This document shows, piece after piece, positions 1-40,760 of a DNA stretch of 40,760 bases. The position numbers and the translations under genes are program-made. The stretch's first letter is position 1. The number at the start of each line of letters is the position of its first letter. The stretch comes from a virus, in the IMG/VR virus record IMGVR_UViG_3300046373_000057, positions 1-40,760 of that record, one strand, 5' to 3'. The notes under the pieces are model-generated. The model worked only from the letters and a program-made list of their open reading frames with translations. It was not told the origin of the DNA and ran no database searches.

Positions 1-97
1 CCTTTGGCACGATTTTTGACTTTACTTTTGGCACAATTATTGATTACTATGTATTCAATAATTGTGCCAAAAGTAAAGTCAAAAATCGTGCCAAAGG
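1..97. repeat. 97-bp near-perfect palindrome at the window start
   Basis: Bases 1-43 are the exact reverse complement of bases 55-97; the only mismatch nearer the centre (base 49) is the pair 44/54. Each arm carries two copies of a TGGCAC-N5-TTGA element 24 bp apart (GG at 6-7 and 30-31 on the plus strand, mirrored on the minus strand). So the palindrome is also an array of four oriented elements. It could be a protein-binding array, an origin or resolution site, or a genome-end structure. The sequence alone does not decide between these. Confidence 0.95.
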
Positions 98-183
98 CAC
101 TTTTAGCTCAAAGATACTGAAATTATTGGAATATTTATTTATGGTATGAAGATTGCATAGAGGCAAGTGTCTAACTTTTAGTC

Positions 184-200
184 AATCAAGAAGCGTGCCA
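184..200 (-). promoter_or_regulatory. Sigma-54-like element, TTGA variant
   Basis: The minus strand reads TGGCACG-CTTC-TTGAT. The GG-to-G spacing is that of a sigma-54 -24/-12 promoter, but the usual GC at -12 is GA, as in all four palindrome copies. Because the same variant recurs, it is probably a real site class at this end of the genome rather than a decayed promoter. Its function is unknown. Confidence 0.4.
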
Positions 201-230
201 GAATAAAAGGAAGGGAATTCAATCACTTAC

Positions 231-250
231 CGTTGGCACGGTTCGTGTCT
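231..250 (+). promoter_or_regulatory. Degenerate TTGGCACG element
   Basis: The plus strand has TTGGCACG followed by GTTC and GTGTC, so the -24 half is perfect and the -12 half is poor. It belongs to the same family as the palindrome elements by its first half only. Confidence 0.25.
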
Positions 251-285
251 GGAACTGGATAGTCAGTGAGTGTATAAACTTTAGA

Positions 286-320
286 CAAAATAAAACACCC
301 ACCTACTAAGTAGATGAGTG
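286..320 (-). terminator. Intrinsic terminator ending the leftward operon
   Basis: On the minus strand a stem formed by 311-320 with 296-305 (about 10 bp, loop 306-310) is followed by TTTTATTTT. Two of the pairs are G-U and form only in the minus-strand RNA, which shows that leftward transcripts are the ones being terminated. Confidence 0.85.
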
Positions 321-329
321 CTATCTAAA

Positions 330-524
330 CTATATGAGGAAAGCGGGTGACCCGTATCGTGGGTCCGACGCCATAGAACCGTCATGGTACGGTGGACAAC
401 CTTTACAGTTGCTGATCTGTTTGTGGGCGGCCTGACTCGACCAAGGCAGTAGGCTAGTGGCTTCGGCCATACCTAGCGCCCACATATCCTTAACGGCATT
501 TAGCCGGAAGAACTTTAGGGACAT
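330..524 (-). CDS. Hypothetical 64-residue protein, last ORF of the leftward operon
   Basis: I do not recognise this protein. It has a C-x-x-C (NCKGC) near residue 40 and otherwise no clear domain. The start overlaps the end of the upstream gene by 10 bases and the ribosome site is weak (TTTAAGAA). The same DNA can fold into several GC-rich hairpins, including an 8-bp outer stem and a C(UUCG)G tetraloop. It may therefore be a structured 3' RNA or an antisense RNA rather than a gene. Confidence 0.4.
   Translation of the reverse strand: MSLKFFRLNAVKDMWALGMAEATSLLPWSSQAAHKQISNCKGCPPYHDGSMASDPRYGSPAFLI
422..506. other. Strongly folding segment with a UUCG tetraloop
   Basis: TGTGGGCG at 422-429 is perfectly complementary to 477-484. 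Inside it, TGGC-TTCG-GCCA at 458-469 forms a hyperstable C(UUCG)G hairpin in plus-strand RNA. A third hairpin (CGGC-ATTTA-GCCG) lies at 494-506. Similar small hairpins occur at about 343-395. The segment lies inside a doubtful 64-codon ORF. Confidence 0.45.
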
Positions 525-706
525 TTCTTAAATGAGTCGTAAAATTCATCCATGGTGTGAACCGAGTCAAACTCCGTGACCTCATGGACAGTGGGATCTA
601 GGTAGACCCGGCAACCACCCTTAATAATCGGGGCCACCATGATAATGTGCTCGGCCCTTACCAGTATCTCAGGCACAAGGCCATGTGTCTTAATCCTTAC
701 CCACAT
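515..706 (-). CDS. Hypothetical 63-residue protein
   Basis: A small beta-rich protein with a VRAEHIIMVAP segment and a C-terminal acidic helix. It loosely resembles the FlbD-like/small regulatory folds found in many phages, but I do not recognise the family. The ATG is preceded by GGAG 8 bases upstream, which supports translation. It follows the ClpP-like lipoprotein gene after a gap of about 100 bases that includes a short hairpin (ATCACA/TGTGAT). Confidence 0.6.
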   Translation of the reverse strand: MWVRIKTHGLVPEILVRAEHIIMVAPIIKGGCRVYLDPTVHEVTEFDSVHTMDEFYDSFKKCP

Positions 707-808
707 CCTTAGTGCTCCGATCTTGTAAGTAAGGTATCACAATACCGCCAAGTGTGATGCTAAAGAGACAGACACAAGCGAACGTCAGACTGAATTGATG
801 TAATGGCA

Positions 809-1702
809 TTAGCGTCCTGCTTCACGTACTGAAGGTTTAGTGCCTTGTCGTCTAAGATCGCCAGCGCCGCTAGATGGTCCGTAAGGGGCCGGGAAGCTAC
901 CTGGGTAGCCTTCGACCCGTGCAATGACCGTGAACCAGGGCGTAGGGCTCTCAGCGGCCAGGTCTGTGGCCAGGAAGAGGCGCTCTGCATTGTAGTTCTC
1001 GGCAAACCAGGGACCAGAGGCCTTATCGATACCCATGACCGGGATGACAAGCTGCAAGAGAATCTTCTCAAGCTGGGTCAGATCGTTTGCCAGTTGGCGG
1101 CTGCCCTGTGCGTCGATCGTGAACTGGCCACTGATGCGAGGACTATGGAACAGCAAGGTAGCATAGGGGAGCGCGTACCGTTCTGAGCACTGTGTAAAGA
1201 TGTTGTACGCCATGCTAGCAGCCAGGCTAGTGACCACACATCGGATCGTAATGCCTTTGGCCTTGACTTCTTTCATCGCTTGGATGAACATGAGGCCGTG
1301 AGAGATGTAACCACCTGGGGAAGCGATTACGATGTCGATAGGCCTGTCTGATTTGTCGGCTAGGGCGACCAGCTTGTTAGCCAGACCGAACATTCGCTCG
1401 TCTACTATACCAGATAGGGTTAGTAAGCGATCCGGGTTGACCTCAATGCTTCCGGTGACTGCGCTCGAGGCAGGCTCTTGCTCCTGCTGGGTCTCGATCG
1501 GCTCTTGTGCCATATAGAGAAACTGGCTGGCGTGCGAAGTCTTGCCGGGTTGTGCGCTTGAAGAGCCCGTCTCTGGATGTGAGGACGCGATCGACGATGT
1601 CTTCGTAAGGGAGGCCGGTGAGCAGGCCCCGAGAGACAAGGCCATCAAGACAAACGCTAAGGTCCAGAACCCTAGGAATATATGACGCGGTTTCACTTGC
1701 AA
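809..1702 (-). CDS. ClpP-fold serine protease with a lipoprotein signal
   Basis: The predicted protein is about 297 residues. Residues 1-27 form a lipoprotein signal: KPRH, a hydrophobic run, then the lipobox LGA-C27. A Ser/Thr/Gln-rich linker follows (about 28-88). A ClpP/crotonase-fold domain spans about 90-255, with the glycine pair at 130-131, nucleophile Ser163 (AASMA) and His186 (LLFHSPR). The position where ClpP carries its third catalytic residue looks like NYNAERLF, so the Asp is uncertain. I chose the TTG start at 1702 because GGAG lies 6 bases upstream and the signal peptide begins there; a GTG at 1696 is the alternative. The protein would be exported and anchored in the outer membrane, which is unlike cytoplasmic ClpP or phage prohead proteases. 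It overlaps the transglycosylase gene by about 260 bases in another frame. Confidence 0.75.
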   Translation of the reverse strand: MQVKPRHIFLGFWTLAFVLMALSLGACSPASLTKTSSIASSHPETGSSSAQPGKTSHASQFLYMAQEPIETQQEQEPASSAVTGSIEVNPDRLLTLSGIVDERMFGLANKLVALADKSDRPIDIVIASPGGYISHGLMFIQAMKEVKAKGITIRCVVTSLAASMAYNIFTQCSERYALPYATLLFHSPRISGQFTIDAQGSRQLANDLTQLEKILLQLVIPVMGIDKASGPWFAENYNAERLFLATDLAAESPTPWFTVIARVEGYPGSFPAPYGPSSGAGDLRRQGTKPSVREAGR

Positions 1703-2006
1703 GAGGCTCTCCGTTGCGTAGCTTGTTCGCTTGGCGACTGCCGCCGTTGAAGTTGGCAAGGAGTTCCGCGATGTTGTTGTTTTGTTTCGTGTAGTGTTCA
1801 AGTAGTAATACTCCGTATGTGATGTTGGTTTCGGGGTCAAACAGATTAGGGTTGTTTGGTAGTGTCGGATTCTGATTTCGGACTTCTTTTGCCGCTATGT
1901 CCGTCATCTGTGTCAAACCTTTTGCCCCCTCGGAACTCGTCGCCATCGTATTGAAGCTCGACTCCGTCATTATCATGGCTAACACTAGCGCTTTGGTTAT
2001 TAGCAT
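1443..2006 (-). CDS. Lytic transglycosylase (SLT fold)
   Basis: Residues 1-115 match the soluble-lytic-transglycosylase core: catalytic Glu15 in MTESSFN, the EGAKGLTQM motif at 26-34, then the later NITYGVLLLEHY and LLANFNGG segments. It would cleave peptidoglycan during DNA entry or lysis. There is no signal peptide. The ORF has a TGA directly before its start, so the domain begins very abruptly. The last 65 residues lack recognisable features and share DNA with the lipoprotein gene. The first 54 codons share DNA with the tail of the upstream gene. In-frame overlaps at both ends are unusual in this otherwise tidy operon. Confidence 0.75.
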   Translation of the reverse strand: MLITKALVLAMIMTESSFNTMATSSEGAKGLTQMTDIAAKEVRNQNPTLPNNPNLFDPETNITYGVLLLEHYTKQNNNIAELLANFNGGSRQANKLRNGEPLASETASYIPRVLDLSVCLDGLVSRGLLTGLPYEDIVDRVLTSRDGLFKRTTRQDFARQPVSLYGTRADRDPAGARACLERSHRKH

Positions 2007-2175
2007 TTGCAGTCATCACCCGTCTAATCTGTTTGGTTGCCTCGGACAGACCGTTGTCGTATCCGGTTGTGTAAATCTTCTGCAGCGCGGTCTGTAGCTT
2101 CTGACCGTTTCCTGCATCTCGTACCAGCTTTCGAAGTTCTTTGATGACTTCCGGAGTGAATCTTACGTTTCTCAT
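1846..2175 (-). CDS. Hypothetical 109-residue helical/charged protein
   Basis: The N-terminal 55 residues are amphipathic helices (RFTPEVIKELRKLVRD...). The rest is polar, Gly/Asp/Ser-rich and probably disordered. The ATG has AGGA 7 bases upstream, which I prefer over the longer reading that starts within the preceding small membrane-peptide gene. Its disordered tail overlaps the start of the transglycosylase gene by 161 bases. I do not recognise the family. Confidence 0.6.
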   Translation of the reverse strand: MRNVRFTPEVIKELRKLVRDAGNGQKLQTALQKIYTTGYDNGLSEATKQIRRVMTANANNQSASVSHDNDGVELQYDGDEFRGGKRFDTDDGHSGKRSPKSESDTTKQP

Positions 2176-2176
2176 G

Positions 2177-2278
2177 TCAATCCTTTGTGTATAGATAGGC
2201 CAGTAGCGTGATACCGATCGCGCACCAGAATATGAAACAGGCGAATGCCTGTAGTAGCCAAAAATCAATTGCGTTCAT
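2177..2278 (-). CDS. 33-residue single-span membrane peptide
   Basis: The reading frame starts with MNAIDFWLLQAF, contains one hydrophobic segment of about 22 residues and ends YLYTKD. The start lies in an ATGA overlap with the polymerase gene stop. It has a strong GGAGG 6 bases upstream, which argues strongly for translation. It sits directly before the helical protein and transglycosylase genes, so a holin-like or membrane-targeting role is conceivable. Three other peptides of the same build occur in this genome (5926-6027, 38325-38423, 39282-39395). Confidence 0.75.
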   Translation of the reverse strand: MNAIDFWLLQAFACFIFWCAIGITLLAYLYTKD

Positions 2279-3195
2279 TTGATACCTCCGAACGTTGTAG
2301 AGACCTTCTCACCGAAGCGAATCGGTACTGACCAACCAAGGTCACTGTTAAGACTCTCTACGACCGAGGCACTCAATAACTTAAACTCTTCTTGTTTAGC
2401 CTTTGGTATCGAGAAGATACACTCGTCGTGAATCAGTGCTATAAACTCGGCGTAGTCACAAATTGCGAAAAGCTTGTAAATGTACACATCCAAGACACCC
2501 GAAGCGGAGGACTGAATGTACGCGTTAAAGGCCTTGTAGCTGTTGGGCGTGCATCGGTAACCGAACTGGTTAACCACTGCCCCCTTCTTCTCGATCTCCC
2601 AGGACAAGCTATCACGTACTGCCTTGAGTCCTATGTAACCGTCCCAGTATGCCTTGACCGTGCCCTTGCTCTCTGATACCGTGATCGTCTTGCCGTTCTC
2701 CTCGGACGTGGTGCGGAACTTCTTGTAACCCATGCCGTAGCCCAGGCCGAGGCAGGCCACCTTGGCGAAGTTTCTTACCGGCTTCTTGCAGTAGTCCTTG
2801 CACACTTCTGGGTCAACAACCCACTGGTCGGCAAAGGACAGGCCCGTAGGCATTGTGTGATTGTGGAAAATGTCCCACATCTGATCCCGACTCGGGGGGA
2901 ACTGGCTAGCTGACATCAAATATATGTCATCAATCATTAGCCAGGTGCCGTCATAGTAGGGCCGCTTGCCGATCCCCGTCACGGTCGCGTACATGTAGCG
3001 GGGGTCCTTGCTCAGCTCTGACGTGATGGAGGGCTCTAGGGCCACAACATCCTGGCTAACAAACACCCGATCGTCGTCCGCTATGATACATTCCATGAAC
3101 TTAGTTGCCTTGCGGGCCATGGCGGGCAGATTTAAGCCCCCCTGCTTGCCCTTTAGGCGTTGTTTCTCAAAGTAGGCTTCAATTACATCTGTCAT
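2275..3195 (-). CDS. Family A DNA polymerase, palm/fingers subunit (C-terminal half)
   Basis: This 306-residue protein holds the polymerase active site. Motif A is SQDVVALEP with Asp49. Motif B is R141-x3-K145 through Y153-G154. Motif C is H256-D257-E258. The residue matching E. coli Pol I Phe762 is Leu149. It starts at GGLNLPAM, the second half of the conserved motif that normally reads T-x-R-x-S then PNLQNIP. The first half of that motif ends the upstream gene. The start codon overlaps the upstream stop by 4 bases (ATGA), so the two halves are translationally coupled. They presumably assemble into one enzyme that replicates the phage genome. Confidence 0.93.
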   Translation of the reverse strand: MTDVIEAYFEKQRLKGKQGGLNLPAMARKATKFMECIIADDDRVFVSQDVVALEPSITSELSKDPRYMYATVTGIGKRPYYDGTWLMIDDIYLMSASQFPPSRDQMWDIFHNHTMPTGLSFADQWVVDPEVCKDYCKKPVRNFAKVACLGLGYGMGYKKFRTTSEENGKTITVSESKGTVKAYWDGYIGLKAVRDSLSWEIEKKGAVVNQFGYRCTPNSYKAFNAYIQSSASGVLDVYIYKLFAICDYAEFIALIHDECIFSIPKAKQEEFKLLSASVVESLNSDLGWSVPIRFGEKVSTTFGGIK

Positions 3196-4385
3196 TCTAC
3201 ACCTTTTCCACCAGCAACCCTGTTACTCGAAGTTCCAGAGGCCCGGATCTCACAATGTAACCGTCCAGTTTCGTGTGATCCAAGGTAAACCCCAAGCATT
3301 TGCTGTAATACCAGAAGTAATTTTCTTCGTTTATACAGTATCTCCCCGAGGGGGCCCCATGTAGACAGGTGCTTGGAAGCGAAACTTGGGTACTTGAGAG
3401 CAGCTTGTTGAGTCGTAAGTTCACCAGACTCCACCTTATCGAGCCCAGTCTTGGTTGTCCGCCCGCCGACCACGCCCAGGCAGTCAATGAAGAGCTGTTT
3501 GAGCTGAGTATTCGACCCAATGTTGAAACTCTCAGCCTTGGTTGGACGGCTTTTGATCTTACCGGGGTGCTTTTTGGCCCACTCAAGTCGAGAATCCACG
3601 GTTGCATTGAAAAAATCATTGGTTATCTCCTTGATTTCGGCGTCTACCCGGTATATCTCTGTTTTAAGGGCTTCTCGGTCGATCTTTAGGCCGCGCATGT
3701 AGGCCCCACACATTAACTTGACCCTGTTGGTGTACAAGATCCAGTCCTGGGACCAATCGAAGCCCTTCATTGTCAAAATCTCTGACAGTTGTTCATAAAG
3801 GAGTAAAGTTGTCTCTGTATCCGCTATGTTATACTGTTTCAGCTGCTCGTAGGGGAGCAAGTGAAGGTGGGATCCGTGGTTCGTCTTGATCCCGTGGTTT
3901 TCTTCAAGCCATTTGTGAGCCACGGACTTGTGGTTCTGGTTGATTTGGGGCAGGTACCTTGACGCACATGCCTCCAACCCCATTCCGACCTTCTTAGGCC
4001 CCTTTACGACGTCCTGTTCGTCCAGCAGCTCGTCCATGATGTCGTCAGCCGTCTTGACCTCGAACTTCTCGAACTTGTTACCCCCGGCATTGTCGTCTAG
4101 CTGAGCCATGCGCATGCTATCGGCTGCCCAGTTGAACTTGAGGTCGGGATAGAGTTTACTGAAGACCCCGTATTCAAAAGACAAGTTGTGTACCAGCAGG
4201 GGGCTCTGTAGCTCGGCCAACCTGCGGATCATCCGGTCGATCTCTGTGGGGTTATTGGAGAACCAAGACTGGATACCAGCCTCAGTCCGCCAGCTGCATG
4301 CAATAGAATCGATCTTAAAGCCTGGACGCCAGTAGCGGTATTCAGCTAGGCCGTTGCATGACGTTTCAATGTCTATAGAGATCAC
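3192..4385 (-). CDS. Family A DNA polymerase, exonuclease/thumb subunit (N-terminal half)
   Basis: This 397-residue protein starts with a 3'-5' proofreading exonuclease: Exo I SIDIETS (residues 3-9), Exo II VHNLSFEYG, Exo III YNIADTETT. A thumb region follows, ending in RASGTSSNRVAGGKG, the first half of the conserved motif just before the palm. Translation starts at GTG 4385, overlapping the HNH gene stop, with AGGA 6 bases upstream. The C-terminal half is in the -1 frame. An A-AAA-G run 15 bases before the stop could permit a low level of -1 frameshifting into a fused polymerase, but the ATGA overlap suffices to explain expression of both parts. Confidence 0.93.
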   Translation of the reverse strand: MISIDIETSCNGLAEYRYWRPGFKIDSIACSWRTEAGIQSWFSNNPTEIDRMIRRLAELQSPLLVHNLSFEYGVFSKLYPDLKFNWAADSMRMAQLDDNAGGNKFEKFEVKTADDIMDELLDEQDVVKGPKKVGMGLEACASRYLPQINQNHKSVAHKWLEENHGIKTNHGSHLHLLPYEQLKQYNIADTETTLLLYEQLSEILTMKGFDWSQDWILYTNRVKLMCGAYMRGLKIDREALKTEIYRVDAEIKEITNDFFNATVDSRLEWAKKHPGKIKSRPTKAESFNIGSNTQLKQLFIDCLGVVGGRTTKTGLDKVESGELTTQQAALKYPSFASKHLSTWGPLGEILYKRRKLLLVLQQMLGVYLGSHETGRLHCEIRASGTSSNRVAGGKGVE

Positions 4386-4831
4386 TTGCGATCCTTACTA
4401 GGGTCAAATCCCCAATGCTCCAGTTTCCATTGCTCAACCAAATCACGGGCGGCTTCCGCAGAGGGTAGGCCCCATTTCTCATACGTCTTTCCCCGGATCA
4501 TGATCTCTGCTACCCAGTAGCCCTTTTGGAGAGAGACATTTTTATAGGGCCCGGCAGAGCCTTTCCTCTTTACGCGATTGGCCTGATTTAATTCTCTTGT
4601 GACCGATCGAAGATTGTCCCGCTTGTTGTTGAGGGTGTCCCCGTCCCGGTGGTCAATCATGCTCCCCTCACAGAGAAGACGATGCATGTAAAGACCTTTA
4701 GAGGTTTTGGCGTAGAAAGTTCCTCCCGCTCTCGACTGCACGGCATACCATTTATATTGCGACACGATTTCCAGGTCCTCGTGTTCAATCACAGCGACCT
4801 TGCCTTTTGAGAGCGGGTAGAAGATGCTCAT
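4382..4831 (-). CDS. HNH homing-type endonuclease with AP2-like DNA-binding tail
   Basis: Residues about 48-90 hold the classic free-standing HNH motif: MHRLL, then IDHRDGDTLNNKRDNLR and a following N-x-x-NR. The C-terminus (GPYKNVSLQKGYWVAEI..., ending in a basic helix) is typical of AP2-like binding domains in phage HNH proteins. The gene sits in the operon with 4-base overlaps on both sides, directly before the split polymerase. Homing nucleases often lie next to the gene whose homologue they cut. This placement suggests that the polymerase split arose from past homing or intron activity at the locus. Confidence 0.88.
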   Translation of the reverse strand: MSIFYPLSKGKVAVIEHEDLEIVSQYKWYAVQSRAGGTFYAKTSKGLYMHRLLCEGSMIDHRDGDTLNNKRDNLRSVTRELNQANRVKRKGSAGPYKNVSLQKGYWVAEIMIRGKTYEKWGLPSAEAARDLVEQWKLEHWGFDPSKDRK

Positions 4832-5643
4832 TTTTTGCCTTGTTTCATTTCAATTACTGTTTTAAGATCGGCCTTGATGAAAGCGGGCAGGTCCCCGGTT
4901 ACTCCGGCCAAACGTGGGTCGAAGTTCATGAACTTCTTTACGGCCCCGTTCTGGTCCTTAGATACCCTTTGCACGTCCGCGCTAGTCTGAAAGACTCGTC
5001 CAGATTTACCATCCTTGCCTGTGACCTTGCCGATTACTAGGATGTCGGGGAACTGGGCGATAAGTCCCTCTGCCACTGCATATCCACTGAGTCGTGGCTT
5101 AGCAACTCCGATAGCTCCGTTGTCGTCCACTTCTTGGACATCAAGGATGCCTGTGACGATAACGTGAACTCCAGCCTTGTCTTGTGCATCTCGTAGTGCC
5201 TTCATGTATTCGTCTGCAAGGGCGATTGTGCTGCTGCCCTCTGCAAAACTGTTATGCTTACCGCTGGTCGCCTGGCACATGTTGGCCCACTTAGGCGTAG
5301 CTCGGATCAGTTTTTCGAGTTCGGTGAGTCCGTCGAGGACAACAGTCTTAATTTCGGCTTTCTTGAGAACTTCGGGGGCGAGTATTTCAAGCCCTCTCTT
5401 GAATGCTGCTTCCGGCTTGAGAGGGTTGCCGGACTTGTCTCGGTCGATACACACAGCAAGGAGGTCTCCTGAGCTTTTAACAGCCGATGAAGTTCCATGG
5501 CGCTCTGAGTCAAGATATAGGTATAGAATTTTGCCAGGAGCCGTACCAGCCACGTGCGATTTTCCAGCGCCACTGCTCCCGAGGACGATAGCGAATAATA
5601 GATCCGTTCTGACATTGGATACCTCGTTCATCAAATCAATCAT
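4828..5643 (-). CDS. Sak4-like RecA-fold ATPase (recombination)
   Basis: The 271-residue protein has a Walker A at residues 22-29 (GSSGAGKS), a RecA-like segment ILYLYLDSERHG and a Walker B-like stretch KTVVLDGLTEL. This layout fits the phage AAA_24/Sak4 family, which promotes single-strand annealing and homologous recombination together with a cognate single-strand binding protein. Such a protein is encoded upstream at 9447-10130. The assignment is by domain layout rather than by full-length recognition. A generic phage nucleotide-binding protein is the alternative. Confidence 0.8.
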   Translation of the reverse strand: MIDLMNEVSNVRTDLLFAIVLGSSGAGKSHVAGTAPGKILYLYLDSERHGTSSAVKSSGDLLAVCIDRDKSGNPLKPEAAFKRGLEILAPEVLKKAEIKTVVLDGLTELEKLIRATPKWANMCQATSGKHNSFAEGSSTIALADEYMKALRDAQDKAGVHVIVTGILDVQEVDDNGAIGVAKPRLSGYAVAEGLIAQFPDILVIGKVTGKDGKSGRVFQTSADVQRVSKDQNGAVKKFMNFDPRLAGVTGDLPAFIKADLKTVIEMKQGKK

Positions 5644-5650
5644 GTGTGTC

Positions 5651-5929
5651 TCACTTCTTTAGGTTGTTCTGTCGTATTACACGCTTGTTCGCAGCCATCC
5701 GCGCCTTGCGTAGTTCCCGTTCGATGATCTCTTTCTGGTTGCCGCGCAGTTGTGCGGCGTAGTCTTCCATTGACACCGGCTTCCAGCCCTTGTATGTTTC
5801 CTTCAGAAAGCGGAAGTAGCCTAGACTGACTACGTCTCCTGCTTTGGTGTTCCGAATTGCGTCGTCTACTGTCACTGTGACCTCCGGATCCTTGTCGATG
5901 AGTGAGATAAGTTCGTCGATGTCAATCAT
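5651..5929 (-). CDS. Hypothetical 92-residue protein with a basic C-terminus
   Basis: I do not recognise this protein. It starts MIDIDELI, has an acidic N-terminal third and ends in a strongly basic helix (about residues 65-92, rich in Arg and Lys), suggesting nucleic-acid contact. I place the start in an ATGA overlap with the preceding small membrane-peptide gene. The longer open frame that extends upstream only shadows that peptide and the phosphoesterase. Confidence 0.65.
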   Translation of the reverse strand: MIDIDELISLIDKDPEVTVTVDDAIRNTKAGDVVSLGYFRFLKETYKGWKPVSMEDYAAQLRGNQKEIIERELRKARMAANKRVIRQNNLKK

Positions 5930-6027
5930 TTGATACCAATCCATTTCTTGTAGAGTGGCCAGAGTGCCAGGATCAAGGCCAGGCCGGTTATCCAGGTCAA
6001 CATGAATGCGACTACTTGTTCTTTCAT
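5926..6027 (-). CDS. 33-residue single-span membrane peptide
   Basis: The frame reads MKEQVVAFMLTW, then a hydrophobic segment and a basic end (PLYKKWIGIK). GGAGG lies 7 bases before the ATG. It overlaps the phosphoesterase stop and the next gene's start by 4 bases each (ATGA at both ends), which is hard to explain by chance. Charge distribution predicts an inner-membrane peptide with its basic end in the cytoplasm. The function is unknown. Confidence 0.75.
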   Translation of the reverse strand: MKEQVVAFMLTWITGLALILALWPLYKKWIGIK

Positions 6028-6722
6028 ACCTCGCCTCCGTCTGCCGGAATCCAGTAAGGAACACCATGTTTGATGACCCCAAATCCCGCTGTAGACCCAA
6101 TCCCGCTGGCTGCTGCGTAGTCTGCTGCCTTACTCGTGGTGTCCATAAGGTGCCCGCACTCCATGCCCCAAACAAACTTACCCATTGTCTCGCGGTATGC
6201 CAGGGACGTTTTGTGTGTATGTCCACTCATCACATTGATACCCATGAGGACTGCCTTCTGTATCGGAGTGCCCCCGTTCTCGTCCCCGTGAACAAACAAG
6301 ATGTCTCCGCGCGGCGAGGGGACGATCAACTTTTTGCGGGGGTCCGTGCGCCAGTTCCAGCCCTTGTTGGGGATCATCTCTTGTAGAGACTTGATCATTC
6401 TGGAGGGCAACTTGGATTCTGAGGCTTTCATCATTACTCGGCGGTCATGGTTTCCAATAAGGATTTCCATCTTCTTGAATCGTTTTCCAAGATCTACCAT
6501 ACCCTGGTAAGCGCGTTCGAATTCATCCTCGGGGCTGGGGTCATCCGTAGCGCCAGGCCAGCGTGACCAGGCTTTCTGGTCCATGATGTCGCCCAACTGG
6601 ATAACAAGATCGGGCTTGTGCTTCAGTGCCCACTTGTGCGCCATCTCGATGCCCTCTTGGTGCGGCCAAGGAAAATGGATGTCAGGCAAAACAAGGATTG
6701 TCTTAGGATATAGTTTGCTCAT
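6024..6722 (-). CDS. Calcineurin-like metallophosphoesterase
   Basis: This is a 232-residue protein with the full metallophosphoesterase signature: D14-x-H16 (PDIHFP), G44-D45-x-x-D48, G90-N91-H92-D93, a later H in VHGDENGG and the G-H-T-H near residue 160. It binds two metal ions and hydrolyses phosphomono- or diesters. Phage members act in DNA repair, nucleotide salvage or RNA-end processing, and the substrate cannot be read here. I chose the ATG at 6722, which overlaps the helicase stop (ATGA), over an in-frame ATG 21 bases upstream. Confidence 0.9.
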   Translation of the reverse strand: MSKLYPKTILVLPDIHFPWPHQEGIEMAHKWALKHKPDLVIQLGDIMDQKAWSRWPGATDDPSPEDEFERAYQGMVDLGKRFKKMEILIGNHDRRVMMKASESKLPSRMIKSLQEMIPNKGWNWRTDPRKKLIVPSPRGDILFVHGDENGGTPIQKAVLMGINVMSGHTHKTSLAYRETMGKFVWGMECGHLMDTTSKAADYAAASGIGSTAGFGVIKHGVPYWIPADGGEV

Positions 6723-8122
6723 TCGGTCTCTTTCTTGTGCCAAATTACGTTAAGTTGCGCGAACTCTGTATGAATGCTGTTGTAAAGTCGTCCGAAGGTC
6801 GGGTCCAAGATGTGAGCGACACACTTGTCGTCTATTGCTCGGACACCCCTGCCGAGTCTTTGGACGGTATTCTGCATAGTTCGCAGCTTATACCAGTGAT
6901 CTCCGTCAGCTAGCCCTACCCTCTTCTGCACAAACAGGTCTTGTCTGTCTGGATACATCAGGGTTGGTAGTATCATCTGTTGACAGGTCTCATACGGAAG
7001 GTCGATCCCTTCTGCGCACCCAGCGGCCAACCAGATTCCGCCATACTCAATGAATCTTCTCTTGACTTCCGCCTTGTTGCGCGTATTATTCACAAGTGGG
7101 CGCAAGTTGCCTAGAAGCTCTGACAGTACCCGCTGCTGCTCGTAAGTCACATGGACAAGCGTTGGCACAGGGTTTGCAGAGTAGATCTTGAGGATCGCGT
7201 CTGCCAGTACTTGAGGGTCCTTTCGAAAGTCCGGGTCTACTGGGGAGTAGTACACCGGGCGGTTCTCAGGGGGAGTCAAGTACGGTCGCTGGTCGTACGT
7301 ATAAGATCTACCAGCGGCCAGTTGTTCTGAATCGTACCGAGTCATGGTACCTGATACTGCTATCACCTTACGCGCGTCAGTTACGGCCTTGATTAGACTG
7401 TGTGGCACTCGGACAGGTGTAAGTACCAGGCACTTTTGAGGTCTAGCGCCGTTAATCGGAATCATTGCCTTTGAAATCTCGAAGACTTGGTTCTGACTAC
7501 CCTCTTCTAGGCTGTCTTTTAGTCTGGCTATCCGTTCGAACTCCGCCCAAAGCGGACCGGGGGCGTCAGATACTGCAAGGGCCTTCTTGAGGCGATCATA
7601 ACGGTTATAGCACCACTTTATCAGGTCGCCCTCGTTCTTAGCATTCTCTGGAACGTTGGTCTTGGCGACTGGGATCACTTGAGCGGCTAGATAGGTTAAC
7701 ATGTCTACCAGCAAGTGAGCCTCATCGATCACGATCAAGTCTGGTGTCCTTAAGCCCCGTTGCCGCGCGAAATGGTAGCTTAGGGGGTTAAAGATCGAGG
7801 GAGTACCTGATTTTGCTGCCTTGTGTGCCTTGTGATACTGCTCAGCTGAGTCGTATCGGTCCTTGCCCCGGACATCGTTTAACTCTGGGTAGTCGTCCTG
7901 ATACTGTTTGATCAGGCTGTTGTCAGAGGTAATGATGTCGCAAGCCGAGGACTGACGCTGCCAAGATCGCGCAAGAAAAGACTTGCCATATCCAGGCGGC
8001 ATGTTTGAACAAAACACTTGGGACTCAAGTAAAGCTTTGTTTCCGTCGATAAAAGCATTAACCTGCTCGGGACGGGGGTTGCGACCTGAGCCATCAGACG
8101 GAGGAATTTCTAGCTTTGACAT
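6719..8122 (-). CDS. DinG/XPD-like superfamily 2 DNA helicase
   Basis: In this 467-residue protein Walker A is at 41-48 (MPPGYGKS) and the DEAH box at 133-136. The C-terminal RecA lobe has the AEGIDLPYE segment, the DLFVQKR/LADGD region and motif VI QRLGRGVR. The LP/YP pattern after motif V is that of DinG/XPD rather than of RecQ or DnaB. I see no four-cysteine Fe-S insert after Walker A, so it is a short form without the cluster. It probably unwinds DNA ahead of the phage polymerase. An AAGGAGA site precedes the ATG; the start overlaps the HNH gene by 29 bases. Confidence 0.85.
   Translation of the reverse strand: MSKLEIPPSDGSGRNPRPEQVNAFIDGNKALLESQVFCSNMPPGYGKSFLARSWQRQSSACDIITSDNSLIKQYQDDYPELNDVRGKDRYDSAEQYHKAHKAAKSGTPSIFNPLSYHFARQRGLRTPDLIVIDEAHLLVDMLTYLAAQVIPVAKTNVPENAKNEGDLIKWCYNRYDRLKKALAVSDAPGPLWAEFERIARLKDSLEEGSQNQVFEISKAMIPINGARPQKCLVLTPVRVPHSLIKAVTDARKVIAVSGTMTRYDSEQLAAGRSYTYDQRPYLTPPENRPVYYSPVDPDFRKDPQVLADAILKIYSANPVPTLVHVTYEQQRVLSELLGNLRPLVNNTRNKAEVKRRFIEYGGIWLAAGCAEGIDLPYETCQQMILPTLMYPDRQDLFVQKRVGLADGDHWYKLRTMQNTVQRLGRGVRAIDDKCVAHILDPTFGRLYNSIHTEFAQLNVIWHKKETE
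7163..7178 (+). promoter_or_regulatory. Perfect sigma-54-type element, antisense in the helicase gene
   Basis: The plus strand reads TGGCACA-GGGT-TTGCA with exact -24/-12 spacing. It lies inside the helicase coding region and points against it. It may be a chance occurrence, yet it fits the same strict pattern as the four sites in the right end. Confidence 0.25.
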
Positions 8123-8603
8123 TCTGTCTCCTTTCAGTGTTCTCGACTCGTGTCTTCTCTTTGTGACAGATCGAACACAAAACTTGTAGGTCTTCCGGAC
8201 CGCAGAACAATCTAAAGAGGTATTCGTCCCATGTGAGAACCGTACCGTCAGTTGGAACCAAAGCTACCTTGTGGTCTACGGCAACTTTAAGAGGAATGAG
8301 TGGGGGTCGCTCAAGTCCTGCTGCCTTAGCTGCTTTCAGTTCCTTAGTCTGCTTAGGCGTGTGCTGTGCCTTGCCTAGAGTGCCGCAGAGTGCGCAGCGA
8401 TGCCAGACGTTCTTGCGGTAGCCTTCACTTGTCTTCTTACGGGTCAGGACTTCGACACGGGCTGCTTGTAGAGCCAGGTTGCGGCCAGGCCAGCGAAACC
8501 AGATACGTCGCCAAGCGCCGCGCATCTGAGACCGGAAGAACGCTGCCGTCCATTGCTTCTTACCGGGCTCTTTACCAATGAACGGGGGTATATCTGTATT
8601 CAT
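8094..8603 (-). CDS. HNH nuclease with Zn-binding cysteines
   Basis: The 169-residue protein has C-A-L-C (residues about 71-74), then VDHK (about 109-112) and a C-terminal C-S-I-C-H followed by K-T, the arrangement of an HNH nuclease with two structural CxxC pairs. The N-terminal 55 residues are basic and aromatic. Unlike the other HNH proteins here it lacks a NUMOD/AP2 tail. It is embedded between primase and helicase with a 4-base overlap, so it may be a working replication or recombination nuclease rather than a homing enzyme. Confidence 0.8.
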   Translation of the reverse strand: MNTDIPPFIGKEPGKKQWTAAFFRSQMRGAWRRIWFRWPGRNLALQAARVEVLTRKKTSEGYRKNVWHRCALCGTLGKAQHTPKQTKELKAAKAAGLERPPLIPLKVAVDHKVALVPTDGTVLTWDEYLFRLFCGPEDLQVLCSICHKEKTRVENTERRQNVKARNSSV

Positions 8604-9436
8604 TCAATGCCCAGTTGGTTAGCTGCCTGATTGACCGCCCGCAGGACTTCGTCTTCCGGCTTAGGGTCAGGCAAAAATTTATTTACGTATAAGCAATTCA
8701 TAGAAACTAGGTCTCGGGACATACCCGCTTCGAAGAGCCCGCTCGCCAAGCTCCATAGTTTTGTATGGCGCATTCCCGCTAGAGGCGTGTCTTGTATGAA
8801 GCTGGCTAGACGCTGGAAACCGATCCTCCCCAGGTCGGCATCCGTTAAAGAGTCGGAATCGACGTTCTGATTCTTCGGGGCCTCGATCATAGGGATAGAT
8901 GGCACGCTCTTGCCATGGTGTTCGAATACTCGCTCCTTCTTCCGTCCAGTCTTGGGATGAAGACGGCCCGGATTGGAGAGGAGCCGCGCGTGCTGGTATA
9001 AAGAAGCATCCGAAACCACGTTCAAAGTATCCTGCACGTAGCGTAGCTGGCTGTAAGGAACGTCCCGACCCAGCATTGGAACTATTTTGATGCATATGTG
9101 GAATCCTTTCGAACCCGACGACCAGACCGTAAAGTCAAAGTCTTGGGCAATGAATTGTTTCGTAAGCTCTCTGGTGTAAACCTTAATGCGCTCAACTTCT
9201 TGGGGGGAGTCGTTTGAGGCATCAATGTCGATCCAGAGTCGGTCCGAGTAAACTTCGAACCTAGAGAAATTAGTTGCGTCACCCTGAGCTTGCACTGCGA
9301 ACTTAGCTGCTTCATTGAACGCGTAGACACTGCAATAGCCTGCGTCCGGCCTTTTGAAGAAATCAGGTAGCGCAGAACGCGGCACCATAAGACCAGTACG
9401 CATCGAAGGCTGTAAAGCGTATTCATGATACCACAT
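8600..9436 (-). CDS. Archaeo-eukaryotic-type primase (AEP), small
   Basis: In this 278-residue protein AEP motif I is LWIDIDAS (D70, D72), motif II is S-G-S-K-G-F-H (107-113) and motif III is the RLLSNPGRLHPKTG segment (151-164). These build the metal site and nucleotide pocket of primases of the PriS/Prim-Pol clan. The enzyme would make primers for the split family A polymerase encoded downstream. The C-terminal 100 residues carry a small helical domain (AGMRHTKLWSLASGLFEAG...) resembling the PriCT-like caps of plasmid and phage primases. Such a primase replaces the DnaG-type enzyme used by T7-like phages. Confidence 0.85.
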   Translation of the reverse strand: MWYHEYALQPSMRTGLMVPRSALPDFFKRPDAGYCSVYAFNEAAKFAVQAQGDATNFSRFEVYSDRLWIDIDASNDSPQEVERIKVYTRELTKQFIAQDFDFTVWSSGSKGFHICIKIVPMLGRDVPYSQLRYVQDTLNVVSDASLYQHARLLSNPGRLHPKTGRKKERVFEHHGKSVPSIPMIEAPKNQNVDSDSLTDADLGRIGFQRLASFIQDTPLAGMRHTKLWSLASGLFEAGMSRDLVSMNCLYVNKFLPDPKPEDEVLRAVNQAANQLGIE

Positions 9437-9446
9437 TCTTTATTTC

Positions 9447-10130
9447 TCAAAATGGGAGGTCCACATCAATTGACGCCGTTGCCTCAAGGTCCACAAGAGC
9501 TTCCTTACTAGCGAAGATCTCGAGTACGTTGATATAATCCGCGTTGCTCTGTCCTTTGGCGTTCAACTGACGCTTGATACCCGCCTCAGCAGCAGCAGCG
9601 TTAAGGGCTTCCTTATTAGCGAAATTGCCGTCAAGTTTGCGAGTCACGTGGTCTTTCTCAACAAGGATATAGTCGTCCTTACCGACGTACTTAGCGTGCG
9701 GACCGTTGTAACCGAGGCGAACCTTGATAGTCTTGCCCACCATCTTGTTCACATCGCCGAAGAGTGCGCCGACTTGCTGCATGCCGTTGTCGTAGTCAAA
9801 TTGAATGCCGAGTCCACGGAAGAATTTCTGAAGCTTCTCAAGCGGCCAGACTTCCTTCTTAGCGCCGAAGAGGAAGCCATTGCGGCACTCTACTGGAACG
9901 CTAAGGAAATATCGCAGGCCCTTGCCGTCATGGGTTTCAAGTTGAATCTGAGTCCCGATCCACGCGGAGTCTTCTGATTTAGTTGTTTCATCAAACGTCA
10001 CGGCCTTGATAACCATGTCGTAAGTGCCGGGCTCAGACAGGAAGTTACCGCCGCCCTCTTTCTTGTTAGAGTCAAATTGTGCCTGTGTGATTGTAGGCTT
10101 GGATGCGACATTGAATTTTGGAATTGACAT
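9447..10130 (-). CDS. ssb: Single-strand DNA binding protein
   Basis: The 227-residue protein has beta-rich segments (YDMVIKAV, AWIGTQIQL, GLRYFLSVP) compatible with an OB fold. It ends in the acidic tip DVDLPF, the equivalent of the DDDIPF tail by which SSB recruits partners. It is placed between the exonuclease and primase genes and has a strong AAGGAG site 5 bases before the ATG. It probably coats single-stranded phage DNA and delivers it to the Sak4-like ATPase. The overall sequence is divergent from bacterial SSB, so the call rests on the tail, fold pattern and context. Confidence 0.75.
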   Translation of the reverse strand: MSIPKFNVASKPTITQAQFDSNKKEGGGNFLSEPGTYDMVIKAVTFDETTKSEDSAWIGTQIQLETHDGKGLRYFLSVPVECRNGFLFGAKKEVWPLEKLQKFFRGLGIQFDYDNGMQQVGALFGDVNKMVGKTIKVRLGYNGPHAKYVGKDDYILVEKDHVTRKLDGNFANKEALNAAAAEAGIKRQLNAKGQSNADYINVLEIFASKEALVDLEATASIDVDLPF

Positions 10131-10179
10131 TTTATCTCCTTTGTTACTTTTAACTTAACGGCGTGATGCCGGGGGAACT

Positions 10180-11028
10180 TTAGGAATCTTTTTTCGCTTG
10201 TCGATTTTTCTTGCGTCTCTCAGTATTGTGCATTATCTTGAAGCCTCGGGGTGTAGGCTTGGCAGTTAATGCCTGTCTCAACTCTTGCACATCCCATGCC
10301 AAGTTGTCCTTGACAGCACAAATTTCTTTCAAGGGGCAGAAATTGCAGGGCGATTCGTACTTACTGCCCGCTTGCATCGGTTTTTCAATTCTTACCGTCG
10401 CTGAAGAGGATGTTGACAGTATGTTACTGACTGACGAGTACCAGCGCGCAAGGTCCTTTAATGAATGAGAATATGGCTTGCCGTCTAGACTTAAAGCAGC
10501 TCCGTCCAAGGATTTGACGGACCATTCTCGCTCTGCCACAACCTCGTAAGCGTCCATGTTTGTTGACAATTCATAATAACTGGCGACAATACGGACCCCC
10601 TTCTTGTTGCAAAAACCCAGGTAGGAGGCCGCTTGAGCTACCCAGGAAGGTTCTGGTACCCCGCCCTCAAAGGCGCGCTTGTAGACGCTCTGGGACGTTG
10701 TAGACTTCTTCTCGACAGCGACATCGTTATCCAGTACAAAGTCCATACGGCCTGAGATCACTGTGCCCTTGTATTCAACCTGGAAGGGGACTTCGCGTTG
10801 ATAAGCGACCTTCTCTTTATCAAGCTTAGCAGAATATCGGAACTCGTCTAGTGCCCCTAACCCTGCGTATTCTGCCGGGATGTCCTGGTGAAGTTCTGCC
10901 TTGCTCAAGCCCGAGGCAAGTTGTGCCGATAGGTATCGGTGACAGGACTTGTTACTCGTCGTGCTGACCACTGGCCCCACCATGAAGGCAGCTGACGAGG
11001 GATAAATGCGAGGAGGGTTAGTAGTCAT
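10180..11028 (-). CDS. Cas4/RecB-like 4Fe-4S PD-(D/E)XK exonuclease
   Basis: The 282-residue protein has the nuclease core ISGRMDFVL (D96), then E106-x-K108 (AVEKKS) and a downstream Q-A-A-S-Y motif. Four cysteines are positioned as in Cas4/AddB Fe-S nucleases: one near the N-terminus (C29) and C228-x2-C231-x5-C237 near the C-terminus. The enzyme would resect DNA ends and feed the SSB/Sak4 annealing pair. The ATG at 11028 has GGAG upstream and overlaps the preceding gene by 11 bases. The longer open frame upstream reads over the zinc-finger-like gene and is discarded. Confidence 0.85.
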   Translation of the reverse strand: MTTNPPRIYPSSAAFMVGPVVSTTSNKSCHRYLSAQLASGLSKAELHQDIPAEYAGLGALDEFRYSAKLDKEKVAYQREVPFQVEYKGTVISGRMDFVLDNDVAVEKKSTTSQSVYKRAFEGGVPEPSWVAQAASYLGFCNKKGVRIVASYYELSTNMDAYEVVAEREWSVKSLDGAALSLDGKPYSHSLKDLARWYSSVSNILSTSSSATVRIEKPMQAGSKYESPCNFCPLKEICAVKDNLAWDVQELRQALTAKPTPRGFKIMHNTERRKKNRQAKKDS

Positions 11029-11218
11029 CGTCTTGTGGCTCCTCAACATGGTACAGATACATGTCCTCACGATCGCGGAAAGTGTCCTCTGATTCATCCG
11101 AGTCGTGATGGTCGGTACATTGTTCATTGTCACAGCTTAGCTCAATGTAGACCCCATTCCGGATTGCGTCATAGCTAAGTCGACTTCCGCAACGTTTACA
11201 CCATTTTACTTTTTTCAT
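11018..11218 (-). CDS. Small zinc-finger-like protein
   Basis: A 66-residue protein with C-x2-C at the N-terminus (WCKRCGS) and a second pair of cysteines (SCDNEQC), then an acidic tail (DSDESED...). This looks like a zinc-ribbon of the transcription-elongation or Com type. It may bind nucleic acid or a protein partner early in infection. The start is in an ATGA overlap with the upstream gene. Confidence 0.7.
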   Translation of the reverse strand: MKKVKWCKRCGSRLSYDAIRNGVYIELSCDNEQCTDHHDSDESEDTFRDREDMYLYHVEEPQDDDY

Positions 11219-11598
11219 TTGGATCGAATCCTCGACTTTCTTTCATTGCGAACGCGTTTCTTTTTTGACGCATCTCCGTTATAGTCTTGACGTATTTGTT
11301 CTCGGGGGGTAAGTAGGGGGGTTTGTGCCCACCCGTAGTCAAACTCATTGTGTTTGGGGAACCTAGACTTAGGCAAAGTATAGGTATTTCGCTCCCTTGA
11401 TCGCCATTCATAGTACAGTTCTGTCATGATCCTAAACTGTACATCCTCAGGAATATTGACAAAAATACGTTCTAGGGCTTTCTTGTCCCCGTATTTTGTC
11501 CCTCTCACAAAATCTCGATACCAGAGCCTCTGATCATCTGAAAGCTTGTCCCAGATTTCCAAAATATCCTCATCCGGCGGTCTAACCACGTCACTCAC
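11215..11598 (-). CDS. Hypothetical protein, first gene of the leftward operon
   Basis: This 127-residue protein has an acidic helical N-terminal half and a basic end (KKKRVRNERKSRIRSK) that suggests nucleic-acid binding. I chose the GTG at 11598 because AGGAG lies 7 bases upstream. An in-frame ATG at 11622 lacks a ribosome site and would leave only about 8 leader bases after the predicted promoter at 11641-11657. The family is not recognised. Confidence 0.65.
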   Translation of the reverse strand: MSDVVRPPDEDILEIWDKLSDDQRLWYRDFVRGTKYGDKKALERIFVNIPEDVQFRIMTELYYEWRSRERNTYTLPKSRFPKHNEFDYGWAQTPLLTPREQIRQDYNGDASKKKRVRNERKSRIRSK

Positions 11599-11640
11599 AT
11601 CGTCACTCCTCTGACACTGCATTGTGTCTGGTCATACTGA

Positions 11641-11657
11641 TGCAGTATCTGTGCCAC
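11641..11657 (-). promoter_or_regulatory. Sigma-54-type -24/-12 element before the leftward operon
   Basis: The minus strand reads GTGGCACA-GATA-CTGCA: TGGCAC at -24, GC at -12, exactly 10 bases between GG and GC. It is oriented into the replication operon, and predicts a transcript start near 11630, about 32 bases before the GTG at 11598. No phage-encoded enhancer-binding protein is seen, so a host activator would be needed. Confidence 0.5.
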
Positions 11658-11728
11658 AATTGCGTAGGGTTGCAAAATAGTTGTAGGGGGTCAAAATAGT
11701 TCGGCGCTATTTCGCAGGATATAGATGA

Positions 11729-11766
11729 GGGAGGAAACCTAGGGGGTAGGGGGTGAGGAAGGCGGG
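11729..11766 (+). other. Four-run G tract (possible G-quadruplex)
   Basis: Plus-strand runs GGG (729-731), GGGGG (742-746), GGGGG (749-753) and GGG (764-766) lie within 38 bases in the divergent control region. The spacing allows intramolecular four-strand folding when the strand is single. Confidence 0.4.
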
Positions 11767-11810
11767 AGCCTAAACGAACCGATTCTATAACTTAGACAAC
11801 TCTTTAAACT

Positions 11811-11871
11811 ACAAGACAATAACTAATTAATCATTATCTTGTAAGTATATAAGAATACTACATTGTCTTGT
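11811..11871. repeat. Three copies of a 10-bp operator-like element
   Basis: ACAAGACAAT at 11811-11820 faces ATTATCTTGT at 11833-11842 and ATTGTCTTGT at 11862-11871. Copies 1 and 3 are exact inverted repeats; copy 2 differs by one base. Copies 2 and 3 are direct repeats 29 bp apart, with similar AT-rich flanks. The arrangement suits binding of a dimeric regulator. Confidence 0.6.
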
Positions 11872-11890
11872 AACATATTATAATTATAGT

Positions 11891-11912
11891 AGGTAGTCTA
11901 TTTAGACTGCCT
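11891..11912 (+). promoter_or_regulatory. 5' leader stem-loop
   Basis: AGGTAGTCTA and TAGACTGCCT pair over 10 bases (one G-U pair in the plus-strand RNA). The hairpin lies 16 bases before the AGGAG site of the first rightward gene. It could stabilise the transcript or be a processing site. No long U run follows, so it is not a normal terminator. Confidence 0.45.
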
Positions 11913-11934
11913 ATTTTCATTTTCAGGAGACAAA

Positions 11935-12501
11935 ATGAGCGAACTTACTGCGTCAAACTACAAGATGTTGGATTACGGAATTAACGTACAAGATCGAATC
12001 ATTTACATATTCAGCGACATTGACGAAAACACCATGACTCGTGTCTGGATGGGCCTACAAGCCATTCTTTGGGACAACAAGACCAAACCCATTACTCTGC
12101 ATCTTTCGACTAATGGCGGCGAAGTTGAGGCCGGTCTGGCCATCTACGACATGCTCAAAGGTTGTGGCTGTAAGGTTCATGTCCATGTGCAAGGGTTTGC
12201 ACACTCAATGGGTATCATTATCCTGCAAGCTGGATCAACTCGGTCAATGTCCCCAAATGCCGCGATCATGGCACACTGGGGCCGTCAGGGCGCAGAGGAC
12301 ACCAATCCAGAAAACTACAAACGAAAACTCAAGTTTCAATCTGATCTTGATGACAAGTGCGACAATATCCTTCTTGCCGCCATGCAGCGCGTAAAACCCA
12401 AGACAACCCTTAAGAAGATCAAAGATCTTACCCGTCTTGACTGGTACATGCACCCTAAAGAAGCTCTTGAAAATGGCTTCGTGGATGAAATCCGTGGCTG
12501 A
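11935..12501 (+). CDS. ClpP-like (S14) serine protease
   Basis: The 188-residue protein has LSTNGGEVEAGLAIYDML, then nucleophile Ser91 (AHSMG), His114 (IMAHWG) and a likely Asp169 (TRLDWYMHPKEAL) followed by the ENGFVDEI ending of ClpP-family proteins. It lacks a signal peptide. Phage S14 proteases usually mature the prohead. Here the gene is first in the packaging/head operon, but it is not next to portal or capsid as usual. A host-directed ClpP role is the alternative. AGGAG lies 6 bases upstream of the ATG. Confidence 0.85.
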   Translation: MSELTASNYKMLDYGINVQDRIIYIFSDIDENTMTRVWMGLQAILWDNKTKPITLHLSTNGGEVEAGLAIYDMLKGCGCKVHVHVQGFAHSMGIIILQAGSTRSMSPNAAIMAHWGRQGAEDTNPENYKRKLKFQSDLDDKCDNILLAAMQRVKPKTTLKKIKDLTRLDWYMHPKEALENGFVDEIRG

Positions 12502-12769
12502 CCCCCAAACGATCCTAGACAAGGCCCTAGGCCTTATGGACGCCCACCTGTTCCAGATAAAGGTACAGGCTACCGCAATGACCAAAGACGGCGCTAAGGG
12601 CTTTACAGCCACTGACGCCGCAGTAATAGAACGCTACGCTAAGCTGGCCTTGGCAATGACCAAGAGTGAAAACGAAGACACCGACCTAGAGGGCCTCACA
12701 GACGAGGAACTTCTGGCCAAACTAAACGAAAGCAACCCAGATGTACAAGATACGGCTAGCGAGACCTGA
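12485..12769 (+). CDS. Putative small terminase subunit
   Basis: A 94-residue helical protein that starts inside the end of the protease gene. An N-terminal helix (PQTILDKALGLMDAHL), a central VIERYAKLALAM helix and the acidic LTDEELLAKLNE segment are reminiscent of the small packaging subunits of podoviruses. It lies two genes before the large terminase. The start is uncertain: the ATG at 12485, an in-frame ATG 12 bases earlier and a GTG at 12494 all lack a strong site. The assignment is by position and helix pattern. Confidence 0.5.
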   Translation: MKSVADPQTILDKALGLMDAHLFQIKVQATAMTKDGAKGFTATDAAVIERYAKLALAMTKSENEDTDLEGLTDEELLAKLNESNPDVQDTASET

Positions 12770-13166
12770 GGATTTCAACTTCGTAGCCAACAGCTACCTG
12801 AAGTCGTACCGTACAGCCCCTGAAACCAAGCCCATGATCAACGAAGTATACTTCCCCGAGTACAAGTCAAGGCTAGAGCATATGGCGCGCACTGGGACGA
12901 TCCTGGTGGCCTGCGCACAAGACGACGAGGACCAGATCTTTGGCTACTCCATAGTCGGCCTTGTCGGACAGTACGCGGTTCTGCACTACGTCTACGTCAA
13001 GTTCCCATTCCGACACGTCGGTATCGGGAAGGCGCTGACCCTAGCAGCCGTGCCCGGTTTTGCAGAGCGCACTACGGTGGTAACACACCAACCCCGCAAC
13101 TGGGCAGCGACCTCGACCAAGTACAAGTTGATCTATGATCCTAAATACGCCAAGGAGACAAAATGA
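12741..13166 (+). CDS. GNAT-family N-acetyltransferase
   Basis: The 141-residue protein begins IRLARPEDFNFV, as many GNAT proteins do. It has the core strand VLHYVYVKFPFRHVGIGKAL, equal to motif A with R/Q-x-x-G-x-G/A for acetyl-CoA binding. It would transfer acetyl groups to an amine on a protein or small molecule. Phage GNATs near the packaging genes are known but their targets mostly are not. The gene overlaps both neighbours and is translationally coupled. Confidence 0.75.
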   Translation: MYKIRLARPEDFNFVANSYLKSYRTAPETKPMINEVYFPEYKSRLEHMARTGTILVACAQDDEDQIFGYSIVGLVGQYAVLHYVYVKFPFRHVGIGKALTLAAVPGFAERTTVVTHQPRNWAATSTKYKLIYDPKYAKETK

Positions 13167-13432
13167 AAATCACATACGCTAAATTCTTTCAGCCCGTACA
13201 AGTTGTCAAAGACAAGTCGGGCGCTACTGATATGGCGACCTACGTCAGACAACAAGATTACAACATAGTCTTAGACGGTCAGTTCATCAAAGTCCAGCCT
13301 AAAAACGGGGGGCAGGTCACTTACGTCACAGTATTTAACACTTGCTTCCTAAGGACAGAGAATGAAGACATTGACGCCAGCGCAGAGACAAGCGGCAAGA
13401 CTGCTGCTAAAACGAAAACAAAACAAGATTGA
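13163..13432 (+). CDS. Hypothetical 89-residue protein
   Basis: A beta-rich first 65 residues (YNIVLDGQFIKVQP, QVTYVTVFN) with a disordered Lys/Thr/Ala tail. The tail coding region overlaps the terminase gene by 71 bases. It starts 4 bases inside the acetyltransferase gene (ATGA) with AAGGAG upstream. The family is not recognised. Confidence 0.6.
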   Translation: MKITYAKFFQPVQVVKDKSGATDMATYVRQQDYNIVLDGQFIKVQPKNGGQVTYVTVFNTCFLRTENEDIDASAETSGKTAAKTKTKQD

Positions 13433-14807
13433 TTGGCTTGCCGAATGCTTCCCTGAGCAGCGCAAGTTCATCGAAGACCCCGCCCGAATGAAGGCGGCCC
13501 TGTGTACCCGACGTGCTGGCAAGAGCTACGCGATGGGTGTTCTGGCCGTCAAGACAGCTGCTGAGACTGCCAACTGTAAAGTTGTTGTAATCGGTAAGAC
13601 TAACCAATCGGTCAAGGGCATCTACTTTGACGATATCATGGCAGTTCTCAAACGCAAGTTTAATCTTGACTGGGAACTTAACCGAACTGAAATGATCTAC
13701 CGCTTGCCCAACGGCAGCATGATCATGTTCATGGGTGCCGACGCTGACCAAGACCAGATGAACAAGCTTCTAGGTCAAAAGTTTAAGCTAGCCATCCTAG
13801 ATGAGGCGTCCATGTACGCTAACATCGACTTACGCAAACTAATCTACGGTATCCTTCGACCCGCCCTCGCCGACTTAAGAGGGCAGATGGTTATGATTGG
13901 GACACCGTCCGACTACCTCAACAGCCTCTACTTCGATGTGACAACTCTACAAGAGCCGGGTTGGGCGACCCATAAATGGACCGCCTTCGACAACCCGCAC
14001 ATGATCGAACAAGTCACTGAAGAGCTGGCCTTTATGCGACAAGCTAACCCCAAGATCGACCTTGACACAGAGTTTAGACAGCACTGGTTGGGAGAGTGGG
14101 TAGTTAACTTGTCCAGCCGAGTTTATAAATACGACAAATCATACAACGGTAATGAGGTCCCAATCACTGGCCAATACCAGCATGTGCTGGGAGTTGACTT
14201 AGGGTTTGAAGATCATACCGCTTTCGTCATTGGGGCCTGGAGTCACTATGACCGGGTCCTGCACATCGTACATGCGGAGTCCGCGCCGGGTCTCGATCTT
14301 GATCAAGTAGAGGCGCGCATGAAGTCGCTCCAACAGCGCTTTAATGTGGGGGTCATCACAATTGACGGGGCTGGCAAACAGTTCGTCGAGACTCTTCAAG
14401 GCCGCTTCCAGATGGGTCTCCATCGCGCTGAAAAGGTACATAAGAAGGATTTCATCGAGTTGATGAACACGGACTTTGTCATGGGTAGGATTAACGTCTT
14501 TCATGATAAATGCCTTCCGCTAGTTAAAGAGTGGGAGAACCTGATCTGGGACCAAAAGGAACTAGATAAGGACCCCAAGACGGGCCACATCAGAGGCAAA
14601 TGGGCAGAGTCAAAGAACTGTCCGAACCACGCCGCTGACGCAGCCCTATACATGTGGCGCTGGTGTTACAACCACGCCAACATACCACGAGTCGCCCCCC
14701 CAACCGAGGAGGAGACTATGGAACATAAACACACAGTCAAAATAGAGAGCCAAAATGACGACCCAAACGACATCATCTTCGATAGTGAATTCGATTTCGG
14801 AGTTTGA
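13362..14807 (+). CDS. terL: Large terminase subunit
   Basis: In this 481-residue protein the ATPase domain has Walker A CTRRAGKS (48-55) and Walker B LAILDE (144-149). The nuclease domain has the RNase-H-fold acidic residues D279 (GVDLGFEDH), D335 (ITIDGAG) and D426 (NHAADAAL). It pumps DNA into the prohead and cuts concatemers. The ATG has AAGGACAGAG upstream and lies within the preceding gene, which fits coupled translation. The first 25 residues before the core are basic. Confidence 0.96.
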   Translation: MKTLTPAQRQAARLLLKRKQNKIDWLAECFPEQRKFIEDPARMKAALCTRRAGKSYAMGVLAVKTAAETANCKVVVIGKTNQSVKGIYFDDIMAVLKRKFNLDWELNRTEMIYRLPNGSMIMFMGADADQDQMNKLLGQKFKLAILDEASMYANIDLRKLIYGILRPALADLRGQMVMIGTPSDYLNSLYFDVTTLQEPGWATHKWTAFDNPHMIEQVTEELAFMRQANPKIDLDTEFRQHWLGEWVVNLSSRVYKYDKSYNGNEVPITGQYQHVLGVDLGFEDHTAFVIGAWSHYDRVLHIVHAESAPGLDLDQVEARMKSLQQRFNVGVITIDGAGKQFVETLQGRFQMGLHRAEKVHKKDFIELMNTDFVMGRINVFHDKCLPLVKEWENLIWDQKELDKDPKTGHIRGKWAESKNCPNHAADAALYMWRWCYNHANIPRVAPPTEEETMEHKHTVKIESQNDDPNDIIFDSEFDFGV

Positions 14808-14970
14808 ACAACTCATCCTCGTCTGCAAGAAACACAAGATCACCGCTTTAAAGCTTGGTGACATTGAACTGCAGATCCCCTCCGATGTCAAGACTGAAAG
14901 AGAAGAAAATAGATCAGAACAACAACCAGATATCAATGCCTTGGCATTCGATACCTACCGCAACTTGTGA
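14755..14970 (+). CDS. Hypothetical 71-residue protein between terminase and portal
   Basis: A small protein with a Ser/Thr-rich start, a helix (EFEQLILVCKKHKITALKLG) and a charged tail. The gene starts inside the terminase gene with GAGAG 6 bases upstream and ends 8 bases before the portal start. Small proteins at this location in podoviruses often accompany head assembly; the role is unknown. Confidence 0.6.
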   Translation: MTTQTTSSSIVNSISEFEQLILVCKKHKITALKLGDIELQIPSDVKTEREENRSEQQPDINALAFDTYRNL

Positions 14971-14978
14971 GGCAATAA

Positions 14979-16820
14979 ATGATTAATACCAACCCGCAAG
15001 GAAAGCGATACGACTGGTGGTCCCAACCCCAGGACAAAAAGCACACGATGCTTATCGAGTACGTCAAGGCAATCGAATCTGACCAGGCCCCTAGACGCCT
15101 GCAGTGGATACAGTTCGCCCGAATGTACCAGAATCAGAACCCACAACAGTACTACTCGAGCCTGACGAACGCAGCCAGTGCTTACGGTGCTCAAATGAGC
15201 CAATGGTCAAGCCGGAACATCGTCAAGTCGTGCATCGATACGGCGACGAGCAAGATCGGCAAGTCCAAGCCCCGCCCAGTCTTCCTGACCGAAGACGGCA
15301 ACTATGAACAACAACAGAAAGCCAAGAAGCTTACACAGTTTCTTGACGGCCAATTCGACTACATGAAGATCTACTCCAAAGGATCTACGGTCTTTCGGGA
15401 CGGCGGGATTTTTGGTATCGGCGGAATGAAGTTCACGGTCAATACAGACCTCGGCACAGTCGAGTGTGAGCGCGTACTGATCGATGAAATCTTTGTAGAC
15501 GACGCAGACGCAGTCTACGGCACTCCGCGCCAGATCCATCACGTCAAGTATGTCTCTAAGAACGCTCTGGGAGCTAAGTTTCCCGGCCTTAAGAGTCAGA
15601 TCGATGCAGCAGCCTCAGCCTTCCAAGCAACCAATATGCGATCTTATAACGCTGACCTTGTCAGAGTTTATGAGAGCTACCGGTTGCCGAGTAAGCCGGG
15701 CGCTACGGATGGCCGCAAGGTGCTCGCCCTCGAAACCTGCACACTGGACGACGTCGAATGGAATAAGAACTACTTCCCGTTCGTCTTTCACCGCTGGTGT
15801 GAGCGCGTATCGGGCTTCTGGGGCCTCGGTATTGCTGAAGAGCTGTACGGTACCCAAAACGAAATTAACAAGATCCTACGCAACATCGATCGCGCTCTAA
15901 GCCTTGTCGCTGTCCCCCGCGTATACGTACAACCGGGCACCCTGCCGACCGCTAAGATGGACAACAACATCGGGGCGATTATTACCACTACCGGCGTGCC
16001 AACTTTTAATACTCCTACCGCCATGAACGGCGAGACATATAGCCACCTTAAGTGGCTTGTCCAGTCTGGTTACGATCAGATTGGTATCTCTGAGATGAGT
16101 GCTACGGGCCAAAAGCCTGCCGGACTTGACTCAGGCATCGCCATTCGAGAGTACGAAGACGTCACAAGTGAACGTTTTATGGTTGTCGGTCAGAAATGGG
16201 AAGAGTTTTACCTGGAATGCGCAAAAATCACCATCGACCTTAACAAGGACCTGATGGAAATGGGCAAGGACGTCCAGGTCAAAATCCAAGACAAGGACTT
16301 CTTGGACACAATTAGCTGGAAGGACGTGGACCTAGACGAGGACAAGTACATCTTGCGCTGCTTCTCGGCCAACATCCTTCCCACAACCCCGGCAGGACGA
16401 CTTGCCAAGGTTCAAGAATTGATGCAAGCCGGTCTGATTCCGATCGAAGAGGGGCTAAAGCTTCTCGACTTCCCGGACTTCAAGGCTTACCGAAACCAGG
16501 CCCTGGCCTCAAGCGACCTTGCAGACAAGATGATCGATTCATGCTTGAGAGGCAAGTACATCGCCCCAGAGCCTCAGATGAACCTAGCACAGGCACTCAG
16601 CACCGCCCAGAACCGCTACCTAGAAGCCAAGTTGAACAAGGCAAACTCGAAAGGGTTGTCGCTGCTTAACCGCTGGATGGAAGCAATCAAGGGCATGCTA
16701 CCTGCTGCCCCCGTAGCCGTCTCACCGATGGCCCCAATGGACCCAGCAGCGGCTGGCGGACCAACTCAGGCAACCCCTGAAGCGGCTCCCACTAACCCGC
16801 TTTTACCTTTTAACGGATAA
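14979..16820 (+). CDS. Portal (head-tail connector) protein
   Basis: The 613-residue protein has the size, position after the terminase and composition of a podovirus portal. The central part contains a wing/stem pattern (WGLGIAEELYGTQNEINKILRNIDRALSLVAVPR, in several pieces) and the G-I-SEMSATGQKP segment typical of portal clip/stem regions. The C-terminus is Pro/Ala-rich. It forms the dodecameric ring at one vertex through which DNA is packaged and ejected. Confidence 0.9.
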   Translation: MINTNPQGKRYDWWSQPQDKKHTMLIEYVKAIESDQAPRRLQWIQFARMYQNQNPQQYYSSLTNAASAYGAQMSQWSSRNIVKSCIDTATSKIGKSKPRPVFLTEDGNYEQQQKAKKLTQFLDGQFDYMKIYSKGSTVFRDGGIFGIGGMKFTVNTDLGTVECERVLIDEIFVDDADAVYGTPRQIHHVKYVSKNALGAKFPGLKSQIDAAASAFQATNMRSYNADLVRVYESYRLPSKPGATDGRKVLALETCTLDDVEWNKNYFPFVFHRWCERVSGFWGLGIAEELYGTQNEINKILRNIDRALSLVAVPRVYVQPGTLPTAKMDNNIGAIITTTGVPTFNTPTAMNGETYSHLKWLVQSGYDQIGISEMSATGQKPAGLDSGIAIREYEDVTSERFMVVGQKWEEFYLECAKITIDLNKDLMEMGKDVQVKIQDKDFLDTISWKDVDLDEDKYILRCFSANILPTTPAGRLAKVQELMQAGLIPIEEGLKLLDFPDFKAYRNQALASSDLADKMIDSCLRGKYIAPEPQMNLAQALSTAQNRYLEAKLNKANSKGLSLLNRWMEAIKGMLPAAPVAVSPMAPMDPAAAGGPTQATPEAAPTNPLLPFNG

Positions 16821-16828
16821 GGATTTAC

Positions 16829-17563
16829 ATGGCCAACGATAACCAGCCAGGACAAGCCCCGCAGCACCTTAGTAGTCAGACAGTGCCTGCAGGAAACCAG
16901 ACGAATGCCTCCAACAACCAGCCCCTAGAAAAGCAAATGCTTGAACTAGCTCGCCGAGAGAAGGAAGTCCGAAAGATGCAAGAGTCGCTGAAAGGCGCAG
17001 TATCTATCGACAGTCTCAAGGAAAGAGCCCAGAAGGACCGCAATGGCCTACTGAGAGAGCTTGGACTAGACGACCTGGTACAAGAGGACACAAATGACCC
17101 TGTCTCTGCCCTAAGAAAGCAGATTGAGGATATGCAGAAAGCTCAACAATTAAAGGAGCAAGAAGAAGCGTATAACCGTGAATTCGAAAGCTTTAGATCC
17201 CAAGCCAAGGACAAGCCAGAAGACTTTGAGATAGTCAGTAGCCTTGGGTATGAGAAACAGCTGTTCGATGAGATGAAAGCCCACTACGCCCAGCATGGGG
17301 AAATGCCGGACGCAAGCTCTCTGATCAAAGGACTAGAAGACACAATACGTAACCAATTGACTTCTTTAAAAGGCACTAAGAAATTCTCTGACATTTTCGG
17401 CTCTACTAGCCCGGCCCCCCAAGCCAAACACCCGCTGGATCAAGGTTCGACACTAACCAACAGCGACCGGACAAGTACGCAGCAACCGACGGACAGCGCG
17501 CCCACGATGTCACGTCAGCAGATGATTGAACAGGCCTCCAAACACATCAAATTTAACGACTAA
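16829..17563 (+). CDS. Scaffolding protein
   Basis: A 244-residue, highly charged protein with coiled-coil helices at about 33-110 (LELARREKEVRKMQESL, DPVSALRKQIEDMQKAQQL) and a polar tail rich in Ser/Thr/Gln ending in a basic helix (SRQQMIEQASKHIKF). This layout and the position directly before the capsid gene mark it as the head scaffold, which would occupy the prohead core and leave before packaging. Confidence 0.88.
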   Translation: MANDNQPGQAPQHLSSQTVPAGNQTNASNNQPLEKQMLELARREKEVRKMQESLKGAVSIDSLKERAQKDRNGLLRELGLDDLVQEDTNDPVSALRKQIEDMQKAQQLKEQEEAYNREFESFRSQAKDKPEDFEIVSSLGYEKQLFDEMKAHYAQHGEMPDASSLIKGLEDTIRNQLTSLKGTKKFSDIFGSTSPAPQAKHPLDQGSTLTNSDRTSTQQPTDSAPTMSRQQMIEQASKHIKFND

Positions 17564-17575
17564 GGAATCTAACAA

Positions 17576-18814
17576 ATGGGTCTCGACTTAACCAGCTTTG
17601 AATTCGCAATGAAACAACTCTACACGGACGCAGCTGTTCGTAAACTTGTGTACAAGGACAACCCCTTGCACGCCCTCTTGCCTAAGTATGAAAATGCTAC
17701 TGGTGAGAACATCCCAACCCCACTCCTTTACGGCAACCCACAAGCCCGTTCTGCTACTTTCTCTGTAGCTAAGGCACAATCTGGCGCAGCAAACAGCAAG
17801 GGTGTTAAATTCCTTGTAACTCGCGCTAAAGACTATGCTATCGCAACTGTCGATGGCGAAACAATGAAGGCTTCTGCTAACGATCCAGGCGCGTTCATGT
17901 CTGCTGCTTCGACTGAGTTCGACGGCGCACTCAACAGCCTCACACGCTCCCTCGCAGTATCTGAGTACGGCGACGGTTCTGGTGCTATCGGCCAAGTAGT
18001 CGCTGCCCCAGGCGCTGGCGCTACAACTGTTGTAACACTTACTGACCCAGAAGCAATCACAAACTTCGAAGTTGGCCAAGTTCTTAACATCCACAGTGCC
18101 CTCACAGGCGGAACACAGAAGACTCCAGACGGTTCTACACTGAACCTGACTGTTTCGGCTGTAAACCGTGACACAGGCGTTTTGACACTTGCTGCCGCTA
18201 CAACCGGTTCTAACACAATCGCTGCTAACGACTACATCTTCTGTCAAGGTGACCGTGGACTCAAAATCAAAGGCCTCGCAGCTTGGCTTCCAGCCGTTGC
18301 TCCTGTTGCTGGCGATAACTTCTTCGGCGTTGACCGCTCTGCTGACGTAACTCGCTTGTCGGGCGTACGTTTTGACGGAACAGGCATGCCTATTGAAGAC
18401 GCTCTTGTCCAAGGTATCCGACGCGGTGAGCGCGAAGGCGCTAAAATCAGTCACATCATGGTTAACTACAAGCGCTGGGCTGAACTCGAAATCAGTCTTG
18501 GTTCGAAAGTCATCTACACAGACGCAAGCGCTCAAGACGTTGCTGACGTTGGTTTCCGTGGTATCCGTATCCAAGGAACAAAAGGCTTTGTTAACGTTAT
18601 GGCTGACTTGAACTGCCCTGACAACGTTGCTTACGCTCTTCAAATGGATACTTGGCAGTTGCTGTCCCTTGGACGCGCTGTTGACTTCATCGAAGATGAC
18701 GGTAAGAAAATCCTCCGTCAAAATGACGCTGACGGCGTTGAGGCCCGTATGGCATACTACGCTCAATTGCGTTGTTTTGCTCCTGGTATGAATGTACGGA
18801 TCAAACTCAGTTAA
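17576..18814 (+). CDS. Major capsid protein
   Basis: The 412-residue protein lies directly after the scaffold gene. It starts with helices (FEFAMKQLYTDAAVRKLVY), has an E-loop-like region with GAANSKGVKF, a variable Gly/Thr-rich insert at about 130-205 and a C-terminal A-domain (KISHIMVNYKRWAELE, ARMAYYAQLRCFAPG). This matches the HK97-fold capsid proteins of podoviruses. By eye its codons favour GCT/GTT/AAC more than those of its neighbours, as expected for the most abundant virion protein. AAGGA precedes the ATG. Confidence 0.9.
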   Translation: MGLDLTSFEFAMKQLYTDAAVRKLVYKDNPLHALLPKYENATGENIPTPLLYGNPQARSATFSVAKAQSGAANSKGVKFLVTRAKDYAIATVDGETMKASANDPGAFMSAASTEFDGALNSLTRSLAVSEYGDGSGAIGQVVAAPGAGATTVVTLTDPEAITNFEVGQVLNIHSALTGGTQKTPDGSTLNLTVSAVNRDTGVLTLAAATTGSNTIAANDYIFCQGDRGLKIKGLAAWLPAVAPVAGDNFFGVDRSADVTRLSGVRFDGTGMPIEDALVQGIRRGEREGAKISHIMVNYKRWAELEISLGSKVIYTDASAQDVADVGFRGIRIQGTKGFVNVMADLNCPDNVAYALQMDTWQLLSLGRAVDFIEDDGKKILRQNDADGVEARMAYYAQLRCFAPGMNVRIKLS

Positions 18815-18836
18815 ATCAACTACTTAACTCAATAGT

Positions 18837-18854
18837 GGAGGGGTTCGCCCCTCC
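18837..18854 (+). other. UUCG hairpin between capsid gene and inserted nuclease
   Basis: GGAGGGG-TTCG-CCCCTCC is a perfect 7-bp stem with a UUCG loop, 23 bases after the capsid stop. No U run follows, so it is more likely a 3' stabilising or processing hairpin for capsid mRNA than a terminator. Confidence 0.6.
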
Positions 18855-18866
18855 CTTGGAGATCAC

Positions 18867-19505
18867 ATGTTTTACGTTTACCTTTTAACACACCTGCCTA
18901 CTCAGAAGTTCTACATCGGAAGATCCACTAACCCCGCAAGGCGGTTCGGCCAGCACTTTGGAGACTCTTGGGACAGAAGCACCAAATTTGCACTGTTCAT
19001 GAGAGACACCCATTTTGCTGATTGGTCGTTAGATGTGATCGGCGAATTCTCGGATTTGCAAGAGTCCTGTGACGCGGAGTTGTCCGAAATTCGCCGCAGG
19101 AATGCGTATGAGTCAGGTCTAAACAGCCCGCCAGGAACAAAGGACCCTGAAAAACACGCAGCAAGGGGCAGAGAGCTGTCTTCGTGGGTTCGAGAAAACG
19201 GACCTTGGCACGCGGGCCGCAGCGGTGTCTACACGGACTCCGCCCTGTCAAAAATGTCCGCAGCCAAGCAAGGTAACACCAATTTAGCAAGAGCATTCGC
19301 AAACCCCGAATGGCGAGCGAATCGGCTGGCGCAGATGAAAGAGCTTGGTAAAAGCGTTATCTGTACCACAACCGGTGAGATTTTTCAGTCGGTTGGGGAC
19401 GCTGCCCTGTTCGCCAAAACAGGTCGATGCGATATACGGCGTGTGTGCAATGGTAAACGTAAACATGTGAAATCCCTTGAGTTCAAGTGGTACACAGAAT
19501 CTTAA
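18867..19505 (+). CDS. GIY-YIG homing-type endonuclease
   Basis: The 212-residue protein starts FYVYLLTHLPTQKFYIGRS, a GIY-YIG core with YVY in place of GIY. Arg and His follow as expected (NPARRFGQH), and a catalytic Glu region is in AELSEIRRRN. The C-terminal part (SALSKMSAAKQGN and IFQSVGDAALFAKTGRCDIRRVCNG) is a NUMOD-type DNA-binding tail. The gene separates the capsid gene from the next head gene and is probably a selfish insertion. GGAGATC lies before the ATG. Confidence 0.88.
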   Translation: MFYVYLLTHLPTQKFYIGRSTNPARRFGQHFGDSWDRSTKFALFMRDTHFADWSLDVIGEFSDLQESCDAELSEIRRRNAYESGLNSPPGTKDPEKHAARGRELSSWVRENGPWHAGRSGVYTDSALSKMSAAKQGNTNLARAFANPEWRANRLAQMKELGKSVICTTTGEIFQSVGDAALFAKTGRCDIRRVCNGKRKHVKSLEFKWYTES

Positions 19506-19526
19506 CAAATTAATAAGGAAAATCTC

Positions 19527-19937
19527 ATGGCCGGTTCTAAAATTAGCCGCAGCCCTACTACTTGGACATATGAACACGAAGTCGGCGCGATCTACCCCAA
19601 GGTAGTCGTAGGCGCTTCTGGTGCAGTGACCTCGTTTAAGGGTGCTGGCGTTGCCTCGGTTGTTCGCAACTCGACTGGTAACTATACAATCACACTTTCA
19701 GCTACTTACCAACGTCTACTTTTTGCAAGCGGAACGGTTGTTAACGCAACTGCCACTTCGGTAGCCGCTGTTCAAGTATTCCAAGCTGCTGCAACAGTTC
19801 AATCAAGCTTTAAATCGACCGGTGCCATCACTGTTCAATTGCTTGACTTCGCTGGTGCCGCTGTTGACGCTCCATCAGGCTCGCACCTCTGGTTCAAGCT
19901 CGATGTACGTTTCAGCCCAACCGCAGTGTTTGACTGA
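19527..19937 (+). CDS. Head decoration or minor structural protein
   Basis: A 136-residue beta-rich protein, low in charge and rich in Ala/Val/Ser/Thr, e.g. GNYTITLSATYQRLLFASG. Composition and the position after the capsid gene suggest a capsid-decorating or virion surface protein. The family is not recognised. AAGGAAAA precedes the ATG. Confidence 0.6.
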   Translation: MAGSKISRSPTTWTYEHEVGAIYPKVVVGASGAVTSFKGAGVASVVRNSTGNYTITLSATYQRLLFASGTVVNATATSVAAVQVFQAAATVQSSFKSTGAITVQLLDFAGAAVDAPSGSHLWFKLDVRFSPTAVFD

Positions 19938-19948
19938 GAGGAGTCGTA

Positions 19949-20125
19949 ATGCTCCCTCACGATGACAAATACAAGACGCCCTCAGGGGCTCTTGGCAAGT
20001 CCGACGATCTTATGTCTAGCGCTAAGAAGTCGGCAATGGGTCGCCTGATAAAAGCGATCAAGTCGGACGATGCCTCACAAGCATTGGACGCACTCACAGA
20101 TCTAATGGAACTGTGCGAAAGTTAA
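19949..20125 (+). CDS. Hypothetical 58-residue protein
   Basis: A small helical protein (MLPHDDKYKT at the start, ALDALTDLMELCES at the end) with a very good ribosome site, GAGAGGAG 5 bases before the ATG. It lies between the head protein gene and a terminator. Podoviruses often have a small head-completion or assembly factor here, but I cannot confirm that. Confidence 0.65.
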   Translation: MLPHDDKYKTPSGALGKSDDLMSSAKKSAMGRLIKAIKSDDASQALDALTDLMELCES

Positions 20126-20130
20126 TAAAT

Positions 20131-20162
20131 AAGGGGGGTCTACGGGCCTCCCTTTCTTTTTT
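20131..20162 (+). terminator. Intrinsic terminator after the head genes, UACG tetraloop
   Basis: AAGGGGGGTC-TACG-GGCCTCCCTT forms a 10-bp stem (two G-U/T-G pairs) closed by C(UACG)G, a hyperstable tetraloop, followed by TTTCTTTTTT. It lies 5 bases after the preceding stop and 9 bases before the tail gene's start. It would lower tail-gene transcription relative to the head genes. Confidence 0.92.
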
Positions 20163-20171
20163 GAGGAACCT

Positions 20172-20852
20172 ATGTCCACTACGCTCTTGCAACTACGCAC
20201 TCGCGCCCGCCAGCGCTCGGATATGGTGGGTTCTACATTCGTCTCTGACGCCGAACTCACTACGTGGGTCAACCAAGGCTTCGCTGAACTTTATGACCTT
20301 GTAGTCTCGGCTTTCGAGGACTACTTTACGACAAGCACAACTTTTACAGTCTCTTCGGGCAATACTCAAGCCCTCCCCGCGACCTTCTACAAGCTGCGCG
20401 GGCTAGACTTCTCCATAAACGGTAGCTACCAAGCCTGCCGCCAGTTCAACTTTAATGAACGTAATGATTCTCAGAATGACAATGCCTGGATGAACAACAA
20501 CGTATCGGCCCGGTCCTACAGGATCATGGGCGACAACCTGTTGCTTCAGCCGACCCTGGCAGCTACGGGCGACTACAAGCTATGGTTCGTGCCTGCGCCA
20601 ACGTTCCTTGTTGCCGATTCAGACTTGATCCCCGACTCTCTCTCCAAGTTTGGCTGGGACGAGTACATCGTCTTGTACGCTGCTGAAAGAATGCTCTCGA
20701 AAGAAGAGTCCTCGATCACAGACGTTGTAGCAGAACGCGGTCAGATAGCCAACCGAATTACCTCTATGTCGGCTAACCGACAGGTAGACCAGTCTAACAC
20801 GATCCAAGACGTACAGGGCGACAACTGGTCACAGCTTGACAGGTGGTGGTAA
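20172..20852 (+). CDS. Tail tubular/adaptor protein A-like
   Basis: The 226-residue protein starts TLLQLRTRARQRSDMVGS and continues with WVNQGFAELYDLVV, the conserved opening of podovirus head-tail adaptor proteins (T7 gp11-like). It would form the ring between portal and nozzle. GAGG is 5 bases before the ATG, just downstream of the terminator's U run. Confidence 0.85.
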   Translation: MSTTLLQLRTRARQRSDMVGSTFVSDAELTTWVNQGFAELYDLVVSAFEDYFTTSTTFTVSSGNTQALPATFYKLRGLDFSINGSYQACRQFNFNERNDSQNDNAWMNNNVSARSYRIMGDNLLLQPTLAATGDYKLWFVPAPTFLVADSDLIPDSLSKFGWDEYIVLYAAERMLSKEESSITDVVAERGQIANRITSMSANRQVDQSNTIQDVQGDNWSQLDRWW

Positions 20853-21154
20853 TGGGGCGACTACGCAAATTTAGGATGAGTCACCAGACAACAGAAGGCG
20901 GCGTACAGCTGCAGACCGCTGTCCGAGACGTCCTAGAACCCATCACAGCCAACCCGATCCTTGACTATGTCCTTATCAAAGACTTGTCCATAACGGGCTC
21001 TTTGGCAATCTCACACGGCCTACAAAGACCCGTGCAAGGCTGGGTGATTACAAGGCTAAAAACGAACTCAGTAATATATGAGATCTCTTCAACCGACATG
21101 TATTTAACATTGGCGGCCTCGGCCCCAGCGGTTGTGGACGTTTACATCTTCTAA
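20852..21154 (+). CDS. Small tail-associated protein
   Basis: A 100-residue protein: an N-terminal polar segment, then beta-strands SLAISHGLQRPVQGWVITRL and MYLTLAASAPAVVDVYIF. The GLxRxVxGWVI pattern is shared by small proteins found beside podovirus tail genes. I use the ATG at 20852, in a TAATG overlap with the preceding gene; an upstream in-frame start gives three more residues. Confidence 0.65.
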   Translation: MGRLRKFRMSHQTTEGGVQLQTAVRDVLEPITANPILDYVLIKDLSITGSLAISHGLQRPVQGWVITRLKTNSVIYEISSTDMYLTLAASAPAVVDVYIF

Positions 21155-21163
21155 GGAGGAACT

Positions 21164-24067
21164 ATGATTCAAACAACAAGTATTGACCTCCAATTTACCG
21201 AGGGTACTGACAGTAAGACGGACAGTAAGAATACCGCTTACACGTCTTTTACCACTCTTCAAAACTCTCGCTACAGTAAGATTGGCGCTGTGGTACCGCG
21301 CGGGGGGTTCTCCCTCGTCGGCCTTAACATCACTTCGGCAAGCTCCTCTGGCGACAACATTACAGCCGACAATGACCACATCGTTACCAAGAACAATGAG
21401 TCCTTGTACACGATCGGGGCGGCATCTACGTCGATCAAGATCGGCTCTGAGCTGGCAGGCGGCTATAAGCGTCTGTACGGCGGCGACGCCCTCCCTTTGA
21501 TCAATACCGTGTCGTCTCAGACCTTTAGTGGCACGACCTATGTGGTCCAAGTCTGGGCAACTGCCGACAATGCTACGACGGGCCGAGTTGGTGTAGCCGT
21601 TTACGACGCTACCACCGATCGAGTCGTCGCCAAGGGGACGTCTAACCTGTTTGCAGTACGTAGCCTTCAGCTGGTCACGACAAGCACGGGCGCTATGTAC
21701 CTGATTGCAGAGAACACTTCTTTTGACCTACTGGCCTACGATATTAACGTTTTTGCTACCAGCACTAGCGGTATCATTAACAGCAACTTTACGTGGGCGA
21801 ACTCCCCTACAGGCACCACGGCGATGCGTTGGGCAGCCACGGCTAGCGGCACGACCTTTACGGTCATCTGGGCAGAGGATGATTCGGTCAACGTCAAGAT
21901 GCAACAATTCAGCAGCTTTAACACTGCCCCAGCACCTACGACTGTCTTGACATTTTCTAACCCTGCTCGAGCCCTGGCGATCACGCCCGTGACGACACAA
22001 GGTAGCGCAACTGTTATGGTGGTCGCATCTTGCTCTGTAACACCCACAATCGCTGCCAAGTTCTATACGAACACGGGCACCCTTGTAGGAACACAACAAA
22101 CCCTATCTTCCGCTGGCCCTGGCCAGATTCGAAGCTGGGCATTTGAGACTTCTACAACTCCCACATACGGTTACACTTTCACAGCTTCAGGGCTGACGAC
22201 CACCGTACAATATTCGATCACAAGCTCTTCGATCTCGGCCCAGACCAGCTACCAAGTTGGAGTAATCCCGGTATCGGCCCCTACAACCGGCTCTGTCATG
22301 CTCTTGGACTCTTACACAGAGCCCACTTACGGCAGCCAGGCGATGATTTCCATGATCCAGGGTACTCAATCTAGTCTGGGCACCATGGGCGTAGGTATGA
22401 ACCTTGGGCAGCTCCTGGACTCGGAAGCGCACCAGCTTGACCGTCCAGTAGTGGTCGGAACTAAGACCTACTTCACGTCCCCCGTCATTACAGCGGTTGA
22501 CGGCTTTCTGCCCCCCGCAAGTTCGGGTATTTCAAAGACGATAATAACGCCAAAGATACAAGCCAGCCTTGTGCTTTACGATTCGTCGGAACTCTTGCCC
22601 ACTCAACTGGAGCGATCTAAGCAGCAATCATTGTACATGGGCGGCACAACCCGCGTCATCGGTGCAGCGGAGAGAACGGGAACACCTTGGCCCGAGATGA
22701 CAACAACCTTGTCAAGTTTGGCTCTGGTAGCTGGGTCACACGCGGCCAGAACGATCTCTTATGTGTTTGCTAAGGTGTGGAAATCTGCGGAAGGTGTCGA
22801 ATATCGGGCCTACAGCACGATCTATACCGCCGTACATACTGCCGCCACGTCTCTTCAGTACAACCTTAAGAGCACGGACTTCACAACCTACAACCCCTCT
22901 AACCCCGTAACATCTGTTGAGATGTACCGGACGGAAGAGAACGGTATCATCTTCTACTTGGCGGAAACTAGAACGGCTGCTGGTACTTACACCGACGCCT
23001 CTACTGACGCCTCTCTATTGGGTGCCCGAACAGCTGACATAAACGGCAATGAACTGCCTCCTCAAGCCATTCCATCGATCCGAGCTATATCAAGCTGGGG
23101 TGACAGGATTGCTTTTGTCGGACCGGACAAGCCTTCTACAGTCTTGTTTGACCGCCCTAGCTTCTATCCCGTGGGCACTAGCTCTGCAAACGGTTTGGAA
23201 GTTGAAGTACCTTCGGAAGGTGGCGACATTACTGCTCTACAAGACATGGATTCGGCACTATACGTCTTTAAAGACAACGCCGTGTTCACGATCTACGGAG
23301 ACCCGGCAGGTGCTACAGGCGAGAACAGCACGCTAAGTGTCCCTAAGATCTTGTTTAACGGAACAGGATGTGTGGACCCCAGAAGCGTGATTCTGACCCC
23401 CAAAGGTATCGTCTTTAAATCAGGCAAGGGGTTTTACCTGATCGCCCGAAACCAGGCTTTGACTTTTATTGGACAAGGTCCATTCGGTGTCCTAACAACG
23501 TCTTGTGTCGGTGCTCAGATTGCCCAAAACCAGTACGAAGTCTACTTCGCACACGCTAACGGCACTATCTGGACACTCAACATGGACACCATGGCTTGGT
23601 ACGACTGGATAACGACACACAATGCAAGGGGTATCGCTACCTCTAGCGGAAGCCTACTAACCACTGGTGAAATCGGCGTTTACAAGTACGTAGAAACTAA
23701 CACCAGTGACCCAATCGGCGGGGTAATCCCACAAGACATACGCACTGGCTGGGTAAGAATGAACCACGTCAGAGGCTTTCAGCGCATACGAAGAGCTTAT
23801 ATAGTTGGATCATGCACAGTATCTTGTGCTCTGACTGTAAGGATCTATACGGATTACAGCGCTACGCCTGTGCAAACATTCAACTTTAACATCACTCCGA
23901 CAGACCCTCTGCAGATTGACCTCCATATGGCGGTTCAAAAATGTGAGGCTATGTCATTCAGGTTCACGACTGACAAGGCAGGCTTGACGATCTCGGGGGC
24001 AACTCTCGAAGTCGGTATCAAAGACGGCCCTGATAAGTCACGCACTTCCGGTTCAAACTTAAAATAA
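21164..24067 (+). CDS. Tail nozzle (tubular protein B-like)
   Basis: This 967-residue, strongly beta-rich protein follows the adaptor genes, as gp12-like nozzle proteins do. The first two-thirds consist of repeated Thr/Ser-rich strands. The later region DRIAFVGPDKPSTVLFDRP, the DMDSALYVFKDNAVFTIYGDP block and IWTLNMDTMAWYDW are typical of podovirus nozzle propeller domains. It would form the distal tube through which DNA leaves. AAGGAGGA precedes the ATG. Confidence 0.8.
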   Translation: MIQTTSIDLQFTEGTDSKTDSKNTAYTSFTTLQNSRYSKIGAVVPRGGFSLVGLNITSASSSGDNITADNDHIVTKNNESLYTIGAASTSIKIGSELAGGYKRLYGGDALPLINTVSSQTFSGTTYVVQVWATADNATTGRVGVAVYDATTDRVVAKGTSNLFAVRSLQLVTTSTGAMYLIAENTSFDLLAYDINVFATSTSGIINSNFTWANSPTGTTAMRWAATASGTTFTVIWAEDDSVNVKMQQFSSFNTAPAPTTVLTFSNPARALAITPVTTQGSATVMVVASCSVTPTIAAKFYTNTGTLVGTQQTLSSAGPGQIRSWAFETSTTPTYGYTFTASGLTTTVQYSITSSSISAQTSYQVGVIPVSAPTTGSVMLLDSYTEPTYGSQAMISMIQGTQSSLGTMGVGMNLGQLLDSEAHQLDRPVVVGTKTYFTSPVITAVDGFLPPASSGISKTIITPKIQASLVLYDSSELLPTQLERSKQQSLYMGGTTRVIGAAERTGTPWPEMTTTLSSLALVAGSHAARTISYVFAKVWKSAEGVEYRAYSTIYTAVHTAATSLQYNLKSTDFTTYNPSNPVTSVEMYRTEENGIIFYLAETRTAAGTYTDASTDASLLGARTADINGNELPPQAIPSIRAISSWGDRIAFVGPDKPSTVLFDRPSFYPVGTSSANGLEVEVPSEGGDITALQDMDSALYVFKDNAVFTIYGDPAGATGENSTLSVPKILFNGTGCVDPRSVILTPKGIVFKSGKGFYLIARNQALTFIGQGPFGVLTTSCVGAQIAQNQYEVYFAHANGTIWTLNMDTMAWYDWITTHNARGIATSSGSLLTTGEIGVYKYVETNTSDPIGGVIPQDIRTGWVRMNHVRGFQRIRRAYIVGSCTVSCALTVRIYTDYSATPVQTFNFNITPTDPLQIDLHMAVQKCEAMSFRFTTDKAGLTISGATLEVGIKDGPDKSRTSGSNLK

Positions 24068-24077
24068 AGAGGTTTTC

Positions 24078-25061
24078 ATGGGCAAGGGCCTAAGTTGGAA
24101 AAAAATAGCAAAAAATCCGATAGTCAACGTGGCTACCGGTGGTCTATCTGGGGCTGCTGCTAAGTACTCGGAAGGGGACTTTAAAGGCGCGGCTATGGAA
24201 CAAGTCACAGGCGGACTTATCTCAGCGGTTCCAGAAGGGATCTCAGCAGCCGGTAAAGGCCTCAAAGGTATCGGAACAATGTCCGGTACCCAGGTAAATT
24301 CGGCTGACCCAGGGGCTTACCAGGCCGCTTCCGACGGTCTTCTAAACCCAGTTGCTGACCAGTTTAGCCAGTTTGGCAACAGTTCGGCAATCACAAGCAA
24401 CGTTGACCCGGCATTCAGGGACTACCAGCTAGGCTTAGCGGCCCAGCTACAGGCACAAGCTTCTGGACAAGGTCCTAGCGTAGCGCAAATGCAGCTACAA
24501 CAGGCCACAGACCGCAGCCTCAATCAGTCTTTGGGCGCAATCAGAAGCGCTACAGGAGCCAATGCAGGCCTTTCAGCAAGGTCCGCTGCTTTGGCCGGTG
24601 CTCAGGGTCTTGGTTCGGCGGCTAACGCTTCCGGACAGCTCAGACTGCAAGAACAACAACAAGCACAACAGCAGCTTGCAGGGGTGGCTGGTGCGGGCCG
24701 ATCAGGTGATTTGACCGCTAACGCTCAGGGCATACAAGCCCAACAGGCAACCCAGGCTAACCGCCTTGCAGGTCTTCAGGGCCTGGCCGGCATTCGCCAG
24801 AACCAACTTGGTACTGCCCAGAACATCTACGCGGCTCAAAACGGCGCACAGATCCAGACTTCGCAGAACCAGAACGGCAGAACTAACGCCATTATCGGCG
24901 GGATTGGAAATGCTGTTGGGACAGGGATCAGTGCTTACACAGGTGGCCTAGCTGCTACTGCCCCGGTCGCTGCCAGCACCCAAGAAATGAACGGTAATCA
25001 GGGTGTAACCACACAACCTGCATCTGTTCGCTACGACGCCTTCGGTAATCCGATAGCCTAA
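24078..25061 (+). CDS. Internal virion (ejection) protein 1
   Basis: A 327-residue, Gln/Ala/Gly-rich helical protein. The N-terminus resembles a membrane-active segment (NPIVNVATGGLSGAAAKY). The middle has amphipathic Gln-rich helices (VAQMQLQQATDRSLNQSL, LRLQEQQQAQQQLAG) with Ala/Gly runs. This composition is characteristic of podovirus ejection proteins that leave the capsid and form a channel in the cell envelope. The position after the nozzle gene fits. Confidence 0.75.
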   Translation: MGKGLSWKKIAKNPIVNVATGGLSGAAAKYSEGDFKGAAMEQVTGGLISAVPEGISAAGKGLKGIGTMSGTQVNSADPGAYQAASDGLLNPVADQFSQFGNSSAITSNVDPAFRDYQLGLAAQLQAQASGQGPSVAQMQLQQATDRSLNQSLGAIRSATGANAGLSARSAALAGAQGLGSAANASGQLRLQEQQQAQQQLAGVAGAGRSGDLTANAQGIQAQQATQANRLAGLQGLAGIRQNQLGTAQNIYAAQNGAQIQTSQNQNGRTNAIIGGIGNAVGTGISAYTGGLAATAPVAASTQEMNGNQGVTTQPASVRYDAFGNPIA

Positions 25062-25073
25062 CAAACTGTTTTA

Positions 25074-25095
25074 AAGGGGGATTTCGGTCCCCCTT
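25074..25095 (+). other. Intergenic hairpin
   Basis: An 8-bp stem, AAGGGGGA with TCCCCCTT, and a TTTCGG loop lies between two internal virion genes. The following sequence has no U run, so it is at most a weak terminator or an mRNA-stability element. Confidence 0.55.
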
Positions 25096-25153
25096 AAGTT
25101 CCGCTCTCTGACAACCGTACATGGTATTGAGAGTCAACCCTCTAGGAGAGAAT

Positions 25154-26698
25154 ATGACACCCGAAGAATTAGCAGCACTAGGGCAGGCCCAAAAGGTGGA
25201 GCCCTACCAGATCCCACAAGAGGCCGGTATCGGCTCGGTGATTCACGACACTTTGTTTGACCCTACCGGACAGGTGGACCTGGGCAACAATGTCGTAACT
25301 GATGTTGATGGAAATGTACCACAAGACCTGCAAACTCCCAATGAGTTGGACTTGTCAGAGACGGTTGCCCCTAAGCAGGCCGAGGCCACTATGGTAACTC
25401 CTCACGACGTCGCAACGGCCCGAGAGTTGAACAACCAGCAGCCTGAAATGATTGACAAGAAGGTTGGCGAATCAAAGACCACCACCACGCAACAGACGGA
25501 GTCACAGGCTTCTAAAGATGCATCGGCGGCCATTGACCAGTCACAAGCTGACATGCATGCCGCTGACGCAATGCAATTTAAGGCCGTTGCCGACGAAGCC
25601 AAGATAGAAGGCGAAAGAAGCAAGGCAGACAATGACGTAATTGCTCAAGTCGAAAGCGCTCGTGCTGCCGTGCAGATGCAAAACCAAGCTAAGTTTCAGC
25701 AAAATCTTGCTGAGATTGATACTAAGGTTGCGGAATTAGCCAACTACAAACCTGAATCTTTCTGGGGCTCTAAGAGCACAGCCGACAAGATCGGCGCATC
25801 TATTGCCGTAGGTCTTGGTAGCTTCAGTCAGGCAGTCATGGGGGGCGGCCAGAACATCGGAATGATGCTTCTCAATCGCCAGATGGACGAGTTTGACAAC
25901 AGCCAGAAGGTACAATATCAGAACAAACTAAACCAAATACAGAACATGCGCGCGAGCCTGAATGAGAAGGAGCAATTAGCCGCCGATCTCGAGAAGACTT
26001 TTGACGCCCAGAAGCTTGCTGCCAGAGCACAGGTCCAAAGCCAGTTTGCTAAGGCCAGCGCAATGGCCAAGACCCCACAGGTACAGGCAGCTATTCTGCA
26101 GAAGCAGGCACAGTTTGACCAGAACGTCGCCAAGATTCACGCAGAGACAGCGGCCAAATATGAAGCTCGCTCAACTGAAACTACCGAAAAAGACATCCTG
26201 CAGCACATGCAGCGTCAGCCCGGTACAGACAAGAACGGCAATCCAATCAAGCTCAGCGCAGAAAACGACAAGGCGCGACTGGCCTATGCCGACGTGGCCG
26301 CAGGTAATCAGGCACTTAAGGGAACGGACGTTGAGAAATTAACTCTGACTCCTCAGTTCCAGAAGTTCCTTAGCTCCAAGAACCTTGAGTCCAAGTTGGG
26401 ATCAGTTCCATATGTTGGTAACTCTCTTGTAGGCCTTGGTGACGCTCTTCATGGTACCAGTGAGCAATACATTGCTGAGACGGACCCGGAAGCAGCCAAA
26501 ATGAACGCCGCCATCCAATCTTGGACACGTGGAGTTATCCGATACAAGTCGGGTGCCGCCATTGCTGTCAAAGAAGAGGCAGATGAGCGCAACCAATACT
26601 GGCCTGCTCTTGGGGATACCCCGGACATTATCAAGCAAAAAGCTGCCGCTCGTAAAGAGATCGAGAAAGCTATTCGCCAGGCGGGAGCACTTGAATGA
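25154..26698 (+). CDS. Internal virion protein 2, coiled-coil
   Basis: The 514-residue protein has long helical segments (MQNQAKFQQNLAEIDTKVAEL; NQIQNMRASLNEKEQLAADL) separated by a Gly-rich hydrophobic stretch (ADKIGASIAVGLGSFSQAVMGGG). That pattern suits an ejected virion protein that interacts with membranes. I chose the ATG at 25154 because AGGAGAG lies 5 bases upstream; an in-frame ATG 33 bases earlier has no site. It overlaps the next gene by 4 bases. Confidence 0.75.
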   Translation: MTPEELAALGQAQKVEPYQIPQEAGIGSVIHDTLFDPTGQVDLGNNVVTDVDGNVPQDLQTPNELDLSETVAPKQAEATMVTPHDVATARELNNQQPEMIDKKVGESKTTTTQQTESQASKDASAAIDQSQADMHAADAMQFKAVADEAKIEGERSKADNDVIAQVESARAAVQMQNQAKFQQNLAEIDTKVAELANYKPESFWGSKSTADKIGASIAVGLGSFSQAVMGGGQNIGMMLLNRQMDEFDNSQKVQYQNKLNQIQNMRASLNEKEQLAADLEKTFDAQKLAARAQVQSQFAKASAMAKTPQVQAAILQKQAQFDQNVAKIHAETAAKYEARSTETTEKDILQHMQRQPGTDKNGNPIKLSAENDKARLAYADVAAGNQALKGTDVEKLTLTPQFQKFLSSKNLESKLGSVPYVGNSLVGLGDALHGTSEQYIAETDPEAAKMNAAIQSWTRGVIRYKSGAAIAVKEEADERNQYWPALGDTPDIIKQKAAARKEIEKAIRQAGALE

Positions 26699-27483
26699 TT
26701 GAAATCGAACTCATCGTCGGCACCATGGGGCTGGACAAGGTCCTAGCCGACAAGCTCCCTAAGTATTCTAAAGGCCTTCTCGACAAGGCAGGCTCTACTC
26801 TTAAATCGCTCAAAGCAGGTGCTGCGGACTTCGCGACGAAAAATCAACCGGGCAGCATGCCGGATGAGACCTACGGCCTAAGCGATTACGAAGAATTACA
26901 AGAGATGCTTACTGGCGAGCAAGAGATTGTTGACGCTGTTGAGGGTCTAGCTAGCTGGCCGACAGAGTTTCAGATGGAAGTCTCGGTTCTTGTAGCTGAC
27001 ATTAAGGCGTACCTAGGTCAACAGCTGCCCCAGCAGCAGGTCACCGGGTCTTTCTCAGGCACGTTTGTCACTCCTTCGGACTCGGACCAGTTCCGGTTCT
27101 TGTGGCAGGCAAACCTGATTGACGACATCAGACGCTTTGTTGACTTGCTCAACAGCGGGTCTATCACCCCTCTTGAGTCGGCTCTGATGCGCACCCTGTT
27201 CCCCCAGACCCACGACTATCTGATCGTGGAAGTAATGGACAAGGTTCTAGACGCGGTTGTGACGGGTAAGGCTGACGCCTGGGAAGGGAGCTGGCGCAAG
27301 CCCGCCCTTTCCGGGTTGCTAGGAGTGCCAATCATGAACTTTAGCGATGTAATGGGATACCAAACTGGCCACGAAGAGAAGACGGCGGGGCGGCCAAAGC
27401 AGGCCAACGCAGTCCAAATTGCAAATGTGAATCTAACTGATAACCAGAAAATCGACACTAAGACCGTCGATCAATCAAAGTAA
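26695..27483 (+). CDS. Internal virion protein 3 (putative)
   Basis: The 262-residue mixed-composition protein has a helical N-terminus (DKVLADKLPKYSKGLLDKAG), a central WPTEFQMEVSVLVADIKAYLG segment and a basic tail. It is coupled to the preceding ejection-protein gene and precedes the appendage genes, so it is likely a virion component. No enzymatic motif is seen; the family is not recognised. Confidence 0.55.
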   Translation: MIEIELIVGTMGLDKVLADKLPKYSKGLLDKAGSTLKSLKAGAADFATKNQPGSMPDETYGLSDYEELQEMLTGEQEIVDAVEGLASWPTEFQMEVSVLVADIKAYLGQQLPQQQVTGSFSGTFVTPSDSDQFRFLWQANLIDDIRRFVDLLNSGSITPLESALMRTLFPQTHDYLIVEVMDKVLDAVVTGKADAWEGSWRKPALSGLLGVPIMNFSDVMGYQTGHEEKTAGRPKQANAVQIANVNLTDNQKIDTKTVDQSK

Positions 27484-27492
27484 GGATTAACC

Positions 27493-27837
27493 ATGTCCGC
27501 TAAATCCGTTCTAAAGCCGTATCCCACGTTATCAAACGGGGATATGACGGGCAACCTAACGAGTGCCGAAACTGACGTCTCTACGATCGACAACATCGGC
27601 ATCCAGGCCAACTTCACTGGTAGCCCTGTTGGAACCTTCCAGATCCAGGGCAGCGTTGACAGCATCAACTGGGTCAACCTAGCGTTCTCCACGCCTCCAG
27701 CAGCCACTGGCACGGGGGACAACTTCTTGTTCAACATCAAGCAGTTTCCCTACCCCAAAATTCGTGTCAAGTACACAGCGACCTCTGGGTCAGGAGTACT
27801 AAACACCTATATCACAGGCAAACGCCTAGGGGGTTAA
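27493..27837 (+). CDS. Beta-sandwich appendage/structural protein
   Basis: A 114-residue protein with the pattern VGTFQIQGSVDSINWVNLAF ... YPKIRVKYTATSGSG. This is the common small phage beta-sandwich in which GTF-x-x-x-x-S-x-D-x-x-NW is followed by a strand pair. It is probably a virion surface or fibre-base protein. AAGGATT lies before the ATG. Confidence 0.65.
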   Translation: MSAKSVLKPYPTLSNGDMTGNLTSAETDVSTIDNIGIQANFTGSPVGTFQIQGSVDSINWVNLAFSTPPAATGTGDNFLFNIKQFPYPKIRVKYTATSGSGVLNTYITGKRLGG

Positions 27838-27838
27838 C

Positions 27839-28081
27839 GTGACCCTGCCAGTTGATAAACAAGGGCGCCGTGTCTTTCACGGAATGATGCCCGTTTATTA
27901 CCACAGGGTAGACTTTTCCTATCCTAGTCCGGAAGTAATTGTATTGACGTTCTGGCACTTTGATTACCAGTTCCAGGTTGACGCAATTACTTCCATTATC
28001 CAACTTAACTACACATCGGCGCTACAAGATACTTTGGCGTCCGTAATAAGAACATTTCCAGTGGATGGACCACCCGTATGA
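27839..28081 (+). CDS. Hypothetical 80-residue structural protein
   Basis: The frame starts at GTG, 1 base after the preceding stop, with AGGGGGTT upstream. The sequence is rich in aromatic residues (PVYYHRVDFSYPSPEV, VLTFWHFDYQFQVDA). It overlaps the next gene by 4 bases. Its position among appendage genes suggests a virion role; I do not recognise it. Confidence 0.55.
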   Translation: MTLPVDKQGRRVFHGMMPVYYHRVDFSYPSPEVIVLTFWHFDYQFQVDAITSIIQLNYTSALQDTLASVIRTFPVDGPPV

Positions 28082-28515
28082 TCAGACCCTTCTTTAACCC
28101 TTTCACGGGTGACATAGAATTGATTCCAGTAGCCGACGCTATCGAGTCCGCTGCTAAGGTACAAGAAGAGTTTGATCTATATGGTTCCGCTGCAGTGGGG
28201 GACATAATCATACCGTCAACATCTCAAGCCGAGACTGTTGAGGCAATTAGTTCCAACAACTACGCGGGGGCGGCATTTGGCATTGTGACCGAGATCGTCA
28301 GCCCGACCCGCGTTAAGGTCTTGATATCTGGAAAGCTCTCTGGATCTGCTTACCAATTGAGCGGCCTGGATTTTGGTAAGATCCTATACATATCCCCGCT
28401 AGGCAAAATGACGACGACAGCCCCTTCCCTAGGGGGCGTCCAGCGTATGGGTATTGCACTTAAGAGCGACACTATTTTTCTTTTACCATCTCTTGACAAA
28501 TTAATAAGGACCTAA
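28078..28515 (+). CDS. Appendage protein with a small beta domain
   Basis: A 145-residue protein. Residues about 38-140 form a beta domain: AVGDIIIPST, AAFGIVTEIVSPTRVKVLISG, GKILYISPLGKM, GGVQRMGIAL. The same pattern appears in the C-terminal half of the next gene product, which suggests that the two genes share a duplicated domain. It is probably part of the tail appendage or virion surface. Confidence 0.6.
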   Translation: MIRPFFNPFTGDIELIPVADAIESAAKVQEEFDLYGSAAVGDIIIPSTSQAETVEAISSNNYAGAAFGIVTEIVSPTRVKVLISGKLSGSAYQLSGLDFGKILYISPLGKMTTTAPSLGGVQRMGIALKSDTIFLLPSLDKLIRT

Positions 28516-28516
28516 A

Positions 28517-29194
28517 ATGGCCAACCGTAAACTGATTTATGTCAGTCCTAACAGTGACTACATCGAAGACAACATTACCGTCTCCACTTCCGTGGGTGCG
28601 GGCTCTGCCGACAGCGTCATCAAAACTGATGCTGGTGGACAACTAGACAATACTTTTATCAACTTCGCGATTCCTGCCACAGAGCAGAATACCGCTAAGC
28701 CGGTAAAAGCCTCCGATCTCTCTAATGCTGGTGCCAACCAAGGCGCGAAGATCGTCGGTTTTGATAATACCAACGTTGCATCTTACACGACCGCAACCAA
28801 AGTTCAACAAGCAATTGAAGACGCGTTCGCATTCGCCCAAGCCCCCGGTGTTTTGTACACTGCTGGTGCTGGCGGAGTCTCCAAAGGGCAGCTTGTCTTC
28901 GTTAGCGCTGCGGACACGGCAACTGTGTTCTCTACGATCACCTCCACAGCTCGTGCTATCGGTATCGCCGCTACTACAGCTGCTGCGGCGGCCTCCTTCA
29001 AGGTCCTCAGCGACAGTACTGTCCTCACGGGCGTTCTGACTGGCGCTACTCCTGGAGCAGTCTACTACTGGACAGGATCGGCTCTCAGTACGACCATGCC
29101 TTCGGCAACGGGAACACGTGTTTACGAAGTCGGAACAGCCAAGAACGTGACAGACCTTCATGTCGCTGTTCGATACATCAAAACTAACGCGTAA
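28517..29194 (+). CDS. Appendage/fibre-associated protein
   Basis: The 225-residue protein has an N-terminal part (DSVIKTDAGGQLDNTFINF) like a fibre shaft-start. The C-terminal half (GVSKGQLVFVSAADTATV ... ARAIGIAATT ... GAVYYWTGSALS ... VGTAKNVTDLHV) repeats the beta domain of the preceding gene. Low charge and Ala/Thr richness fit an extracellular virion protein. Confidence 0.6.
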   Translation: MANRKLIYVSPNSDYIEDNITVSTSVGAGSADSVIKTDAGGQLDNTFINFAIPATEQNTAKPVKASDLSNAGANQGAKIVGFDNTNVASYTTATKVQQAIEDAFAFAQAPGVLYTAGAGGVSKGQLVFVSAADTATVFSTITSTARAIGIAATTAAAAASFKVLSDSTVLTGVLTGATPGAVYYWTGSALSTTMPSATGTRVYEVGTAKNVTDLHVAVRYIKTNA

Positions 29195-29202
29195 GGTATT
29201 TT

Positions 29203-29781
29203 ATGTCAGTTTACAAGGTTCTCGCTGAAGAGATAGATGGGGTGGACCTTGTAAACCCCTCTGAAGTTCAGCTTTCGGCGACCAATACCACGTTCGCACC
29301 AGTCACAGCGTCTGGACCAAAGCCCGCTAATCCGGCGATAGAGGTCCAGACCGCCCTGGTTAATAGCCAGGCAATTAACAATAGCTATTTCGCATCGGCT
29401 ACCGCCCAGGTGTCTACCACCAGTACAACGTTTCAAACTGATACCGCATTATCTGTAACTCCCCTGGCCGGCACATATGCAATCTGGCTCACTGCCGATT
29501 CAGAGACTACCGGCGTCAATTGCCAGGGTGATTTTGAGCTATTTGTTGACAGTTCGGGATTGAGTGAGACCATCAGGTCGATACAGACCACCACAAACAT
29601 TCTAGGTCTTATCACTCTGTCCACGGCCACAATTCAGGCCCCCATAGCTATTGTTGACAAGTACACATTTAACGGTTCCCAAGTTCTAAGCTTTCGATAC
29701 CGAGTAGCCCCCGCCACTTCTGGGGCCGGGTCTATTCAATTGAATGCAAGAACTATGCTTCTTATCCAACTATCCCTTTAA
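29203..29781 (+). CDS. Putative structural beta-rich protein
   Basis: A 192-residue protein made of low-charge beta strands (TFQTDTALSVTPLAGTYAIW, GAGSIQLNARTMLLIQLSL). It lies directly before the fibre gene. Such jelly-roll-like proteins are often fibre-attachment or collar proteins. There is no recognisable family motif. Confidence 0.55.
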   Translation: MSVYKVLAEEIDGVDLVNPSEVQLSATNTTFAPVTASGPKPANPAIEVQTALVNSQAINNSYFASATAQVSTTSTTFQTDTALSVTPLAGTYAIWLTADSETTGVNCQGDFELFVDSSGLSETIRSIQTTTNILGLITLSTATIQAPIAIVDKYTFNGSQVLSFRYRVAPATSGAGSIQLNARTMLLIQLSL

Positions 29782-29818
29782 TCCCAGACAACTGGGTTAA
29801 ACTCTACAAGGAGAATTT

Positions 29819-32692
29819 ATGAGTCAAGAATTTACATGGCCTGCAGACGGGGGCGGGGGATCTGGTTCCCCGTACTACATCGATCCAGTCGCCAACAGTG
29901 CTGCCCTACCTGCTTCTGCGCCAGAGGGTACCCTTGTCCTAGTAATGGACGAGGACGCCCTATACGAACGCCGTGGTGGCGCATGGGTAGTGTTCATTGA
30001 CCCAGGCACAGTCAATGCGAATAACGCAGCAACCCAAGCTGACATTGACATGCACGAGGCCGACATGGCCAACCCCCACAACGTCACAAAGACCCAAGTA
30101 GGTCTTGGCAACGTGGAAAACGCTGCGGCCTCTACTCTGTACATCCCGTTGACCCAGAAAGCTGCTGCCAACGGCGTAGCGACCTTGGATGCTGGCGGTT
30201 TGATCCCTAGTGCTCAAATCCCTCCGATTGCTATCACGGATACCTTTGTTGTTGCCTCACAGGCCGCCCAGGTCGCCTTGACGGCTCAAGTCGGTGACGT
30301 AGCCGTCCGTACCGACTTGAATAAGTCATACATCTTGCGAGTTAGTCCTGCAAGCACTTTTGCTAACTGGCAGGAATTGCTGACACCAACAGACGCGGTT
30401 TTGTCGGTTAACGGTCAAACAGGCGTGGTTTCTCTGACTAAAACGGACGTGGGCCTGGGTAACGTTGACAATACGTCAGACGCAACCAAGAACGCCGCCG
30501 CTGTGACCCTGACCAACAAGACAATCAGTGGTGCTGCTAACACCATCACTAACATCGATTTCGCAACTTCGATCAATACATTCAACTCGGCGGCCCTTAT
30601 TGCCAAGGTGTCGGATGAGACGGGCACAGGCGCTCTCGTATTCGCCAACAGTCCTCAATTGATAACCCCTAACTTGGGTACACCGTCAGCAGGTAACCTT
30701 ACAAACGCTTCGGGATTGCCCCTCACAACGGGAGTAACCGGCACCCTGCCAATCGGCAACGGAGGTACTGGACAAGTCACAGCTAACGCGGCATTCAATG
30801 CGCTGTCCCCGGCGACTACCAAGGGCGACCTTGTTGCTTACGGTACTACTGCTGCACGTTTGGCGGTAGGTGCGGACTCTTATGGACTCGAAGCTGACTC
30901 GGCGCAGACCTTAGGCATTCGCTGGGTCAACAAGGGTACGGGACAAAAGAACTACATGGGCACAGGGGCTAACTCGGCTTCTGGCTGGTTAAACTCTTCA
31001 ACGGGTACTCTTGTCACAACTGAAACAAGCCAGGCTCTCTTGCCTGCAGGCTCTACCCAGACGACAGGACTTAAGTTCCTACGTTCGGTGGGCACAGACT
31101 ATTCTTATAAACGCTTTACCCTCGATCCATCGGATTACGGCAAGAAGCTTGGTATCGTCAAAGAGTTGTCCTATGCGGGCGCTGCCGGTGACTACACTGT
31201 CCGTGTATTCTCCAACACAGCCTCGAACTACGCAGGTACCAGCACCGAGCTAACAGTAGCCCCCAGCACTTCCTTGCCATCAGGCACAGGTCAGTACCAG
31301 ATGGATTTTGATTCGTCGGGTTCAACAGCACCTTACCTTGAGGTACGTGTCTACGGAAACGCCGGTACAACGGCGCTGTACGTTAACAACTTCCTTGTTG
31401 GTCCGGGTGTGCGAGGCAGTCAGCCAGCAATTGGACCTTGGACAAGCTACACACCCACGTACACAAACTTTGGAACTGTGACGACGCAAGTTGCAGAGTA
31501 TAGACGTGTCGGTGATTCGATGGAAATTCGGGGCCGGTTCACAATGGGAACTGGCGTCGGTTCAAACGCATTAATTGGGTTGCCTGCCGGTACGACGATA
31601 GCATCACGCGCATCAAACACACCCTTTGGTACACTCGTATCTGACACGGCAGCAAACAACTCACCTTACACCTTGTTTGGCGGGGATGTGGGCTTTACAA
31701 CAGGTCTCGGCGTTGGTCGATTGCAAGCAGCTCTAACGGCCCTGCCGGGATCTGCATTTGTAAACTCGTCGAACTTGGGCTTTGAGTGCATTGTGCCCAT
31801 CGCTGAGTGGGCCGGTTCCGGAACCCTCAACAGCGGTGCCGGTGCTCAGGTTCAAGCTGTCAGTAACAGCGGCACTTGGAACGTAGATAACACTACATCT
31901 TTCCAATCTGGGTCTGCTCTCATCACAGGCGCGACTACCGCCCCCCGACAAATGCGAGTTCGGTTTCCAACCCCAGTGCAAAACATTTCGGATCTGGTGG
32001 TCGAATTCAGTACCGACAATCAGGTATTTATCCCAGTCGGCGGAATGCTCGGCTATCAAGCTATCACATCTCAAAGCAGTATCGACTATGGTGCAGGCCT
32101 GATTCGAGTCGCAGGGTCACTCACGGATTTTGATGTCTACTTCGGACGGTACCGCTATGCTAACGGCGCTACTTACGCCTCGGCTGGTGCAGATTGGTCT
32201 GCGGGCGTCTACTGGCGAGTTCGTAATGCGAACCCCAGCAGCCCTGTCGGCTTCGGTCTGGCAACGGCGACGGCAAGTGGGCTTGTCAGCTATGAGGACA
32301 GTGGATCATTTACAGTGTTCCTAAAATCTGGTGCGACGGCAGGAGCCACAACCTCCACAGGTGTCAGCGGGACGGCTTATTACAGTCGAGTCGGTAAGCA
32401 AGTTGTCATTCAACTACCTGACCTAACGTTTACCACTGTAGACGCTGTGTTCACATTGTCTACATCTAACTCAGCATCCACAAATACTTGGCCAACAGGA
32501 CTTACCCCAGCCTCTGTATCCGTCCAAGATTTGTTGAATACAAGTAAGGCGGGCGTGGGCTCTGTCGCAGTTTGGAATCTAACAACTGCCGGTCAACTAC
32601 AGTTCTTCGCAGACGCCACAGGTACGAGCTTTGGGGCCACCAACGTGGCCAAAGGCATTACAAAGAGTAACCTGAAATACATGGTGACATAA
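29819..32692 (+). CDS. Tail fibre (receptor-binding) protein
   Basis: The 957-residue protein has a Gly-rich N-terminus, then fibre-type repeats H-N-V-T-K-T-Q-V-G-L-G-N-V-E-N (about residues 82-96) and NGQTGVVSLTKTDVGLGNVDN (in two pieces, about 197-217), typical of phage fibre shafts. Repeats such as LGTPSAGNLTNASGLPLTTG and GNGGTGQVTANAAFNAL follow, as in many long fibres. The C-terminal 450 residues are beta-rich with no recognised chaperone domain and should hold the receptor-binding part. AAGGAGAA lies before the ATG. Confidence 0.9.
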   Translation: MSQEFTWPADGGGGSGSPYYIDPVANSAALPASAPEGTLVLVMDEDALYERRGGAWVVFIDPGTVNANNAATQADIDMHEADMANPHNVTKTQVGLGNVENAAASTLYIPLTQKAAANGVATLDAGGLIPSAQIPPIAITDTFVVASQAAQVALTAQVGDVAVRTDLNKSYILRVSPASTFANWQELLTPTDAVLSVNGQTGVVSLTKTDVGLGNVDNTSDATKNAAAVTLTNKTISGAANTITNIDFATSINTFNSAALIAKVSDETGTGALVFANSPQLITPNLGTPSAGNLTNASGLPLTTGVTGTLPIGNGGTGQVTANAAFNALSPATTKGDLVAYGTTAARLAVGADSYGLEADSAQTLGIRWVNKGTGQKNYMGTGANSASGWLNSSTGTLVTTETSQALLPAGSTQTTGLKFLRSVGTDYSYKRFTLDPSDYGKKLGIVKELSYAGAAGDYTVRVFSNTASNYAGTSTELTVAPSTSLPSGTGQYQMDFDSSGSTAPYLEVRVYGNAGTTALYVNNFLVGPGVRGSQPAIGPWTSYTPTYTNFGTVTTQVAEYRRVGDSMEIRGRFTMGTGVGSNALIGLPAGTTIASRASNTPFGTLVSDTAANNSPYTLFGGDVGFTTGLGVGRLQAALTALPGSAFVNSSNLGFECIVPIAEWAGSGTLNSGAGAQVQAVSNSGTWNVDNTTSFQSGSALITGATTAPRQMRVRFPTPVQNISDLVVEFSTDNQVFIPVGGMLGYQAITSQSSIDYGAGLIRVAGSLTDFDVYFGRYRYANGATYASAGADWSAGVYWRVRNANPSSPVGFGLATATASGLVSYEDSGSFTVFLKSGATAGATTSTGVSGTAYYSRVGKQVVIQLPDLTFTTVDAVFTLSTSNSASTNTWPTGLTPASVSVQDLLNTSKAGVGSVAVWNLTTAGQLQFFADATGTSFGATNVAKGITKSNLKYMVT

Positions 32693-32693
32693 C

Positions 32694-33128
32694 ATGAACA
32701 AACTCAAGATCGCGGCAGTCATTGCCGCTCTCTTGCTGGCTGTCGGGGTCGGCTACAAGCTAGCCCCGGTTCATCCGGCTGAAACCAAGACAGTGTTGGT
32801 GGACCGAGTGGTTACCAAGGATCGTGTTGTTACTAAGGATGTTGTCCGCACTGAGACAAGACCAGACGGAACTAAGATCGTGACCGAGTCTTCGGAGCAT
32901 TCCCAGACCAAGACAGACACCCACGAGGTAAAAAAGGAGACTGTGACGGTCTCGGCAGACAAGACACACTACTCATTGGGTCTCGGCGTCGTGCTGGACC
33001 CCTTTCGGCCTCTTAATCGGGCCTACAACATCGAGATAGGTAAGAGGCTATGGGAGAGTCCGGTATGGGTAACGGTGAGTTACCAAACAAACAAGACCGT
33101 ACTATTCGGGTTGCGTACAGAATTCTAG
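32694..33128 (+). CDS. Membrane-anchored periplasmic protein, possible inner spanin
   Basis: The 144-residue protein has one N-terminal hydrophobic span (IAAVIAALLLAVGVGYKL) after MNKLK, which predicts a signal anchor with the rest in the periplasm. The next region is a Lys/Asp/Thr-rich stalk with a tandem VVTKD repeat. The C-terminal 50 residues are beta-rich (YSLGLGVVLDPFRPLNRAYN). Position beside the holin suits an i-spanin, but a beta-rich end is not typical of one. The start is 1 base after the fibre stop. Confidence 0.55.
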   Translation: MNKLKIAAVIAALLLAVGVGYKLAPVHPAETKTVLVDRVVTKDRVVTKDVVRTETRPDGTKIVTESSEHSQTKTDTHEVKKETVTVSADKTHYSLGLGVVLDPFRPLNRAYNIEIGKRLWESPVWVTVSYQTNKTVLFGLRTEF

Positions 33129-33286
33129 GTTCTCGGAGGGCCATTACGGCTCTTGTATCAATACTGTGTCTTACGGTTCTAGGGTTGGTAAACCATGTGG
33201 ACACCTCAATGGCCATCGCTACGGTGGCTTCGGCTATGTGCGCGTCGAACGCGTTTCAAGCCAAAGGAGCAGGTGATCAAAAATGA
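33050..33286 (+). CDS. Putative holin with two start codons
   Basis: This protein of 78 residues (73 from the second start) has a basic N-terminus (RTIRVAYRILGSRRAI) and two hydrophobic stretches (TALVSILCLTVLGLV and TSMAIATVASAMCASNAF), the layout of a two-span holin. The ATG at 33050 has AAGAGG only 2 bases upstream. A second in-frame ATG at 33065 has GGGAGAG 6 bases upstream and may be the main start. The gene overlaps the preceding one by 79 bases in another frame. Confidence 0.6.
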   Translation: MGESGMGNGELPNKQDRTIRVAYRILGSRRAITALVSILCLTVLGLVNHVDTSMAIATVASAMCASNAFQAKGAGDQK

Positions 33287-33549
33287 CAGAAGTCGGGCAG
33301 TTTATGAAGGTTGTGGAACGGATTGAATCAAAAGTAGACGACATCAGGGACAAAATTCACGACATGGACATCAGGACATCGGGCACTATGATAAGACAAA
33401 CAGCTCAAGAGAAAGAGATTAGCGACCTCAAGTCAGAAGTTGAAGAACTTAAGACCGCGTACCACAAGGCAGCGGGGGCCTGGAAGCTATTATCTATACC
33501 CGGACTCGTCTCCTTTATTTACGCCGTTTCCCAAATTCTGACAAAATGA
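33283..33549 (+). CDS. XhlA-like hemolysin/holin-accessory protein
   Basis: An 88-residue protein: an N-terminal coiled coil (VERIESKVDDIRDKIHDM; EKEISDLKSEVEELKTAYH) and one C-terminal membrane span (AWKLLSIPGLVSFIYAVSQI). This is the layout of the XhlA family, which works with holins in phage lysis. It overlaps the holin gene by 4 bases. Confidence 0.75.
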   Translation: MTEVGQFMKVVERIESKVDDIRDKIHDMDIRTSGTMIRQTAQEKEISDLKSEVEELKTAYHKAAGAWKLLSIPGLVSFIYAVSQILTK

Positions 33550-33552
33550 CCT

Positions 33553-33592
33553 AAGGCTGGCTTCCCAATCACACGGGAGGTCAGCCTTTTTT
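33553..33592 (+). terminator. Intrinsic terminator after the holin genes
   Basis: A 14-bp stem (33553-33566 with 33575-33588, two G-U pairs), loop AATCACAC, followed by TTTTTTCG. It lies 3 bases after the XhlA-like gene's stop and separates the virion/lysis transcript from the small-gene block. Confidence 0.93.
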
Positions 33593-33645
33593 CGTATCTA
33601 GATTCGGGCACTTACAAAATAGTTTGTAGCTGTCCTCAAGTAAAA

Positions 33646-33691
33646 ACGGGAATCCCCGTAGAGATAATTAGAAATTGGGACACACAGTCCC
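33646..33691 (+). promoter_or_regulatory. Two leader hairpins before a small gene
   Basis: ACGGG-AATC-CCCGT at 33646-33659 and GGGAC-ACACA-GTCCC at 33677-33691 precede the TTAGGAG ribosome site at 33692-33698. Genes downstream of the terminator need a promoter. I see only a weak GATAAT-like -10 (33663-33668) without a good -35 box. The hairpins may protect or regulate the new transcript's start. Confidence 0.35.
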
Positions 33692-33705
33692 TTAGGAGTA
33701 ACCAG

Positions 33706-33882
33706 ATGATCGTAGTCACAGTTTACAACCCCAACCTAACCTCTGACACCCACGACTTCACCCTGACACACCAAGCCAAATCTTGGCTGCTTTTGTCTGG
33801 CTACCTCCCTACTGAAGAAGATGAACACAGGTACGTACAGCACTACACAGGCTGTTCTGCAATATTAACCGTGAGGAAATAA
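33706..33882 (+). CDS. Hypothetical 58-residue protein
   Basis: The frame begins MIVVTVYNPN and ends ILTVRK. It mixes short strands with one amphipathic segment (HQAKSWLLLSGYLP). AGGAG lies 7 bases before the ATG. It is the first gene after the terminator and ends 2 bases before the lipoprotein gene. The family is unknown. Confidence 0.65.
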   Translation: MIVVTVYNPNLTSDTHDFTLTHQAKSWLLLSGYLPTEEDEHRYVQHYTGCSAILTVRK

Positions 33883-33884
33883 CA

Positions 33885-34175
33885 ATGAAATACCTAGCAT
33901 TAGTTCTCTTGTTACAAGGTTGCGGCATGGACCAACGGGTCAAGGGCGGCACCAAGAATGAAGTCATAGCAGACGGCAAGGTCGATGTCAACATTGTTCT
34001 AAAGATTGACCTTTCCCAGTGCGATGAGTTCGGGACAGCGGCCAAACTGGACTGCATCGAAGCAATCACCGGGGCCTTTGACTCCATCGGCGACCTTAGC
34101 AAGGTGCTGGTGTGCCCACCGGACCAGACTAAAAACTGTGACCTACTGAGCAAGATTTTGGACGGTGTCAAATGA
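33885..34175 (+). CDS. Small lipoprotein, possible outer spanin or exclusion factor
   Basis: The 96-residue protein starts MKYLALVLLLQGCG, a very short signal with a Cys13 lipobox-like end (LLQGC). The mature part is acidic with four more cysteines (SQCDEF, LDCIEA, LVCPPD, KNCDLL), which would form disulphides in the periplasm. Position next to the endolysin suits an o-spanin, but the length and cysteines also fit a surface-exclusion lipoprotein. It overlaps the endolysin gene by 4 bases. Confidence 0.6.
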   Translation: MKYLALVLLLQGCGMDQRVKGGTKNEVIADGKVDVNIVLKIDLSQCDEFGTAAKLDCIEAITGAFDSIGDLSKVLVCPPDQTKNCDLLSKILDGVK

Positions 34176-34564
34176 GCTATGTAAGCAAGTACTTTAAGGC
34201 AGAAGAATACGAATGTCGTTGTGGCGTTTGTAAGGGCAGGCCATCCGACCGCATGTTAGCTATTGCAGATGAGATACGAAGGGGCTGGGGTTCTGGAGTA
34301 GAGTGTACGAGTGGCTATAGGTGCGAAGCCTACTCCCTCTATCTTCGTATGCATAACGTACCCGCAGCTGTACACAGCGCCCACAACTCTGGAGAGGCTA
34401 TGGATTTTCGTCCCGTAAATGGAAAAATTCAAGAGTTTCAAAACTATTGCCGATCTCGGCTAGTTGAATTGGACATCTACATGGAGTCCCCACAATTTAC
34501 GATGTCATGGTGCCATCTACAAACTAGAAAAGTTAAGGCTCCTGGCCGGGTGTTTAATCCATGA
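34172..34564 (+). CDS. Endolysin, M15-family peptidase
   Basis: The 130-residue protein carries the M15_3 zinc peptidase motifs: SAHNSGEAMD (H71, D78) and the late WCHLQ (H115), after a TSGYRC segment. Such enzymes cut the D-Ala cross-links of peptidoglycan. There is no signal peptide, so release depends on the holin. It is the better candidate for the main endolysin than the transglycosylase at 1443-2006. There is a C-x-C-x-x-C near the N-terminus. Confidence 0.9.
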   Translation: MSYVSKYFKAEEYECRCGVCKGRPSDRMLAIADEIRRGWGSGVECTSGYRCEAYSLYLRMHNVPAAVHSAHNSGEAMDFRPVNGKIQEFQNYCRSRLVELDIYMESPQFTMSWCHLQTRKVKAPGRVFNP

Positions 34565-35073
34565 GTCTAATGTGGGTTAAGATAGAAGAGTCTCCCCATC
34601 TCTGGATTAGCAATGAGGGACACTTCTACAGAGCACCGTTCGATTCTCCTATGCGACAGTTTAGCAGAATGCAGCCCGAAAGATGGATACGAACGTTTCA
34701 TTTGAGCCCAAAAGGGTACTGTCGAATAAACGCAATGCAGAAAGTGCATTTTGTACATCGGCTAGTGGCCAAATATTTTATCCCTAACCCTGAAAACTTA
34801 CCCCAAGTGAATCACATGGACGGGGATAAGTTGAATAATCGGGCCGACAATCTGGAATGGGTAACAAATCAAGAGAACCGGGATCACGCTGTAGCCAATA
34901 ACCTGCACCACACCGGTCCCAAGACTGAAATGGGACGCCTTGTGCTGTCAAAAATTGATGAAATACGGGATATGCGGGCTTATGGGGTAGGTATCTTAAA
35001 AATATCTAAAGATCTGGGCGTACCTTATCAATTGATTCAGAAGTATCTGAAGAAAAGAGACAGACGTGCTTGA
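34561..35073 (+). CDS. HNH homing-type endonuclease with NUMOD4-like start
   Basis: In this 170-residue protein a NUMOD4-like N-terminus (MWVKIEESPHLWISNEGHFY) precedes the HNH core VHRLVAKYF...VNHMDGDKLNNRADNLEW and ENRDHA. A C-terminal helix-turn-helix follows (IDEIRDMRAYGVGILKISKDLGVP region). It is probably a selfish insertion immediately after the endolysin gene, with a 4-base overlap. Confidence 0.9.
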   Translation: MSLMWVKIEESPHLWISNEGHFYRAPFDSPMRQFSRMQPERWIRTFHLSPKGYCRINAMQKVHFVHRLVAKYFIPNPENLPQVNHMDGDKLNNRADNLEWVTNQENRDHAVANNLHHTGPKTEMGRLVLSKIDEIRDMRAYGVGILKISKDLGVPYQLIQKYLKKRDRRA

Positions 35074-35206
35074 TTACGAGAACCTCCTGTACGCCGTAGC
35101 CAAATACACGGCCCAGGCAACAAGACAAGAGATCACGCTTGAGGAACTGCACAGGAACCTTGAGCTTATCATTAAAGAATTCGACAAGGTAGGGAGATGG
35201 AAATGA
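35066..35206 (+). CDS. Hypothetical 46-residue protein
   Basis: The GTG start lies within the HNH gene's end, with AAGAGA upstream. The product is one or two amphipathic helices (LLYAVAKYTAQATRQ, LEELHRNLELIIKEF). It overlaps the next gene by 4 bases. The family is unknown. Confidence 0.55.
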   Translation: MLDYENLLYAVAKYTAQATRQEITLEELHRNLELIIKEFDKVGRWK

Positions 35207-35358
35207 GAACTTACGAAGACATCAAGAACATCAAGGCAAGTCATCCAGCGGTCAAGGGCTGGATCCTACAGACCCCCGGCGGAGCTAGCTTCATACTTGC
35301 CCCCGACGACGAAGAGCCCACACAACGCGTGGCCTTGCTAGGAGTGATTGAGAAATGA
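35203..35358 (+). CDS. Hypothetical 51-residue protein
   Basis: The frame starts MRTYEDIKNIKASHPAV and has a short beta pair (GWILQTPGGASFILAP). GGGAGA lies before the ATG, and 4-base overlaps occur on both sides. The family is unknown. Confidence 0.6.
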   Translation: MRTYEDIKNIKASHPAVKGWILQTPGGASFILAPDDEEPTQRVALLGVIEK

Positions 35359-35480
35359 AGTACCATACTTGGCGACTTAAGAAGTACTACAAATGGCCAG
35401 TCTTGCACATCATAACGCCGTTTAAGCTGGTCGAGATCTCATTCCGAAATACTAATCACGTTTTTACCTGGAGCAAGTAA
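35355..35480 (+). CDS. Hypothetical 41-residue basic aromatic peptide
   Basis: The frame reads MKYHTWRLKKYYKWPVLHII at its start and ends FTWSK. The peptide is very basic and aromatic, and may associate with membrane or nucleic acid. Its start overlaps the preceding stop by 4 bases; its TAA shares a base with the next ATG. Confidence 0.55.
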   Translation: MKYHTWRLKKYYKWPVLHIITPFKLVEISFRNTNHVFTWSK

Positions 35481-35908
35481 TGGCATACAACATAGACGAG
35501 AAGAGCGGGAACGTGGAGTGGGTGAATCTACCTCATCGGCTTACCCCGTACCAGGAGAAGCAGATCGAAATCAATAAGCTTGAGGACTTGTACCCCGGCG
35601 AGGGGGTCAAGCACGACCAGGACAAGCTACCCTACCACCTGCTGTCAGTGTGCGCAACAGAAGAGATGCTGAAGGTCCTGGCGTTTGGTGCGGCCAAATA
35701 CAGCGAGAACAATTGGCGTAAGGGATTTAAGTGGACCCGCCTACTAGCTGCTGCCAGCCGCCACCTGTTCGCCTACATGCGCGGGGAGGACCGGGATCCA
35801 GAGACCGGGTGCCTCCATACCGCCCACCTGATGTGCTGTGCCATGTTCCTAACTGAGCATTCTATTCGTAAACTCGGTCAAGACGACCGCTACAAGGAGA
35901 CAGTATGA
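35480..35908 (+). CDS. dATP/dGTP pyrophosphohydrolase-like protein (DUF5664)
   Basis: The 142-residue all-helical protein has the family hallmarks KHDQDKLPYHLLS, LAFGAAKYSENNWRKG and HLFAYMRGEDRDPETG-x-LH. This matches the DUF5664/MazG-superfamily proteins found in many phages, of which MazZ of 2-aminoadenine phages is a relative. It would hydrolyse purine dNTPs to monophosphates. No PurZ or DatZ homologue is seen here, so base Z in this genome is not supported. It probably adjusts nucleotide pools. Confidence 0.75.
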   Translation: MAYNIDEKSGNVEWVNLPHRLTPYQEKQIEINKLEDLYPGEGVKHDQDKLPYHLLSVCATEEMLKVLAFGAAKYSENNWRKGFKWTRLLAAASRHLFAYMRGEDRDPETGCLHTAHLMCCAMFLTEHSIRKLGQDDRYKETV

Positions 35909-36324
35909 GTGAGAAACTAGACATCCAGGTTGAACGTCATCTCAAGATCGGTCGCCACAAGGACCTGATCGCTATGTACAAGACCCAGCTTAACCAGCTA
36001 GTAACCCTGATCAAGCAGCGTGAGGCCTCTATCGACCGTATCCAGCTGGCCGTTGACACCGAGGACATGCACCGGGCACGGGCGTTTAACATCAAGGTGA
36101 GTCGAGCTAAGGACGACGCGCTGTCTTGTCCCCTGGCTGTGGGCGACCGTTTTCGCTCGGGGCCCGAATTCTTCAACGTGGCGGCCCTCAAGAATGAAGT
36201 AATTGGGGTGATTCGGGAGTCTGACCAGCACTGCGTCGTGTCTGGTAAGTCCCTTGAAACTATCTCGGAATTCTTCTACTATGAATACCCGGCAGCTGTC
36301 CAGGTAAATAGCTCTAAAGTTTAA
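35905..36324 (+). CDS. Hypothetical 139-residue protein
   Basis: The N-terminal half is a coiled coil (LIAMYKTQLNQLVTLIKQRE). The C-terminal half has beta strands (FNVAALKNEVIGVIRES) and aromatic residues (FFYYEYP). It overlaps the nucleotide hydrolase gene by 4 bases. No known motif is seen. Confidence 0.6.
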   Translation: MSEKLDIQVERHLKIGRHKDLIAMYKTQLNQLVTLIKQREASIDRIQLAVDTEDMHRARAFNIKVSRAKDDALSCPLAVGDRFRSGPEFFNVAALKNEVIGVIRESDQHCVVSGKSLETISEFFYYEYPAAVQVNSSKV

Positions 36325-36370
36325 TTGGCCCTGGCCGAACGTAGTTAATGTAAGCACAAGGAGACATATA

Positions 36371-36550
36371 ATGCTTGACCAAATAACGACCCTTAAACTA
36401 CTCATCGAAGCGTCAGAAGTATCACATACGGAGTGCGCGCAGTTGATCACTATGCTTGATCAGGTCCAGTATTACGTGGCCTTTAAGGCAGAACATGGTG
36501 ACCTGTATGCGGCGAACCTGAAGTCACAGATCATGAAGGAGGCAGTGTGA
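36371..36550 (+). CDS. Hypothetical 59-residue helical protein
   Basis: The frame starts MLDQITTLKLLIEASEVS and is predicted to be helical throughout. It has a strong AAGGAGA 7 bases before the ATG and follows a 46-base intergenic stretch. It overlaps the next gene by 4 bases. The family is unknown. Confidence 0.65.
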   Translation: MLDQITTLKLLIEASEVSHTECAQLITMLDQVQYYVAFKAEHGDLYAANLKSQIMKEAV

Positions 36551-36765
36551 GGAAAATCATTGAGTTCCCTGTCTACGGGCTGTTCTCGGGTACTGAGTAC
36601 ATTGTGACGGCTATTGTGCATCTGGGCAAAACAAGCGCAAGGGGGGATGACCCGGACGAGGTCGTCTCCCTACAACAGGCCGATATGGCGGGCAAGATTG
36701 TCCAGATTAAAGATTGGCCGAAATTGGCCGAAAGAGCAATAGAAATCGCAAGGGAGACAGCATGA
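36547..36765 (+). CDS. Hypothetical 72-residue protein
   Basis: The GTG start has AAGGAGG 3 bases upstream and overlaps the preceding stop. Two strands (IIEFPVYGLFSG, EYIVTAIVHLG) are followed by a helix (WPKLAERAIEIARETA). The family is unknown. Confidence 0.6.
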   Translation: MRKIIEFPVYGLFSGTEYIVTAIVHLGKTSARGDDPDEVVSLQQADMAGKIVQIKDWPKLAERAIEIARETA

Positions 36766-37289
36766 ACAAGACAATGAACAACGACAGCAAGAACCACCTA
36801 GCCGATGCGCTAGACAATGCATTCGCCAAGAAGGACGCCGAAATTGAGCGACTGAGAGTACAACTTGTATGGGTTGAAGGTCAGTATTCCCAATGTAAGG
36901 GCTTTATGGAAGAATACCGAAATGAACGCGACGCGCTACGTGAAAAGTTGGCCAGCACTGAATGGTATCTCAAAGATAAAATGAATCATGCGGCTAAAGA
37001 CAGTGCAGAGTTGAGCAAGAAGTTAGAGCTAAGTGAACGCTTGGTGGATGAATACAGACTTCGCAACAAGGAGCTATTAGCCGCCACTTGTAGTTCTTGT
37101 AATAATACGTTGGAACAAAGTCTGAAGCCTGAAACATCAGATTATTTGGCCGAACGACAGGCCCTCAAGCCCAAACAGCCGACGATTGTGGACTACTTCG
37201 CACTACCTAAGTTCCCAAATGGGTTTCACAAGTTCACGATCTACTCAGACGGCACAATTAAAGCAACCCTTGAGAAGATTGGAGAGTGA
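36762..37289 (+). CDS. Hypothetical coiled-coil protein, 175 residues
   Basis: Residues about 10-110 are a charged coiled coil (AEIERLRVQLVWVEGQ, MEEYRNERDALREKL, SAELSKKLELSERLVDEYR). A C-S-S-C follows (AATCSSCNNT), then a C-terminal proline-containing beta segment. The ATG at 36762 (AAGGGAGA upstream) overlaps the previous stop; an in-frame TTG 48 bases upstream is less likely. The role is unknown. Confidence 0.65.
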   Translation: MNKTMNNDSKNHLADALDNAFAKKDAEIERLRVQLVWVEGQYSQCKGFMEEYRNERDALREKLASTEWYLKDKMNHAAKDSAELSKKLELSERLVDEYRLRNKELLAATCSSCNNTLEQSLKPETSDYLAERQALKPKQPTIVDYFALPKFPNGFHKFTIYSDGTIKATLEKIGE

Positions 37290-37290
37290 G

Positions 37291-37542
37291 ATGGAAAGAC
37301 CTTTAGTTTGTTATGCAAGTGAATCAACCATGGTCGAAGGCTTAGACAAGCTGAGGGCATACGTCGCCTACCTTGAGGCCGAACTTCAGGCGTTGAAGCC
37401 GAAGCCGGTGGTTGAGGTTCGCATGCTAAACTATCGATGGAGTGATAACCTTTTAGACTTGTATCCGGCATACGCAGGTGAAGAGAAACTAAAACTCAGT
37501 TTCATCGATGGGGTCTTAAAGGGTGCGGAGGTGGTTGGGTGA
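37291..37542 (+). CDS. Hypothetical 83-residue protein
   Basis: The product begins MERPLVCYASEST, has a helix (GLDKLRAYVAYLEAELQAL) and then a beta-rich end. GGAGAG precedes the ATG. I reject a longer reading that starts inside the preceding gene. The sequence KPKPVVEVR follows the helix. No family is recognised. Confidence 0.6.
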   Translation: MERPLVCYASESTMVEGLDKLRAYVAYLEAELQALKPKPVVEVRMLNYRWSDNLLDLYPAYAGEEKLKLSFIDGVLKGAEVVG

Positions 37543-37706
37543 GAGCATATAAGTTCCAAGGCATACCTCTCACTCCGTTGGAGGTTGAGCTTATTATGGA
37601 CGAACTGAAAGCCGGACCCACTCGTCACAGGGTTGACTTCCTTGTATGGGTTCTTGAGGCGAGTTTGAAGAAATATCGGCGACGATCAATGAGGATTGTG
37701 AAATGA
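37539..37706 (+). CDS. Hypothetical 55-residue protein
   Basis: The GTG start overlaps the preceding stop by 4 bases. The frame includes LTPLEVELIMDELKAGP and a basic end (LKKYRRRSMRIVK). It is too small for a domain call. Confidence 0.5.
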   Translation: MRAYKFQGIPLTPLEVELIMDELKAGPTRHRVDFLVWVLEASLKKYRRRSMRIVK

Positions 37707-37909
37707 CCAACATCACGAAGCTGCGGGGGCTACTTGCTGAGGCCACTCCTGGTAACCAACTAGTGCTTGTACATTACATGCCCGCACTACTAGACCGGCT
37801 GGACAAGCTTGAGGCGGTTGCTGAGGCGGCGAGTGAGCTACTGATAACAAGTAAGAAATTAGACGAGGCACTAGCGACCTTGGATTCGAAACTGGGAGAG
37901 ACGGAATGA
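37703..37909 (+). CDS. Hypothetical 68-residue helical protein
   Basis: Mostly helical, with heptad-like leucines (LLDRLDKLEAVAEAASELL, LDEALATLDSKLGE). It has 4-base overlaps on both sides. It could be a small adaptor or inhibitor; the family is unknown. Confidence 0.55.
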   Translation: MTNITKLRGLLAEATPGNQLVLVHYMPALLDRLDKLEAVAEAASELLITSKKLDEALATLDSKLGETE

Positions 37910-38328
37910 CGACCGACGAACTTAGTAAATATGTAAAGTCTCCTGAGGCTGAATGGGTAACCCTACCAAAGCCCTTCGCCGAGGCACTTCTGGATAAACT
38001 CCGCACCATGGAAGCGCGCATTGCAGAACTGGAGGCCGCTAAGGCGCATCACATTGCAATGCGACAGCAGACACAAGAGGAGAGAAATTTAATAAGTGCG
38101 CTTTATAAAGGACAAGAGGACATTATTCTCAATCTACAAGAGGATTACAAAGAGGCCGAGAGACAGCACGAGGTAGCAGCTAAAGCCCTCAATTCACTTA
38201 AGACTAAACTACAGGCGGCTGAGGATTTAGCTAACGCCGCACATATGGTTTTCCATGGTGATGCAGATGTTTACTACCTTGAAACTAAATTGCTTAAGTT
38301 CCGCGCAGCTGGAAGGGGGAGTGAATGA
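37906..38328 (+). CDS. Hypothetical coiled-coil protein, 140 residues
   Basis: A short N-terminal domain (VKSPEAEWVTLPKPFAEALL) precedes a coiled coil (MEARIAELEAAKAHH; ILNLQEDYKEAERQHEVAAK). It is similar in build to the products of 36762-37289 and 37703-37909. GGGAGAGACGG lies upstream. Confidence 0.6.
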   Translation: MTTDELSKYVKSPEAEWVTLPKPFAEALLDKLRTMEARIAELEAAKAHHIAMRQQTQEERNLISALYKGQEDIILNLQEDYKEAERQHEVAAKALNSLKTKLQAAEDLANAAHMVFHGDADVYYLETKLLKFRAAGRGSE

Positions 38329-38423
38329 GTTGTCATGGCGAATGCGTCTTGCCACTGCTGATAGTGTGCGCTGTGTTTGGGATTATAAGTTGGATAATGA
38401 ATCGAAAGGGGGACAAGGGATGA
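38325..38423 (+). CDS. 32-residue single-span membrane peptide
   Basis: The frame starts MSCHGECVLPLL, has one hydrophobic segment (VCAVFGIISWIM) and ends in a basic NRKGDKG. It overlaps the preceding stop and the next start by 4 bases each (ATGA twice), with GGGGGAGTGA upstream. It matches the other micro-membrane peptides in layout though not in sequence. Confidence 0.65.
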   Translation: MSCHGECVLPLLIVCAVFGIISWIMNRKGDKG

Positions 38424-38791
38424 AAAGGTTCATTGTTAGTGACATAGGCGGCTGTGTGGAGGTCGATCCAAACGGCAAGTGGTTGACGCGGGAGGAGGTG
38501 GAGAACGCAATGCATTTATTTGGGTTTCTTCCGCCAGAGATTGGGAGGATTGTTGACACCTTATTCGATAAGGGGGGATTAAACTTGAACATTTACACAA
38601 TAGCGGAAGCCAAACGAATACTAAATCAAGGAAAGACGCTAGCCGCCATTCCCATTGATGGACGTATAGTCACACCTAAAGACTTTGTCGAGGCTATTTC
38701 ATCGGCCTCGGAACGGCTTGGCACTGAGCTGCGTTTGGTGACAGTTTCGGACGTAATGGACGAACTATTCAAAACGGAGGACGAGGGGTGA
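38420..38791 (+). CDS. Hypothetical 123-residue protein
   Basis: The product begins MKRFIVSDIGGC, has a helical middle (TREEVENAMHLFGFLP) and an acidic end. I place the start at the ATGA overlap at 38420 (GGGGGAC upstream). The longer frame that starts upstream merely shadows the membrane peptide. No known motif. Confidence 0.6.
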   Translation: MKRFIVSDIGGCVEVDPNGKWLTREEVENAMHLFGFLPPEIGRIVDTLFDKGGLNLNIYTIAEAKRILNQGKTLAAIPIDGRIVTPKDFVEAISSASERLGTELRLVTVSDVMDELFKTEDEG

Positions 38792-39015
38792 GAAAGCCAG
38801 CAGAGATACAGGCAGACGCAGAGATGGTTACTATTGAGATGTTCGCCAACCTGGCTATGGTTAACACCCCTGGCATGGAGCAGGAACTTGCCCGACTGTA
38901 CAACCGCCACCAAGCCCGAGACAAGGCAGTGTGGGACAAGATGAGAATCAATTCCATGTTTGAGGACGGCCCCTGGTACCAGATTGAACAGATGCAGACC
39001 TTTAAGTATTATTGA
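38788..39015 (+). CDS. Hypothetical 75-residue helical protein
   Basis: The GTG start overlaps the preceding stop by 4 bases, with GGACGAGG upstream. The protein is helical (MEQELARLYNRHQARDKAVW) and ends FKYY. It is followed by a gap of 108 bases without a clear promoter. Confidence 0.6.
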   Translation: MRKPAEIQADAEMVTIEMFANLAMVNTPGMEQELARLYNRHQARDKAVWDKMRINSMFEDGPWYQIEQMQTFKYY

Positions 39016-39123
39016 TGCCCAAAAGGTAAGAATTGTGGGCCGCATTCCCATGGAAAAAGTTGTCGAATAGGCTAAAGGTTTCCTGGATTGTGCCGATAAG
39101 TACTTTGTAACCAGGAGGCACCC

Positions 39124-39282
39124 ATGAAACACTACGCAACATACACAGCTTACGGCACAACAGCAATGCAAGTATCTGAGACAGCGGTACGTATCCGGGG
39201 CAACGTCTACGACTTTCAACAGCCCGTCACAGTAGCCATGGTCAAAGCCCTGGTCCTCAGCCTGTCGAAGGGGGATCGCTAA
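39124..39282 (+). CDS. Hypothetical 52-residue protein
   Basis: The product starts MKHYATYTAYGTTAMQVSE and looks beta-rich with a final helix. AGGAGG lies 6 bases before the ATG. The stop shares a base with the next start (TAATG). Confidence 0.65.
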   Translation: MKHYATYTAYGTTAMQVSETAVRIRGNVYDFQQPVTVAMVKALVLSLSKGDR

Positions 39283-39395
39283 TGGGTGGTTTGTTGACTC
39301 TTGCCATGGGAATTGGGCTGTTCTATCTTATGGGTCAGTTCGTTATGAACCTACTGTTAGCTATTGTTAACTGTATTAATGAGGCGATGAAATGA
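39282..39395 (+). CDS. 37-residue single-span membrane peptide
   Basis: The frame reads MGGLLTLAMGIGLFYLM at its start, then a second hydrophobic half and ends in NEAMK. It is hydrophobic over about 30 residues. TAATG and ATGA overlaps link it to both neighbours, with AAGGGGG 7 bases before the ATG. It is the fourth such peptide. Confidence 0.65.
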   Translation: MGGLLTLAMGIGLFYLMGQFVMNLLLAIVNCINEAMK

Positions 39396-39529
39396 CAAGA
39401 GAAGAGCTTGAGATGGAGCTGGACAAGGTGAGACAACGCCTCCTAGACCTGGAAGTAGGTAGTAGGGCCTGGGTTGCGGGGAAAGAGATTGAGAAGGCTA
39501 TCTTGCATAGTTTGGGGGTGGGGGAATGA
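39392..39529 (+). CDS. Hypothetical 45-residue coiled-coil peptide
   Basis: The frame MTREELEMELDKVRQRLLDL is one amphipathic helix, and a Gly-rich end follows. It has 4-base overlaps with both neighbours. The role is unknown. Confidence 0.55.
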   Translation: MTREELEMELDKVRQRLLDLEVGSRAWVAGKEIEKAILHSLGVGE

Positions 39530-39903
39530 AACTACTTATCATAGGCTACCCACGGTCGGGGAAGACGACTAGGGCCAGGAACATGCAGATTACCGAGATG
39601 GTACCCCCAAATGGAGAGACTCCAGTCCTGTCAACAGACAAGCTAGTAGCCCAGTACGAGTGGTCTGCCTTCAGTGACAAGGTATGTGACATGCTCAAGC
39701 AACCCGGTCCTTGGATCATTGAGGGCTGTAGCGCAGTCCGTGGCCTCCGTAAGTACCTCAAGGAAGGGAATGTGCCAGACTTCGAGATCGAATGGCTAGA
39801 TAAGCCCTTTGTGCCTCTTGTGGGGCGTCAGGTGGGGTTCGCAGCAAGTCTGAAGAGTATCTGGGGGGAGTGTCAGGGGTTGATGGAGGATAAGAAGAAA
39901 TGA
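39526..39903 (+). CDS. P-loop kinase-like protein
   Basis: The 125-residue protein has Walker A GYPRSGKTT at 7-15 and a WIIEGCSAVRGLRKYL segment where nucleotide and shikimate kinases have their lid or base site. The size is that of short phage deoxynucleotide-kinase-like or P-loop proteins. The substrate cannot be read. It overlaps both neighbours by 4 bases. It may act with the pyrophosphohydrolase at 35480-35908 in nucleotide metabolism. Confidence 0.7.
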   Translation: MKLLIIGYPRSGKTTRARNMQITEMVPPNGETPVLSTDKLVAQYEWSAFSDKVCDMLKQPGPWIIEGCSAVRGLRKYLKEGNVPDFEIEWLDKPFVPLVGRQVGFAASLKSIWGECQGLMEDKKK

Positions 39904-40043
39904 TCTACCTAGAAGTATTAGATAGGGACGGTGGGACCATACGGGACGAGGAGTATGAGACCGTGGAAGAGCTGCTCAGGGAGTGGCCTTGGGCTGAAGA
40001 GAACAGGGGCTATTGGACTGTGTGGGTGGGGAGTAAGGAGTGA
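39900..40043 (+). CDS. Hypothetical 47-residue acidic protein
   Basis: The frame begins MIYLEVLDRDGGTIRDEEYE and is very acidic, with a WPWAEENRGYWTVWVG end. The start and end are coupled by 4-base overlaps. Small acidic DNA-mimic proteins are one possibility, but this is only a composition-based guess. Confidence 0.55.
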   Translation: MIYLEVLDRDGGTIRDEEYETVEELLREWPWAEENRGYWTVWVGSKE

Positions 40044-40294
40044 ATGCATATAAGTCCTATCCTAAGAACAGCCTACCACACGAGCTACGGTGCCCTCACA
40101 CGACGGCTGAAATGAGGCCCTTAGCCTGTGTAGACTGCACAGCTGACGAGCTTCTAGCGGTGTTCCTAGAGCTTAAGAGAAGCTACTACAGTGGCGTGGA
40201 GCTTATGGGTGAGAAGGAGTACGACAGGTTCGAAGCCTATCTGTGGGCTAGGTTCCCAGAAGATGGGCGATTCAAAGTAGTTGGATCTAAGTAG
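40040..40294 (+). CDS. Small protein with cysteines and a DNA-ligase-Ia-like segment
   Basis: The 84-residue GTG-started protein has C-P-H...C-V-D-C (a possible zinc knuckle, residues about 18-33). Its second half (LKRSYYSGVELMGEKEYDRF and FPED) resembles the YY-x-E-x-x-M-x-x-x-EYD pattern of domain Ia of NAD-dependent DNA ligases, which recognises nicotinamide. The rest of a ligase is absent. It is the last gene of the rightward block. Confidence 0.55.
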   Translation: MNAYKSYPKNSLPHELRCPHTTAEMRPLACVDCTADELLAVFLELKRSYYSGVELMGEKEYDRFEAYLWARFPEDGRFKVVGSK

Positions 40295-40344
40295 TTGATA
40301 TTGCTAGAGCCGTCATAAAATGTGAAAATTCTAAATGGGTGCTG

Positions 40345-40361
40345 GGCAACTTTCATGCCAA
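40345..40361 (-). promoter_or_regulatory. Sigma-54-type element
   Basis: The minus strand reads TTTGGCATG-AAAG-TTGCC: GG and GC 10 bases apart, as required for -24/-12 promoters. It points leftward into the small-gene block (antisense). Confidence 0.5.
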
Positions 40362-40452
40362 AGCTGTAACCGCGTGTTTTGATTAATATTCCCGGCCCTC
40401 CATACCCCGCCATCCGTAACTATACTGATATCATTGCCCTTTCTTTTCCCCT

Positions 40453-40469
40453 TGCAACTATCATGCCAT
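40453..40469 (-). promoter_or_regulatory. Sigma-54-type element
   Basis: The minus strand reads TGGCATG-ATAG-TTGCA, an almost ideal -24/-12 match, pointing leftward. It is about 108 bp from the previous site. Confidence 0.5.
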
Positions 40470-40607
40470 CACCCCCTGTCGCCATTTTAAGCCCCCTTCC
40501 TTCTAGCCCTCATCACCCTATTGCCTTGTTCATTCTCGTCGATCCTAGGCCATCCTCGTCAACCGCACAAGGTTCGCTTTCGCCTACCGAGCTGTCAACA
40601 TAGGGCT

Positions 40608-40625
40608 TTGGCACACTCCTTGCTA
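40608..40625 (+). promoter_or_regulatory. Sigma-54-type element, plus strand
   Basis: The plus strand reads TTTGGCACA-CTCC-TTGCT with exact spacing. It points toward the window end, and across the junction if the genome ends join. Confidence 0.5.
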
Positions 40626-40691
40626 CGCCACATTCCATGCCAACCGCACCCTAATCTCAATCTATACATTATCGTAATAACAACTCCCCCT

Positions 40692-40708
40692 TGCAAGTTT
40701 CGTGCCAG
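40692..40708 (-). promoter_or_regulatory. Perfect sigma-54 consensus element
   Basis: The minus strand reads CTGGCACG-AAAC-TTGCA, identical to the textbook consensus YTGGCACG-N4-TTGCA. It points leftward. Confidence 0.55.
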
Positions 40709-40760
40709 GTATACTTATTGCATGGCAAACCGCACTGCTGTTCTGTGTTCATCGTGAGTA

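Follow-up and report, generated by a model that had tools for sequence, protein, structure and literature searches.

The window, the whole stretch of DNA that was analysed, is the whole of an IMG/VR virus record, a linear contig of 40,760 bases (positions 1-40,760). Its genes are arranged in two divergent arms, with replication leftward and packaging and head formation rightward:

Leftward, replication arm: family-A DNA polymerase, helicase, Sak4-like annealing protein and single-strand binding protein
Rightward arm: maturation protease, terminase, head-tail adaptor (portal-like) and capsid

The family-A DNA polymerase is divided over two abutting genes on the minus strand (N part, 3192-4385; C part, 2275-3195). 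Both parts (2275-4385) match one polymerase profile, and a gene for an HNH endonuclease (4382-4831) adjoins them. On the plus strand, positions 35480-35908 encode a dATP/dGTP diphosphohydrolase domain (PF18909), a family that occurs also in phages whose adenine is modified; an adenylosuccinate-synthetase partner was not noticed. No close named phage was found for the window, and searches of Rfam and of a plasmid collection gave no match. A search for a single-subunit RNA polymerase gave no match, but the control genomes gave none either. The preliminary description spoke of a lytic podovirus, which is not established.

The gene-dense part of the window extends from about position 330 to position 40294, and the window ends are downstream of both gene arms. 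Sequences of the sigma-54 -24/-12 type were located by exact matching and with a sigma-54 matrix made from 42 intergenic E. coli ChIP sites (table 1, PMC4591121):

1-329: non-coding left end, six elements
1-97: palindrome with 47-bp arms (98% complementary), a 3-nt loop and two elements per arm; z-score -18
4-20, plus strand: sigma-54-type element TTGGCACGATTTTTGAC, TTGA variant, 14.0 bits
28-44, plus strand: sigma-54-type element TTGGCACAATTATTGAT, TTGA variant, 16.4 bits
54-70, minus strand: sigma-54-type element TTGGCACAATTATTGAA, TTGA variant, 17.1 bits
78-94, minus strand: sigma-54-type element TTGGCACGATTTTTGAC, TTGA variant, 14.0 bits
141-157, plus strand: sigma-54-type element ATGGTATGAAGATTGCA, 14.2 bits
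185-201, minus strand: sigma-54-type element CTGGCACGCTTCTTGAT, TTGA variant, 16.1 bits
11641-11657, minus strand: single sigma-54-type element GTGGCACAGATACTGCA in a divergent region (312 bp), 16.8 bits
40295-40760: non-coding right end, five elements, plus strand C-rich
40345-40361, minus strand: sigma-54-type -24/-12 element TTGGCATGAAAGTTGCC, 15.6 bits; strict match 40346-40360
40453-40469, minus strand: sigma-54-type element ATGGCATGATAGTTGCA, 18.9 bits; strict match 40454-40468
40608-40624, plus strand: sigma-54-type element TTGGCACACTCCTTGCT, 18.0 bits; strict match 40609-40623
40692-40708, minus strand: sigma-54-type element CTGGCACGAAACTTGCA, consensus copy, 21.5 bits; strict match 40693-40707
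40706-40722, plus strand: weak sigma-54-type element CAGGTATACTTATTGCA, 12.9 bits

The strict motif TGGCAYRNNNNTTGC occurred five times in the window, against 0.14 expected from 100 dinucleotide shuffles, none of which reached five. This confirmed the excess that the preliminary description had reported, and its four right-end matches were all recovered where it had placed them; the fifth (7163-7177, plus strand) is within a gene. The right stretch had been called gene-free, and no convincing gene was found beyond the last one. The copy at 40693, said to be identical to the consensus, indeed fits the published form mrNrYTGGCACG-N4-TTGCWNNw (PMC2725144), and its score is about that of the best of the 42 E. 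coli sites (21.4 bits). The cluster was described as a feature of the right end; four strict sites are present there, but it is not confined to that end, as the left end contains five copies of TGGCACR-N4-TTGA (5+, 29+, 55-, 79- and 186-). In total, TGGCAYR-N4-TTGM was found ten times in the window against 0.17 expected. Of the 14 matrix matches of at least 12 bits, 11 fell in the two non-coding ends (796 bp in total), where 0.08 were expected and the maximum in 1000 shuffles was two.

The 10-bp spacing between GG and GC was exact in the four right-end sites, and the left-end sites have GA for GC. A or T follows at -11 in six of the nine strict sites of the window's ends. The elements point in both directions. 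Same-strand pairs 20-40 bp apart were limited to 5+/29+ and 55-/79-, each 24 bp apart and all within the palindrome; the right-end copies are 84-155 bp apart. The sequence AACCGCAC is present three times among the right-end sites (40558, 40639 and 40725, at intervals of 81 and 86 bp). The exact left-end repeat was not found elsewhere, and neither DnaA boxes nor a known terminal repeat were found at the window ends. Motifs at both ends would also suit the end sites of a transposable phage; this candidate was rejected, as terminase, split DNA polymerase A and helicase are present and a transposase was absent among the proteins searched.

The four left-most elements sit in the 97-nt near-perfect palindrome, with the fifth TTGA copy (186-) outside it. 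As its end coincides exactly with the contig edge, the palindrome is possibly a fold-back artefact; removal of one arm leaves nine matrix sites in the ends. Contigs G870 and G872 likewise start or stop inside arrays of such elements, and G867 has an array at both ends in the same orientation, so that this contig seems to wrap round. From these comparisons, the window ends probably interrupt a larger site-bearing region that would join both ends. The term "right end of a phage genome" in the preliminary description may therefore reflect where the contig was cut. The joined region, if so, would lie between converging gene arms as in the Vibrio phage VPT02 (see below), unlike the tandem arrays, although unseen genes in the gap could alter this layout.

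Relatives of the window were collected with a terminase profile (A1); the best 80 had 33-50% identity and 48 were whole records. The tandem motif was found in none of the 80 relatives or 48 whole records, one strict site was present in a total of 871 kb, and matrix matches were not enriched (47, compared with 59 when the matrix was reversed); these records may lack their contig ends, though several are 35-43 kb. The matrix scan thus showed enrichment in the window ends but not in the terminase relatives, and the sequences indicate that the element cluster is not a trait of the window's terminase family. The preliminary description had regarded a lack of enrichment in related genomes as evidence against its proposal; enrichment is indeed lacking in this family, but other phages are strongly enriched.

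The single element at 11641-11657 points at the leftward replication genes and, judged from its sequence and position, is a candidate early promoter. A chance match in this 312-bp region is unlikely, because only six matches of at least 16 bits were found in the relatives' 871 kb. The same region, at 11664-11701 and 11806-11894, contains a 19-bp direct repeat (GTAGGG..CAAAATAGTT) and several copies of TACAAGA/TCTTGTA as inverted repeats, which are possible operators.

A scan of viral contigs gave at least 119 stretches with tandem pairs (elements within 4-24 bases) and at least 120 with triples; the reversed pair pattern, which served as a control for the pairs, did not occur. These are minimum counts, genes outside the window were called only roughly, and IMG/VR contigs are putative viruses, several of them of uncertain origin (e.g. 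L012). The contigs with arrays contained 618 matrix matches of at least 14 bits versus 9 for the reversed matrix, and more than 100 sites were found in 30 whole contigs versus none for the reversed pattern. Among 84,980 bacterial and archaeal genomes, six triples were found. Three of these were coding low-complexity repeats, and one other (L130) was an exact tandem duplication. Among the cellular genomes with non-coding triples, RpoN was present in L132 and L134 and absent in L130. In L134, a Methylococcaceae genome, positions 164-5450 are an integrated satellite-like element with an integrase and a P4-type primase, and six sigma-54-type sites are located between the genes of this element and a pheT-like gene. 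Pairs in a sample of 369 gammaproteobacterial and 395 actinomycete genomes were limited to the two seed genomes; in the gammaproteobacterial sample this was 1 of 369, the genome carrying the seed satellite. In view of this near absence from cellular genomes, the arrays are a viral feature. In the literature searched, mostly open-access journal papers, phage arrays of sigma-54 sites were not described. The sequences suggest that many phages may recruit or trap host sigma-54 in a manner absent from that literature.

Distances between elements on the same strand cluster at 26-29, 36-40 and 46-47 bp and are less frequent in between, so that successive peaks differ by one helical turn. This pattern is not an effect of the search, because 46-47 bp is outside the searched range. 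L034, whose terminase is the closest to the window's among the carriers (30%), contains five copies in head-to-tail order with a spacing of 17 bp; beside this array, at 240-330, are two Fur-box-like sequences (GATAACGATTCTCATTATC and GATAATGATTCTCAATATC). In some arrays (L036, L051) the strands alternate. Both neighbouring genes were known for 100 arrays, of which 69 were in divergent regions, 17 were sense and 14 antisense to co-directional genes, and none was between convergent genes. The commonest group (a terminase cluster with 54 loci) has 136 sites directed away from the late genes, compared with 30 that face them. The next gene of at least 90 aa was at a median distance of 306 bp from the array. 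In L032, the sites occur in groups that lie after a terminator-like stretch and ahead of sigma-70-like promoters of successive operons. DnaA boxes were 15-fold denser within 300 bp of arrays (0.514 versus 0.034 per kb) and adjoined arrays in 33 loci, with six consecutive boxes in L018. In the control regions of the L018/L036/L089 group, the conserved sequences TTGACAAGTGTGTG and ATTTTGTG and C-rich tracts (CCCCTCCCCCGCCCC) recur beside the arrays.

A BLAST search with an array led to two T5-like phage isolates of Vibrio parahaemolyticus, VPT02 and VPG01. Their strong sigma-54 sites (13-22 bits) are scattered and do not form tandem arrays; together with DnaA boxes, they are located in and beside a non-coding stretch flanked by rightward genes on one side and leftward genes on the other. 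In VPT02 (L307), sigma-54-type sites and DnaA boxes are found at 744-963 and 2890-3346, one of these stretches being arranged like the T5 injection stop signal. According to PMC13250531, the latter contains repeats, palindromes and DnaA boxes and may bind host components. In T5 itself we found the DnaA boxes in this region, and no sigma-54 site of at least 14 bits.

The base after TTGC (-11), which was left free in the search, is A or T in 96% of the phage arrays. Its composition (A 0.63, T 0.33) resembles that in E. coli (A 0.57, T 0.33), as does the composition of the spacer. Over the free columns, phage and E. coli frequencies correlate (r=0.74, permutation p ~1e-4), although the search pattern itself partly dictated Y, R and T at three of these columns. 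The preference for A/G upstream and T-to-C as the commonest deviation at -27 agree with mrNrY. TTGA variants, which depart from GC at -12, are present in the window, L032, L034, L025 and others; some E. coli sigma-54 sites also read GA. The carriers of arrays belong to several phage groups with unrelated terminases. Neither a sigma-54 DNA-binding domain above the cut-off nor an enhancer-binding ATPase was detected in 50 array contigs, and a phage-encoded sigma-54 or enhancer-binding protein was rejected on this ground. Two weak matches to the DNA-binding domain, below the cut-off and interrupted by stops, were seen in G038 and G043; weak, stop-interrupted matches of this kind at L062 9753-9869 and G043 22420-22536 are ~150-190 bp from a tandem pair. 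As the motif is common to unrelated phages and no phage sigma-54 or enhancer-binding protein was detected, a conserved host factor is its likely reader.

We consider it fairly probable that the elements are binding arrays for host RNA polymerase-sigma-54, or for sigma-54 itself, that serve phage control, promoter activity being the likeliest step. Polymerase with sigma-54 forms a stable complex on its sites but starts no transcription before an enhancer-binding ATPase has acted (PMC4591121, PMC2725144). Grouped near-consensus -24/-12 elements, in many phages as helix-phased tandem arrays near DnaA boxes, would then form a phage control region, on which stable closed complexes could produce a polymerase-loaded landing array. 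When a host enhancer-binding protein is active, transcription would start, mainly into the early or replication side, and phage development would thereby be tied to the state of the host. Alternatively, the loaded array could act as a sigma-54 trap or as part of an origin or entry-control complex. The orientation of the arrays and their placement between divergent genes favour control of transcription; the distant genes, the close spacing and the DnaA boxes favour a nucleoprotein role. Against promoters, sense and antisense arrays outside divergent regions are nearly balanced (17 versus 14), and a median of 306 bp is a long way from a promoter to its gene. Adjacent holoenzymes could not be bound together at spacings as short as 17-29 bp, and the TTGA variants, the element-free terminase relatives and the window elements that face both ways also speak against this reading. 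The window's own elements may have a similar role. Transcription of the right end by host sigma-54 might, as the preliminary description proposed, yield non-coding or antisense RNA.

A phage-encoded protein that binds the motif in iterons, operators or packaging sites, with a coincidental resemblance to sigma-54 promoters, was the other reading in the preliminary description. Iteron-like arrays, spacers with a group-specific flavour, the TTGA variants and the conserved companions in one group (TTGACAAGTGTGTG and C-rich tracts) agree with it. The comparison nevertheless favours host sigma-54, since the motif, its degeneracy and the A/T at -11 recur in phage groups with different terminases. Unrelated phages would need proteins of one specificity, and a shallow test detected no protein family shared across the groups; we therefore judge this reading rather improbable. 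An explanation by chance, contamination or assembly artefact, for which the relatives without a cluster and the palindrome that stops exactly at the contig edge could be cited, is very improbable for the window: 11 matrix matches in 796 bp against 0.08 expected occur at both ends of one contig, and further array contigs (G867, G870 and G872) break inside arrays.

There are two other proposals. The arrays could bind sigma-54 polymerase without transcription, so that replicating phage DNA titrates the scarce factor (and DnaA too) and blunts sigma-54-dependent host responses. Many copies of near-perfect consensus, the denser DnaA boxes and the strand-alternating arrays, which promoters would not need, are consistent with this, and phage inhibitors of host polymerase that also act on its sigma-54 form have been described (Xp10 P7, PMC5053324). 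Titration requires no orientation, helical phasing or fixed place, yet the sites are oriented 136:30 in the commonest group, phased and never between convergent genes, and we regard it as unlikely. The sites and DnaA boxes could also build a nucleoprotein complex for replication initiation or for a pause in genome entry, comparable to the proposal for T5, whose signal has repeats, palindromes and DnaA boxes (PMC13250531). The 33 loci with adjoining DnaA boxes, the six consecutive boxes in L018 and the T5-like layout in VPT02 and VPG01 point in this direction; T5, however, lacks a sigma-54 site of at least 14 bits there and the window ends lack a DnaA box, which makes this proposal quite unlikely in our view. 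We know of no role of sigma-54 in replication initiation or genome entry.

With sigma-54 polymerase as the preferred reader, there is in our opinion an even chance of a more general principle: phased arrays of sigma-54 sites, frequently accompanied by DnaA boxes, would have arisen by convergence in unrelated phages as a control element that loads silent host sigma-54 polymerase, so that infection, replication or entry is gated by host enhancer-binding proteins, or sigma-54 is trapped. If true, phages would tap or disarm the one bacterial transcription route that an ATPase must switch on in response to a signal, for example nitrogen, stress or envelope damage, and phage decisions would be linked to the nutrient state in natural waters. 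The idea is directly testable, because isolates with such sites exist on cultured V. parahaemolyticus, which presumably carries rpoN.

The usual account of phage transcription involves sigma-70 or phage polymerases. Among known systems, the T5 injection stop signal is likewise control DNA that encodes no protein and contains repeats, inverted repeats and DnaA boxes, and its gene layout is that of the VPT02/VPG01 region; it differs in the absence of a strong sigma-54 element, and the window ends differ from it in having neither DnaA boxes nor a known terminal repeat, whereas a T5-type signal has its DnaA boxes and repeats within the first-step-transfer terminal repeat. Replication origins of the iteron type share the short tandem repeats adjoining DnaA boxes, but iterons are spaced at ~22 bp, whereas the phage repeat is a sigma-54 consensus common to unrelated phages and spaced at 26-29, 36-40 or 46-47 bp. 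Host sigma-54 (RpoN) -24/-12 promoters are identical in consensus and degeneracy (PMC2725144; matrix, PMC4591121), but in hosts they are essentially single, whereas the phages group 2-10 of them, phased and often far from genes. Phage interference with host sigma-54 transcription has a parallel in Xp10 P7 and T7 Ocr (PMC5053324, PMC7064336); these are proteins, whereas the arrays would act as DNA sites.
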